Shown here: piece after piece, positions 1-64,000 of the stretch
Position numbering within the stretch: position 1 is the stretch's first letter
Layout of the letters: each line of letters opens with the position of its first letter
Assembly (NCBI GenBank): GCA_034231615.1
Contig: CM067298.1
Location: 23,405,934-23,469,933 of the forward strand
Direction: 5' to 3'
From: Meghimatium bilineatum
Lineage: Eukaryota; Mollusca; Gastropoda; Stylommatophora; Philomycidae
DNA: 64,000 nt
Program-made: the position numbers and the translations under genes
The notes under the pieces: model-generated
Database searches by the model: none
The model's input: the letters and a program-made list of their open reading frames with translations, nothing else
Told to the model about the DNA's origin: nothing

Positions 1-204
1 TTCTGGCATAACTCTATATTCTTGAACAAGCTCAATGGACATAGAAGATTTACTTTTTTGTACCCAGATTTACCCATATGTACTACATCCTTCTCAAAGA
101 AGAGATGCACCTACTGTCAAGATTACCATTCATAGCATGTAACTCTGTAGCTTAAATATAATCTCCAGGAATCTCAGAAAAATGTACTTTTAAAAAAGAC
201 GCCA

Positions 205-270
205 CAACCTAGGATCAACCCGAGACCACTTGAGTATATAAGGCAAATGATTTAACCACCATACCAGGGA
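205..270 (-). repeat. tRNA-derived SINE head fragment
   Basis: Read on the minus strand, an A-box-like TGGTTAAATCA (248-258) is followed about 30 nt later by a B-box-like GGGTTGATCC (212-221), the spacing of a tRNA internal promoter. The body past the B box is AT-rich and diverged. No functional tRNA fold is claimed. Confidence 0.45.
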
Positions 271-355
271 GATACACTAAATATCCATGATTTACATTTG
301 TGTTTCTGCACTGTTGCCTACATACTGTATCTTTGCGGATTGAACCACAAATAGA

Positions 356-1261
356 TTAACCTTTACGACTCTATAGCCGCAATATTGCGCCTATGAGCAC
401 AGGCTCCATTGTGCCTGTGGGCGCAATCCCGCTACATGCGACATCGCCCGATTCCAGAGTACGGAACTTCACGAAGTAATGCTTATATGACGTAGAAATT
501 CCCGCCACACGAAGTTAGGAATACGTCACAGTTTAAAGGTCAAATTCCATTACACATTTTCATTGTAAGAACAGGAAAGCCGGCAGATTTTGTCAACGCA
601 TTTCTAGAGCAACGTTGGCCATTTTCTGGCCATATTTTACTATCAAATTGAGTACCGCGTGGCATGGGTAAGTGATCGTGACTACATGTTTTAATAGTTG
701 TTTTTGTGTTTAATATGTTGTTATTTGATAAGTATGTTTGTTTATTTGTTCAAAAACACAAAAATAATATGTATCAGGGGTGCCACGTGTGTGCGTGGAC
801 AATAATTACGCTGCGTGTCAGCCTAGACCTAGTGTTGACCGGACAGAGGTTATATGCAATTTCTTTACATTTTATTAGTTTTTTAGGCCATATTATATTA
901 GTTTGGATATGAAACAAGTATAGCTATTTATGAGCATTTTATCAATGTTTCCACACAATGATCAAGTATTAGGGCCGTCAAGACGAAATATTTGCTATTT
1001 TGAAAATGGTATTTTGAGATTTTCCCCCGAATTTTCAACTTCACAACTGTCATATCATACATACAACAATAAAAAAAACATGACTATATTCACTATTCAC
1101 TCCTTTATTTAGATATGCAAAAATTATTTTGATATCTTTTAAAACAAAAAAAATTATCACATTTTCAAAACACCCACCATCAATAACGCAAATTTTCCAA
1201 AAAAGAATTCAGGCCCCAGGGGGTGTATTGCATAATTTTAATTCAGAGTCGTAAAGGTTTA
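356..1261. mobile_element. Non-autonomous piggyBac-like DNA transposon
   Basis: A 13-bp terminal inverted repeat CCTTTACGACTCT (360-372) pairs with AGAGTCGTAAAGG (1245-1257). It is flanked by TTAA on the left and a one-base-off TTTA on the right, which fits piggyBac target choice (TTAA) and its CCY-starting termini. A two-step subterminal hairpin (384-427) lies inside the left end. The 900-bp interior has no recognisable transposase, only short ORFs, so it is a MITE-like derivative. No second copy is in this window. Confidence 0.55.
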
Positions 1262-1279
1262 TATTTTTAAGCAATAGGC

Positions 1280-1552
1280 AACTCGTCTTCTACTGTGTTT
1301 TTTCTCAAACTCCTGCAGACTTTCAGGGTGTAGTCCAGACAACGGAATGCATTGTCTCATGGTTTACAGCTTCGCTGCAATATTTGCACCCTTCAGCTTA
1401 ATGCATGCAGCTTTAGCATGGCTTTTGGATCACTCTCTATTGAATAGAAGAGACAACACCATCTTCATAACCTCCTCTTACAATTTGCATGGAAGGTAAG
1501 TGTCACTATTATTTTCCACCTCCCCTTTCAGGCCCCAGCAACATATGCTGGG
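1280..1552 (-). repeat. Family A SINE-like element
   Basis: A diverged copy of the 270-280 bp family A. Its (GAA)n tail is at the low-coordinate end and the head (ccccagcaacatatgc) at 1552. Conserved inner blocks include TTTACAGC, the GGTGTAGTCC analogue and the AGCAAAGAAT region. Confidence 0.75.
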
Positions 1553-1646
1553 GAAAAGCAACAGAATTAGGAAACTTAAGATGAGAACCTCTCTGTAGCA
1601 GAGTTAATAGTGAGCTTGCCTCACAAAACCTAACTCCCAAAATTAG

Positions 1647-1909
1647 CTCATGAATCTTCTTCTGCGTTTGTTGTCAAACTGCTGCAAATTAGTAGAATGT
1701 AGTTCGAACAACGGTATTCACTGTGTCGTTTTACAGTGTTGCTGTAACATGATCAGACCTTTTGGCCTGACACATCTGATTTCAGCATAACTTCTGAGTC
1801 ACTATGGCCTATACGGGATAGGCCAGCCAACTCGATCCCAGAACCTCCTTAGTCGCCTCCTATGACATGCAAGGTAAACAGTGTTGCTATTCTTTGTTCC
1901 TCATTTTTG
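1647..1909 (-). repeat. Family A SINE-like element
   Basis: A second diverged copy, arranged head to tail with the one at 1280-1552. The tail TCTTCTTCTGCG and the stretch AACAGTGTTGCTATTCTTTG are well kept. The head end is worn and no clear target-site duplication is seen. Confidence 0.8.
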
Positions 1910-1928
1910 GCAATATACTAGCATAAGC

Positions 1929-2400
1929 TCAAGATTCAAAATATGATTGGAAATATAAGTGGCATCTCAAAGTCAACAATAGATTCTCGATTAGAAAACT
2001 GGCCTCACAGCACATGGGGCATTCCCATAAGTGCTCCACCATCTGTTCCAGCAGCCATTCAACTTGATGGTGTTTCGAGTCCAATGCCGCCGAAACAGAC
2101 GTTGACATCAGGGCACAACTCTGGCCTTTGCGACAGGTTTCTTTGTTGTTCCGCCCACCCACTCCGTGCCCGTAACTAGTTCAAGCACAACGTCTGCCTG
2201 CCGGAACGACATGGTAACTGTTATTGAAGGTTACGACTACGGGATTGTATAGATGACATGCCGTGAAGCTTCTTTAAGAAGATAACCTCAATATAAAGGC
2301 ATATCATCTACTAAGGTTTTCTGTTGCATGATTGGTTTTTTTAGTGAGCCATTGGTGAACCCCACAGACATAACCGCATGCGCAAAGTCAACGTTAGTTG
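1929..2400 (-). repeat. Family D hairpin repeat, long copy
   Basis: Homologous to 11127-11491 and, in part, 50935-51100. On the minus strand it starts near GCGCATGCGGTTATGTCTG. It then has a 60-nt stem-loop with arms at 2247-2311, then a short coding-like stretch (about residues MGGRNNKETC … LWECPMC). The LWECPxC motif resembles the C-terminal zinc-knuckle of nearby LINEs, but no RT or RNase H precedes it. It is possibly a non-autonomous LINE derivative; the family is not recognised. Confidence 0.6.
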
Positions 2401-2829
2401 ATTATCAATTTCCTTTAGAAGATTCAATTTAGATGAGAAACTAACTTTAGCATATGTTAAATTCTAGGCATATATACAGAAAACATATGCTAGACAAATT
2501 ACCCTCATATGCATACAGAATTTGTTCTCCTTGTTTGTTGTAGATGCTGTACCTGTTGTTGCGCTCCCATCCCAGACACACTAAAAATGTATTTAAAACA
2601 AAAAAATGTGAATTCCTGTTAAAGAAAAATGTATACAACACACAGGAAAAAATGAATGTTATAGCAAAAATTCATTTGGCATAGAATACACATTCGCCTC
2701 ATCACTATAAGTACTCATCATATCATTATAACAGTCAACATTTATCACATGTAGTAAAAATTACACCATTTTAACAAACTAAATTGTTTTAATGCTCACA
2801 AAACATCATTACATTATGTTGACTCTTTT

Positions 2830-2960
2830 AGTAAATTAAAAACTATGACCTAGGTGGCAAACGGCACCCAAATTTTGTAATGATTATGTACCATGATATA
2901 ACCAAGGTGGACTTGTGTTTCCCCCCAAAAAGAGCCTTAAACTACTCAATTCAAATCCAT
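2830..2960 (-). repeat. Family G repeat, probably a SINE
   Basis: It shares with 21780-21910 the blocks (minus strand) GAATTGAGTAGTTTAAGG/CTCTTTTTGG and CACCTTGGTTATATCA. The other copy has a tRNA-like GGTTAGAG segment, which suggests a tRNA-derived SINE. Strongly diverged. Confidence 0.4.
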
Positions 2961-3170
2961 AATTACACGACTAAAAAATCATATCTTTACAACACTCAAT
3001 AATTATTTTGGAACTTGTCCAAATGAGTGAAACAGAAACAAAATCAAATTTTATTATAATACAGTAAAATTGCATTAAAATAACTTGATCCAGACTGATG
3101 AAATATTTATGTAATAACAGAAATTTGCTACATACAGTATAAACAATATAAATAAATATAATTAACAACT

Positions 3171-3220
3171 GTAAAAAAGTGTTGTTAAATGGGAAATTTG
3201 TTATAAAATTATGCACGATA
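3171..3220. repeat. Short shared repeat, possibly a mariner/pogo end
   Basis: AAGTGTTGTTAAAT followed by GGAAATTTGTTATAAA recurs at 17238-17275 with the same flanking trend. A TACAGTAAAATTGCATT segment at about 3060 could be the opposite end of a Tc1/mariner-type element. No transposase is visible between them. Confidence 0.25.
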
Positions 3221-3224
3221 GAGG

Positions 3225-3460
3225 TATTTCTCTTGTCTTATCCATGAGGGGAGCCGAATTCTTCTTTCTTTAGCTAACTATGATGCTGCTGCCATTGTGC
3301 AGCCTTGGTGTTCTAGTATTTCTCTGATGTCATCTATCCATCTTCGTCTGGGTCTTTCCGTTTCTTTTTTCAGATGATCTTTTGTTGAAGGTTATTGATG
3401 GAATGCAATCTGGTTCCATTCTGATTAGGTGGCCGAACCATTTATCATTTAATATCAGCA
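3225..3460 (-). mobile_element. RTE-like LINE, C-terminal fragment
   Basis: Minus-strand translation in broken frames resembles the C-terminal end of RTE-type ORF2: a GHLIRMEPDCIPSI-like piece, then a basic RKTQTKMDR-like piece, then HNGSSIIVS. It is 5'-truncated and carries frame breaks. Similar tails occur at 54.0-54.4 kb and 45.9-46.1 kb. Confidence 0.5.
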
Positions 3461-3602
3461 CAAAAAAAGTTATCCACTCACCTCTGTCCTCAGCCATTCG
3501 GAGGAGTGTAGAAAATTAATACCCAGACCATTCTTATTGTTGTCAATCCAGGATTTTCTTTTCCCACCCTCTCTCCTTTCCCCATAACCATTCCATGCAA
3601 AA

Positions 3603-3720
3603 TATTTTTAGAAAGTGAGTCGTGTCTCGTTATGTCAAAATCAAACAAGTTTGCACCATTTCATCACTGCCAAAGGTGGTTCTTGATAACCTTGCAAGTT
3701 TGTTTATTTACTGCTGAATG
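3603..3720. repeat. Repeat E, copy 1
   Basis: It shares about 110 bp with 12117-12235, beginning GTGAGTCGTGTCTCGTTA and running through TCACTGCCAAAGGTGG to TTTGTTTATTTACTGCTG. No coding content or terminal repeats are seen. The family is unknown. Confidence 0.6.
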
Positions 3721-3819
3721 AGTAGGATTTGTCTTGTGGATCTTATGTGCCTTGTGCCAGCAATACAAACACATTTTAAAAACAAACATTTGGATAATTC
3801 TTTATGAAATTGCTCATCA

Positions 3820-4015
3820 CCGACCTTCTACAGCATCTAAATTTTGATGAACTCTAACACCATCTAAAGGTTGCAGAACATGCTCAAGCTTAGAAGAATC
3901 ACCAGCTTCCCATGTACAATCTTCCTGCTCTGGTGCTAGCCCATACACTTGGGTCTCATGTGAGATAACTGTGTTCATATTGTTGATAGAGATTGTTGTT
4001 CTGTAGGAGCTGGAT
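3820..4015 (-). other. Unassigned 64-codon open stretch, possible exon
   Basis: On the minus strand an open frame runs SKSSSYRTTISINN, then MNTVISHETQVYGLAPEQED, and ends HQNLDAVEGR-stop. It is acidic and not low-complexity, unlike the surrounding AT-rich DNA. Possible acceptors (AAATCCAG, CCTACAG) lie at its upstream edge. I do not recognise the protein. It directly follows a LINE 3' end, so it could also be transposon 3' sequence. Confidence 0.2.
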
Positions 4016-4127
4016 TTAGATCAAATAAAATTGCATTAAAGTGAAATATATCATTTTATTAAATAAAATAGATATTAAATCAATAAAGGCAAAATAACTT
4101 ATTCTTTAACAGCACATTAAGTGGCAT

Positions 4128-4640
4128 GTACTTCTTGTTTTGTCACTTTCAATGTTTTTATCTGAAGTTTTGTCTCTTCTATAAACTGTTTTTTAATAAT
4201 ACGGAAGTCTGTAGAATTTTCTTCTAGTTTTGTTTCTTTGGGTCAGTATGTTTGCCTAAGCATTTCATATTTGGGACATTCTTGAAGTATATTCTCTGCA
4301 GTCTGAAGTGCCTGTCCTCATGGCTATAGTGTCAATTTTAAACTTGTATACATGTAGCTGTGACGTTGCTTGTATCCAGTTTTGAGGTGTTGAAGTCGGT
4401 TGTATCCAGTTTTGAGGTGGAGAATTATATCGGGGTATTTCTATTTCTAGAACACATCGTGTTCTAGTCTGTTTATAATTTGGAAGTCATATTGTGCAGT
4501 GTTGGTTTTCTAACTGCATAGATCATCTATTTTTTTTATAGTAAGTTATTGACACATCTAGTTCATCATCAGCAGCACCCTCCTTAGCCAGCCCATCTGC
4601 TTTCTCATTTTCAGGTATTCCACAGTGTGATGGTATCAGA
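4128..4640 (-). mobile_element. I-like LINE with RNase H, 3' fragment
   Basis: On the minus strand the RNase H end reads SHCGIPENEKADGLAKEGA (H and D catalytic region). It is followed by the C-terminal zinc-finger tail (YKFKI…TAMRTGTSDCREYTSRM), which parallels the cleaner copy at 9269-9499. The 3' UTR (4190 down to about 4128) also aligns with the 9500-9560 region. It is 5'-truncated with several stops. Confidence 0.65.
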
Positions 4641-4689
4641 CATATACTAATAACAACAGCTACTTAGGCAAAACATAAGGTAATGGAGT

Positions 4690-4860
4690 TTTATTATAGA
4701 ACACAGACTAACTGACAGACAGGTACACAAAATATAGATAACAGTACACAAGACCGAGACTAAATCAATGTTTCAACCATAAGGGCTTTATAAAAAGAAT
4801 ACAGGACAAACAAACAATAAAAATAATAGTAATACCAATATCACAAATGGACTATAAAGG
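4690..4860 (-). mobile_element. Penelope-like element, terminal-repeat fragment
   Basis: The minus strand contains ATAAAGCCCTTATGGTTGAA followed by ACATTGA, the same terminal hairpin motif as at the 3' end of the element in 42.7-44.1 kb. No coding part is left here. Confidence 0.45.
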
Positions 4861-4879
4861 AGACATTTAACCATTTGGT

Positions 4880-5110
4880 AGAGTCTGCGCAAGAGGCCAA
4901 ACATATTGAAAAACAGAGACTGAAATTGTTCGGCACCTTAATGAAAATGAATTCATATTCACCAGCAGCAAGAGTATATAACATGAGAATGGAAACAAGA
5001 GGCAGAGGTAGAATCAGAAGAAAGTGGATTTGAGGAGTTACTGAAATCCTGAGACATCACAATATTACTGCATAATCAATTGACCAAATGTGTCTACGCA
5101 AGAGTAGACA
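4880..5110 (+). mobile_element. RTE-like LINE, C-terminal fragment
   Basis: Translation gives AKHIEKQRLKLFGTLMKMN, then ETRGRGRIRRKWI and TEILRHHNITA, the usual RTE ORF2 tail (xRLxWFGHLxRM … GRPRxRWxxxI). It has stops and lacks the RT domain. The open frame that follows at 5140-5427 is not recognised. Confidence 0.55.
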
Positions 5111-5509
5111 CATGTGTCTACCGATAGTCACTAAAAAATGTGATAACTAACAGCAAATCAGAGATAAAGACAATAGATAGAATCATTAATATTGCAGATT
5201 GTTCAGCAAGAGATCATAAAGTGATCAGAAATGGCCCTACAAAAAACATCGCAAATAAAAAATCTATGGCAAGGGGCAAACAGAATAAGAAATTTACAAC
5301 CACAGTAGAAACTATAGCATATCAAATTTCTCCATTTAACTACACTTTTCAAAATCCCCATGTATATTTATTTTATTTTTTTTCATACCGTATAGGCCCT
5401 TATAGCAAATTTATGTTATTACATTAATGTTTTGTCAGTCAGGACCAAATTTGTATAATTGGATTTCACTTTTTTTATATATAAAAGCTATATTTTTCTA
5501 GTGGCAACA

Positions 5510-5790
5510 TATGGTTGTGAGACTTGTGCAATGACATTCACAATGGAAAAAAATCATCAGAATTTAAAATGAAATGCAATAGAAAGGTTTTAAAATATTG
5601 ACAATATAAGAAAGACAATATAAAACAAATGTCAGTAAAGTCCTGAATATCGAAGAGGATTAGCTCCTCAAAATGATAAAAAAAAGCACAATTAGCTCCT
5701 CAAAATGATTATAAAAAATTACAAACGAACAGAATTTGGACATATAAAAAAGACGCAATAAATAGAACAATTAGTATTTGCTTCCAGTAT
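5510..5790 (+). mobile_element. Degenerate LINE remnant
   Basis: TYGCETCAMTFTMEKNHQN matches the thumb/post-RT motif YGxETWTLT…ME seen in RTE and CR1-like ORF2 proteins. A short direct duplication (AGCTCCTCAAAATGAT, at about 5662 and 5695) follows. The rest is too decayed to align. Confidence 0.35.
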
Positions 5791-6750
5791 TTCAAAATCA
5801 GTGTAAACGATACTCAACACTATTTTCCTCTGTTTTATATCAATCATCGCTTGTGGAACATGTGTTTGTGATTCTAAAACTTTATTCATAAGAATGGAAT
5901 TTCAACTGTTGATTTGTGTTTCCTGATTTTTGTCAGATGACTTCCTCATCTATGCTTCAAATAGTATATAAACACTATAAATTATAATGTATTCATGATT
6001 TAAATGTGATAAAGTTTTTGTGGTTTATATGCGTAACGATCTGTTTAGTTTTGTTGAGCTGGTTGTGTGAAGGAATATTATTCATTTGCATCAAGTGGTA
6101 AGTAGACCTAAAACTTTTATAATCTATTTTCTTCTTTCATATCCCCCACCTATATCTCATTTTATATATAATTATTGGCAGTAATATTATGTTTAACGCA
6201 TGTAAATCAGTGGAACATTGAGTTACTGAAGTCTTTCATTTATGGGTCATGTTCTAGGAATATAGTTTAGCAATTTCTGAAACATTTAGTAAAAATAGTA
6301 AGTAAATTTGTATGATTATAAAAAGCCCGAAAAAACTTTTTACAGTATGACCACTGTAAAAAAAAATTTTTAAATGTAATTAAAATTAATTAAACTTTCC
6401 TGAAGTATACATATATGGATATAGCAATAAATATAGCAGTTTGGCGAGCTATAAGTGCATAGAATGAGTTTCAATAAAGTTTTCAGTGAAATTTGTTATC
6501 TAGTTTTATCACTTATTTTGTTTTTAATGTCTACTTCATCATAATTTATTTTAAAAACAATTATCAAATATATGTTTAACCATTATAAACATATAGAGAA
6601 TTCAGGCCTTAACTTAATGATGGCTATAACTCTGTTCACTCTAAGAATGAAGTGGGTCAGTTCTTCTGATTGGTTGTTGGACACAGAACGCATTAATCGA
6701 TTGCTTAAGTGCCCAATAATATTGTTTTTAAATGTTGTTTTGCTAAAAGT
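5790..6750. other. AT-rich stretch with no recognised feature
   Basis: I see no coding potential, terminal repeats or tRNA-like promoter here. The sequence is A/T-rich with short T and A runs. Confidence 0.5.
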
Positions 6751-6751
6751 A

Positions 6752-7643
6752 AAGAATACGTCTCCACTGTGCTATAAATAGCACACTGTTTACATTTTTA
6801 AATAGCTGACGTCATGAATTTCCCTGGAAAATCAATAATTCATAAGGTTCATAAAATGTAACAATATGAATAAAACAAAACTCATCATATTCAGAATCCT
6901 GTGCAGGATACACTTTTTTCATCAACTTCATATATTCGCCACAAGACGGACACACATAATAGCTACATACCAAACTCTCTTTCATGCACCAGTCCAAAAC
7001 GCATTTATTACCACTGCTATGCAAATTTATAAAGAAAGTAGGATCATTTTTAACAATACCTACCATGGCTACTGTTTCTTTCCGTCTGCTACTGTACATT
7101 GCTGCGCATGTCCCTTATATCTTCCCATTACTACCGTATATTACTGCGTATGTCCCTTATACCTTTCTGCTGTACATAAAAGGCAAAAGTGACAGAAAGC
7201 CACGCTGAAGTTGCATGTGCATTACGGACTACATTCTCCTCATCTTACAAGAATTTTAGAATGATCACAGCAGAAGAAAATGGCGACACAACGCATTTCC
7301 ATTCTCTGGATTATATCCTAGGTAGCAATCCTTATGGACTCAGTTTCCCACATCTGGTAAGCCACTTGGTAATCTTTGACTGTATTGGCAGATTGTATGA
7401 AAAATCCTATGAAAATCATAATAATACTATAATGATAATAATACATAATACTAGTTAATTATAAATACTAAAACCTAATCCTAACCCTAAATGCTAATTC
7501 TAATAAAATTGTTTTCAAAAAATATAACTTCATTTTAAATACTAATTATGTTCCAAATTCAATCATACAATAGCCCCGCTCATTGCAATCACACTGTAAA
7601 GTTTAGGAAATACCTCAAAACTAGAACAAAGGTCACAGTGGAG
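6752..7643. mobile_element. Family H element with 12-bp TIRs
   Basis: GTCTCCACTGTG at the left pairs with CACAGTGGAGAC at the right. Just inside the left end is GCTATAAATAGCACACTGTT, then ACATTTTTAA and a GACGTCAT CRE-like site; the right inner end is CTAGAACAAAGGTCACAGTG. Both ends recur at 59055-59452, inside a Penelope-type inverted repeat. No transposase is visible. It carries a decayed family A copy (7190-7285). It could be a MITE or a promoter-bearing Penelope module. Confidence 0.45.
7190..7285 (+). repeat. Family A remnant with internal deletion
   Basis: GACAGAAAGCCACGCTGAAG matches the family A middle (GACCCAAAGCCATGCTGAAG). It jumps to CATTACGGACTACATTCTCC and ends CACAGCAGAAGAAAATGG. 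About 60 bp of the middle are missing. Confidence 0.6.
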
Positions 7644-7969
7644 ACCTATACTAGACTTGAGCTGTTGCTTAAACAATTTTTTAAGTAATATTGTTTTTAC
7701 AGGTCATCAGCTGTTTAAAAATCACCTCTTGTCATAGAGTAATGTGTGAGTGTGTTTTTACTCCACTTCATTCTTATAGTGAGCAGAGACAATAATTCTA
7801 ATAACATATTAACATCATATTCATCAATATCCAAGAGATCTCTAAAAAACACATTCGTCTCACAGGACATCAAATGGATCAGTCTCCAATCTTGTCAGGA
7901 ATTACAGGCACTTCTTGAATAATCCATCAGTTACCTGTGTAAATAGATGTGACATAATTTCAGAAAAGA

Positions 7970-8760
7970 ATGTTGAAAACATTGTGGAATTTACTAATAA
8001 TAATCGACGGATCAGCAACGAGAGCAGTGAAGAATGGAGGTGTTGGCGTGTACATAAAATATGCAGAAAAAGAAAATGAATTCACATGTTCACTAACTGG
8101 AATATTCTGCTCCAACTACTCTGCAGAAATACAGGCGTTAAACACTGCTGCATAAATAATTTAAAACACAACAAGCCAATGTCAACAGGTGGTATTTCTT
8201 ACTGATGCTATGTCTGTCCTACAAGCCCTTGAGAGCGAGAAACTGCTAGACCTGAAGGAAGCCATGCAAGATGTTAGCATCCAAAGAAGGATAATACTAC
8301 AGTGGATTCTATCCCACTGTGGCATACCAGGAAATGAAGAGGCAGATAGACTGGCAAAGGATGGAGCAACACAGGAACAAAAAGACCAAGAAATCACCTA
8401 CCAAGAAAAGAGGACCCTCATCAAAGCTATCAGGAAAGTCATCCACCCAAAAGACAATTACCACTATCTCGACATAGCAGGTTACTATCTTCCGCCTCAG
8501 AACTGGACATAAAAGATTAAACAGCCACTTAAATAGACTAAGACTAGTCCCATCACCTATGATGTGCCCTTGTTGGCAGGCAGCACAGACCGTTGATCCT
8601 GCAAGACTGCACTACACTAAACCAGTTAAGAGAAGAACACTGGCCCACAGAGATGGATAAAGATGTATGGGAGCACCGAGGAGCTTTCAAATACAGCAGC
8701 ATTTACTAAGAAAACGGGACATGCTGTGTAGACATGTCAAACTGCGAACGAGAAGACTAA
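7970..8760 (+). mobile_element. I-like LINE with RNase H domain
   Basis: ORF2 C-terminal region. RNase H motifs in order are IIIDGSATRAVKNGGVGVYI (first Asp), AEIQAL (Glu), VFLTDAMSVLQAL (second Asp) and SHCGIPGNEEADRLAK (His and last Asp), so the D-E-D-D set is present though split over two frames near 8155. The zinc-knuckle tail (about 8510-8640) is frame-broken. The RT is missing, as expected of a 5'-truncated insertion. Confidence 0.75.
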
Positions 8761-9230
8761 TGATAATGACAAAATTTACTCATAAAATAAACATTAACAT
8801 CAGGAGTTGATAACAATGTTTTATGTATTAGTATTAAGTATAGGCCTATGCATTGCTGATATGCTTCCAATGTACGAAAAAGACACAGCATCACTTTAGG
8901 CTACCACACTTTATAGTTGGGCAATGTGAAAATCATTAATAAATAAATTTCAAATCCACCTGTATTGCCTACTACTTTACAGTTTCTCATCTTAAAAAGT
9001 ATTGCTCGACCCTGACCTTCTACATTATTTACTACCAAGGGTCAGGGCCATAGTTTCCACCCACCATTTTGAAAAACCTCTGGTCTGGTGATTAACAAAA
9101 AAAAAGCCCAGATAGACAAGTTCTTATATTATATACGCTCATGATATATGAAATGATCATATATGAACTGATCAATCACCTATGAACTGATCAATCACCT
9201 ACCATCAGAAAAAAACCCAGATTATAAAGT
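8760..9230. other. No gene recognised
   Basis: AT-rich DNA. A short direct repeat of TGAACTGATCAATCACCTA lies near 9156-9202 and an imperfect hairpin (CCCTGACC/GGTCAGGG) at about 9012-9048. Nothing else stands out. Confidence 0.5.
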
Positions 9231-9570
9231 CAATAAGAAAGCCACCAACACAAGATGACTATCACATTATGAACAGATCAGAACAAGTTATAATTCTACG
9301 TCTCAGAACAGGACACAACCGACTCCGCAGTCACATGTATACAAAGTTCAAGATTGGCAACACGGCCATGTGTACATGTGGACAGGCAGCACAGAGTGCC
9401 AAACATATACTTCAAGAGTGTTCTGAGCATGAAACGCTGAGGCTGACATATTGGCCAGAGGAAACAACACTGGAATCAAAGCTATATGGGACACTATGAA
9501 CTACAAAAGTTTTATAAAGGAGACAGAATTACAGATATAGACATGTTTCAAGTGAACGAAAGAAGAAGAA
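9230..9570 (+). mobile_element. I-like LINE, C-terminal zinc-knuckle tail
   Basis: A clean 76-aa frame reads VIILRLRTGHNRLRSHMYT, then KFKIGNTAMCTCGQAAQSAK and HILQECSEH, a CxC…H…C knuckle that ends ORF2 of RNase H-bearing LINEs. It finishes with TWPEETTLESKLYG-like residues, then a short 3' UTR and AGAAGAAGAAGAA. A strong 5' truncation leaves only this end. Confidence 0.8.
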
Positions 9571-9609
9571 GAACTGATGTACTAAAAGACACACTGTACT
9601 TGTAGTAAG

Positions 9610-10135
9610 TATATATAACCAAAGTATCAGAGGATGTCCGTCAAAGTGGGGAGTGCAGCAGTAACATAAGAAATAAAGACTAACAAAGTTAAAGATGTTT
9701 TATAATACTAACTACTATCAAAATAAACAAAACAATGTAAAAATTTACCACATCCTAACACAGATGACCAGTATTGGAACACAACAGATCAGTTGGTGTT
9801 CACACTCTTCCAGACTACCAACAGACAGCATTCCACAGATGGCCATGATACATAGACATAACGGCTATAAAGCCAGAGTCAGATCATGTCAAAGATGGAT
9901 CACAGAAATCAAAGAATTCAAAGGAACAAGCTTACAAACAGCACATATGAACATCATTTCCAGAGAGCTCTTCTATCCCTGACGCCGCAATGCAAATTAT
10001 GGCTACGGCGTATAGATAGACACACAGACAGATAGATAGATGTAAAAACTGAATAATAACAAACGCAATGACAGGGACTGTTTCCACATTGCGGTCCTTT
10101 TTCAAGAAACGAAAACACACAAGTTAGTCGTCGGA
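9610..10135 (-). mobile_element. Penelope-like terminal repeat, split by a LINE
   Basis: On the minus strand, 10135-10040 and 9743-9610 together match the opposite-strand arm at 11640-11830 (GTGTGTTTTCG, CAGTTTTTACATTGTTTTGT, ATAGTAGTTAGTATTA). The outer end has the family's GTCCGTCAAAG … ATAACCAAAG terminus shared with 59.7 and 61.7 kb. A LINE fragment (9744-10039) splits it. Confidence 0.6.
9744..10039 (+). mobile_element. Truncated LINE insertion with (GATA)n tail
   Basis: A 296-bp 3' fragment whose reading (SRLPTDSIPQMAMIHRHNGY, KARVRSCQRWITEI, GTSLQTAH) parallels 39390-39570. It ends in a GACA/GATA tail and is flanked by an exact 9-bp duplication ATGTAAAAA (9735-9743 and 10040-10048). 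This is textbook target-primed insertion with 5' truncation. Clade uncertain (RTE/CR1-like tail). Confidence 0.75.
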
Positions 10136-11640
10136 TCATCATCACTGCAAACTGGACACGTCCATAGTTGCTCCGATCTCTTCCTGAGTGTATCCGCCAT
10201 TACACTTCTGCTGACAGTACTGGTCCTCAGCTGGTTGACCATCATGGTGCGCCCTCTAAAATGTTCTCTTTTAACAACACCGCATTTCAAACACTTCTCT
10301 TTAATCCTGGACATTGAAAATAAATCATCAATGAAAAAGCACTAGTCTCGCGTTCCATATCTCTTATGAAATTCAAAACGTCAGTGCGATCCATTGCCCT
10401 ATTCCACAATCGTGCATGACTCCCAGCTGATCTGCTATTTCATTGCCTCGAATACCCACATTCCCGGCACGAAAATAAATGTAGCTACTTTCAAACTAGC
10501 ATTTCTAAAGGCCTCGATTCACTGTTCGCGAGCGAGACCCACTTAAACATTCATAATCATACTCATAGAGTAACTCAAGATGCAGACCTGCGTTACCTTC
10601 TTTGTACCTATCCACTGAAATGCCCTGGTCACTGCCATAATCTCCATGGTTGTGCTACTCGTAGTAACAGCAAATACCCCACTCTCCTCCCTGATCGTTT
10701 TACCTGCGCACTGGGCTGTGAATGCCCAAGCACTGTGAATATGTCTAACAGATCCATCAGTGTATATAATCACACACACCCCCTCTTTGGCATTCTCACT
10801 GACCAAAGCCTGTATCTCTTGTTCCATAGCCGTGGGACACCATTCTCTGCATTCCCTGCTAAGTGTTACTGCTCTCAAACAAGTTTCGAAATCTGTGGGT
10901 AGATCTATCCATTCCACACATGCTGCCACATCACATCTTGCAATCTGCACACGCGTTGTATGACATCCTTAGCACGTCCCATCCACGACTTCCCTCTTAA
11001 GTCTGCTACCTTTAACTTTCTGTATTTTTGAATGCAATGGATCTTCCTTATCTGCATGTATCTGAAAGTATGCCCGTGCACGGTAATTCTGTAATCTGTG
11101 CTCTGCCGTAGGACATATAGGTACAACGCATGCGGTTGTGTCTGTGGGTCTTACCGATGGCTCACTAGACAAACCAACCATGGAACAGAAAACCTTAATA
11201 GATGACATACCGTTATATTGAGGTCATCTATACAATCCCGTAGTCGTAACCTTCGATAACAGTTACATGTTGTTCCGACAGGTCGGCGTTGTGCTTGAAC
11301 TAGTTGCGGGAGCGGCGTGGGTAGGCGGAACAACAAAGAAACCTGTTGCAAGGGCCAGAGTTGTGCCCTGATGTCGACATCTGTTTCAGCGGCATTAGAC
11401 TCGAAACACCATCGAGTCGGACGGCTGCTGGAACAGAGGGCGAATCGCTTATGGGAATGCCCTACGTGTTGTGGGGTGTTTCTAATCGAGAACATATAGG
11501 TACAATTAGCGATACAAAAATAATATGTAGGATTTTTCGCACGGCAATAAACATAATTTAACGCGTCTCCCCTAATATCTATTTGCTTCCTTTCTCTATA
11601 TGTACAGAGGTATCTCGGTATAAATATATCTGTACATAAG
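10136..11640 (-). mobile_element. LINE with RNase H, 3' half (interrupted)
   Basis: Closely related to the LINE at 24.5-26.8 kb. In order on the minus strand: post-RT segment (RERKQIDIRGDALNY at about 11600), CPTAEHRLQNYRARAYFQ, KVKGSRLKREVV; RNase H with VIIYTDGSVRHIHSAWAFTA and TMEIMAVTRAF; GNEIADQLG; and the tail VSRSVMADTLRKRSEQLWTC with PVCSDDDP. The Asp of the sister's ILSDSMS is Tyr here (ILSYSMS), so this RNase H is dead. Family D is inserted at 11127-11491. Confidence 0.75.
11127..11491 (+). mobile_element. Family D hairpin repeat, intact insertion
   Basis: 365 bp flanked by an exact 14-bp duplication ACATATAGGTACAA (11113-11126 and 11492-11505), which splits an older LINE. It starts CGCATGCGGTTGTGTCTGTG, has the TAGATGACAT … AGGTCATCTA stem-loop, and contains a short frame with GQSCALMSTSVSAALDSK and LWECPTC. 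The TSD length points to LINE-type mobilisation. Family not recognised. Confidence 0.75.
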
Positions 11641-11830
11641 CTTTTGTTATTATTGTGTGTTTTCGTTTCATGAAAAAGGTCCAATTTGGACCGCAACGTG
11701 GAAACAGGCCTTGTTATTGCATTAATTGTTATTCAGTTTTTACATTGTTTTGTTTATTTTCATAGTAGTTAGTATTAGGCATATAGTAACATCTTTAACT
11801 TTATTAGTAGTTATCGCTTATTTGCATTAA
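11640..11830 (+). mobile_element. Penelope-like terminal repeat, right arm
   Basis: GTGTGTTTTCGTTTCATGAA, then AAAGGTCCAATTTGGACCGC and AACGTGG: the recurrent Penelope-end hairpin. It is the inverted partner of 9610-10135. The two arms face each other across the LINE at 10.1-11.6 kb. Confidence 0.55.
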
Positions 11831-12116
11831 GTTAGCTTGTAGACTAAGATTAACTTCAGAACAAAAGTTACAACAGTTTAAACATCAACAACTGAATCAT
11901 AGTCATCCACATCGTCATCTTTGAGTAGCGTTTACTGACGTTGTCTGTCTCTGCTTATTCTTCACTTTCTACATAACGTTGATGACAACGGCCTTCTGTA
12001 ACGTCAGAAATTAGAGTTTTAGGTGGTGTCCACGAGTGGCACTCAAGATTATTTCTTGCAATGGCTTGCTTTGCCATTAACCGGTGTGTTACTGTAACAG
12101 CATGCAATCTATTATT

Positions 12117-12235
12117 TTCTAAAGTGAGTCGTGTCTCGTTACATGTCCAAACTAAATAAGTTTACGCTGCTTCACTACTGCCAAAAGTGGTATTTGATAA
12201 CCTGCACGTATGTTTATTTGCTGCTGGACAAATAT
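12117..12235. repeat. Repeat E, copy 2
   Basis: Matches 3603-3720 over its whole length in the same orientation. The match includes GTGAGTCGTGTCTCGTTA and TCACTACTGCCAAAAGTGG. Confidence 0.6.
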
Positions 12236-12531
12236 ATTTGTATTATTCTATATTCTTAACAAAAGCCCGAGGCACTGCTTGTTTTCAAAAGCCTGAATCC
12301 TTTCCGTGTCTGCATTGAGTGTCTATCTTTCACATCTGAATAAAAGTATACTTAGCACTAGCAATATTAATAGATTTATCTTTACTGTAATACTGATCTT
12401 ACTTTTCCAACTCATTTTCAGCTTTGCAATAGCAGCCATCGCAAGTCTTAGTTTAATCACATTTCCTGAGTTGCCATTATCACATATTTGAGACCACATA
12501 TATTTGAAGGCTACTGCTTCAAGTTTGTGAC

Positions 12532-12551
12532 CGAATATTCATGAATATTCG
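12532..12551. other. 20-bp perfect palindrome
   Basis: CGAATATTCATGAATATTCG is its own reverse complement. It is next to an E-box-like ATCACGTGACAT (about 12557). No surrounding gene explains it. Confidence 0.6.
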
Positions 12552-12589
12552 CTATATCACGTGACATATTTTTTCCAGAACGTTGTCTT

Positions 12590-13735
12590 CGTCGTGAATA
12601 CTCTGAACGTCTCTCTCCAAGGAAAGCAGGTCTGCATTGACCAGAAACTAGTGCATACATTCTTCAATATCGCTGGTCCATAATTTTCTTGGTCTTCCTC
12701 GTCTCTCACTTGACAGTCTACACTCCAGAATCATCCTTTCGATACCATCATGTTGCTTTAAGTGTCCAAAATACTGCAGCTTCCTTAATATGATAGTATT
12801 TAGACGCCACCCTTCATTTAGTTTAAGCCCCCTCAAAGCCAGCACCTTGAAATGGTGATAAGGCTTAGTTCAACCATCAGGCGCTGGAAACTAAGACTGG
12901 TCGGACAGTCCCACTCGAGCAGGACCACAATCCTGCCCCAGTAAGCAGGGTGCTGAAGATGGATTCAACCTGCCAAAAGGAGAACAATTAATCAGGATGC
13001 CACATACAAAACACAATGCAAACAAGTCTTTTTAGTTTTAGTAATTTCAAAATTTTTCTCAGTCCATCATATTCATACGATCTTTCTATAGCACTTCATT
13101 TCAAATGAATTTATTCTTCTGGATATTGTATTGTTTAAAGTCCAAGTCTCGCATCCATATATTGCCACTGGGAAAAAACATGATCTTAAAAGGGTTACTT
13201 TAGCTGTTAAACATATCCATTGTGAATTTCTAGGTAGTTTACTTCCATAGATTGCTGTTTCTTTCGGAAAGAAAATCCGTTAATTTGATGCCGTAAGGAA
13301 AACACATTCATTTTCATCTGCCATTTTGGTGGATATCACTAGTGGCCAATATCTTGCTTTTATCAATGCTAATTTTCATGCCATATTTTGTACTAACACT
13401 TTCCAACTTTGAGGTGAGCTCCTGGAGTTCAGATTTGGAACTAGCCAACATATCAATATCATCGGCATAACGTAAGTTACAAAGTGGTCTACTGCCAATA
13501 CTTATTGATGTCTGAAGATCTTGTAATGCTTCCTGCATTACACATTCAAGATACAGGTTAAAAAGTAATAGTAAAGTGTGCAGCCCTGACACTATATATC
13601 CATCTTGAAAAATTCACCAGTGTCATTATTTATGACAACAGCACTGATTGCATCTTTATACACAGCTCTTCAGTAACTTCTATGATGTTTGAATAGTTAC
13701 AACTAGTAGGATCTTTTGCCTTAATTAGAACATGG
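12590..13735 (-). mobile_element. RTE/CR1-like LINE, RT and C-terminus
   Basis: Minus strand, 5' to 3': the RT palm region (LYKDAISAVVINNDTG at about 13650, FNLYLECVMQEAL), then the catalytic LRYADDIDMLASS at about 13470, KYGMKISIDKSKI, a YGCETWTL-like motif near 13150, and the tail LKLNEGWRLNTIILRKLQYF, GHLKQHDGIERMI, GRPRKLWTSDI. The reading frame is broken several times and the RT N-terminus is missing. About 140 bp at 12846-12985 do not look like LINE and may be a later insertion. Confidence 0.75.
12846..12985. other. Unassigned segment inside a LINE
   Basis: GC-richer than its surroundings (CCATCAGGCGCTGGAAACTA, CCCACTCGAGCAGGACCACA). It interrupts the LINE between its YGCETWTL motif and its C-terminal tail. 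No second copy or clear duplication is seen in the window. Confidence 0.3.
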
Positions 13736-13738
13736 TTC

Positions 13739-14006
13739 GCCCGTGTGTTGCCGGGAGCAAAGAATAGCAACACTGTTTACCTTCCATGCATGTCATACAA
13801 GGCGACTAAGGAGGTTATGGGATGGAGTTGGCTGTTCCATCCCATATAGGGTCAGTGACCCAAAGCCATGCTGAAGTTGGATGTGTCAGACCGAAAGGCG
13901 CAGATATTGCAGCAATGCTGTAAACCATGACACAACGCATTTCGTTCTCCAGACTACATCCTGCTAATCTGCAGGAGTTTGAGAATGAGCACAGAAGAAG
14001 AAGAAA
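13739..14006 (+). repeat. Family A SINE-like element, full length
   Basis: 268 bp from GCCCGTGTGTTGCCGG to CAGAAGAAGAAGAA. The 7-bp ATGGTTC occurs on both sides (13732-13738 and 14007-14013). Well preserved, therefore younger than most copies here. Confidence 0.85.
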
Positions 14007-14059
14007 ATGGTTCTTTCCTAGGAGGCGGGTGCCACTAATTTAACGAGACTATGTAATAT

Positions 14060-14140
14060 TTATAAAAAACATAACGAAATATAAGTCACGGTAATGAATC
14101 GATCTGTGCGCTACCCACTGAGGGCCACCACTCCCTCAAA
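14060..14140 (-). repeat. Possible tRNA-SINE head
   Basis: On the minus strand, GGCCCTCAGTGGGTAGCGCA resembles a tRNA A-box region (GGCTCAGTGGTTAGAGC). The same 20-bp block with small changes occurs at about 63520-63545. The B box is not convincing. Confidence 0.35.
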
Positions 14141-14696
14141 TTGATATATATATTAAATCAACTATCTGCCAACAATAAAGTTGTGCTGCAGTGGATCCCT
14201 GCACACTGTGGAATAGCAGGAAATGAAGGAGCTGACAGACTGGCAAAAGCAGGTGCAAAAAAGGAACAATTCCACCACAGAATATCACTGACTGAAGCAA
14301 AAACCCTCATCAAAGGAATATACAAACATACATGGAGTCAGAGAACAGGCAGTAACTTTCCACAGGACCCTATTCTAAAGCTAAATAGGTCACAACAAAC
14401 CACAATTTTTAGACTTCGCACAGGACACTGCAGACTACAAGCACATCTCCACAAAATTAAGGCTGCCCAAACTGACCAATGCCCATGTCAAAAGGGTCCC
14501 CAGACTCCAGAACATATTCTGCAGACATGCCCACTCTTTGATGACGTGAGAACCAAAATATGGCCTCAAGAGACAGATCTGAAGGTGAAGCTGTGGGGCA
14601 ACCGTGAGGACCTCCTGCTGACGACTGAATTCATGGAGGTGGCCCACCTTCCTGTATAGACTTATGAGCATAGGAAACTGATCGCAGAAGAAGAAG
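14141..14696 (+). mobile_element. I-like LINE, RNase H end and tail
   Basis: A single open 172-codon frame: VVLQWIPAHCGIAGNEGADRL (end of RNase H), then QTTIFRLRTGHCRLQAHLHK, CPCQKGPQTPEHILQTCPLF (zinc knuckle) and IWPQETDLKVKLWG, ending at 14659. The 3' UTR ends GATCGCAGAAGAAGAAGAT. The intact frame suggests a fairly recent, 5'-truncated copy. Confidence 0.85.
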
Positions 14697-14714
14697 ATAT
14701 ATATATATAGTGGT

Positions 14715-15130
14715 TCTCAAGCACATGACAGGTCCGGTCATCTGAGAAGCACGACTTAAAAGCTGTCACCTAAATATCATGGACACCCCAATGACTCATG
14801 CCATTAAAGTGGTCAACAACAGGAGTTGCAGTTTGGTTCTTGATGCTGTACAGATGTTCACAGAATCAGCTGCAAGCATCCTTCAAGTGTCAAATATGTA
14901 TGTCATGGTAAAACACTTGCAGATGATGGCATAGATGATGTTGCTGGACACACATATGAAACTCTTCAATGATGAAGGTGGCTGTGGGGACAAACCGGGT
15001 CTGGTGACATAGGCTCAGGTATAGCATCTATTACGTTTGCAGATGATGGTGCCAAAATGATGAGGAACATCAGGCTTGAGATGCCGCCAAACCAATGAAG
15101 ATGTGGCTCTTTTGGTTTGATAAATAACTC
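14715..15130 (-). mobile_element. Penelope-like element, endonuclease fragment
   Basis: The minus strand matches the linker and GIY-YIG region of the element at 42.7-44.1 kb: a DVPHHFGTIICKRNRCYTCA-like piece, NIIYAIICKCF, and LYSIKNQTATPVVDHFNG. It is an old, broken copy lacking the RT. Confidence 0.65.
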
Positions 15131-15300
15131 ATTAATGTTTCAAGTTGTTTTTTATTGATGCTTCTCATGTTCTGTGTAATTTTATGTACCAACAATGATT
15201 TTTTGTGTTGACATTGCGGGAACATACTATACAAATAACAAATGCAAAAAGTAGACCTACAGCGTTATCCAATTTCTTATTTCACTATATTTTAGCCTTT

Positions 15301-15540
15301 CTTCTTTTTTTCTACATTCGTTCTCAAGCTCCTACAGATTAGCAGGATGTCGTCCGAAGAATGGACACATGCGTCTCTTGACCTGACACATGCGACTTCA
15401 GAATGGCTTCTGGATCACTTTTACCTTTTATGGAATGGGGCAGCTAACTCCATCCCAAAACCAGTTTTAGCCACTCCCTGCAACATGCATAATAGGTAAC
15501 AGTGTCACTAATCTTTGCTCCCATTTAGGGCCAGACAACA
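15301..15540 (-). repeat. Family A SINE-like element
   Basis: A copy with an internal deletion of about 40 bp near 15368. Conserved blocks are CTACAGATTAGCAGGATG, TGACACATGCGACTTCAG and CAGCTAACTCCATCCC. Confidence 0.75.
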
Positions 15541-16530
15541 GGAAATTCCATATATTTATGGTTAGTTGAACTGATAATGAAAAATGACTATTCACAATTG
15601 TGAACACATCCCAGTTGTAATCTATCACATAAAATTATGAAAGACACACCCACTAAAATAAGAATTAATTTATTTTTAGTGCAGATAGAAATCCATATTT
15701 TTTGGATCAGATTATAAACAAATCAGTGTGGTAATTTTGTGCTAAAAATATACAATTAAATTACACAACTAAAAACAAATATCAGACATGTTAGAATAAA
15801 CATATATTCTATATCAACTACGAGGCATTATCACAGTATAAGATCTTGCTATTTTAAGGTGAGTTAGTCAGTTCTCTTCTACTCCATTACACTTTTCAGT
15901 CTTCTAATTACATGACTACACAGTTCTCTGGTCAAATAATTACACATTCATCAATTCATAGCTATACCAGAACTCCAGTCACATGACTATACAGTCATCT
16001 AGTCACATTCGTTATATATTATGGCATCTGCAGAGATGCAACAGCAGACATCCTTTGTACTGATGCTTGCAGTTGTACTATTTGTTATTGACTATGGTCT
16101 AGGATTACACCCTGTCGCAAACACAGGTTGATAGGTGGAAGAGCCACAATGAGGCCAGTTCTAGGATATACCAGAGAGATACCAATCGCTGCCATGAGGG
16201 TTGTTTTAGACCTACCTAGCATCAAAGTAAGACAATGAGTAATGCAGGTGAAAGAATATTTTTAAGTTGACAATAATGACCATCACGCTTTACACCAACC
16301 TCTAGATAACACAAAAGGTAGGGCTCATCAAATGAGAAAGGTTTTGGATGTCAAACCATAAGATACTTTACTCAGAGTCTGCAAGCTAGAAGAGTTAAGA
16401 AGAGGTTGTGAATATATGGATGTAAATAAAGAGATACTGTCGTTGGATGAATGTCGTAATACAGCTAAGATGAGAGTGCCACGATCGGGATAAGAATAAG
16501 ACAGAGAGAATGATACAAGAACTTATAGAA
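15540..16530. other. AT-rich stretch, weak periodic region
   Basis: No gene is recognised. 15868-16010 repeats variants of AGTC(A/T)CATGACTATACAGT(C/T)TCT, giving a loose, diverged minisatellite appearance. The rest is plain AT-rich DNA. Confidence 0.4.
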
Positions 16531-17235
16531 ACAATACTCAAAGTCACAAGATATAATTATATTTACACAAATGGCCCAGTGGTAAAAGAAACAAATAGAT
16601 GCACATGGGGCTTAATTGCCTAACAAAATGGCAAGAGCTGCTACCTAACTCACCACAATATCGAGCATGAAAATGAAGATAGGGCAGTAATAGCAGCTCT
16701 AACATGGCTGATGACACAATCACCAACACTTACAGTGATTTTATTAGACTCCCAGAGTATGCTGCGCAAGATAGGAAAATGCATGATAAGAAAAGAGTGA
16801 TCTCTTCTCAGCAACGGCTAGAGTATAACATCGATCAACTGTCCTGGTTATGCTGGAGTCGAGGGCAACAAATGAGCTGACACATTGATGGGTAAAACTA
16901 TAGCAAATGGCAAAATGATAAGAAAAGACCAGGCTGAATTAATTACAGCAGTCATGGATATACTACAAAATTATGAAGAGGATGCTGAAAAGATAATTTA
17001 CATATTCTGAGAATGATAGAAATGGGAGTGATCAGGAGAGAGGAGAGAAAGTGCATCCAAATTGGAAAAATCAGAAGAACCCACAACCAACAGCTGACTA
17101 GTACATTGAGCTTATTTACCTTTAGATGGTAGATGGAATGGCTAGCACATTATGGGAATGCCCTTTGTGTAGTGATGCTGGCTCTTAATCAAGAAATTTC
17201 CTATGTGCATTACAAACAATAAATGAATTGAGAAT
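16530..17235 (+). mobile_element. LINE with RNase H, old 3' fragment
   Basis: Translation gives an RNase H-like order: IYTNGPVVKETNRCTWGLIA (the first Asp position is Asn), AVIAALTWLM, VILLDSQSMLRKI, and NCPGYAGVEGNKxADTLMGK. A tail with LWECPLCSDAG follows, close to the LWTCPVC tail at 10.2 kb. Several stops and frame changes are present. Confidence 0.6.
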
Positions 17236-17237
17236 TT

Positions 17238-17290
17238 TGAAAAGTGTTGTTAAATAAGGAAATTTGTTATAAATGTGCTATAGAGATTCC
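17238..17290. repeat. Short shared repeat, copy 2
   Basis: AAGTGTTGTTAAATAAGG then AAATTTGTTATAAATGTGC matches 3171-3220. It abuts the LINE end at 17235. Possibly a mariner-type terminus. Confidence 0.25.
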
Positions 17291-17527
17291 ACTATACTTG
17301 TCTACATCAGAAATCTGGTCATATCTATTACTCAGTGCATTAACCACTTAGAACTCTAACAACTCTTTAACCACTAATAACTAATTGTTTCAGCCAGTGC
17401 ATTTACCACCTGCATGTACAATGTGTTTCCATAAGCTATTTAATATCTTACCTACATCATCCATTTAACCAACTGTATGCACAAGCTATACTACTGACAA
17501 ACATTTTGTCATCTAGCTACCAATACT

Positions 17528-17548
17528 TTCTCTCTCTCTCTCTCTCTG
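17528..17548. repeat. (CT)n microsatellite
   Basis: About ten CT units. It sits in AT-rich non-coding DNA. Confidence 0.9.
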
Positions 17549-17708
17549 CTAGTAGTATCAACAACAAACATGAAGTGCAAAAAATTACATTACTGCCAAA
17601 TTTCATTAATATTGATTAAACATCCTAGCAACTGACCATACTTTTTTTGTAACAGAAATTATTCTATCACTAATTTTTGTTTCAGATCATACAATACACC
17701 ACCAAATA

Positions 17709-17765
17709 CAGATGTGCCAGGCCATTGGTGCAAATAAAACAGTGACACAATGTGCCAATGGATAG
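17709..17765 (+). repeat. Family B fragment, head only
   Basis: AGATGTGCCAGGCCATTGGT then GCAAATAAAACAGTGACACA matches the first third of family B. The rest, including the (GAA)n tail, is missing. Confidence 0.6.
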
Positions 17766-17779
17766 ACACATCCGTTTTC

Positions 17780-18010
17780 AGCAGTACCTCAATATAAAAC
17801 CTTTTAATTTGTCTCAAACAATAAAACTTCTCACTTATCTCAAAATAAAAAAAGATTTCAACTTATTTCAACATATACAACTATATTATATCAATACATA
17901 CAACATCTCTCAACATTTACAACTTCTAACATATCTTCAATTATACACTATTTTTACTAAAACAATCGCAAACTTACATTACTATGAACCATTATTGTCA
18001 TCCATTAATG
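17780..18010. other. G-depleted stretch
   Basis: About 230 bp on the plus strand with very few G residues, built of A/T/C words such as CTTATTTCAACATA and ATACAACATCTCTCAACA. It gives an 87-codon shadow ORF of no recognised kind. It could be a worn low-complexity satellite. Confidence 0.4.
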
Positions 18011-18049
18011 CCTGAACCATGATTCACCTGTATTTTGAATACTTGTTTG

Positions 18050-18182
18050 AGTTCAATTTGATGGTAATTATTCGGTTCTTCTGTGTTAGAATAGTTAGAG
18101 TGCATATGATGATAACTATACAGTTCTGTGTTTGAGAACACTTAAAGAGTGCATTTTATCATAACTATACAGTTCTGTGTTT
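18050..18182. repeat. Short tandem repeat, 2-3 units of about 47 bp
   Basis: AGAGTGCATATGATGATAAC then TATACAGTTCTGTGTTT is repeated at about 18097 and 18144, with a more diverged unit before them. Family A begins directly after the last unit. Confidence 0.7.
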
Positions 18183-18595
18183 CTTCTCAAACTCCTGCTG
18201 GTTTGCAGGATGTAGTCTGGAGAACAGAATGCACTGTTTCATAGTTTACAACTTGGTTGTAATATCTGTGCCTTTTTCTTCTTCTTCAGTATTCATTCTC
18301 AAACTCCTGCTGGATTTCTCTTGTAGCAGGACCATGATCCATTCTAGATTTCCAGCATGTAGTAGTCTAGGAAATGGAAATGTGTTGTGTCGCCATTTTA
18401 TTTGCACCAATGGCCTGACACATCAGTCTTTGGCGGGATCTGTGCCTTTTGACCTGATACATCTGATTTCAACATGATTTATGGGTCACTTTAACTATGG
18501 GTGAGACAGCCAACTCCACCCCAAAACCTCCTTTCTCTTCCATATGCATGGCAGCTCAAAGTACAGTATTGTGTTTCTTTGCTTGCAATAATCTC
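18183..18595 (-). repeat. Family A element carrying a nested family B
   Basis: The two halves (18183-18276 and 18438-18595) form one A copy interrupted by B. A resumes at exactly the position it left, after the duplicated ATCTGTGCCTTTT. The A head end is worn. Confidence 0.85.
18277..18437 (-). repeat. Family B SINE-like element, full length
   Basis: 161 bp. On the minus strand it runs from CCCGCCAAAGACTGATGTG to AATACTGAAGAAGAAGA. It is flanked by an exact 13-bp duplication ATCTGTGCCTTTT (18264-18276, 18438-18450). This copy defines the true ends of family B. Confidence 0.9.
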
Positions 18596-18886
18596 AGTGT
18601 TGATGTGTAGTCCTGGAATGTACCCAGGTATTAGAAGTGGTGCACTGCTTGGAAGCACGGATTTATACCAACCAGAAATTTATCTTTCAAACTAACTCAG
18701 CGTACATAACACATGAGCACAAGAAAAGTCAAATTTACTTTCACATAATCTAGCTAAAGTGTTACATTATAATCACAACTAATACTTTATTGCACAAAAA
18801 TGGTCATCACGCCTGTTTGCAGAATTGGGGTTAAATAAATGGGCTAAAGATTACAGTATGAAGTAAGATAGTTTGTCAATCTACCA

Positions 18887-19010
18887 CACAAAAGATAAAA
18901 TAGACATTTTGACCACAATGCCTTCATTAATCACAGGATACACCATGAGGAGATGCACCATGTGTCATCAGGAGGGGCTTGTAGTGTATCACTATTTTGA
19001 ACAAACTTCT
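18887..19010. repeat. Repeat F, copy 1
   Basis: AAAGATAAAATAGACATTTT then GACCACAATGCCTTCATTAA is shared almost identically with 21540-21680. Downstream both carry a GTGTCATC … GCTTGTAGTG segment. The kind of element is unknown. Confidence 0.7.
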
Positions 19011-19272
19011 CAATTTCATGGAAGAGATGACTGTCATCTTAGATTATTTTACCAGTGCTCTTTTAAATATCCTTTTGTGTCTACCTCTTTTTCCTTTTCC
19101 TGTTTTCCCTCTATTTACTTGCTTTGAAATTTTTTTAATGTTTCTTCTCATGTGCATAGGATATGTGCTTATCCTATTTTAATATTTATTGATGAAACTG
19201 CTGCATGCATATTTCTTTTATTCTATACTGCCTTATATTAATTCCCTTTAAGTAAAGAACACACACACTTAC

Positions 19273-19540
19273 TCTTCATCTTCGTTCATTCTCAAACTCA
19301 TGTAAATTAGCAGGATGTAGTCTGGAGAATGGAATGAGTTGTGTCATTATTTATAGCTTAGCTGCGATATCTGCGCCTTTTGGCCTGACACATATGACTT
19401 TAGCGTTGATTCTGGGTCACTTCAACACTCTATGGGATGGGACAGCCAACTCCACCCCAAAATCTCCTTTGTTGCCTCTTACAACATGCGTGACAGATAA
19501 CATTGTTGCTATTCTTTGCTTCCATTTGGGAACTGACAAG
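19273..19540 (-). repeat. Family A SINE-like element
   Basis: A near full-length copy. Tail TCTTCATCTTCG, middle TGACACATATGACTTTAG, head GCTTCCATTTGGGAACTG. The terminal head bases are diverged. Confidence 0.8.
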
Positions 19541-20610
19541 ACACATGAAAAACACACGTACACAATTATATTTTAAAATAAAGCCAATTCTCATTTTATT
19601 TTTAAATTGCTCCATTTACCGTCTTTGATGAAGGTTCTCTTTCCTTGAAAATAAATTTAGCTTGTGGTTGGCTTTGCAAAACTATCTTACTTCATGTTTT
19701 TATTTTATCCTTTTGATATCCAGTGTTCCTGCAGTCTACCTTATCATAAGATAAATATGAAACATGTTCTTGAACTTGTCTCAATGTTTAAACATCACAA
19801 CAGGAGTGCAAAAGTAAGCTTTTCATTAAAAACCAACTTAGTCAAAGGTAACTGACACAATGAACAGCTCCTGAGGTTTTCATATACCATTAGTAAGAAT
19901 CATATAACAGGTCACAAAGTATGATCTTTTGATAATATATAGTATTAAGAAGCATTTTAAGAAAAATGATTGAAAAAATCTGAAAGGGCACCAGATTTAA
20001 ACCACTCCATCCAGCTGACACCAAATCATCTCAAAACTTAATCTACGGGTAATACATTTTTCAAAATCAATCATTATCCCTAAAAAATATGATTTTTAGA
20101 AAAAACTTCCATGTGTGTATTCTCAAGACATACCGGTACATGTTTGAGAATATATGTTTGAGTATTCTCAAGAAATACATGTTTGAGAATACACACTATG
20201 GATATCTTGATTAAATTTTACAGCCTTTTTTTTAGGGATGTGGATTGGTTGAATTATGAAAAAATTCTTGGCTAAAGTAGTGAGATTAATTGGTGTTGGC
20301 TGAACAAATCTGTTTCAAATCTCATCTCCTACCTTCTGATTCATTGATTATAAAATCACAGCCAAATTGTCAGGTTTACCAACATTATTGTACACATTAA
20401 AAGCTGAAACACATTAAATTGACTTTCATGCAATAAGCCAAGGATATAAAAAAATCTACAACTGAAATGTAAACAAGCTGTAAATATTGCATAACCACAA
20501 TAAACAATGACAGAACTTGCACCAAAGATGACATTTTGTAACAATTTACTGAACCAATGACTCAAAATAGATTACGTATGTTAACCTCTACAAATACATT
20601 GTATATATGG
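19540..20610. other. No gene recognised; one inverted repeat
   Basis: AT-rich non-coding DNA. A perfect 14-bp inverted repeat GTGTGTATTCTCAA (20114-20127) / TTGAGAATACACAC (20184-20197) encloses further copies of ATTCTCAAGA and TGTTTGAGAATA. Short ORFs here are unsupported. Confidence 0.5.
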
Positions 20611-20614
20611 TAAT

Positions 20615-20750
20615 ATTCATTCTCAAAATCCAGCTGGATCTCTCTTGTAGAAGGACATCGGTCCTACTAGATTTCCAGCAGGATGTATTCCAGAGTATGC
20701 GGATGCATTGTGTCACAATTTTATGTGTGATAATGGTCTGACAAATACTA
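20615..20750 (-). repeat. Family B SINE-like element
   Basis: Matches B from TTCATTCTCAAAATCCAGCT to TAATGGTCTGACA. The (GAA)n tail has been lost and the head is truncated. Confidence 0.75.
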
Positions 20751-21109
20751 TTTCATCAGTACAATATGACAAGATTCAACAACATCCTGATCCAAGAACT
20801 CAATTCACAATAATCAATTTGATTTTATCTATACCTAGGGCCTATATTTGTTTGAACTCTGGGTACAGTACAAGTAGACGCCACCACAGTCGAGTTATTT
20901 CCCTTGTCTATGTAAATTTAATGTTCATCATTTAATAATTTTAATATTAATTTATTTTAGGGTTTGGGTTACGATAGTTGTGTTTTACATAATAACCCAA
21001 CCAAAAATAAATATTTCAAGAAGAACATGAAATTTACAAACACAGAGAAGTGAAATAATTAAACATGAGCTGGTGTATACTTGTACAGTGCCGAACTCTG
21101 GAACTGTAG

Positions 21110-21500
21110 ATGATTTAATTATGCACACAGATGGGTCTATTCTAATTGGTTCAAGATAAGGCTTCTCTCCCATTCTAAGAGAAATTAATGAAAGGAAGAG
21201 GTATGCAATTATCCAACCTTCAGCATTAGAATGGATGATGATACAGTCATGGCTGCCCAAAAATGGATTGCCACATTGTCTGCAGCAATGAGAGCAGTTA
21301 TGTCAGACTCTCAATCCATGATCTTCAAAATGTATTTATTGAAAATGGATGGTGATGAGCTCAGTGGATGGAGGATATTGAGTTTCCTAATTTGCAGGGA
21401 TTTGTACTCATATTTTGATGGAAAGAGAATAACTGAAATAATAAGTGATTTTAGTATAAAATGGAAGGAGGGAAGATATGAATAATGGCAACTGTAGGGA
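21110..21500 (+). mobile_element. LINE RNase H remnant
   Basis: IMHTDGSILIGSR (TDGS is the first RNase H Asp motif) is followed in another frame by AAMRAVMSDSQSMIFKM (SDSQS, the second Asp motif) at the right spacing. It is frame-broken. A 78-84 codon open frame continues to 21485. Confidence 0.45.
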
Positions 21501-21539
21501 CAGCTGCCGTAAATGTTGAGTGCGATGAAAAAACAGAAA

Positions 21540-21680
21540 CACAAGATAAAATAGACATTTTGACCACAATGCCTTCATTAATCACAGGATGCACCACAAG
21601 AAGGTTACCTTCACTTGATATTATTTATCCTTCATGTGTCATCACATAGCGCTTGTAGTGCATCTCTGTTTTTTGTAGAT
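21540..21680. repeat. Repeat F, copy 2
   Basis: Matches 18887-19010. It starts immediately after the LINE remnant, so F may be part of that LINE's 3' region. Confidence 0.7.
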
Positions 21681-21779
21681 CATTACATGCTTACTATCTG
21701 AGTATATATATTTTTTTTACACAGCATCCTGAAATTCAATCATGTAGTTTCATGCTCACCCTACAAATTTAAAAATGAT

Positions 21780-21990
21780 AATAAACCTTGATATAACCAA
21801 GATGGCCATGTGCCCATGGTCGGGAGAGCATGGATCACCAAAAAGATACTCTAACCATCAAATTCAAACACACATGTAGCTACAGTATTGTTAGTGAACA
21901 TGCAGTCTAGCCACTTGGTTTGATTCTTAGTTGAGGGGAAACACATTGATCACCAATGGCTCAAGAGTTGATGCCGTCTCAATACCTCAA
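21780..21990. repeat. Family G and tRNA-SINE-like segments
   Basis: On the minus strand, 21910-21780 has GATGGTTAGAGTATC (A-box-like) and GACCATGGGCACATGGCC. On the plus strand, 21905-21980 has CTTGGTTTGATTCTTAGTTG and AGGGGAAACACATTGATCAC, close to the SINE at 32200. Probably two worn SINEs in opposite orientations. Confidence 0.4.
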
Positions 21991-22234
21991 AACAAATATG
22001 ATACCACAGTACACTTGACCTAGCCTCAAAACATGGATACTAAAAAAATATGATACTGACCACATGCTGTTTGTCACAGAAAATATGGATCTATAACAGT
22101 CCTCCATACACCTTAGGCCTACTTGTGTGAAAAGGGAGTTTATTTCTTACTTTGCGCACAAAATGATTAAACAGCGGTGTAACTAGTGGGGTGTCATTCA
22201 TTTAAGGGCATCAACATCACTCTCCTAGACCAAC

Positions 22235-22531
22235 TTAGTACTGTACTAAGAAAACTAAAAAAACGATACACAAAAAAAGTTTTAAAAAATTGCCACGAAA
22301 ACAGAGTGATGACCTTTTTTTAGTCCTCAGATTGCAGTGTGCAGCTGTGGCGCAATAATTGTTAGGTTCTTCCCAGGTGCCATATACACTAGCCACGCCT
22401 TTGGGTTGAATTTGTACTTGGTGTTTCGTCATGTCCTTGAATGTGTTTGCACAATGAAGGCATAATGCCAACAGAATCATGGAAGAAATTATTAATGCCA
22501 GATCTGCAATTAAACCACATGATGGAAGCAA
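22235..22531 (-). other. Unassigned 98-codon open frame
   Basis: Encodes a hydrophobic segment (LIADLALIISSMILLALCL), then KHQVQIQPKGVASVYGTWEE and a Cys/His-containing stretch, ending in a second hydrophobic run. I do not recognise it. There is no splice context or neighbour to support a real gene; it may be chance. Confidence 0.12.
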
Positions 22532-22559
22532 GGCATCATGACCTAATTCATGTAATTAA

Positions 22560-23065
22560 CAGCAAATTATGACAAACACCATAGCTAGTTCTGCCACTGA
22601 TCAGCAGCAGATGGCAGAAAAAATGTATATTGAGGTACACCAGAGAGCAGCAGTAATATAACATATTAAAAACACATCAAATTATTTGTGCCCTAGTCAC
22701 ATTAAATCACTTATGTCATATAATTTACCTCTGTGAACACAAGTAATCATCATGAACTTATGACAGACTTGGATTGAAGTCAGTTTGGGCATCACCTAGA
22801 ATTCTGATGCATATTACATTATAAATGTAAAATCTCTGAGTATCTGGTTTAATTATTTTCATAATACATTTCGAACATTGCTTAAACATTAATTGCATAT
22901 TTTATATAGAAATGTGAACATCATATGTGAGGTGTACTAATGTATGGCAAACAACGTTGATGAAACCACATAAGACATGCAGCTGGGATATGAACTAAAC
23001 TGGACATGAGTTGTCAGCAATTATGTTTAGGCCCTACGTATGATCTAAGCATGAGTATGTGCTGT
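22560..23065. other. No recognised feature
   Basis: AT-rich non-coding DNA leading into the (TA)n tract. Confidence 0.5.
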
Positions 23066-23067
23066 AT

Positions 23068-23197
<130 letters not shown>

Positions 23198-23199
23198 CA

Positions 23200-23885
23200 T
23201 AAGCATGCATCTTAACACATTCTGAGAATCTATGTTCTTTTTTTGAAATGCTTCATATACTGGCTTATTTTTACTTATGCTAATTATAAATGCAAAACAT
23301 TTCCCAAACAACAGCATAACCCTCAAGGTTAAGAATATCAGTCCCAAAAATAATTCAAAGACTCAAACATAATCTCGTTAAGAAGGCAAAGAACATTGTA
23401 TAGTTAAACTTGCCCAAATAAACTTAGAAGATAAGAAACTATGACATCCTCAGTCATTGGCACAGTAGCAGATCCTTGAATATTTAAATATATCTTACAA
23501 TGTAGAAACAGACAATATGAGAAAATAGAATAATTATAAACAATCATAGCAACAACAATTCATAAGAGCAACAAATTTTTAACTGAACAGAACAATGATT
23601 GAAAACAGATTATATACATATGAATAACCATCATTCTAATGACATCATCAACCTCTGCACAATATTTGACTCCAAGACATGACATCACATTTTTTTTTAA
23701 AAACCAAAAAAAACCTGTCAAATACTGCATATTTCCTTTTAGGAGTTGAGGAAGGTGGTATTTGTAGCAGTGTGATAAAGGCTGCATGCTCTTACTGTCA
23801 TGCTCTAAATGGATTGCCGGGAGCCCAAAATGTTCTGGTTTAAATTGAATTGAATTAAAGATAGCAGCTATCAGATGTTTGAATT
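23200..23885. other. No recognised feature
   Basis: AT-rich DNA without repeats or coding motifs that I can identify. Confidence 0.5.
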
Positions 23886-23889
23886 ACTT

Positions 23890-24120
23890 TCAAAATGTAT
23901 ATGTTGGTAATTGCACTTCTACATTCATCAGCATGCATGGAAAGAATATTTTCACTAGTAAATATTGTGGAGAAAAACACAGTACTACCGGTAATAGATA
24001 GCATGCTATTACAAAACAACAGCAAACTGTTTTTTAATACTCACTCTACTGAATTACCATACAAAAATCTTGCCACCACCATTGCTTCAAAGTACCAACT
24101 GTATACACATACTTAAGAAA
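23890..24120 (+). pseudogene. hAT-type transposase C-terminal fragment
   Basis: A 73-codon frame reads MLVIALLHSSACMERIFSLV then NIVEKNTVLPV. This matches the hAT dimerisation motif (…SNAxxERxFSxxNxIKTKxRNxL). Only this end remains, with no DDE core nearby. It may be a transposon relic or part of a domesticated hAT gene whose other exons lie outside the window. Confidence 0.5.
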
Positions 24121-24545
24121 CTGTGAAACATCCTATTTTACTTTAATCCAATACTGCATGTGCCATAGTGTCATAGCCACAACATTTGGCTGGCACAATG
24201 GAAAGGGCATGTTGGGTTGCATGATAGGCAGTGATGTTGAAGAATCATAACCCTTTGAACCCTGACCAGCTGTTTCTTAGAAACCCCTTCCCCTGGGATA
24301 CTGAGCAAAAATACCATAAAAATCTGTGTATAAACTGAGAATTTTGGGAAATTTATCAGAAATTAATTTAGGGGTCTCAACCTTCAAATGTGTACAACAA
24401 AATTTTTTTTTTAAATCTCTAAAATAATATTTAAGAAATGATGTTATCAAAGAAGCTGATGTAGCGAATGGTGTAAAAGCTGTTTTGAAACAAGATTACA
24501 GACACTGGAAGAGATTGAAAAATGTGTGATGATTTGGATTCATGA
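24120..24545. other. No recognised feature
   Basis: AT-rich DNA. A tRNA-like TGGCTGGCACAATGGAAAGG at about 24188 is isolated and not convincing. Confidence 0.4.
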
Positions 24546-26830
24546 AAAGTTAGTTAATTATTGGATCATTGTCACTGCACTCCGGACAAGTCCATAGGTG
24601 CTCATATCTCTCCTTGAGTGTATCCACCATTACACGTTGACTGACAGTCCCAGTACGCCGTTGATTGACCATCATTCTTTATCACCCATGAAACTGCTAT
24701 ATATCTGCTACCTGCTCCTTTCTAGTGACACATTTCAAACCAAGCTCCCCTATTCTAGTCATCAAACAAGAGTCATCGTCACTTATACAATTTGTTCGTG
24801 CGTTTTCCCATAGGGCGTTCAAAATGTCTGCCCGATCCATCGCTCCACCAACAGCCATAGTAGCAGTGTGTGTGGCCAACCTATCTGCTCTCTCATTACC
24901 TTGACAAAAAAAAAGTCACTTTACGCACACAGGAATTCTTCACTGCATCCAGCCACTGTTCTCGAATACACCCCACCTCAACATTCACAATTATGCTCAT
25001 CGAGTCACTGAGTATACAGGCATGCTTGCAGACAGACTGCGAGCATACCCATTTCAAAACTTTGGTTACTGCCAAAATCTCCATTGTCATGCTGCTTGTC
25101 TTTTGAGTGAATGCACCACTTTCCTCTCTGATGGTCTCCCCCCACCTTTAAGTCATGAAGGCCCAGGCACTCCTGATGTGTCTCTCAACTGATCCATCTG
25201 TATATATAATCATATCACCTTCCCTGGAATTCACACCGATCAGGGGGAGTACCTCTGACTCCACCACTGTCAGACACCAATCCCTGCATTCTCTATTGAG
25301 TGTTATTATTACTTTGAAGGTTGTCTGACAATCTAAAGGATGCCTGACTCCATTCTGCACCAGGTAGCACATCCTCCAATCTGCACACACTCTGTATAAT
25401 ATCCTCTGTGCGCCCCATCCACGACTTTTCTCTCTTAAGTCGACTGCCTTTCACTTTGAGAATTTCAGGGTGTAGAGGGTGCTCTTTACCAGCAGTGATT
25501 TGTAGGTAGTCCTGCGGCCTGCACATTTGTATTCTTTGCTCTGCAGTTGGGCAGTCGAGTAAGTATCGCATAGACTGTGTTGACATATCTCTCGTACACC
25601 CCAAAATGATTCGCATTGCCTCATTCTTGATTCTATCCAATCTTTCTGTTTGAGTCTGACTCAGTGTCAGAATCGCCAGTGCGTATTTTACCACTGCCAC
25701 CACCAATCCCTGATACAGCAGAAATAGCAGCCTCTGTTCACATTGAGCAGTTATCATTTCCCATTTTTTTCCTTTGCAGATATCTTTAAACTGTTGAACC
25801 CTGTCATCTTTGGTCTGTTTTAATTGCAAAACAAGATCTGGTTCTGTGGTCACTTTTTTCCTTGCTTTTTGCCACTATGCAACTGCGCTGCAGTTGCTCT
25901 TCCATGCACATTGAACCTCATCATTTCACCATGGGGGTTGATGCCACAAATGTGCCCTAGTGTGTTTTTCCCTTCCTAATTCTATTTACGATAGGTGACC
26001 CGTTGCGATCATACTAGAAGGATTTAGCTCTCTGTTGTTTACTTTTCCCTTTGTCGACCAACAAGACACATGGCAAATGGTCGCTGACGTGGTGCCCAAG
26101 CACATTCCATCTACATCTGCGTGCAATATCAGCCATCACTAAGCCCAAGTCAATTGCACTGTTATCGTCGCTGTCCCTAGTCGCCAACCTTCTCATGCAT
26201 CTGTCATTTATGCATATTAAATTCATATCAATCAGAGCCTCCTTGAGATCTCTTCCCTGTTGATTAGAGGCAGTATTGCCCCAAGATCTACCTTTTGCAT
26301 TAAAATCCCCACAGAAAATGACTTTTCTTTCTTCCTTTACTATCTCACCTAGAGATTTCCAGCCCTGCACGTTCTGGCTGGCGTTGCATACATACACGTT
26401 GACAAGCATGAAAGGCTGCTGTACGTTTTGTACCCTGACCACTTGCAGTTGAATGTCATCACTATCCCATTCAGACATATCTATCTCGACCGAGTCAATG
26501 CCTTCTCGTACAAGAATTACTTGTCCAAAGTGTCGCCTATTGTAGAAGCTATGAAAGCCTGTGACTTGGAGATGGTTTCCCATTCTCAAACGCGGTTCCT
26601 GTAGAGCCACAATATCTGCGCTGTACATTAATTTATCTAGTTCAGGACGTTGTTTTTCGACGCTAGTGATATTCCAGAACAACAGACGTAACGATTTCAA
26701 AAACAGACTAACGATTTTTTATCTGTGGTGTCTCGCTCCAGTGCGTCGACATTGTCAATTGGCCCTGCCCCATTTAGGACGTTTATGTTTGCCAGCCATT
26801 TTATGTGTACCAGGCCTTGCAATCACGTGA
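24545..26830 (-). mobile_element. LINE with AP-endonuclease and RNase H, RT palm missing
   Basis: The best-preserved LINE here. Minus strand: MAGKHKRPKWGRAN at 26793; an uninterrupted endonuclease domain (26700-26014, 228 codons) with FWNITS, VALQEPRLR, CGDFNAKGRSWGN, SAIDLGLVM and SDHLPCVLLV; then a jump to the post-RT segment (25853-25293: VVAVVKYALAILTLSQTQTE, DRIKNEAMRIILGC, KVKGSRLKREKSWMGRTED); RNase H (IYTDGSVERHIRSAWAF, TMEILAVTKVL, ILSDSMSIIV, GNERADRLA); and the tail VSQRVMVDTLKERYEHLWTC with PECSDNDP near 24590. RT fingers and palm, about 1.3 kb, are missing between about 26010 and 25860. It has a few frame breaks in the RNase H part. Sister copy at 10.1-11.6 kb. Confidence 0.85.
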
Positions 26831-28335
26831 AATAACAGCTACACTCAGTATACACATGCTTCTCACACCAGTGAAGATCTTGATGAGTAACCCCCTTGCC
26901 AAAATAACTAACACGAGATCCTAGACGAAATAATTAAATAATCCATCTTTCAAGTGATGACGATGTCACACAAAAACACAAGTCGTTATGTCCGCTATTT
27001 TGACCGGAAGTCTATTTTTAATTAATATACCAGAAGTATATTAATGATAAAACATATGGTAAACAAAAGCATATCTGAGATTATCATTTATGAAAACATA
27101 TTGTATGCTAATCTGTTAAAAAAAGATCAAAGGAAATAGTAATTAAACAAGTAATGAAGTGCTCAATCCAGCTCATGGATGGTTAGAAAATTTATGAAGA
27201 AAGAAAGTTGTTCTTATAAGTGTATTTTTTGGGGCCTAGAATGGATAATCCAATTTACATTACATCCTATGGGAAAAATTAGTTCAGTACCTGTTCAGCA
27301 TCTTTCAGGAACCAACCAAGCTTGAGGGGGTAAGTAAAGTTTCTCATTTCCATGCCATTGTGGCATATTGGGAAATATGGTGTTAGGTCAGTGAGCAACA
27401 GCATAGATAGGCATGATATGATCAACATCACACCCACATCCTTTACTTTCTCAAAAGATCTGATATCTATTTCTTTACGATGGGTTGGTCCAGGAGGTGT
27501 TGGTGATTTAAATATATTTTCAGTTGAAATACAAATTGAAATTTCAATCACCTGACTAGGAAACCGGTGCACAATGAAACTGAGCAAATGTGCCCCTTTT
27601 TTGGTACTGAGGTACTACTGTATTAGAATGTTGCCTTTGTTTTCATGAGCATAGTTGACAATCACCACCTTGGATTCACAATATTCAATGATTTAATATA
27701 TGTTCTCTTCTGAACCAAATAAATGGAACATATATCAAACACAACATGCCCAGTTGCCAGTAAAGAAAATTAAGCTAGAGAGATTGAAAAACACTGATAA
27801 TTAGCAACAAAAACAGAGACAAATACAAATAATACATAAGATAAAAACTAAAATAAAAACTGATATAAAATAAACAGGACACATGACTTGTCGAATAATA
27901 AACAATTTCATCCAACAGCATATCACAATAAGAGAAAAGGGTATTACAAATTATGGAGATCAGTATGTGAAACAATATCTGAAGTTTACATGTTAGTAAA
28001 AGTGCACATATCATATTGTTAATCCAAATGAAACCCAGTGAACTTTGGTTATATTAGAAGTATCACTAGGGCAAAATTCAAATATTAACAAATTCAAAAT
28101 TTTGTGCTTAAAATGAAATCAATCAAACTTTGGTTATATTAGAAACACCAAGAAGATAAAATTCATATCTTCCACATGCTCAAATCAGGCAATCATTGTC
28201 AGATGACTTGGTGTGTAATTACACCACTACCTACTCAAACTACTTATTTAACTACATAGGTATCAGGTTTCTGTATTACATGCCATGTTTTGCAAATAGA
28301 CTGTTCTCTGACTTTTTTTCGGATAAAGGTCTTTT
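26830..28335. other. No recognised feature; one unassigned ORF
   Basis: Mostly AT-rich. A 102-codon minus-strand frame at 27279-27587 (KEIDIRSFEKVKDVGVMLI) gives a faint RT-like impression but is not assignable. Confidence 0.35.
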
Positions 28336-28339
28336 TTCT

Positions 28340-28560
28340 GAAAAGTCATTTGGTCTATTTATTGAAGTTTTAGCCACATTTTTTCATATTAATTTGTTTT
28401 GTGAATATAGAAAAAATATAAAAAGGGTTAAAATAGTAGTTTTACATGAAATAATACACAGAATTGATGTTTCAACCAAAAGGATTTCATCAAGATAGGA
28501 ACAGGAACAAAAAAACACAGAATGGAACCACCAAATCAAACAGAGAGAATATGTCAGCCA
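28340..28560 (-). mobile_element. Penelope-like terminal-repeat fragment
   Basis: The minus strand of 28464-28497 reads CTTGATGAAATCCTTTTGG then TTGAAACATCAATT, the terminal hairpin motif in a form close to a hammerhead core. No coding part is seen. Confidence 0.45.
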
Positions 28561-28569
28561 TGTGGAAAC

Positions 28570-29015
28570 TGACAGGTTAGCATAGGTGTCAACTAGTATG
28601 GACTTTCCATATTGATACGGATTTCGAGCCCAATAAAAAATCCCCCCAAAAAACCCAAAATTTCTTTTTAAAGGTCATCTGGAGTTAAATTTCCACATAA
28701 TTTTTACTAATGCAAACATTTTGTATCTCACAACACACACACATATTTATGGAGAAAAAATTTTAATAATTTTTTTTAATGGGATTTTTGGGTTTTTTTA
28801 TTGATGCTAAATAGGCATCAAACGATGAGAAATAAGACAAAAAATTGTTAAAAATTTATGAAAAAATTAGTTGACAGCTATGAGTCAGGAATACAACAAA
28901 AAGATGAGAAATAAGAGTGATGGGAATGGGAGTATTTACGTAGAGAAAGTACAACACACAAAAAGAATGAAAAATGGAAGACAAAAATATAAATACTGGA
29001 TAAACACTGCAATCT
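28570..29015. other. Low-complexity AT-rich stretch
   Basis: Runs of A, T and AAAAAATCC/GGATTTTTGGG type words. No gene or repeat family is recognised. Confidence 0.4.
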
Positions 29016-29017
29016 TT

Positions 29018-29350
29018 CTTCTTTCGTTCACTTGAAACATGTCTATATCTGTAATTCTGTTTCCTGAAGAAAACTCACCTCCCCTCAAGTTCATACAATG
29101 ACCCACAGAGCCTTGACTCCGGTACCATCTCTCCTCGCCAACTCATCCGCCACAGCATTCCAGACCCAGAATACCCTTGAAGTATACATTTGGCACCCTG
29201 TCCTGCCTGTGTTACCAATCTTGAATTTTGTGCACTTGTGACTGCGAAGTTGGTTGCGCTCCACACAGAGGCACAGAACCACAACTCGTTACGATCCTTC
29301 ACAATGCGACAGTCATCCTATGTTGGCATCTGTGGTCCTCCCATTGATCC
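29018..29350 (-). mobile_element. I-like LINE, zinc-knuckle tail
   Basis: The minus strand has the (GAA)n 3' end, a UTR (GTGAACGAAAGAAGAAAG region), and the tail frame SHKCTKFKIGNTG followed by frame-shifted CQMYTSRVFWVWNA. It aligns with 9240-9560 over its whole length. The GC-rich 160 bp upstream (29350-29510, with C9) is unexplained. Confidence 0.65.
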
Positions 29351-29519
29351 ACAATCATCTGTTTTTCCCAATGGCAGGCGACTGGCACACCCGGTTGGTC
29401 CACGGCAGCACCCTCCCCAACCAGCCGGCCTGCCCCCCCCCCACAGTCCACAGAAAGATTGTATCCATTGCACTGCCACCCCACACTGGCAAAACCGCCC
29501 ATTAAGTAACTGAAGTGTT

Positions 29520-30650
29520 TCTCCTATTTATTTCTATTTTGCATTTTCCTTCTGTACTTTACGGCCATCAGTCCTGAGACAGGGCCATAGATCTTGTCCA
29601 TCAGAGCTGCTTCTGATGGCCATAATTTTCCTCTTGTGATGATGTTGTGTTGAGAGGTGGTTATAATTTTCCTCTTGTGATGCTGTGTTGTACAGTAGGC
29701 TGTTCTTTGAAATAATTTGTTTTCTGCAGATTTTCCACAAGAGTACATATCACATACCATGCTCGTGAAAAGGTGCCCGATTCGCTCAGGCACAAATGGG
29801 ATACGGTTGTTCAGCTTGAGAACACGCTTTGCTCCCAAATGCGTGATGAGACTCAGCCTTGGATGAGGAGTTCACGATGTCGGTGAACGACGTTTCAGCT
29901 AAGTAGATGAAAGAGCTTGAGTCCAACTCTTCCGTCAAGTTTTTCCTAAACCGGAACCAGGCTCGTGGATGAGAAAAGGTTCAGTACCTGATGGGCACAG
30001 GCACAAAATGTCTAATTACAAGAGGAAAGTCTCACTGACTGCAGAACACCTTGTGCAAGATATAAGTGAACGACAATCGTCTAGACGAAGAGTCAATACA
30101 CACCCGCCGTCTGTCGACAGATAGGCTGTCACAGACTAGGGAAGCCCACTATCTGAATTAAAAGCAAGACAAAAACAGATGTGCTGGGTCTTGGATGCTG
30201 GGCCACTGAGTGAACCAACGGAGGTGCAATTGTTTTTTGTTTTCTTACAAGCTTATGGATGCCATCGTCTCTTTGGCAGCATGGGTGAGTTGTGTTCCAT
30301 TCCATGTCCATGGAACTATTGATGATGGACTTATTTCTTGAAATGATACCATATCTTCTATTTGTTGTTGCTGGCAGCGACTTCCAGTTTTGGCTAGCTT
30401 ACCAGCTGTCTCATTTTCCCTGATTTTTCAATGACCATGAATCCTCCTGGAAAGCTCCTTTATTTGCGTGGTTGTATAATTGAGATAGTGCTTTCAAGAT
30501 GTTCAGGTTGAGTTCATTAGGACTTGCAAAGCAGATTTGGCATCAGTCAAGACCACTATCATGGTTTCATTCAGGTGGGTTGACTCAGCAGCAAAGTATG
30601 TTGCTTTCTCAATAGCTTTGAAATTTTCCTTCAAATTTGTAGAATAAACA
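29520..30650 (-). mobile_element. I-like LINE, RNase H and tail
   Basis: Minus strand: RNase H motif IVVLTDAKSALQVL at about 30540, ENETAGKLAKTGSRC at about 30400, and a tail with LNNRIPFVPERIGHLFT and LWPSEAALMDKIYGPVSGLM at 29820-29560. A direct duplication TATAATTTTCCTCTTGTGATG lies within the tail. Decayed, with several stops. Confidence 0.55.
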
Positions 30651-30658
30651 CCAGTGTT

Positions 30659-30897
30659 AATTCCTGCAGATTAGCACGACTTAGTCTAGAGGACAGAATG
30701 TACTGTCTCATGGTTTACAACTTTTCTATCTACAATATCTGCTACCTTTCAGCCTGACATCAAACGTCAACATGGATTATGGGTCACTTTGACCCTATTA
30801 TAGAATGGAATGGCCAACTATTCTCACAACCTCCTTAGTAGCATGGAAGGTAAACATTGTTGCTATTCTTTGCTCCCCTTTCAGGCTCCAGTAACAC
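30659..30897 (-). repeat. Family A SINE-like element
   Basis: Lacks the (GAA)n tail, starting at CTGCAGATTAGCACGACTT. The head is kept to GCTCCAGTAACAC. It abuts the LINE at 29.5-30.65 kb. Confidence 0.75.
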
Positions 30898-31124
30898 TAT
30901 TATGTTCCTATCTATTGTTACACAGTTTTACTACAGTATCAAATATAAACAACATCACAATACACAGAGCATCTTCTTAGGTGTTTATCCTATTTCAGCT
31001 TTCTGAAAGTGTGTCAGAGACATACTCAACAGCCCCAGCAAAGATTATAAATTTGTGCATACTCAGAATTTCAAAGATATGTAGTTTAAAAAAATGGGTT
31101 TTGTGAGCTTGTTTTCTATAGTGG

Positions 31125-31245
31125 CAAAGTCATTCGCCAGCCAACTAGGTCAACCCAGGTTTGAGTACACTAACTACTTGTGGTTTGCACAAATAAAACT
31201 CTCACTGTGGACCTATTCATCAGGAAATGAGATGTTTTGGGAAAA
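31125..31245 (+). repeat. tRNA-derived SINE
   Basis: GTGGCAAAGTCATTCGCCAG then GTCAACCCAGGTTTGAGTAC looks like a tRNA half with a B box (GGTTTGAGTAC). It is followed by a body CACTGTGGACCTATTCATCA. Confidence 0.4.
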
Positions 31246-31302
31246 CTGAGGAATGGCACCATAAATACAAAGTATGTGCTGAAGACGACACTGATCAGGC
31301 AG

Positions 31303-31615
31303 TTTATAACCACTTGCTTAGCAACTGAACTCTTATAGGTAAAACCACATGCTATGATGGCGGTTCATAACTCGACTACCTACCTACCAAGAGAATTGAC
31401 TGTAACAGGCACAAAATTCTATAATTGTTAGTGTTTGAAAGTAGTTAAATGACTATTGTCAGTTAACCACTGTCTTGGCAACTGAACACTTATATAGGTA
31501 AAGTCATATGCTATGATGGTGGTTCATAACTCAACTACCTACCTACCAAGAGAATTGACCGTAACAGGAACAAAACTCTATAATTGTTGGTATTTAAAAG
31601 TAGTTAAATGATAAG
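31303..31615. repeat. Tandem duplication, two units of about 157 bp
   Basis: GCAACTGAAC starts at 31321 and again at 31478. Both units run through CATGCTATGATGG, TTCATAACTCRACTACCTAC and AAGTAGTTAAATGA with only scattered differences. It lies just 3' of the PTAR1 polyadenylation candidate. Confidence 0.9.
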
Positions 31616-31701
31616 ACTTGTCACACATCAATATTTTGTTTGTAATATCACAGCAAGCACTTCTTCCTCCTGATACTCCCTATGACTTGCATATCAGAAT
31701 A

Positions 31702-31707
31702 TTTATT
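31702..31707 (-). terminator. Candidate polyadenylation signal for PTAR1
   Basis: AATAAA on the minus strand (TTTATT on plus) lies about 175 nt past the PTAR1 stop codon. It is the first canonical hexamer I see after the stop. AT-rich sequence makes chance hexamers common, so transcript 3' ends would be needed to confirm it. Confidence 0.45.
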
Positions 31708-31882
31708 TGAGGTATTAGTTCAAACATGGACTGTTTTGTATGACTTGATTTGGTAACAAGATCATAAAACATGAAGAAAAAATCAACAGTAACAAATGTG
31801 ACACCTATTAGTCACAGAAGGTTAAGTCTTCAGTTAGAGTCACAGCTGACCCCCATTTTCTTAGCATTCTAGAATAAGTGTT

Positions 31883-32120
31883 TTAAAGTGACTGAAGCCA
31901 TCGAATATACTTCTGTAACAATGTTTGCTGGTAGCCATGTGAGGTACATGAGTTTTTCTTTGTCACATTCTCAATCTCACGTGAAATGTAGAATGATTTC
32001 AGAGTTGCCACATCCTTAGGTTGTGCCTGCTCAGACACTGGGACGTGTCCATTGGAAGAATGATTCAGTAGTTTCATCTCAAGATGATCAGACTTTAACA
32101 ATGTCTGAAAAATGAACCGT
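31883..32120 (-). CDS. PTAR1: PTAR1 coding exon 7 (stop codon)
   Basis: The acceptor is gttgcag. The first base, A, completes Arg322, then RFIFQTLLKSDH follows, so the split HRR signature is intact. The rest of the C-terminus is less conserved and ends LLQKYIRWLQSL before TAA at 31883-31885. An AATAAA lies about 175 nt downstream on the same strand. Confidence 0.88.
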
Positions 32121-35100
32121 CTGCAACATAAAATAGATTAGTAAATATCATTTGTTGTATAATGTATATAAATATACATATATCATATATACATAAATGT
32201 AGGCTGTGTAGTGCAGTGGCTTCTGTGGCACACTGGCTTCGCATATGAGTGGTCCTGGGTTCATTACCCAGTTGAGGCGGAAATTTTTTTGAGATCACAA
32301 CGGCTATCTAGTCAACCCAGCCTGAATTGGGTACCAAATGATGGTACCAGAGAGATGGCTGCCGCCCTCATATAGCAGAGCCACTGAAATGTGAGATTGC
32401 TAACATCTCACACCCTACGACAGCTAAATGTTATGTGTTAACTTTACTACTTTGCATACATGTGTGTATATAAACTATGTACTTAATACCATATTCACTC
32501 AAATCTCTCAATCTCATTGTGATATTTTATGTATTATCAGAATACAACATCTATAATGTCTATATTGGTTTCACAATGATATTCATAAATGAGGCTCTTA
32601 CTAAAGGTGTTTTAAATGTCTATCTTGTGTCTTGTGTTTAGAGCTGGATATTTTATGTTGTTTATTTTGCTTGTGCTAGTCTCATATGACTGTTGTTACT
32701 TGTAGTAATGACTTGTATTTGGTTCTACACATTGCTCCCAGGTTATCAACAATATGATAGGGAGTATTTGTTTTTACTTTTCTATAACAATCTGTAATTT
32801 CCAAGGAGGAGAGCTTTACTTAGGGGGAGAGGTTTAACATTTTTTTTGCATTTATTTTGTTTCTATATTTTAATAAGTATCAATTTGTAGTTACTTCTAA
32901 AGACCTCCAGGGCTCTGTGAGCATGCAGTATTAGCTAAATCCATAGTATGCTTTCATAACTACAGCTGTAACTAGCTTTACCACAGTGTGAGTAGCCTTA
33001 CCACAGACTTTAGTGACTTTACTACAGCTGTAAGCAACTTTATTATATTGTAAGCATCCTTGCCACATCTGTAATTCTTACAGCTGACGGGAATTGAACC
33101 AGGTCTGTTCTAGCAGCACCGAATCGCTTTGCAACACAAGTAAACAGGTTTTCCGTACTTGACCAACCACATCCCCAAAAAAAGATGTGGCGTGGTCAAG
33201 ACTTTCAGCCTGTATACTCAAGTCACTGAGAACAGACCAATTGAAACAAGGACTATTACAACATTAACGAACATCCCGTACAAGTATTAAAGTATCCTCA
33301 GGAACACAAACACAGAACATGCATATAAAGGCCTTCTTGTAAACATAAATAACATAGAGACATAATGTTGCTTCAAATAATATCTTATACAAATAAATTC
33401 AAGTAGGAAGCATGAGGATAAATGAAAATAATTCTTACAGCTGACGGGAATTGAAAGTGGTTTTACTACAGCTGTCAATAGTATTTTTGTATTGTAAGTA
33501 GTCTTATCACGTAGGTAGATTTATCATAATTTAAGTAGTTTTACCACAGCTTAAGTAGCTTTGCCAAGGCTATAAACAATAGTACAACAGTTATAGGTAG
33601 CAATGCCATAGCTGTAAGACTTACCACAGCTGAGCTATCAATAAATTTACCATAACTGCAAGCAAACTTACCAAACCTGTTAGCAGCCTTACCACAACTG
33701 CAGGTAGCATTACCATAAATGCATGTATTGCCACAGCTCTAACCAGTATTGCCACAGCTTTAACCAGTAATACTATAGATGCAACAAACATTATTACAGC
33801 TGGCATCAGACTTACCACAGCTACAAAGAAGAAAAGCTGTAGGTCAGTGCATGAAAGTAGTATATTGCTTCCAGTAATAAGGATCCTGAACTACATTATT
33901 ACCCTTCACATAAAGCAGCTAACAGGTGTGGTAAGGTTGCTTTCAGTTATGGTAAAGCCAAAAAAAAAGACTACCAATCACACGACCAAGAAATGTATTC
34001 AAATACTAACCTGTGATACCAGAGTGTCTCATGGCCTGGAAATGAATATATGAGATCGCAGATGAGTGACATTTCAAGCATTAGCAGTTCTGTAAAATTC
34101 TGCATACATGTTGAAGCAAAATCGACTTGCTGACTGTGTAATTGAGAAAGAAGAAACTGTCGATAGTGAAAGCCACTGAAGTCAGAAATGTGTTGGGATG
34201 TCCATGACTCTGTCCCCTTCAACTCTGAGAGTATAGCCTGTTACAAGTGTAGAAATAAACCAGTGTGTTTTCTTTCATAGATATTCTGTAATACTTATAA
34301 ATACAAAATTAGGGGCAAATTGTTATGGGTGGTGGTCATGGTTATAAACACTACAAGTGTAATAAATAAATATAAAAGAAACAGGTGTGATAAATTAGCA
34401 AAATACAACAAATTATTCATCCAATGTAGTATCATCCTCTAATAACACTTTGCGCACCAGAAATCCAGAACGTACTTGTCCGCCATTACCGAGGGTGTAC
34501 GCAATATTTTATACATTGACATCGCCGTCTTTAAAAATTTGTATAAATTCAATCTAGTGCAAGAAAGCCTTGAAACTTTTAGTATTTCAAGAAAAAAATC
34601 CTTGAAACGGAAAGTGTTAAAACTGATTTCACAACTACATCTTTGTCCTTATTCAATTGTGCACCAAAGGATATGTTATAATCAGTTTATCATCTCATTC
34701 ATTTCGGCATAATCTAAACATGACTGGGGTAGTAGATCCATACATATTCTTGAAGGGCAGAGGTGTCTATGTATACCTTCCATTCATGGCCCAGCCATCA
34801 ACTTTGAACTTTGAGAAGCATGAACTGAGAGACGAAGACAATAATTTTAGCATGTTTTCAAGAGCAATTGTATGACGGCTGTTCAATAAGTTCCCTGACA
34901 TACTTTTTTTCAAGAAACTCATAATATGTAAAGCAAACCAGGTGCATGCAATCACCATGTGCCAATTTATGGAAGTATGTAACTTTGTGCATGTCCTGTG
35001 TGGGATCCTTTAAGAGTGACCTAGTTTGTATCATAAAATTCCCAAAATGTAAACCTTCAACAACGTATATATTAATTTCAGCTTATGGCTTGGAAAAACT

Positions 35101-38100
35101 AATTCTGAACCAATTCATACTGCAGTCAGTTTTTGGAGAGTCCTGTCTAAGTAGATCTACAACATTTGAGTGGTATTTTCAATACTTAGAAGAACAATAC
35201 TTAGAGAAAGTAAAACAACCAATATTCATACTATTCAAGAACTGCACAGAATAGCTTTGAACAGACAGAATTGGAGAGATCTGACCTCTGCCCTATGCGC
35301 TAAATTCAGCGCAAAAGGAAAATGAATAAATGAATGAATAAACATACTATTTTTAAAAATTAGAAAATCCAAACAAATGAATTACCTCCACAGAGCAGTT
35401 CAGACAATGCTGCATGACCCAGATCCTGTGAGACCAGGCATGATAATTACAAGCATACTTTTCTGCTGCCCTAGCACACAATTTCAGCTCACTCTGCGTG
35501 TGTGATTTCAATAACCTACTGGACTCTAATGCAAGTGCTCCATTCTCACACACACCAGTTTCTGCAAATGCACTGATATCAACTTCAATGGTGTCCATAT
35601 TCAACAAGCTGTTGTCACTGGCTGTCGCTGCAGCTGAACATGAGGAGTTACTTGCAGAACTTGATGACAGACAGTTGTGTAGGAGCTGTCGAAAAAGCCA
35701 TCGCCTGCAAGAAGACTAAAGCAACTCATAAACACTTCAAAATACTCCTGTTGTATAAAATATATAAATATTTACATAAATTGAATATACAATATAAATT
35801 TATATTTCTTAAAAGTTCACTCTAACCTAACCAATCATATTTTTTGTGTGATTTGAGTTCCTTCAGCACAAGAACATTCTCTTGCTAATTCATAACATGG
35901 GTGCCATATGTCATATTTGTTGTTAAATTGTGGGGCTCATGCCATGCTGGCAGCTAAATTCTTTGACCCATGTCATATTTGATGTTAAATTCTTTGACCC
36001 ATGTCATATTTAATGTTAAATTCTTTGACCCATGTCATATTTGATGTTAAATTCTTTGACCCATGTCATATTTGATGTTAAATTCTTTGACCCATGTCAT
36101 ATTTGATGTTAAATTCTTTGACCCATGTCATATTTGATGTTAAATTCTTTGACCCATGTCAGACTATCTGCTAAATTCTTTGATGCTCATGTCATGTTTT
36201 CTGTTAAATTGTACAAGTGAAATCTTCTTCAATGTTACAGTGCCTCCTGGGTATTTGCTCTTTGGTCCAATGTGTGCTGTGATATCTGCAAGTGTTTGTC
36301 AGTTGTTGCTTTGTTCCATATAGTGTGTTACATTTGTCTGGTCTTGGAGAAAGGAGACATTTTCTTTCTACCTGAGGTTATCAAAGATCAAACACAGAAG
36401 AAGAAGATAACTTCAGCTCTGTTTAGATAATTCCCGGTACAGGATTTTGTCTTTTGTGTATCAGTGTTACTACAACTTTTTCTAGCATATCTGCCTTTTC
36501 ACTGCCTGGTATGTCACAGTTGAATGGGCTTCTAATCTACCCAGCCTGAGGAAATTAGTAGCAGGTCTATTGGAAAGTACAGAATGATGGTGTGATGCTG
36601 ATCATATCATCCTTAGGTATGCTGGTGGTCAATGAGAATTATGGTCTTATTCCCCAATTTGCATGAAAAGTGTGGAAAAGGGAACATTACTTCATATTAC
36701 TTTTCATATTAATTATGGAAACATATTTTTAACAATGCTTATGTAAAGATATCTGAACATTATTACAAAAACTGAATGTATTTTTAATTGATCTTAAATG
36801 ACTTATCTCTAAGAGACAGTAAGGGCCACATTCATTAATGTGTGTGTATGTCAACCTATCATTACCTGTGAACATAAGTTTCTGAACTGTTTGGATGCTT
36901 CGACAAAACAAGTGCTCCAAACAACAAATCTTCAGACAGACTAAGGTATCCATGTTCTATTAATTCCTTCCTGGAACAAAAAAAGCTGCAATTACATTTA
37001 GATTTTACACTATATTTAATTTTGTTATTTTTTGTCAATATTTTTACCTTTTATCTTTACAAATTTATTATATCTTAAGTTACATTTATTTTGTTGCTGG
37101 AGCACTTCTTCTTCTTCTTCTGCGTTCGTTCTCAAACTCCTGCAGATTAACAGGATGTAGTCCGGAGAACGGAATGCGTTGTGTCATGGTTTACAGCATT
37201 GCTGCGATATCTGCGCCTTTCAGCCTGACACATCCGACTTCAGCATGACTTTGGGTCACTGACGCTATATGGGATGGGACAGCCAACTCCATCCCATAAC
37301 CTCCTTAGTCGTCTTTTACGACATGCGTGAACAGTAAACAGTGTTGCTATTCTTTGCTCCCCTTTCGGGCCCCGGCAACACACGGACGCTGGAGCACTAG
37401 ATAGCAAGAGTATGGTGGTATGCAGGGGTCGATTGGAGGGTCCAGTGAATTTGGAAGAAAAAAATTAATCTGAAACTCACATGCATTATTGTAATATAGA
37501 AGAGGCAATAGCAACACGAATATAACATTATCTGGAGGCCCACTTGAATATTTGTTAGGTGTTATAGAGCTCTAGTCCACCCTTGGTAGTGCACTAGATT
37601 AAATCATACATGTGTAGAGGTTAAAATTATGTTATGGTCAATCCAAGTATATTGTGCCATAGTATCTTCCACCATTGAATCTTGGACAGTCCATTGTAGA
37701 CGTACCAGAAAATTAAATCACTTCCTGCTTACAAGAGCTCTCCTGTGATTGCTCACAATCAAGTGGAAAAAAAACACTACATCAAAACCAGCACAAGAAC
37801 TAAATTCAAGTATTCACTTGCTACTGCAAAAAAACCCAAGTGAGGTGTGCCGAACAGATTATAAGAAAGTCAAAATAAATGATGTATGGCAAGCTCACAA
37901 AGGACCAGAAAATGAAATAAATGCTTCATAATATTTCTTAAAAGCATCTCTAAAGATTTCAACATTGAAATCTACTTCTAGGGAAACCCATGCACAGGAC
38001 CACCAAACATGCTGCATTAACATGGATAGATTTAGATTTGTCAAAGAATGCTATATTGTTGAGAAACTAAAGAACTGTGTTGCTCAATTAGACAGAACTA

Positions 38101-41100
38101 TGTTTTCTTCTTCTTTCGTTCACTTGGAATATGTTTAAATCTGAATTTCTTCTTCTTCTGCATTTGCTCTCAAACTCTTGCAATTAAAAGAATGTAGTCC
38201 CAAGAATGGAATGTGTTGTGTCATGGTTTACAACAGCATTGCTGTGATATCTGTGCCTTTCACCCTGACACGTCTGACTTCAGCATGACTTATGGACACT
38301 TTGACCCTATATGAGGTGTGACAGCCAACTCCACACCTTACTTCCTTGGTTTTCTCTTACAACATGTATGGAAGATAAACAGTGTTGCTATTCTTAGCTC
38401 CCCTTTCGGACCCGGCAATACACTGGTGAAAAATCTGAATTTGTACTTCCGACAAATATTTTTTCATTTTGAGACATTTTGATTACTGTGATGTGCCTCT
38501 TTGCTTGTTGCCTCCAACTTCAGTACCTCTAATTGATAAGACAAACTTCGGTCTTGCTCCATGTAGGAGAGCCTGATCAGACTTAATTTTCAACCAGGTG
38601 GCCTACTTAAGCCCCACCTGACTACAATTACCAAATTATGCCTACTTGTAAACATAAATTACACATCAACATAAACAAGGTTGCTTCAAATATGATATAG
38701 GTAAATGAATAATATAAGTTGAGGATTTATTAATAAAGAAAAATCATAATGCAGCAAATGGAATTTGAACCAGGTCTGCTCAGATGACGCCCACTTGCCT
38801 GGCAACTTCAGTCAACATGTTTTCCATCATCTTCCATCTTAAACACCACATCTCTCAATGTAGTACTACGGCCTTCTGGCACATACTAATATTAAATGTT
38901 TGTAGTTCTTGAGGAATTTACATACCTGTGCAGTGTGTGTTTTGTTCTTTGTGTGTAGATTGATCGGTCCATACTCACAGTAGCTTGAGAATGTACCCGT
39001 TGGAAGTCGTGACTAAAATTGCAATATTTTATAAGGATGCTGTGTGGCCAAAGACAGAAAACAGATTGGCTCAAGTTGCAAGGTGAGTGGGTGCCATCTG
39101 GGCGGACCAGGTTCAAATCCTGTTTGTTGCATTATGATTTTTCTTTATGAATAAATCCACTAAAGTTGCATTATACAAAAGATTATTATTATCCCATCAC
39201 TGTGCTACCAGTGTCAAACCTGGACAATGACAGTACAAGACAAAGAAAAAATAGTGACAGCAGAAATGACATGTTTACGAAGAATGCTCAAAGTGTCATT
39301 AAGAGATAGAATTAGAAATTATAACATCAGACAGATAATCAAAACAATACCAGTATTGGAACACATCAAGCGACAACAGATCAAGTGATTTTCACTCACT
39401 TCTAGAATACCAACAGACATCATGCCACTGTTGGCCATAACACATAGACATAACAGCTATAAAGCCAGAGGCAGATCATGTAAAAGAGGGATCACATAAA
39501 TCAAAGAGGCAATGGGAACAAGCTTACAAACAGCACACAATAAGGCCATCTTCAGAGAACTCTTCTACCTCTGAAGCTGCAAGGCAAACAAGGGCAACAG
39601 CATAAAGATAGATAGATAGATAGAATAAATACTTGATTCTTCTATATTATATATTTCTTTATCTTGATACAAAGTAGATAAAAAATGTGTAATTATGCAA
39701 GAACATATCCAGGAGTAAATATTAACTCACTTCATATTTGTGTAGTAATAGATTTCAAATAATTCATTACACAGTTTAGTTGTCTAGACAAAATCATATT
39801 TATACAAGAGAAATGTTAGGAGTATTACCTAATATTCCATGCTGTATAGACTTCTGGACTAAACAAAAGCACAGCTCGGCTCAGATGGCAAACCTCAAGA
39901 GGATCTGTTAAAAAATGTTATTTAAATGATTACAGTATTCAACATCCAGGTTCTTAGACATGTTAAATAATCAACTTGTAATGAGGGCAAAGTTCACAGT
40001 CTTGAGCAGGTATAGAAGATTTTTCATGATCATCAGGTATTATCTCCACATTAAAGTTTGGCTGCAATGAATGCTTAACATTCTCTGTCTCTTGATTGTA
40101 TGGTACACTTTGACAAATTATAATTTGTCATTTCTGGATGTTTTCTTCCTATTTATATCTTTGTCTACTATTTGTTCTGATATTAATTCATTTTGTTTGA
40201 ATATATGCAAGTGTGTTATTTGTGCCTTTAGGGGAGCAAAAAATAGCAACACTGTAACTTACTGGTGCATGTTATAAGATGTGATTAAGAAGGTTTGGAG
40301 GAAGAGTTGGCTGTCCTATTTCATAAGTAAAATGCCATGCTGCAGTTGGATGCATCAAGCCAAATTGTGCAGATATCATAGTTAAGCTTTTATGGATGAC
40401 ACAATGCATAATGTTCTTTAGACTACATCCTTCTAACCATCAGAGTTCTAGTATGAATACAGAAAAGTTTGAATCTAATTTCCTGCCATAGGTGGATGCT
40501 TCGGGCCATTGTGATTTCACAACTCACATTCGGCAAATATGAGTTCCCAGCGGTTGAGTTCACAGCAGCTGAAGTATTTCAGACTGTTGTGTAAGACTTT
40601 GTCATCATTAAAATACATGGGATTTAACATTTTCACTGCCACTGACTACTTTTGTCAGTAAAATTCAACATCCTTGTCACTGCCATGGAAGAATTTTGTC
40701 AATGAAATAGTCACTTTCACTGCCATGGTCTACTTTTGTCAGCGAAATTCTTCTTCTTCAGTGTTCATTCTCAAACTTCTGCTGGATCTCTTTTGTAGCA
40801 GGACCATGGTCCTACTAGATTTCCAGTAGGATGTAGTCCAGAGAATGGAAATGCATTGTGTCACCATTTTATTTGCGCCAATGGCCTGACACATCCGTCT
40901 TCAGCGGAAGTGAAATTCAACATCCCTTTCACTGCCATGGATGACTTATGTCAGTGAAACACAGTCACTTTCATGCTACTGAAGACTTGCCGTCTGCGAG
41001 TATGACTTTTTCAGGGGAATTTTGCTGACTCTACAATGGTATTATTTAGTGCTGGACTTCTCATTTATTACAAATGTCATTCCAAAATAGAGAAGCCAGT

Positions 41101-44100
41101 TATTAGATCAATTAAATGCTGATAATTGGAGATTTTATGATTTTATTTCATTTTTTCAATGAAAATTTTAAAATGAATAATGTAGCTGGTGATACATGGT
41201 CTATAGTGACTCTTATTTGAACTTTTTAGCAAGTAATAATGATGAAACAGACTTAAAATCAGATACAGAACTGGACTATGATTCAAGTAATTGCTGGCCA
41301 TATAAAATAGTTCTACAGGTCCAGTAGCGAGTGACAGACACCCACTTCAAAACAGTAGTGTGACACTGCCATTGCTAGACAAAATCATTCATAAAATAAA
41401 TGGAAATGAAAAATATTCTATAAAATTTTGAGACAAATGTTTTTGGAAAGCATATTCTTCTCTGAATGTCTTCTGAAAGTTTCAAAACCATAACGATATT
41501 AGTTGATTTTTTTAATGATTTATTAAAATTATCATACTCATCATAGCAATGCAGTGGGAGACACTTGGATTAAAAAGACAAGTCAGTGAAAGTGCCGAAT
41601 GTTTATGCATATATGTTCATCCTTCACTACACTTTCACTACAACCACTTAATCTATTACGTTCTTTTTCGTAAATCTAAAATTACCAGTTAATTGTTCTC
41701 CTGGAATATGACTTCGCCATCCATTAAGTCTCTGTGCTGAATATCTCACAAGTATTTTCACAGCCCATGATTCTATCCCAAGTTTGTGATCTTGTAGAAT
41801 GAATGGAGATCTGTTGTGTTTAGGTTCCAGCTCTGGCAATATATCATATTCATCTCTGAAAGATCAGTAACACAAATAACATTATCATCAATAAACACAA
41901 TGCTTTGACAGAATTCAACATACTTTCTAACAGGTAAGATATGCCTATACCTGTTTCATTGTTTGTAATAGTTACAAATAAGCTTTCATTATTTTTATAC
42001 TGGTCTATGAATAACTTTTAAATATTTCATTCTGCATGTTCTTTAGAATGTTCCACGCAAAGTAATACATGGAGAATTTTGTCTGTACCATGTGGTTTGG
42101 TTATTGAGAGAAAACCATGTTATATGTTGTTCGTCCATCACAAGTGATGATAACCATTTGTATGATAACCATTTGTTACATCCACCTTTGAAGTTCAGTT
42201 AGAGATATGTCCTTGCCTATGAGTTTGTAGATGATTGATAAGCCCTCTTCGAGCTGCAAATGTCCTTCGACAGTCCAGGCATGGAATGACCACAGTAGAC
42301 AGTTTTTGGCCTATCTGTGACTTTTTAGCTACTCTCCGCTGTTGAGTTGCTAAATTTTTCCTCTTTTCACATGATTATGCACCTTTTTTATCGAAGTGTG
42401 CCATGTAGATCTATTTTGTGCAAGTTCTTCTCATGTATCCTAGTCTAATTCAAAGGCTTTTAGTGAGGTCTTTAACAAGTCCTTGCGCTTCTTTTGGCTA
42501 CCTTGAGATTGTATACTCTTCTCCAGCTCACTATAGAGAAAAATGCAAATAAGGTAAATAGGTTACTAGAAAACTGTCAATATAAAATAATAAAATATAG
42601 AAAATAACAATAAAACAAAGAACAAATACAATTGTCAGCATGTCGGTCCAATTGGAACCTTTATCAAGACAACAAAAACAATGTTCTTAATCATCTAGTT
42701 TGGTCTACCTATGATGGCCTGTTTCCATCTCTTTTCCATAGATACATTGACGATGGGATAGGTATCACTGACATGTCCGAAGTGGAATTGTCTCGTTTCA
42801 TTAATTTCATTGGCAGTTTCAACCCTGCTATTCAATTTACATCTAATATCTCCACTACTTCTGTCAACTTCCTTGACATCATTGTCACCATTCATCCCCC
42901 TTACCTTATCACATCCGTTTACTATAAACCCACTGATGCACATGGCTTTCTGCTCTACATTTCTTCTCATCCTCCTGCTTGTCGTAACTCTCTACCGTAC
43001 TCCCAGCTTCTTCGCCTGCGTCGCTTATGTAGCGATTACGACGATTTTCTCAACAAGTCCTCTGAGATGATTGAGTTTTTCCGTAGACAATCGTTCCCTG
43101 ACAGCATTCTTTCATCCGCTTGGCTCCGTGTGTGCCATTTGTCTCGCCTCGATACCTTACTAACTCTCAGGGTACTTCCTCCTCCTCTGATAGGGCTAAA
43201 CTTGTTCTTACCTTTCATCCCCATAACTCTTCTGTTCGACGCATCATGCTTAAACATTATTCTCTTCTCCAGTCTGATCCTGACACCCATGACGCTTTCC
43301 CTGACTTACCTCTGGTGGCTTATAGGCGTGATAGAAATCTGAAGGACATCTTGGTCCATAGCCACCTGAAGTCTTCTGTTCCCGACCATTTTGGCACTGT
43401 CCGTTGCTCACGTGCCCGTTGCTATACATGTCCTTGCGTAGTTCAGATGCGCTCCATTTCATTTCCCAAGGCCACTTTTTCAATCGATAATGCCTTTACA
43501 TGTGAATCCTGTAATGTCATTTACATGATCATATGTAAACGCTGTGGCAAACAGTACATCGGAGAAACATGCCTACGATTGAGCAATCGTTTTTGTAACC
43601 ATCTTTATGCTATCAAGCACAGAACACCCACTCCTGTGGCCACACACTTCAACGGCGATGGTCATCATGGTGCTTTTGATATTCAGGTCACCGTCATCAG
43701 ATCTTGCACCGCTGATGATAGATCTAGGTACGCTCTAGAAAATAATCTCATTTTTGAATTGGGTACACTCAAGCCTTTTGGACTCAATTCCGACCACTCT
43801 TATGTCTAGTACTGGGTTGGTGTGGTCTTTGTCTTTATTCTTTTTGTTCCATCATTTACTCATCTTTTTGTTTGTTTCGTTTCCACATATATATGTTTTT
43901 TATGTACTTTCTGACCTTCCGGCATCTCATTTCCAGATTTCCGTTTGTCTGTTGTTATAATTTTTCAATTCGTCGTCTTTTGATGTTTTGTTTGTGTCTT
44001 GATAAAGATCTTTTGGTTGAAACATTGAATATGATTTGTGTATTGTAATTTGTATGATTTCTTGTGTGCACATCATTACCTACTAGTTTTAGTTATAGTC

Positions 44101-45517
44101 TGTCGTGTCTCATTAAGGGAAATATAAACCTGTGTTTTACATAAGTCTAACCCACAGGAAAAGAAATACATGTAACTATTCACATCAAGACTGGAATGAT
44201 AGGATCTGTTTTATTGCCTCAGAGATAGTATTTCTAATTCACTATTGAGAGAATGACATCAATGGTGTCTGTGTAAGATATTCCAAGAAAATTAAAGAGA
44301 CAATACAGCAAGCTTCAATATATTCAACTCCACAAAGGCACAAAGTTATAAAATAAAGACTACTAATGTTTTCACTTGTACAAGAGGGATCAAGTACTCT
44401 ATGCATGTAGTTGAGTATACCTGTACCATACTTATATACATTCTTTTATAAGTTCTAGGTTAGTTATGTGGATAAATTATTGACTGAATCTATTTAAACG
44501 TATTATATGAGATAACATTTATGATTGTGATGAATTTAAATGATTTATAAAAATTTCATATTTTTTAAGAAAACAGCAATATGAGTAGATGGTTTATTTA
44601 CTGGATATGATTTAGAATGTGTTTAAGAAATAAATAAGATTATTGTTAATAAATAGTAAAATGGCTGTGAGTAGAAATTTTTTATTCATGGAATTAGACC
44701 ATTGATGATATTGCTGGGAAGATAATGGTAACAGTTATCTGATCTATCATATGATCGAGATTGACATTTTACACTTAACATTGTCTTCAGACTTCAAGTG
44801 AGATAGGCTGGGCAGGAAGATCAATTAAAATTGGAGACATTTAATTGTCCATTTGTCAAAATTTGTGAACTGAGCACACAGCAATAGAGTGAATGACAAA
44901 TATTGTCCTTGATTACTAGTATAATGAATAGCAAAAATACACTGCTTCATTCTCCACCTTGTCCCTTGTTGAGGATATCCTGATTTACTGAATATCCTCG
45001 GACAGTCACTCATGACACTCACTGACAGTTATTTAATATTATGGCCTATTCTTTATTTATAGTATTTAGACTAATTTAGTTTAGGCCTCTGACGTGGAAA
45101 GGGATTCATGATGATCGGAGAAGTCTATCACGCAGTTCACTGAAGCTCTTTATGATGTAAACTTATGAACTAGTTGAACAATGGCGAATACGTTTGGTTG
45201 TGAATTAAACTGTCGTTTGATGTCAACACTCTACAGTCTACTAGTCTCCTGCCTGATTGGAGTTCCGAATTACTTTAATTTAAACAAATAAATACTAAAA
45301 TTAGTGATTCAAGTTCAAGTTGACAGTCGACATTGAGTATCATACTTGCAAGGCGCATGTTTAGGGCCAACTCGTTATCCGTATGTTCCTTAATGAAACA
45401 AAAACAAAACAAGTTGAGGATTTTGTTTTTAAATTTAAAGACAACTCACATATTAGGGTCTCTCTTGAAAGCATTATCTAAGTCTGCTAGCAACCGAGAA
45501 CCTCGCACATCGGCCAT
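31883..45517 (-). CDS. PTAR1: PTAR1 orthologue, complete 7-exon gene
   Basis: This is a spliced gene for a 400-aa prenyltransferase alpha-subunit-repeat protein. Coding exons in order are 45450-45517, 41686-41855, 39829-39904, 36866-36970, 35386-35704, 34011-34237 and 31883-32120. They total 1203 nt, every intron is GT-AG, and phases join cleanly (2, 1, 2, 2, 0, 2). Five PPTA-type repeats are visible: YTAWNIR (res. 99-105), TYVHRRWLF (136-144), NYHAWSHRIW (226-235), SGFHYRQFLL (267-276) and GHETLWYHRRF (314-324). The N-terminus has NIDEYDILPE followed by NRSPF and KLGIESW, as remembered for vertebrate PTAR1. A Ser/Ala-rich insert (about 153-172) looks lineage-specific. From the family: PTAR1 is an FNTA-like alpha subunit that pairs with RABGGTB in geranylgeranyltransferase III, which lipidates YKT6 and FBXL2; it should be cytosolic, and no signal peptide or membrane segment is seen. 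The exon structure is read from the sequence; the function is inferred from homology. No internal stop or frameshift is seen. Confidence 0.93.
32200..32420 (+). repeat. tRNA-derived SINE in PTAR1 intron 6
   Basis: The head has AGTGCAGTGGCTTCTGTGGC (A-box region) and GGTCCTGGGTTCATTACCC (B box). The body has AGTCAACCCAGCCTGAATTG and CAGAGCCACTGAAATGTGAG. It is the best-preserved tRNA-SINE in the window. Confidence 0.7.
33000..33850. repeat. Irregular minisatellite in PTAR1 intron 6
   Basis: Variants of a 20-22 bp word (TTACCACAGCTGTAAGTAGC) recur from 33000-33070 and 33456-33850, many containing CAGCTG. A non-satellite block of about 360 bp interrupts it at 33095-33430. The hydrophobic Val/Ala ORF on the minus strand (33621-33818) is a translation of the repeat. 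Confidence 0.8.
33073..33455 (-). repeat. Family C tRNA-SINE, interrupting the minisatellite
   Basis: The minus strand has GCAGACCTGGTTCAAATTCC-like head sequence (AACAGACCTGGTTCAATTCC at 33090-33110). The body (33330-33450) shares TTGAAGCAACATTATG and ATGTTTACAAG with 38540-38830. The 26-bp AATTCTTACAGCTGACGGG plus AATTGAA occurs at both edges (about 33070 and 33431). Confidence 0.55.
34011..34237 (-). CDS. PTAR1: PTAR1 coding exon 6
   Basis: The acceptor is taacag and the donor gttagt. It starts in phase 0 with AILSELKG, continues TSQHISDFSGFHYRQFLL (alpha repeat 4), and ends with PGHETLWYH plus the first two bases of Arg322 (alpha repeat 5). The matched vertebrate blocks HVSDHSGFHYRQFLL and SYPGHETLWCHRR make the assignment very firm. 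Confidence 0.94.
34238..35385. other. PTAR1 intron 5, no recognised element
   Basis: A 1148-nt GT-AG intron. The ORFs in it (for example 34476-34712, 34946-35254) show no recognisable protein. Confidence 0.6.
35386..35704 (-). CDS. PTAR1: PTAR1 coding exon 5
   Basis: This is the largest exon (319 nt), with acceptor cttgcag and donor gtaatt. It starts with RWLFRQLL, finishing alpha repeat 2, then a Ser/Ala-rich low-complexity linker (residues about 153-172). It ends with the hallmark NYHAWSHRIW repeat (226-235). The linker between repeats 2 and 3 is also where vertebrate PTAR1 is most variable, so the insert is not alarming. Confidence 0.92.
35890..36214. repeat. 31-bp satellite in PTAR1 intron 4
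   Basis: Six nearly identical units of 31 bp (ATGTCATATTTGATGTTAAA + TTCTTTGACCC) run from 35970 to 36155. They differ at one position, and 2-4 diverged units lie at each edge. The gradient from perfect centre to worn edges fits unequal crossing-over. Confidence 0.95.
36238..36420 (-). mobile_element. LINE tail fragment in PTAR1 intron 4
   Basis: 36238-36375 matches the minus-strand LINE tail at 49490-49630 (CTTTGTTCCATATAGTGTGT; LYGTKQQLTNT in translation). The final CACAGAAGAAGAAGAT (about 36400) points the other way and may be a family A/B or LINE tail stub. Confidence 0.55.
36866..36970 (-). CDS. PTAR1: PTAR1 coding exon 4
   Basis: The acceptor is ttccag and the donor gtaatg. It encodes KELIEHGYLSLSEDLLFGA followed by LVLSKHPNSSETYVH and ends AG, completing Arg140 with exon 5. 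This covers the start of the second alpha repeat. The frame that gives a longer uninterrupted ORF over this stretch is a shadow. Confidence 0.9.
37107..37387 (-). repeat. Family A SINE-like element, full length (PTAR1 intron 3)
   Basis: 281 bp with an exact 11-bp duplication GCTGGAGCACT (37096-37106, 37388-37398). On the minus strand it runs from GTCCGTGTGTTGCCGGGGCC to ACGCAGAAGAAGAAGAAGA. It is the reference copy for family A ends. Confidence 0.93.
37400..38105. other. PTAR1 intron 3, no recognised element
   Basis: A 60-codon plus-strand frame (37749-37931) is not recognisable. The rest is ordinary AT-rich intron. Confidence 0.5.
38106..38148 (-). mobile_element. I-like LINE 3' end stub
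   Basis: TCTTCTTTCGTTCACTTGGA then ATATGTTTAAATCTGAATT matches the 3' end of the LINE at 29018. It served as target for the family A insertion that follows. Confidence 0.6.
38149..38430 (-). repeat. Family A SINE-like element, full length (PTAR1 intron 3)
   Basis: 282 bp flanked by an exact 12-bp duplication AAATCTGAATTT (38137-38148, 38431-38442). It is inserted at the 3' end of an older LINE stub in the same orientation. More diverged than the 37107 copy. Confidence 0.92.
38538..38830 (-). repeat. Family C tRNA-SINE (PTAR1 intron 3)
   Basis: The minus-strand head has GCCAGGCAAGTGGGCGTCAT and CAGACCTGGTTCAAATTCC (B box). The body includes TTGCTGCATTATGATTTTTC, TTGAAGCAACCTTGTTTATG and CTCTCCTACATGGAGCAAGA. 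Inverted relative to the copy at 39050-39170. Confidence 0.65.
39050..39170 (+). repeat. Family C tRNA-SINE, head (PTAR1 intron 3)
   Basis: TTGGCTCAAGTTGCAAGGTG (A box), then GACCAGGTTCAAATCCTGTT (B box), then TTGCATTATGATTTTTCTTT. It faces the family C copy at 38538-38830 across about 220 bp. Confidence 0.65.
39190..39625 (+). mobile_element. LINE C-terminal fragment with (GATA)n tail
   Basis: The translation LCYQCQTWTMTVQDKEK, TCLRRMLKVSLRDRIRNY, EHIKRQQIKW and HRHNSYKARGRSCKR is an RTE/CR1-like post-RT region. The 3' end is GATAGATAGATAGATAGA, like the insertion at 9744-10039. Inside PTAR1 intron 3, antisense to the gene. Confidence 0.7.
39829..39904 (-). CDS. PTAR1: PTAR1 coding exon 3
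   Basis: This short exon (76 nt) has acceptor aacag and donor gtaata. It encodes PLEVCHLSRAVLLFSPEVY then TAWNI, the first alpha-repeat with its Trp-Asn-x-Arg signature. It is too short to stand out as an ORF. It was placed by phase (1 to 2) and by the match to the LLLNPDFTTAWNVR region remembered for vertebrate PTAR1. Confidence 0.9.
40229..40467 (+). repeat. Family A SINE-like element (PTAR1 intron 2)
   Basis: GGGGAGCAAAAAATAGCAAC starts it. The middle (GCCATGCTGCAGTTGGATGC) and end (TACAGAAAAG) are recognisable but well diverged. An old copy. Confidence 0.75.
40630..41010. repeat. Minisatellite in PTAR1 intron 2, split by family B
   Basis: Units of about 50-60 bp built from CACTGCCATGG, TACTTTTGTCAGTGAAA and TTCAACATCC. 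Three to four units are recognisable at 40630-40749 and 40908-41000; B interrupts them. Confidence 0.7.
40750..40907 (-). repeat. Family B SINE-like element, near full length
   Basis: TTCTTCTTCAGTGTTCATTC to ACACATCCGTCTTCAGCGG. The flanks share GYGAAATTC, which could be either the duplication or the host minisatellite. Clean copy. Confidence 0.85.
41686..41855 (-). CDS. PTAR1: PTAR1 coding exon 2
   Basis: The acceptor is tttcag and the donor gtaatt. The exon encodes residues 23-80, including ELEPKHNRSPFILQ and the conserved HKLGIESWAVKILV. It ends in one base, G, which joins AT of exon 3 to make Asp80. This is the N-terminal conserved block specific to PTAR1 within the alpha-subunit superfamily. 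Confidence 0.92.
42110..42545 (-). mobile_element. LINE C-terminal tail (PTAR1 intron 1)
   Basis: The minus strand (SELEKSIQSQGSQKKR, LLKTSLKAFELD, HSMPGLSKDICSSKRA) matches 46260-46700 piece by piece. A C-terminal C…H zinc-finger-like end is recognisable. Same strand as PTAR1. Confidence 0.65.
42546..42682 (-). mobile_element. Penelope-like terminal repeat in inverted position
   Basis: GGTAAATAGGTTACTAGAAA and GTCGGTCCAATTGGAACCTT match the arms of the inverted repeat at 51943-52320. It is fused directly to the coding part of the element starting near 42683 and points away from it. Inverted partial terminal repeats at the truncation point are typical of this class. Confidence 0.55.
42683..44140 (+). 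mobile_element. Penelope-like element: RT end and GIY-YIG endonuclease
   Basis: The RT C-terminal half carries the catalytic YIDDGIGI (about 42750) and NFLDIIVTIHPPYLITSVYY. Then comes a linker with DHFGTVRCSRARCYTCPC, then the GIY-YIG domain: CNVIYMIICKRCGKQYIGET, LSNRF, HLYAIKHRTPTPVATHFNG and LENNLIFELG. The RT N-terminus is missing and the element is broken (about one break in the coding part). The 3' region ends with TTGATAAAGATCTTTTGGTT and GAAACATTGA. It is the best Penelope-like copy here; 55646-56185 is its sister. Sense is opposite to PTAR1, whose intron 1 holds it. Confidence 0.88.
44150..45449. other. PTAR1 intron 1, 5' part, no recognised element
   Basis: AT-rich intron sequence without recognised repeats or coding motifs. 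Confidence 0.5.
45450..45517 (-). CDS. PTAR1: PTAR1 coding exon 1 (start codon)
   Basis: The exon opens with ATG at 45515-45517 and encodes MADVRGSRLL then ADLDNAFKRDPN (residues 1-22). It ends with AT before a consensus gtgagt donor. The split codon AT|A gives Ile23, which restores the NIDE motif with exon 2. This ATG was chosen because the reading matches the usual PTAR1 N-terminus in length and sequence (…NPHIDE in the vertebrate protein as remembered). A non-coding 5' exon further upstream cannot be excluded. Confidence 0.88.
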
Positions 45518-45536
45518 ATTGTTTCCAATCTAATGG

Positions 45537-45544
45537 TCATGTGA
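45537..45544. promoter_or_regulatory. E-box/M-box next to the PTAR1 start
   Basis: TCATGTGA sits about 20 nt upstream of the PTAR1 ATG. It matches the extended E-box (M-box) bound by MITF/TFE-type bHLH-Zip factors. A single 8-mer is weak evidence; no TATA box is obvious. Confidence 0.2.
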
Positions 45545-45604
45545 CCAAGACTTAAAATAACTCCTCTAATATTTTCAGAGGTATAGTGATTACGCATTGT
45601 CTAT

Positions 45605-45895
45605 CTCCATGTGATTTGTTATAATATGAAGAAAGAATTACTAAGAGAAATAAAGATCAGGCAAATAAAAATATTTTGGACACATTAAAAGACATGACAC
45701 CTTATTGAAGATCTTATTTGAGGGTAAAGTCAAAGTGAATCGAGCAAGAGGTAGACAGAGATACAAGTGGGAGAGTAACATCATAAGTTGGACAGGTTAC
45801 AGTCTAGCAGAGTGCACCACCAAAACAAGAGACATGGGATGTTGGAGATCTGTTGCAGCAAACCTTCGTGGCGGAGACAGCACTTGCTGATGATG
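45605..45895 (+). mobile_element. LINE C-terminal fragment
   Basis: MKKELLREIKIRQIK, then FEGKVKVNRARGRQRYKWES, NIISWTGYSLAECTTKTRD and VAANLRGGDST. The same family occurs at 60935-61150. Frame-broken once near 45690; 5'-truncated. Confidence 0.7.
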
Positions 45896-45899
45896 TGAT

Positions 45900-46135
45900 T
45901 TGTTATCAACTCTTGTCGTTAAGAGTAGGGGTTGATTCTAGCTTGTGTTGCAAGGCCAGATGTATTGCTCGGCTGTGTTATAACCGTGTTTGTTCAAGAT
46001 GTCCCTGGCGTTTTCTATCCATCTTTTCCGTGGTATTTATATCTGGCTTTATACCCTGATCTCATTTGGTTATATGCTTTCACGGGTAACTTGTGATGCA
46101 TTCTCATAATGTGGCCAAGCCACATAGTGCATTAC
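45900..46135 (-). mobile_element. RTE-like LINE, C-terminal fragment
   Basis: The minus strand reads MWLGHIMRMH, then GIKPDINTTEKMDRKRQGHL across frames, then the ALQHKLE region. It is tail to tail with the LINE at 45605-45895. Confidence 0.5.
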
Positions 46136-46259
46136 TATGCCATATATAATCTATATCCATTGAAACAGCACTGACGAACAAGCTATATGGCCATGTGACC
46201 ATAGTACACATGGGCGGGTGACCATAGTACAATTCATTGATGACATCCATATCAGCGTC

Positions 46260-47391
46260 TGACTGGATAACGAGATAGAAGACGAAAGTAATAGTGTGTG
46301 TTCATCCATCACAAGTGATGATAACCATTTGTTACATCCACTTGTGAACAGTAAGAATTATGTCAAAGCCTAATAGTTATTAGATAGCTAATAAGCCCTA
46401 TTAGAGCTGCGAATATCTTTGGACAGCTCGGGCACAGAATGACCACTGTAGAATGATTTTGGTCTATCCGTGACTTTATATCTACTCTCCGCTGTTGAAC
46501 TGCTTAATTTCTCCTCTTTTCACAAGATCTTGCACCCTTTTTGACTGAAGGGCGCAATGTAGATATTTTTGTGCAATTTCTTCCCATTCATCTTGGTATA
46601 TTTCAAAGGTTTTCAGTGAGGTCTTTAACGAGTCCTTGTAGCGCTTCCTTTAGCCACCTTGAGATCGTGTAGTCTTCTCCAGCTCACCATAGAGAAGTAT
46701 CTTTGGCAGGCTATAGTCTGGCATACATACCAAATGACCTGTCAAACGAATCTGTGTCTGCATGAGGATAGTGTCATTGCTAGGAAAATCAGATATGTCA
46801 AGGACAGTGGTATCTGGAATCTTGTCTTGCCATCTGATGTTTCTTACCTTTTCTGAGACCAAGTTGTGAAAATGATTTGAGTTTTCTCACATGACGTCTA
46901 TACAAGTACACAGTCCATGTTTCAATAGTGTATAACTATTCTGTATTCTTTCAGCTTAGAAGTACTACTTACACTACTTTCAGTCTGTAGGTTAATGCCA
47001 TTTCTACGCCACGTATTTTCGTACCATCTTCTGAAAGTGCTGCTTGCCTTGGTGATCCTTGTATACACTTCATCATTAACGTTAGCATTTTGATATAATG
47101 TGCAACCTAGGTATGTGAATATATGCACAACTCTCAATGCTACGCCTTTTACCTTTAAGCAGGGCTCGAGATAGCGTTTTGCCAGGTGCTGGTTGTAACA
47201 TGACTTCTGTGGGTTTTTTGAGTGTTAATAGTAAGTCCAAAGTTGGTACAGGCTTTGGAGAATCTGTCTATAATACTTTGTAGATCAGCCTCAGAGTTGG
47301 CATTTAGGGCACAGTCATCGGCAAATAGGAGATTCCTGATTGTGTGTGATTTGACTTTGGTTTTTGCTCTAAACCGCAAAAGGTTGAACAA
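46260..47391 (-). mobile_element. LINE, RT and C-terminus
   Basis: Minus strand: RT box IRNLLFADDCALNANSEADL (47330) with NFGLTINTQKT; then HIFTYLGCTLYQNANVNDEV (47130); SETWTVYL-like; KVRNIRWQDKIPDTTVLDIS; TQIRLTGHLVCMPDYSLPKI, LLYGELEK (46700); and a C-terminal zinc-finger-like end near 46440. Frame breaks are present and the N-terminal RT half is missing. It relates to the tails at 42.1 and 55.4 kb. Clade CR1/RTE-like. Confidence 0.78.
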
Positions 47392-47399
47392 TTTTCAGT

Positions 47400-47870
47400 G
47401 GGAAAACCTTTTTCTTTTCTTGTGAATTTTCGTGGATGTGAAAATGACTTGCACTGGGGATTTTGATTTAAATGAGCAGTTGTACATGGCGTCGACTTCA
47501 CTCTCTTGTTGGACCTCATTTGAAGCCGGTGACAAGACGAACCGAGACGACTGAAAATGAAGTTCGATGCAGTGGATGATCATGGTTTTCTGCGTGTCTG
47601 ACCATGCTTGATGCGGGCGTTCACCTACATTACCTGGTGGGCCGATAAACTATCGTACATCATATGCGTAAATTCGCCGAATATCAGACTTTATGTGTAG
47701 ATGGTTAGACAAAACCGGCATGCTTTTTGAGACAGTCTCAGCATGACATCCCCTACTTTATGACTGCCTAACAGGCTGTCAGTCGAGCGTGAAGTCAAAA
47801 CACGCATCAGCAGTCCACTGGTGCTGTGTTCACACGACATGTTAAAACTGCCACCCTCCCTTATCTACGG
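47400..47870. other. GC-balanced block of unknown nature
   Basis: Compared with its surroundings it is richer in CG dinucleotides (GGCGTCGACTTC, CGAACCGAGACGACTG, GCGGGCGTTCACC, AATTCGCCGAATATCAG). No convincing ORF or repeat match is seen. It could be an unmethylated regulatory block or a foreign fragment. Confidence 0.3.
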
Positions 47871-47876
47871 GCTTAA

Positions 47877-47926
47877 TAGTAGTAGTAGTAGTGGTGGTGG
47901 TGGTGGTAGTAGTTGTAGTAGTAGTG

Positions 47927-47969
<43 letters not shown>

Positions 47970-48003
47970 AATAGTAGCATTAGTGGTAGCAGTAGTAATA
48001 ACT
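47877..48003. repeat. (GTA)n/(TAG)n microsatellite
   Basis: About 125 bp of AGT/GGT triplets. The Ser/Gly-rich ORF over it is an artefact. Confidence 0.95.
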
Positions 48004-48059
48004 GTTGCTGCAGTTGTAGCAGCTGTTATAGTTAAAAACAACCGAGAGATTATAAATTA

Positions 48060-49480
48060 AAAATCATAAGGCTGTATATAAGCATCTTGAGAGCACCAAG
48101 AACAGATAGGAAAAAATTATGAGGTGATGCTGGAAGAATCAAATACGATTTGTGGGTTACTTGTAATATCAGAAGCAGATCTTTATTTTTTTTCTCTCCA
48201 AAATATGAAATAGAGTGGTTCGTAAACCAATTATAGTGACATAGGGCAAGATTTGAAGGGAAAAGAGACAAATATGACGATAGTGAAAAAAATGTGATGG
48301 CAGTTAAGTTAGTTGCGGAGTAGATATTTTCGGAAAGGGAAAATTCTCAACATTTACTCACTAAAATTAGATGAGATGGACTTTAGAGTTGATCATATAA
48401 TAATTCTCTTTTCTACGGATATGAAGTTGCTTTATGCTGGCGCAGAATTTAAAAAAAAACACCAAATTTCAGGACAAAATATGGAGATAGACGTATACCC
48501 ATGAACCTCCAGTATAAATGACCTATTTCATGCAACAACGAGTGGTATTTTAGTGTGTAATCCCCAACCCTCCCTCCCCTACGTGTGTGAAAATTTCCCA
48601 TCAACGCATACTGATAAAACTAACAGTAACAGTGCCAATATGTCACACACAAAAAGTGACGACAGCTGTGTTCAATGATGAAGCAATGTTCATTTGCGTA
48701 CCGGCTATTAACTTGATTGATGAACACAGGTTTAAACTAGAAGAAAATGTATGACTCAATACTAGTCATGTTTTCAAGCAAGAGGCTCTTGGAATTTGCA
48801 GAAATTTCTATTCATTCCGTAAATTGTTCAGTTGATTCTCAGACACGAGCACTATTATAAATGTAATAAATCGCAATGCCCGTCTCCAGCATGAATTTAT
48901 GAAGTAGTTTCAGCAGCTCTCCTTTATCTTCTGTTTAACTTTCTGTCTAAACACACAGATGCAAGCCAATCTGCTTCTTGCTATTTCGTAGGCGTGTAAG
49001 TCAATAAATATATTTGTTACACGCGAAGCTAAAATTAACTATAAATGCCATTGCTCATATCGATACCGTTTATTTTGAATACTTCAAACCATGAACATTT
49101 TAATTTTAAAAATGTGAAGTTTCTGTGTATGCCCCACTGCAAAAATGGATAGTAATCTTGAAATCTTGGTGACACAATGACCGACATTTTAGGGCGTATG
49201 TAACGATCTCAAACTTCTTACATTTGATTTGTATGCTCTACTAGATTTGTAAAACATTTATCAAAACTTAATGATACATTGACGGACTAACTTTCTAAAA
49301 AAAATATATATATATAGAAAAAAGCCAGATTCTTTAAAAATCTTATAAATAACCCAATATCACCAGGTCTGAATGAAAAAGCCCAGATCTGGGGAGGGTG
49401 GAAGGAGCCCAGAAGTGGAAACGCTATTACACACACGCACGCACGGTATACAAACATTAATGGTTGGTTGGTTGGTTGCA
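48060..49480. other. No recognised feature
   Basis: AT-rich DNA. A 63-codon frame at 48313-48504 and a short (AT) run at 49303-49316 are unremarkable. Confidence 0.45.
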
Positions 49481-50590
49481 TATCCAGCGGCCCATGGACT
49501 CATGCCCTTTGGCCCAATGCCATTGTGTGATATATACATGTGTTTGTGAGCTGTTGTTTTGTTCCATATAATGTGTTCCATTTATCTGGCCCTGGAGGGA
49601 GAAGCATTTTCCTGATGTCATCCAGCGCTGGACATTCAAAAAAGGTGGTGGTCAACGGTTTCATATGGATGAGTGCACAACCGGCACCCTGGAGTGTGTT
49701 GTAGTTGTATTCTGTTCAGGTGATTGTTAAGCTGTACATGTGTGCGCAGTCGGAATATGATACTCTTGTCTTTTCTTTCCAGGAGGTTGATATTGTCTTT
49801 AGGATTTGGGCTGCTCATATATTTATAGATTCCCCCCCCCCCCCCATTGTTTCCCATGGCCCATCTGTTCATCCAATTTTCTTTGTTCACAGATTTCAGA
49901 ATCATTTTGACTTCATTTTGACTGTGTGCATTGTTGTTTCTGTATAAGGCTGTTCTTGTTGTGCTCCCATCTTTGCTAGTCTGTCTGCCTTATCATTGCC
50001 AGGTGTGTTTGAGTGGCCAGGAATCCACTGCATAACAATATTGACATCATAAGATGTGAGCAGCTGGTTGGCATGGTGGTATATTTCAGCTAGCTCAGGT
50101 TTACAATGTCAATCACATTCCAGTGCTTGGAGAGCAGACTGTAAAAATAACAATGTTTTGGACTTTTGATGGGAAGGATAACTGTCTTTTATTTCATTGA
50201 CATGGCTCAGGACTGACTTGTTTTATTCTGTGGTTTGGTTCCCAGTTTTCTACAAGTTGTTTATTTGGGTGGTCTTTGTTCATTCTTTTGCTTCTTTCAT
50301 AAGCCTCCATTGCAGCCATATCTCTCGGCATCTCAAGGGGTTCTACATTTGTATGTATTTCACATGCAGCCGTTGGTGTAGATCTCATTGCTCCACTAAT
50401 AAGACGTAGGGCATTGTTCTGCACTCTGTCTAGAGATTCAACATTTGTCTTAGAACATGTTGTGAGGAGTGCACTGTTGTATTCTAAAGCAAACCGTATG
50501 TAACCAAGGTATAGTCCTTGTACTGCCATTATATTGCTGGGGAGTCTGTCGATTTTCGTCCCACCCGGGACAGAGCCAGAGAACAACTTT
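49480..50590 (-). mobile_element. I-like LINE: post-RT, RNase H end, tail
   Basis: Minus strand: GYIRFALEYNSALLTTCSKT, VESLDRVQNNALRLISGAMR and STPTAACEIHTNVEPLEMP (50590-50200, open frame); then HSNTPGNDKADRLAK (RNase H end, about 50000); then IFRLRTHVQLNNHLNRIQL, PGCRLCTHPYETVDHHLF and LYGTKQQL (49900-49540). C14 at 49832-49845 interrupts the frame. An (AACC)n-like tail follows at about 49460-49480. Confidence 0.75.
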
Positions 50591-50890
50591 CACACTACTA
50601 GGAAGGTAGGTTTCAACCTATGCACTGCTCTGAGCCACTGCAGCCAAGATAGGGTTCACTGTGCTCATTCCCCGCCACCAATTGACTACTGGTTATGCCG
50701 AACTTCTCTATTGATCCAGGCATACAACCAAATGTTCAAGTCAAAAGGATTGTCACGTCCTGAGTCAGTGTGCCTCTATGATGGGCATCAGGCATTGGAA
50801 AAACAGTGCTGTCAGTTTCCTCCTCCACACTGCTGCCCAGCAAATCTCTGGCTCTCTCCCAACCACAGAGGGTGCATACATAAACAATAA
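50590..50890. other. Unassigned GC-richer block
   Basis: It continues an open plus-strand frame (SHCSQDRVHCAHSPPPIDYW) and a minus-strand frame (RDLLGSSVEEETDSTV). Neither is recognised. It interrupts the place where the LINE RT should be, so it may be an insertion. Confidence 0.3.
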
Positions 50891-50934
50891 CAAAAAGAAA
50901 ACAACATGGCATAAAATACATTAGGCCTATAACA

Positions 50935-51100
50935 AAAAATTAAAAGTATGAGAGGCATAATTGTATAGATGACATGCCATGAAGCTTCTATAATAGATAA
51001 CCTCAAAATAACGGCATGTCATCTACTTAGGATTTTCTGTTGCATGGGTGGTTTGTCTAATGGGCCATTGGTGAGACCCACAGACGCAAACCTTGCGTAC
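50935..51100 (-). repeat. Family D repeat, 5' part with perfect hairpin
   Basis: TAGATGACATGCC (50966-50978) and GGCATGTCATCTA (51014-51026) are exact inverted arms. The minus strand starts GGTTTGCGTCTGTGGGTCTC, as in the copies at 2400 and 11127. The LWECPxC part is missing. Confidence 0.75.
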
Positions 51101-51539
51101 AAACATTAATCATACGCATGTTTTACAAATGAAACAGAACACAGATCTAATCTTTAAATACGACATGAAAAGTTACCACTGGAAACTAAGAAAAGCGATT
51201 TATATTTGTGAAAAATTAAGTACTGAAATTGCGAAAACTCCGGTCTTAAAAAATACACCCGTTTTAGACTGGTCTCCCGGTGACATAACTTGAAGTCTTT
51301 GTTACCTCTTTGTTATGGCAGTGCTTCCTGATATAACCTAATTGGACTTTGTTGTCCGGTGGTTGAAAACGGGGTGCCTCTCTAAAAGAGAGGTAAACTC
51401 ATAAACTACCTACCGATATCCCAGTATTTTCGATATTTTAAATCCCGGAGTGCGGACCCCCCCCCCCCACTCATAATATCAACCAATTACAACTTCTGGA
51501 AAATGAAGGTAAACACAAGTGAAACCGCCTACACCATAT

Positions 51540-52755
51540 TTACACTAGCAATAAACTAAATGAAAATACCAGAGAGCTACTCTTTGCCGACGATCAGGCT
51601 ATAATAGCAAATGAAGAAACTGAACTTCAACGTCATCTAACATCCATGGACATCGAGTACAAGAACAACAACATGAACATATGCATAGATAAAACAGAAA
51701 CCATGGCAATATGAAGGGATGCACACAATCTAAATATATTAGTGGAAAATCAAGTCATTAAACAAACCAACACCTTCAAATACTTAGGCGTAACATTCTC
51801 TTCAGATGGAAAGATGGACACCGAAATAGACATTCGTTGTAGCAAAGCGAATCAAATACTGGGTCAATTATCCCCTTTAATGCAACACAAACTGTTACCA
51901 ATGTCAAAAAAACCCCATCTTATCCAAAGTATCTTAATTCCAGGTAAATGCAAATAAAGTAAATAGGTTACTATATCAATATAAAATAATAAAATATAGA
52001 AAATAGCAATAAATAAAAGGAACAAATACAATAGTCAACGTGTCGGTCCAATTGGGACCTTTAAAGACAACAAAAACAGTTAAGAACAAAAAACCATAAC
52101 GAATATAAACAACATTCAAACAATATAAACAAAGGTCCCAATTGGACCGACACGTTGACTATTGTATTTGTTCCTTTTATTTATTGTTATTTTCTATATT
52201 TTATTATTTTATATTGATATAGTAACATATTTACTTTATTTGCATTCACCTCTATTTGTATGGTTACTGCGGCACTTCCTTTTTGTCGGTCATCCTCCGA
52301 TATTTGGGTTATTTATATTTATCTTCATTCCAACCCTGTGCTACCAATGTCAAACACGGTCCTTAACAACAAAACATAAGAGACAACTGGTTACACCAGA
52401 GATGAGATGTCTGAGAAAAGCCACAGGAGTGACCAGAAGACACAGAATTAGAAACGATGTCATAAGAGAAAGAGTGGGTGTCATATCAATTCTACAATAC
52501 ATACAAAACCAACAGATTTGGTTTGGTCATCTGGAAAGAATGCCGTACGATTCATTAGTTTATAAAGCATATATTAAGAGAGGAGAAGCAGAAAGAATAG
52601 CCAAGGGTAGACCTAGAGTACGCTGGATCAAAAACATTAAAGAGACATTACACGAACATCAAATAACATTACATGAAGCCAGAAAAGCGAGAACAAGAAC
52701 ATTGTATCTCCCTCGACACCCGTAAAGGGTAAAAGAAGAAGGAAAGAAGAAGAAG
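51540..52755 (+). mobile_element. RTE-like LINE, RT to 3' end, split by Penelope repeat
   Basis: RT segment ELLFADDQAIIANEETELQR, DIEYKNNNMNICIDKTETMA and TNTFKYLGVTFSSDGKMD, up to HLIQSILIP (51942). It resumes at 52321 with FIPTLCYQCQT, TPEMRCLRKATGVTRRHRIR, QNQQIWFGHLERM, GRPRVRWIKNIKE. It ends at the RTE-style CTCGACACCCGTAAAGGGT then AAAAGAAGAAGG. The interruption is flanked by ATCTTMATTCCA on both sides. Confidence 0.8.
51943..52320. mobile_element. Penelope-type inverted repeat without coding part
   Basis: 378 bp: left arm 51948-52065 (TCAACGTGTCGGTCCAATTG) and right arm 52131-52250 (CAATTGGACCGACACGTTGA) face each other across about 65 bp. The outer right end (GTCGGTCATCCTCCGATATT then TGGGTTATTTAT) is shared with 59.7, 61.7 and 9.6 kb. 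Flanked by a 12-bp near-exact duplication, it interrupts an RTE-like LINE. Confidence 0.8.
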
Positions 52756-53036
52756 AATAAACTAAATACTGAAACCTAAAATCACTCTTGAAGCAACCTA
52801 AATAAATCACAAAGAGAGCCAAATCCCATGGGTATCCAATTGGACAGGAGGCAACTGTGTTAGTGACATCATAGAGAAATTACGTTGAAAAAATTTACGA
52901 TACGATGATTTTTTTTGCATCGCATTTATTGTTTTTCATGCCATGAATATCTTCGCTTGTGAAGGAGGAACACCATTATCATCATCAGAGAAAATACGCA
53001 TACATAGGAAATGTCAGATACATATTAGATTACAAC

Positions 53037-53270
53037 CTTGTCCGTGTGTTGCTGAGCCCCGAAAGGGTATCAAAGAATCGCAACACTACCTTCCATGCAT
53101 GTCATAGGAAGCGAATACGCAGGTTTTATGGTGGATTTGAATGAAAGTGACCCAGAAGCTGTGCTGTAATTGGATGTTTCAGACCAAACGACGCATATAT
53201 CGCAGCTAAGCTGTAAACCATGAGCCAATGCATTTCTGTCTCCGGATGATAGTGTGCCGAAGTTTTAAAA
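53037..53270 (+). repeat. Family A SINE-like element
   Basis: Starts CCTTGTCCGTGTGTTGCTGA. The (GAA)n tail has been lost. The middle GACCCAGAAGCTGTGCTG and TCGCAGCTAAGCTGTAAACC are recognisable. Confidence 0.8.
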
Positions 53271-53620
53271 CGATGTAATGACCTTCCCAAGTAGGTCACT
53301 TGATAAAAAATCTCTTGCATACAATTTCACATAGTACAAAGTCAGTCTGGCTTTCCGCTAATTTTTGGAGGTAGAAAATCAACACCAAAAGTTACTCTTG
53401 AAATCGATGCAAACAAAAGCCGCAAGACATTATAAGAGAAAAAGCAACTATAGAAGATGTAGATAGATACAATAAATAGCTTCCTACAAAACGATTATAG
53501 TAGAGAAATAGTTAACAAACAGACCCAAAAAAAAACGGAAACATAAATCACAGTTGGCCTACAGCTAGTAAAAGAACGTAACAAGAAACATCATCTACCA
53601 GAAGCTAGAAAGGAATCTTT
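53270..53620. other. No recognised feature
   Basis: AT-rich, A-rich spacer between two family A copies. Confidence 0.5.
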
Positions 53621-53621
53621 T

Positions 53622-53878
53622 TTCTGAATCAAACTTATGCAGATTAGCAAAATGTTGTGCGGATAATGGAATGCATTGTGCCATTGGTTATAGCTTTGTT
53701 GTGATATCTTCGAATTTCAGCCTGACATATTTGATTTCAGAATGACTTCTGGGTCACTTAGACCCTATATGAAATGAGACAGTCAACTCCTCCCAAAAAT
53801 CACATTTTTACGACATGCATCGAAGATCAACAGTGTTGCTTTTCTTTGCTCCCATTTCCGAGTTCTAGCAACACACAG
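53622..53878 (-). repeat. Family A SINE-like element
   Basis: Near full length with a worn tail. Head TTCTAGCAACACACAGG. A possible short duplication AGGAAT(C/G)T lies on either side. Confidence 0.8.
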
Positions 53879-54034
53879 GTGGAGAGGAATGTGAAAGAGT
53901 ATCATATGTCCTGAAGATATTGTTTCCTAGAAACAAGGTGCCAGAAAGCAAACACGGTGACTTTCACCATTAATTCTTCACCCAAATGTCAACATGGAAA
54001 TTTAAAAAACAGATATCTACAATTTTTATACCAA

Positions 54035-54412
54035 CACTCTGCTACTAATGTCATATATGGTCTTTAATAGCATCACAGCTGAGGGAAATCGTTACGTGGT
54101 CAATGAAGTGTCTGAGTAAAGCTGCAATGGTTGCTAAACTAGATAAAATAAGAAATGAAGAAATTAGGAAAAGAGTTGGTATAATATCATGTATTGAGCC
54201 TATTGAAAGACAGCAATTAAAATGGTTCGGTCACCTTATGAGAATGAACCCAAACCAAATACCAATAATAGCATATAACAAAAGAATATCCGGGCGTAAA
54301 GTCAAAGGTAGACTAAGAAAACGGTGGATAGAAAATATCAAGATAGCCTTGAACAAACAAGGAATGAATGCAACTCACAGTAAAGTGGAAGAAATAAATG
54401 GAACTGGAATAC
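54035..54412 (+). mobile_element. RTE-like LINE, C-terminal fragment
   Basis: An open 105-codon frame: KIRNEEIRKRVGIISCIEPI, ERQQLKWFGHLMRMN, GRKVKGRLRKRWIENIKIAL. The upstream part (54035-54100) is frame-broken. The 3' end joins the next LINE directly at about 54412. Confidence 0.75.
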
Positions 54413-54750
54413 AAACATGATGCAATACATCTCCTCCAAAGATATCAACAGACCACAATATTTCGCTTTAGAACAGGCCACTGCAGACTGTTGGGTCACT
54501 TTTACCGATTGAGGATCTCATACACAGATGAATGTCCATGTGGATCCGGAACCCAGACTCCAGAAAACATACTTCAGGACTGCCCAACATACAAAGAGCA
54601 GAGACAGTAGACCTGGCCAGAGGATACAGACTTGAGGCAAAAGCTATGGGGTAGCCATTCTGACCTGGAGAAGACAGTGGACTTCGCCCTGACGACATGC
54701 CTGACAATATAACATGACCACAGATGCTTAACGTAGAAGAAGAAGAAGAA
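54412..54750 (+). mobile_element. I-like LINE, zinc-knuckle tail
   Basis: QQTTIFRFRTGHCRLLGHFY, YTDECPCGSGTQTPENIL, QDCPTYKEQRQ then one stop, then TWPEDTDLRQKLWGSHSDLE. The 3' end is AGAAGAAGAAGAAGAAG at 54735. Close relative of 14141-14696. Confidence 0.78.
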
Positions 54751-54839
54751 GAAAATGCAACCACGGCGACACATCTAGCCTTGGAACGACAGATGGGGCA
54801 GCTTTCAATCTACTATCAATGCAAGATATTGCTCTCTCA

Positions 54840-54965
54840 TAGTCCTCGCCGATAAAGCAGCAATAAAGTTGTCTACACATTGTCCGTAGTTCAGTAGCAG
54901 CTATGGTGCAGAGGTGAAAGCAATATTAGAAACAATTTCATACACCCCACCAAATACAAATATAA
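54840..54965 (+). mobile_element. LINE RNase H scrap
   Basis: SSYGAEVKAILETISYTPPN matches the RNase H Glu motif (SSYxAEVxAIxxA). Nothing else of the element is readable. It is followed by an AT-rich TTAATTA-type stretch to 55078. Confidence 0.4.
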
Positions 54966-55434
54966 AATAGTACATCAAAAAACTATATTAATTATAATAT
55001 TAATTATACTATAATTATTTAATTATTTAATCATAGGCCCTATAATTAATTATTTATTATATTAATTATATTAACAGTCCCCCTGTCTGTTACACAAGCT
55101 CTTGAACACTGTAATCTGACAGCTAACAAACATGTGCAACATAATTCAAACTACAAATATACTTACAATCTATTGTATCAATAATACTCTGCATTGGATT
55201 CCAAGATATACAGGTATAATAGGATGTGACTTGGCAGACAGTACGAATGTAATAACAAAACGTTGTATACCTGCATTATCACGGACGTAACGTTTGAAAC
55301 GTTTGCGTCTTGATGGCTAAAGTCAGTAATAAGAAAGCCGTGTGTTTGGATGAATGAAACGGTAGTAAGCATGTCACTCGTCATACAAGTATATCACCAC
55401 AGAGTAATATACTTGTATGTAAATATTATTATAT

Positions 55435-55570
55435 TTTTACACAGCAGTGGTACTTCCAATGCTGTTATACGCTAGTGAAACATGGACTGTGTCTTATGTG
55501 AAAAACTCAATCACTTTCACACAACTTGTCTCAGAAAAGTTATGAACATCATATGAAAATAACATGAAAA
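55435..55570 (+). mobile_element. LINE fragment, post-RT motif
   Basis: TAVVLPMLLYASETWTVSYV matches VLPxLLYGxETWTVY. The DNA from GAAACATGGACTGTGT to CTTGTCTCAGAAAAG is shared with 46860-46930 (opposite strand). Confidence 0.6.
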
Positions 55571-55645
55571 ACATAATATTTTCATCTGCTTCTTCTTGTG
55601 ATTTAGATGCTTTATTATGAGATTGCCTGGCTCTGTAGCACGTGA

Positions 55646-56185
55646 TTACATGCCATCAAGCACAGAACACCTACTCCTGTGGCCACACACTTCAACGGCG
55701 ATATTAATCATGGTGCTCTTGATATTCAGGTCACGGCCATCAGATCCTGCACCACTGATGATAGATCTAGGTACTCTCTAGAAAATTGTCATATTTTTTA
55801 CTTGGGTACCTTCAAGCCTTTTGGACTCAATTCCGACCACTCTTTTGTCTAGTAATGGGTTGGTGTGGCCTTTGTCTTTATTCATTTTGTTCCGTCATTT
55901 ACATCATCTTTTTGTTCGTTTCGTTTCCACATATATTTGCGTTTTTATGTACTTCCTGTAATTCCGGCATCTCATTTCCATATTTCCGTTGGATAATTTT
56001 GTGTGTTGTGATAATTTCTATTCGTCGTCTTTTGATGTTTTGTGCGTATCTTGATAAAGACTTTTTGGTTAAAACGTTGATTATGTTTTGTGTATTGTAA
56101 TTTGTATGTTTTCTTGTGTTCGCATCATTACCAACTAGTTTTAGGGATAGTCCGTCGTTTCTGAGTGAAACTATTATAAAAACCT
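55646..56185 (+). mobile_element. Penelope-like element, 3' copy
   Basis: Aligns closely with 43600-44140, from CATCAAGCACAGAACACC through GGCCACACACTTCAACGGCG to the 3' terminal hairpin (TTGATAAAGACTTTTTGGTT). It keeps only the end of the endonuclease and the 3' region. Broken and 5'-truncated. Confidence 0.85.
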
Positions 56186-56199
56186 GTGTTTACGTAAGT

Positions 56200-57135
56200 A
56201 CAATTGTTGTTACGTTTCATGCAGTTACCTTATATTGATTATCCCACTACACATAGGAAGTAAGATCTAATCGTTCGCAATTCCTAGGGTTCTCAAACAA
56301 ACAAACTACGGCATCTCTGTGGACTTTTACGTTAGTTTTCTCGGCTGTTCATAGAATTTTCATCATTTTTCTTAAAAACCACATCTAAGTTACCTCCAGC
56401 TTATCTTGGACACTTTTGCTTACTGTCAGTGCTTCGCTTCCCTAAAGAAGGATTGGCTCAATATAACATCATAGAACTCGAACCTGCGCATGTATTGATA
56501 TTACTCCAGTTCATATAATGTTTCTCTTTTTTTGTGTGGAAATGTTGAAGGTGTTTAAAATAAAGTAATGTTATACCAAATTTAAAATTCGGTTTTGACA
56601 AAAGAGAGAAAGCATTTTGTTTTGTGTTGACACGGAAGAGGGGTGTGGGATGCATTGAACAGCCCGATTTGGATACTCTGGAGTTTAGACAGCTGTCCAA
56701 TTTATGTCCGTGCTTGTCCAAAGTATTCCCGTAAATTCTCTTTTTATCTTTGTATAAATATTTCAAAATTAACTGTTAATTATTGTCTTGGTTGTTATAG
56801 GTGGATCAAATATGTAAAAAGCATGCGGTGGAGTAAAAAGACAATCAAAAGAAGGGTACAAAAGCTGTAGTTGCAAATGTGATCCGGGGTGTGGCAACTG
56901 TACGTGCTGCAGCGGCTCATCCATGGGGTGGATGAAGCTAGAAAACTTTACAAAGTTCTTTAGTTGTTTTTGTTTAAGCCAATGTGTACTGCGCTAAGGC
57001 AAGCCCTTATTCTCTTTATAATTGACAAACATGATTCGATTTTGAGTGTTTATAGCTCAGACTTTTTTTTACGGAAAATGAGACTATTGTGATATTTCCC
57101 CCACATAAATCCAACACGCTGCAACCATTGAGCCA
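56200..57135. other. No recognised feature
   Basis: Non-coding, moderate AT content. The 102-codon minus frame at 56458-56766 is not recognised. Confidence 0.45.
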
Positions 57136-57140
57136 TTATA

Positions 57141-57338
57141 GTGTCATTTAAAATATTATTAATCTCAGCTGTAAACTATTGGATGACCTACAATCCAAAT
57201 ACAGCATTACACATGTATGCCTTTCAAAAATTATGCACCACTGCATGGGACCGAGGTTCATTCTCAGAAAATATAGAGTCCGAATTTAAGGCTTCGGGAA
57301 TGGTACCTTCTGATATAGATGTCTTCTCTAGGGAGTAA
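57141..57338 (+). pseudogene. pogo/Tigger-like transposase C-terminal fragment
   Basis: The frame contains AFQKLCTTAWDRGSFSENIE then SEFKASGMVPSDIDVFSRE. This is the spacing of the Tigger/jerky-type C-terminus (AFxxxxTxENxxxxFRxTGIxPxxxxxF). No catalytic DDE core is seen nearby. A domesticated gene exon is the alternative. Confidence 0.45.
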
Positions 57339-57339
57339 T

Positions 57340-57800
57340 TCTCGACTTCTGTAGTGGCAGATTTATCCCTCTCAAAGTGTCATGTAGGGGTGCTAAGCCC
57401 CAGGCAAAAGTCATGTGATTGCTTGACCAAGTACTAAATACAGGAAAAAAGAACAGTCGCGTTTTGTGCTTTCCTCGTAAGAAGTTCAGCCCCTGAAAAA
57501 AATATACTTCTAGTCCATAGTTCATCAGCGACCAAAAATTGGCTCGGCGCCTGAGTGCTACCAACTCTGATGGAAGGATGGAGTTGAAGAAGGAAAATGA
57601 CGGATCAGTCTCCACGAAAAAAAAATATTGTCCACCAAGTTATTACTCCTTATCTATGTGCCTAATAAAATAAATGGTATAGGCCTACTGTCAGAGTTTT
57701 TTAAATTTATTTTTGTAATCAATGTTTTTCATCTATCCATAATGTCAACATGCTTTGTACAAACTAGCCCCACCTATGGGAATATTTTGAATAATCTATT
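57340..57800. other. No recognised feature
   Basis: The 95-codon minus frame (57328-57615) has no recognisable motif. Confidence 0.45.
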
Positions 57801-57855
57801 ATCCGTGCGTTGCCAGGCACGAAAGCGAAACAAAGAATATTGACAGTTACCTGTT
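57801..57855 (+). repeat. Family A head scrap
   Basis: TATCCGTGCGTTGCCAGGCA then CGAAAGCGAAACAAAGAAT matches only the first 50 bp of family A. Confidence 0.5.
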
Positions 57856-57939
57856 TTACACGTGATGCAATTTATTGACAACTTATGGCATAGTTCTGTC
57901 CTGCGAGCTTCAACAGTGTCATTCTACTATAAGTTGTTA

Positions 57940-57985
57940 ATGTGTTCTTGGTGATGGCCTGTTGGTCGAAACTTCGATTTTCGCG
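57940..57985 (+). other. Hammerhead-like/Penelope-end hairpin motif
   Basis: GGTGATGGCCTGTTGGTCGA then AACTTCG has the layout TGATG-stem-loop-stem-CGAAAC. It resembles the terminal motif of the Penelope-like copies, with the stem sequence changed (GGCC/GGTC). Confidence 0.35.
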
Positions 57986-58397
57986 TATTAACATGTATGT
58001 AACCAAGGATTACAAAAACTATCACTCTGTTTCCTAGTTTTGCGTATAATATTGAGACTTTTTTATTGAAAATTTGAAGATCAAATTTTGAATCCAGGCC
58101 ACAATACGACGGAAATATTCTGTCACATGATTAGTATTGCTGTTCGGTTTCCGGTGCCACCTCCAAAATCTAGATAGTCTGCGGGTGTACATCAATTACT
58201 TGCTGTAGACGGTAACATTGTTGGTCACTGTATCATCATATATTCAATATTGCATTACTTGATTTGTGATTATAATGTCCGATGTTGGATTTATTTGCAA
58301 TATCAAAACTGCACTCTTTCGACTATTATTGAATAATTGTTAATTAAATAAGTAGTGTTTCAAAGGAGTATATTTATATATTATATTATATTTTCGC

Positions 58398-58665
58398 CCT
58401 TGTGTTGCAGTGGCCCGAAAGGGGAGCAAAGAATAGAAACACTGTTTACCTTCCATGCATGTCGTAAAAGGAGACTAAGGAGGTTATGGGATGGAGTTGG
58501 CTTTCCCATCCCATAATAGGGTCTGTGACCCAAAGCCATGCTGAAGTCAGATGTGTCAGGCCGAAATGCACAGATTTCGCAGCAATGCTGTAAACCATGA
58601 CACAACACATTCCGTTCTCCAGACTACATCCTGCTAATCTGCAGAACGAACGCAGAAGAAACTAG
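58398..58665 (+). repeat. Family A SINE-like element, near intact
   Basis: Starts CCTTGTGTTGCAGTGGCCCG and ends CGAACGCAGAAGAAACTAG, with about 18 bp missing before the tail. The flanks share TATTTTYGC (58389-58397, 58666-58674). A young copy. Confidence 0.88.
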
Positions 58666-58859
58666 TATTTTTGCTTCTCTACCGTTCATGTAAACTACAT
58701 ACATGGGGGGGGGGGGCGGTGTGTTTCAATGTCTAAGTACGTGAATGCTATGAAGTTGGTTCAATAATCAATGTATTTTTAGGAATACTATATTTTTGAA
58801 AATGATCAGGAAATACTAAATAAGGTAGAAGGGTTACTAAAAAATGACTATCGTTTAAT

Positions 58860-59720
58860 AATTTAAAAAAAATGTATAACTAACAAAAAAACATGGAACA
58901 CGGACAATTTTCTACGTTGCGGTCCAAACGGGACATTTTTTAAGAAACAAATACCAACCAAAAGCACAAAACAATAAACATATTGAGAACTAAGACTTGG
59001 AGCTGTTTCCCTTACCAGAAAAACATATCCAAAAAAAACATAGGTAATACTACGGATCAACTCTTCACAGTGCTTGCTATAAATAGCAGACTGTTTACAT
59101 TTTTAACTAGTTGATGTCACGGATTTCCGTGTAACACCAATGCAATTAATGGCTGATGTGACGTCACATCCCGATAATCACTTGAGTTAAAATCTAGACA
59201 CAGACGAACTTATGCATAATCTGTTTCTTTTCAAATGTACATAATTTTTACAATTTTCCACTGATTTGTACTGAGCGTTCAGTATTTCATCACGCTATAT
59301 ATGGAGTGAGGTGCGCGCACACATTAGAAATATTATTTCTAATCCTAACTGTAATCTAAGTACTTAACCTTAAGATTGCCAAATCACACAACAAATGTCA
59401 GGTAATACCATGAAACTAGAGCAAAGGTCACAGTGAAGAGTTGATCCGTAGTTGCGCCAAAACATATCCAAATGTTTATGGTTTTGTGCTATTGGTTGGT
59501 ATTTATTTATTGAAAAAGGTCCCGTTTGGACCGCAACGTAGAAAATTGTCCTTGCTCCATGTTTTATTGTTATTTATTTATTTTTTATTATTGGTATTAT
59601 TGTAATTTTTTTAATAACCTTTCTACCTTATTTAGTATTTCCTACTTATTTGTTTGATTACTGCTGCACTATCCATTTTGTCAGATGTCCTTCAATATTT
59701 TGGTTATTTATAGAAAATAA
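58860..59720. mobile_element. Penelope-type inverted repeat around a TATA/CRE module
   Basis: Left arm 58885-58980 and right arm 59484-59600 are reverse complements (ACATGGAACA…GACAATTTTCTACGTTGC / GCAACGTAGAAAATTGTC). Inner arms ACTACGGATCAACTCTTCAC (59049) and GTGAAGAGTTGATCCGTAGT (59435) also pair. The centre (59076-59427) has TATAAATAGC and TGTGACGTCACA and matches family H at 6752-7643. The right end continues to GTCAGATGTCCTTCAATATT, TTGGTTATTTAT. Confidence 0.65.
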
Positions 59721-60092
59721 TCACCAACAATTAGGTCCCTACACCTCAAATATAATTTCACGAATTAACTTTTTAAAAAAAAGATTGGCATAATAAATTT
59801 GTGACTCATGTTTACCTTTTATAGCTTTTAATCCTTTTATGGATTGCTAAATGTACACTACTCAAAGATACATGTCATTCTGATACCTATGTGGAGTGCA
59901 GCGATTAGAAATCTATTGTTAATCTAGTCCTGGTCAGGAATAATTCTGATTAAGAACTTGTCTCATTTTATCTTCATCATGCTTACTTACTTCAACAAGA
60001 AGTTACTTCTAAATTTGAAAAAACCTGCAAAAGTTATGGTATGATAAAACTTGCAAGAGTTATGGGATTGCATCCTACAGATCTTCAGGTGA

Positions 60093-60398
60093 CATAGGGC
60101 CTATTCTTTCCAGAACATAGTCTTCTTTATGAATCTTCTAAAAAATCCTCATGATTCTGGGCGAGTTGATCTGACACAGCAAAGGGCATGTTTAAAAAAT
60201 CTGAGATGTCTCTTCTCCATCATCATTTTTGGCAACTCTTACCCCTATTATCAGCAACCATACCTTCCATTACAAATTTTTACATGTTATGTCTCTTCAT
60301 ATCATCATCATGTGACATATTCTTTCCAGAATGTGGTCTTCCTTATGGATTCTCTGAACACTACAATTCTGGGCAAGTTGACTTACCACAGCTAAAGA
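60093..60398. repeat. Spaced duplication, two units of about 88 bp
   Basis: CTATTCTTTCCAGAACATAG … GATTCTGGGCGAGTTGATCT (60102-60180) is repeated as ATATTCTTTCCAGAATGTGG … AATTCTGGGCAAGTTGACTT (60317-60385). About 130 bp separate them. Confidence 0.65.
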
Positions 60399-60399
60399 A

Positions 60400-60890
60400 T
60401 GAGTGAAGTAATTCTCTTCATATGCCCCCCCAAAAAATCTCATTATTTATTACATATTATGTATTGTCATTTAATCACGTTTCTTTCATCAAATGACCCC
60501 AAAAAAATATCAAAATGTTAAAAATTATTTGAAAGTTTCTCTTTGAATACTGAAATGAATCAATATAACATTTTAACAATATTAAATATGCTTAACTTAT
60601 TTGCTGTTTTTTTTTCAATTATCAGTTGTTTTCTTCAGGTTGGTCAATAGGAGTCGTGTTTCAAATGTCATCCTATTATTATGGTGGAGTTGAAGGGTAA
60701 GAAAATTAGTCTTTTCTTATCTTCACAATGATTTATGCTGAGCCTCAATAAGGTCAAGCAATAAAAGTGTGCCACATTTCCTGCAGAGCAACATTAATCA
60801 TGACTTTTTAAATCTCTGTATGCCCATAGCACAATATACCTTACCTGATGATTAACAGATAGAACATTAAATTCATATATTTGTGGGTAT
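60400..60890. other. No recognised feature
   Basis: AT-rich non-coding DNA. Confidence 0.45.
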
Positions 60891-60934
60891 ATAGAAGAAT
60901 AGGGAGAACATCATAAAAAGAGACGAAAAAAGAG

Positions 60935-61160
60935 TTGCTAAAAACACTTAATATGAAGAAAGAACTACTAAAAGAAATAAAGATCAGGAAAATAAAATAT
61001 TTAGGACACATTAAAAGACATGATACCTTATTGAAGACCTTACTTGATGGTAAAGTCAAAGGGAAGCGTGCCATAGGTAGGCAGAGATACAAGTTGGAGA
61101 GTAACATCACACGATAGACAGGTTACAGTCTAGCAGAGTGCACCACCAAGATAAGAAACA
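60935..61160 (+). mobile_element. LINE C-terminal fragment
   Basis: MKKELLKEIKIRKIKYLGHI, KRHDTLLKTLLDGKVKGKRA, GRQRYKLESNIT, one stop, then TGYSLAECTTKI. Cleaner than its sister at 45605-45895. Confidence 0.75.
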
Positions 61161-61680
61161 GGGGATGTTTGAAGATTTCGCACTTGCTTTTCGTTCACAA
61201 TGAAGTGGTGGGAAGCCATGGAATTGTTGGACTTCTCAGCAAAAGCGATAACATCCAACTTAAAACCAGCAGTATACGATGTTCATTTATGTCCAGGCAT
61301 CCTTCTTATAAAACACGAATAAAATCACAATGACAATAAAAATGTATGAAATGGAAGCTAAACTACTTGTGCAGTATTCTTGACTAGCTAAGTCAGCCTT
61401 ATATTCTGTTAATTAGTCCAGCCCACTGAGGCCGCAGATTGACTACAGATTGGCCCTACCCATTTCAATCGGCTCAACCAATCCAAGTTTCCCTCACATT
61501 ATGTGATGCCATTCAGATAAGTGACTGAATGTAATCTTTCTTTATAGAAGATTTGAAATGAGGTTCCAAATCACGACACATCATAGGCATTTTGTAGTAA
61601 AATTCCGCCGTAATTGATTCCCTCCCCCAACCACTGTACATTTAGTGGAAGACAAGATCAATTTCACAATCCTCTGTTAT
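61160..61680. other. No recognised feature
   Basis: Mixed-composition non-coding DNA; no repeat match is seen in the window. Confidence 0.4.
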
Positions 61681-61699
61681 GTTTATTTTATTACCGTAT

Positions 61700-62095
61700 T
61701 CTCCCCACACGGTAAACATAAATAACCAAATGGTCAGAGGGTGTCCGACAAAGTGAATGGTGCCGCAGTAACCTAATGAACAAATAGTCAAGCAAAATGA
61801 ATTAAACAGGTTACTAAAACACTTACCTTGCCTATTAATAAAAATATATAAAAAAGTATAATATAAAAAAAAAACATACAATAAAACTAAACAGGACAAT
61901 TCTCCACGTATCGGCTCAAATTGAACCTTTTTCAAGAGACAAACAACAGAAAACACAATAAAAAAACAAAATAGATGACTAGATTTCATCAAGCCCCTTC
62001 TCCATAACGCGATTTACTAATTGCGTTATGGAGACAGGGCTTGATGAAATCTAGTCATCTATTTTGTTTTTTATTGTGTTGTTTTCTGTTATATT
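61700..62095. mobile_element. Penelope-type inverted repeat with long hairpin centre
   Basis: The left part (61715-61940) carries, on the minus strand, the family end (GTTACTGCGGCACCATTCAC, GTCGGACACCC) and the terminal hairpin (AAAGGTTCAATTTGAGCCGA). At the centre, arms 61943-62010 and 62023-62089 are almost exact reverse complements with a 12-nt loop. The right arm stops soon after the hairpin. Confidence 0.7.
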
Positions 62096-62099
62096 TTGG

Positions 62100-62740
62100 T
62101 ATGTTTATGACCTTTGAAAAAGTGACCTGCTCTCCACCAATGTGCAGTCATTTTTATAGCAATTGTACTAATTGTACTCTAATTCCCTTCTGGGTGGTTT
62201 CCACTAGCTATTGCCGAACATTTGAAGAATGTTAGCGTTGATGAAGTTGTTTTTTAATAGACAGTTACTACCAGATCAAACTAAAAGTTTTTTTTCTAAC
62301 GATTTTAATTTCTACAGACAAGACAAAATTCATACATGCACATAAAGGCCCCTTACATCTTCCCACTTGAGCTTCCCATTGATGCTTTATTTGTTTTTGT
62401 TGAAAAAAGGTTGAATGTTTCTTAATTACTTTGTTAATATTTCAGGGGTGCCACTAAAACAAAATGCGTTCTGGTGAGTTCATGTGGCAAGATTGTAGGC
62501 AGAAGTGATGGAGAGGGCACTAACCAGTATGTAAGTGCATTTTACTAATAATAAACTATTACATGATAGATATATTGAAATTATTGCATATTCTATGTAG
62601 AAGTCAAATATATCAGTATAATCAACCTGTTTGAGACTTAAAACTACAAAACTCTCCAAAAACAACTTACACAAACAGAAAAAGCCTTGAAGAATGTCAG
62701 GATGTCAGGTTCATAGATCATAGATATGTCTCTCTTAAAA
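62100..62740. other. No recognised feature
   Basis: AT-rich non-coding DNA; the ORFs are short and unremarkable. Confidence 0.45.
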
Positions 62741-62802
62741 GGGGGGTTTATCCCCTCCCCCAGGTCATTTTGTGTGTTTGTGTAAATTTGATAACCTTTT
62801 TC

Positions 62803-63101
62803 GGGGGGGGGGGGGGGGGAGGAGTTAGGAGATTACCAACCTCTTGGCTAAATTTCTTGTATTGAAAGTCATGTTCTGATTTGTTAGGGGTAATTGAACC
62901 CCCCCCCCCCCCCCACATTTATCTACAGCCTTATGAGGGACTATCATTGGGTGAAGAAAGTTCATATAATATCCCTTATTATTACATTTTTGTGAGATAT
63001 TTCCAACTTTTTCTGAAATTATTGATGGGTGGTTGAGTAGGTTTACCCCCATACTTGTTGCTCAGTGTAAATGTCATAATTTATCTCCCCCCCCCCCCCC
63101 C
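62803..63101. repeat. Cluster of G/C homopolymers
   Basis: G17 at 62803-62819, C16 at 62899-62914 and C15 at 63087-63101. Shorter runs (GGGGGG, CCCCTCCCCC) lie at 62740-62762. Exact lengths are probably unreliable. Confidence 0.9.
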
Positions 63102-63262
63102 ACTGCTAAAGATGGATGTGTCAGGCCACTGGCGCAATTGAAATGGGGACAGTACATTTCCATTTTATGGACTACATCCTCCTGGAAATCTAGTTGGGCC
63201 ATTGTCCTGCTACAAGAGAAGTCAAGTAGGAGTCTGAGAATGAACATTGAAGAAGAAGAATT
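63099..63262 (+). repeat. Family B SINE-like element, near full length
   Basis: From ACTGCTAAAGATGGATGTGT to AACATTGAAGAAGAAGAAT. Starts right at the end of the C15 tract. Confidence 0.85.
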
Positions 63263-63514
63263 TCCCCTCCCAAATGGTTTAAAGGACACAAGCACCACCA
63301 ACTGCTTTAGCAGACATTTTTATTTACACATAAATAGCCAATAAATACACATATCGATATGATCACAGATCACATATCTACCGTACATATCCTGTTCACA
63401 GTTTTTAATAATTCTGCACCTTTCATCATTTTTAATATTTTGTGAAGTCACTATGCCGGTTCATTGCTAGTTACAAAATGTCTATTGACCAATAAAAATG
63501 CAATATACATGTTA

Positions 63515-63560
63515 TAGATCTGCGTGCTACTCACTGAGAGCCTCCTTCTCCCAGAAGTCA
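63515..63560. repeat. Possible tRNA-SINE scrap
   Basis: TCTGCGTGCTACTCACTGAG then AGCCTCCTTCTCCCAG resembles 14105-14135 (minus-strand tRNA A-box-like). Confidence 0.3.
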
Positions 63561-63768
63561 TTCACAGTCTGATACATAGTTAAAAAGTTGGAGCTATATT
63601 TCGGATAATAGGTAGGACCTAGATATGTGATCATACCCATAAATCTGATTTAATATAGGATAATATAGATTTAAGCACAGATCTAATATAATATTTCTTA
63701 TATGTGTGAATAAAGTGTGATGCTTTATTCCTAGCATGTGAGAAGAGCAAACACATCTGTGTATTTCT

Positions 63769-63892
63769 CTTCTTCATTCACTATCAAACTCCTGCTGAAT
63801 CTCTCTTGCAGCAGGACAATGGGCCTACTAGATTTCCAGCAGGATATAGTCCAGAGAAATGAAATGTGTCATGTTGCTGTTTTATTTGTTCT
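63769..63892 (-). repeat. Family B SINE-like element
   Basis: TCTTCTTCATTCACTATCAA to GCTGTTTTATTTGTTCTG. The head end is lost. Confidence 0.8.
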
Positions 63893-64000
63893 GTCTTTTC
63901 AGGCAGCATTTTTTCTGTGCTTCTATGTCATGCATAATTATACAAATTATTATAAAGTTTAAAACGTCATTAGCGGCTTTAGGAAATCGGGTCCAGCCCT

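Follow-up and report, generated by a model that had tools for sequence, protein, structure and literature searches.

The protein PTAR1 combines with the beta subunit RABGGTB to form geranylgeranyltransferase type III (GGTase-III), which, as described in the parts of PMC9141697 and PMC12001115 that deal with the enzyme, geranylgeranylates the SNARE Ykt6 at the cysteine next to the CaaX cysteine. FBXL2 has also been reported as a GGTase-III substrate (PMC9141697); the relevant passage of PMC12001115 calls Ykt6 the sole substrate and describes PTAR1 homologues as widely conserved among eukaryotes. Drosophila Tempura, a protein of 398 amino acids, is a homologue of vertebrate PTAR1, and human PTAR1 cDNA rescues the sensory-organ defects in Drosophila tempura mutant clones, according to the portions of PMC3904817 concerned with the two proteins. 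Our literature search on PTAR1 in molluscs found nothing.

The stretch of DNA analyzed here, 64,000 nt of the Meghimatium bilineatum genome (the window), carries a gene on the minus strand whose coding sequence spans positions 31883-45517 and whose seven exons join into 1203 nt, that is, 400 codons and the stop TAA, with zero internal stops. We consider it about 95% probable that this is a PTAR1 gene, present at one locus of the assembly, and that its product most likely pairs with RABGGTB as the alpha subunit of GGTase-III. An earlier interpretation of the same DNA (the sequence-only reading) had given the exon count, exon sizes of 68-319 nt, GT-AG borders, total length, codon number and stop codon, all of which were reproduced base for base. 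All six introns run from GT to AG and are 1148-3594 nt long, and every junction except 5/6, which is in phase 0, interrupts a codon. The assertion that each split codon restores a family motif is slightly too strong: it holds for three of these five junctions, namely NIDE at junction 1/2, HRRW at 4/5 and HRRF at 6/7, while junction 3/4 yields NIRKEL, with the human counterpart NVRKEL, and junction 2/3 yields LTDPLE, for which no motif was matched.

The joined product contains five stretches recognized by the Pfam model PPTA (PF01239; E 3.6e-29, 99 bits against a cut-off of 29.5), which agrees with the five alpha repeats counted previously. These repeats are common to FNTA, RABGGTA and the window protein, and both of the former align with it, at 26.8 and 55.8 bits, respectively; the gene might thus be read as a divergent FNTA or RABGGTA, which we regard as extremely improbable because these matches are far weaker than the match to PTAR1. 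Among solved structures compared with phmmer, the best relative is human PTAR1 (PDB 6J6X, 6J74, 6O60), whose 226.5 bits (E 4.6e-66) are four times the RABGGTA score. The likeness consists of three colinear stretches in which 126 of 256 aligned residues are identical and 174 are positive. It includes the N-terminal region, where a 114.8-bit alignment pairs residues 7-151 with 18-159 of chain 6o60_A and where the window protein has the motifs NRSP and NIDE, the latter in place of the human HIDE.

The host assembly (1.61 Gb in 32 contigs) was searched for further relatives. Besides a single match in the window, the PPTA model gave two on contig C2 and two on contig C11, five in all; the C2 pair belongs to FNTA (61 and 87 bits) and the C11 pair to RABGGTA (66 and 88 bits). 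The objection that the best hit might be FNTA or another alpha subunit is excluded by score, and also because clear FNTA and RABGGTA exons show these to be separate genes in the same genome. The identity as PTAR1 proposed by the sequence-only reading is likewise supported by score, with PTAR1 first by a wide margin, and the gene appears to be an ordinary animal PTAR1 orthologue from a family that is already well known. Beyond the host, three stretches in a collection of viral contigs fitted a pattern and none encodes a relative. In a collection of genome contigs one locus of six pattern matches, in a Clostridia MAG and corresponding to query residues 78-110, was considered a chance match since it lies inside an open reading frame (ORF) that by eye resembles a ParA/MinD-type ATPase.

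As a control for chance similarity, the three human PTAR1 segments taken from the phmmer alignment were searched by tblastn in the window and in 20 dinucleotide-shuffled versions of it. The five HSPs in exons 2, 4, 5 and 6 score 36.6-51.6 bits, compared to 25.8 bits for the best of the 20 shuffles. Exon 1 (45450..45517, 68 nt, 23.5 bits) is not above the shuffles individually; it provides the ATG, amino acids 1-22 and 2 nt of the next codon, with the alignment to human PTAR1 starting at residue 7, and its start codon lies in the favourable context AACAATATGG, with A at -3 and G at +4. Intron 1 (41856..45449, 3594 nt) carries an antisense fragment of a Penelope-like element and is followed by exon 2 (41686..41855, 170 nt, 47.4 bits). 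Exon 3 (39829..39904, 76 nt), at 24.6 bits, is also not above the shuffles on its own, and is colinear in the phmmer alignment and contains the PPTA-type motif YTAWNIR. Exon 4 (36866..36970, 105 nt) scores 40.0 bits. Exon 5 (35386..35704, 319 nt, 51.6 bits) encodes the PPTA repeat YHAWSHR and a Ser/Ala-rich stretch at amino acids 152-207, and matches PPTA by itself (E 2.8e-9), as does exon 6 (34011..34237, 227 nt), which has two PPTA stretches (E 8e-11) and HSPs of 51.6 and 36.6 bits. Exon 7 (31883..32120, 238 nt), with the TAA at 31883-31885, has no tblastn HSP with the three human segments and no Pfam match when searched alone; its HRRFIF resembles human HRRHIF. Exons 1, 3 and 7 are accordingly carried by colinearity, splice sites, the open frame and the joined alignment. 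A polyadenylation-type hexamer AATAAA, a motif only, is located at 31702..31707 on the same strand, 176 nt downstream of the stop.

Two segments of this model differ from the human protein. Human PTAR1 has 21 amino acids between the same aligned segments where the window protein has its 56-residue Ser/Ala-rich stretch, and phmmer leaves the C-terminus from about residue 328 onwards unaligned to human PTAR1; for the 70-odd residues of exon 7 past HRRFIF, phmmer, Pfam and tblastn found no homology. The Ser/Ala-rich stretch and the greater part of exon 7 are supported by their open frame and position, not by homology, so that the description of the gene as complete, although likely to be right, is unproven at these two places. 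The gene could be real and its exon model slightly wrong, with part of the Ser/Ala stretch spliced out or exon 7 ending differently and a product not exactly 400 amino acids long. In-frame GT-AG pairs of 60-153 nt, e.g., one of 90 nt, do occur inside the exon 5 insert, and the excess over the human length speaks in the same direction; however, the other introns of the gene are 1148-3594 nt long, and the Ser/Ala-rich stretch has no stop and runs on without a break into the following PPTA repeat. We consider such an error unlikely, with a small but real chance of being correct.

Retroelement fragments abound at the locus, as might suit a pseudogene, i.e., a dead PTAR1 copy amid repeats. By blastn at E 1e-5, matches to other parts of the window cover 24% of its length and 26% of the gene span, and 0 exon bases lie in such DNA. 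None of the seven exons contains a premature stop, their borders are GT-AG, and the start and stop codons are intact; the introns are retained, hence the gene is not a processed copy. Nor was another copy found in the 1.61 Gb assembly, where match counts are lower bounds: the PTAR1 protein had at least eight matches (18 candidates were scored), seven of them its own exons and one, at E 4.2, on contig C22. We therefore give a pseudogene very little probability. The PTAR1 gene could be read correctly in full from raw sequence across 13.6 kb of repeat-filled DNA.

We infer expression, heterodimer formation, catalysis and substrate of the product. The product would be a helical-repeat prenyltransferase alpha subunit that most likely pairs with RABGGTB, the product of another locus in this genome, to give geranylgeranyltransferase type III. 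Ykt6 would be held by the N-terminal region of PTAR1 and two later loops, and as a consequence the beta subunit could add geranylgeranyl to the first of the two C-terminal cysteines of Ykt6. Nine human PTAR1 residues are named at Ykt6 sites in the structural part of PMC9141697; in the window protein three of these are identical, four are conservatively replaced and two are changed. In 6j6x numbering E31, P36 and N43 are identical, I35 and V48 conservative, and V50 changed, with human V50 and M229 both replaced by Gln. With seven of nine positive, compared to 174 of 256 overall, the contact residues do not appear clearly better conserved than the whole protein, so their conservation is compatible with Ykt6 binding and does not constitute independent evidence for it. 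With respect to the human FBXL2-docking residues N43, W81, R84 and D85, N43 is kept and the others align to L, P and L near a 3-residue gap, which makes the register at W81, R84 and D85 uncertain.

The range of substrates may be wider than Ykt6, since Tempura acts on Rab1 and Rab11 as reported in the portion of PMC3904817 that describes its substrates. Tempura differs from the window protein in that it is reported there to have a single PPTA motif, compared to five PPTA stretches in the window protein.

Exons for the partners were sought in the same assembly. A search for the Prenyltrans domain gave 19 matches in three clusters, and one exon was tested per cluster. These are a RABGGTB exon at C24:6224487-6224726 (140.8 bits to the beta subunit of GGTase-II/III), a PGGT1B exon at C1:135.07 Mb and an FNTB exon at C25:61.07 Mb. 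The Longin search gave eight matches, four of which were viewed as ORFs, and the one tested, at C2:73.81 Mb, is a YKT6 exon. Downstream of it on the same strand is an exon whose final residues, FYKT, are followed by GTAAGT, and the last exon, AKKTNQCCVIL followed by a stop, comes after TTTCAG near 73.794 Mb on the minus strand of C2. Two cysteines, three residues and a stop were sought on the minus strand of the two stretches examined, and among the three occurrences only CCVIL has both a plausible acceptor in front of it and the expected exon upstream. The YKT6 model is partial, the exons between the first-found and the last being located only in part. This genome thus appears to encode the alpha and beta halves of GGTase-III together with a Ykt6 that has tandem cysteines. 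The two cysteines discriminate little, because they are conserved across eukaryotes, including species where no PTAR1 was found, as stated in the corresponding part of PMC12001115. Two very similar longin-domain exons at C10:2.49 Mb and C24:7.94 Mb resemble SEC22, as we presume, and may point to two SEC22-like loci.

The finding adds an animal genome in which the three alpha and the three beta prenyltransferase subunits are each represented by exons. By itself it changes little, given the wide conservation of PTAR1 homologues that PMC12001115 describes.

The one mild lead is the C-terminus of Ykt6 in this genome, CCVIL, with which the lipid attached first may be a different one. Proteins that end in leucine are, as a rule, modified by GGTase-I in preference to farnesyltransferase, and the Ykt6 of mammals and yeast carries one farnesyl and one geranylgeranyl group in its modified form. 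The human protein ends CCAIM (in the part of PMC9141697 that gives its sequence) and that of budding yeast CCIIM (likewise in PMC12001115). In vitro, GGTase-I modifies FBXL2, another protein with a CVIL end, according to the section of PMC9141697 that treats it. Based on the terminal leucine and the FBXL2 precedent, we tentatively suggest, as a possibility that has the odds somewhat against it, that Ykt6 could be geranylgeranylated first by GGTase-I and then by PTAR1-RABGGTB, which would result in doubly geranylgeranylated Ykt6.

The sequence-only reading called PTAR1 the only provable host gene. This is borne out within the 24 of 62 ORFs of at least 90 amino acids that were scanned with Pfam, where no second host gene was found; the remaining 38 ORFs, one of which is exon 5, and shorter exons lie outside that scan. 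Above the curated cut-offs the 24 ORFs contain only retroelement domains (RNase H, reverse transcriptase and endonuclease), and 10 of them have Pfam matches only below cut-off. Matches below cut-off include zf-RVT, GIY-YIG and one more RNase H, and the retroelement domains are scattered on both strands. Neither ARAGORN with the bacterial code nor Rfam at gathering scores reported anything in the whole window, the former having been used for tRNAs.

The antisense element in intron 1 lies at 42600..44130 on the plus strand, outside the gene product, and comprises the frames 42614-43342 and 43102-43809. The latter covers the GIY-YIG region (E 3.9e-4; 21.1 bits, just under the curated 22.6); the former has no Pfam match and includes what we take, by eye, to be the reverse transcriptase-type motif YIDDG, and the name Penelope-like is likewise a tentative assignment. 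A second partial copy at 55650-56162 is 87% identical over the part common to 42600-44130. An inverted repeat with 121-nt arms, 51942-52062 and 52131-52251, which are 98% complementary and 68 nt apart, resembles in part the first 81 nt of the same element.

An element some 290 nt long is dispersed through the window in both orientations, at 37105-37395, 13753-14005, 58395-58660, 38147-38423, 19273-19544, 1655-1900, 53629-53876, 1283-1543, 30659-30897 and other places, the longer ones sharing 67-92% identity with the copy used as query; it is possibly a SINE or another short non-autonomous element. The segment 32198-32420 in intron 6, which is single-copy in the window, resembles by eye the head of a tRNA-derived SINE, including the B-box-like GGTTCATTACCC. 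Simple repeats include a perfect run of 62 copies of TA at 23070-23193 and, in intron 4 of the PTAR1 gene, about 10 tandem copies of a 31-nt unit at 35908-36210.
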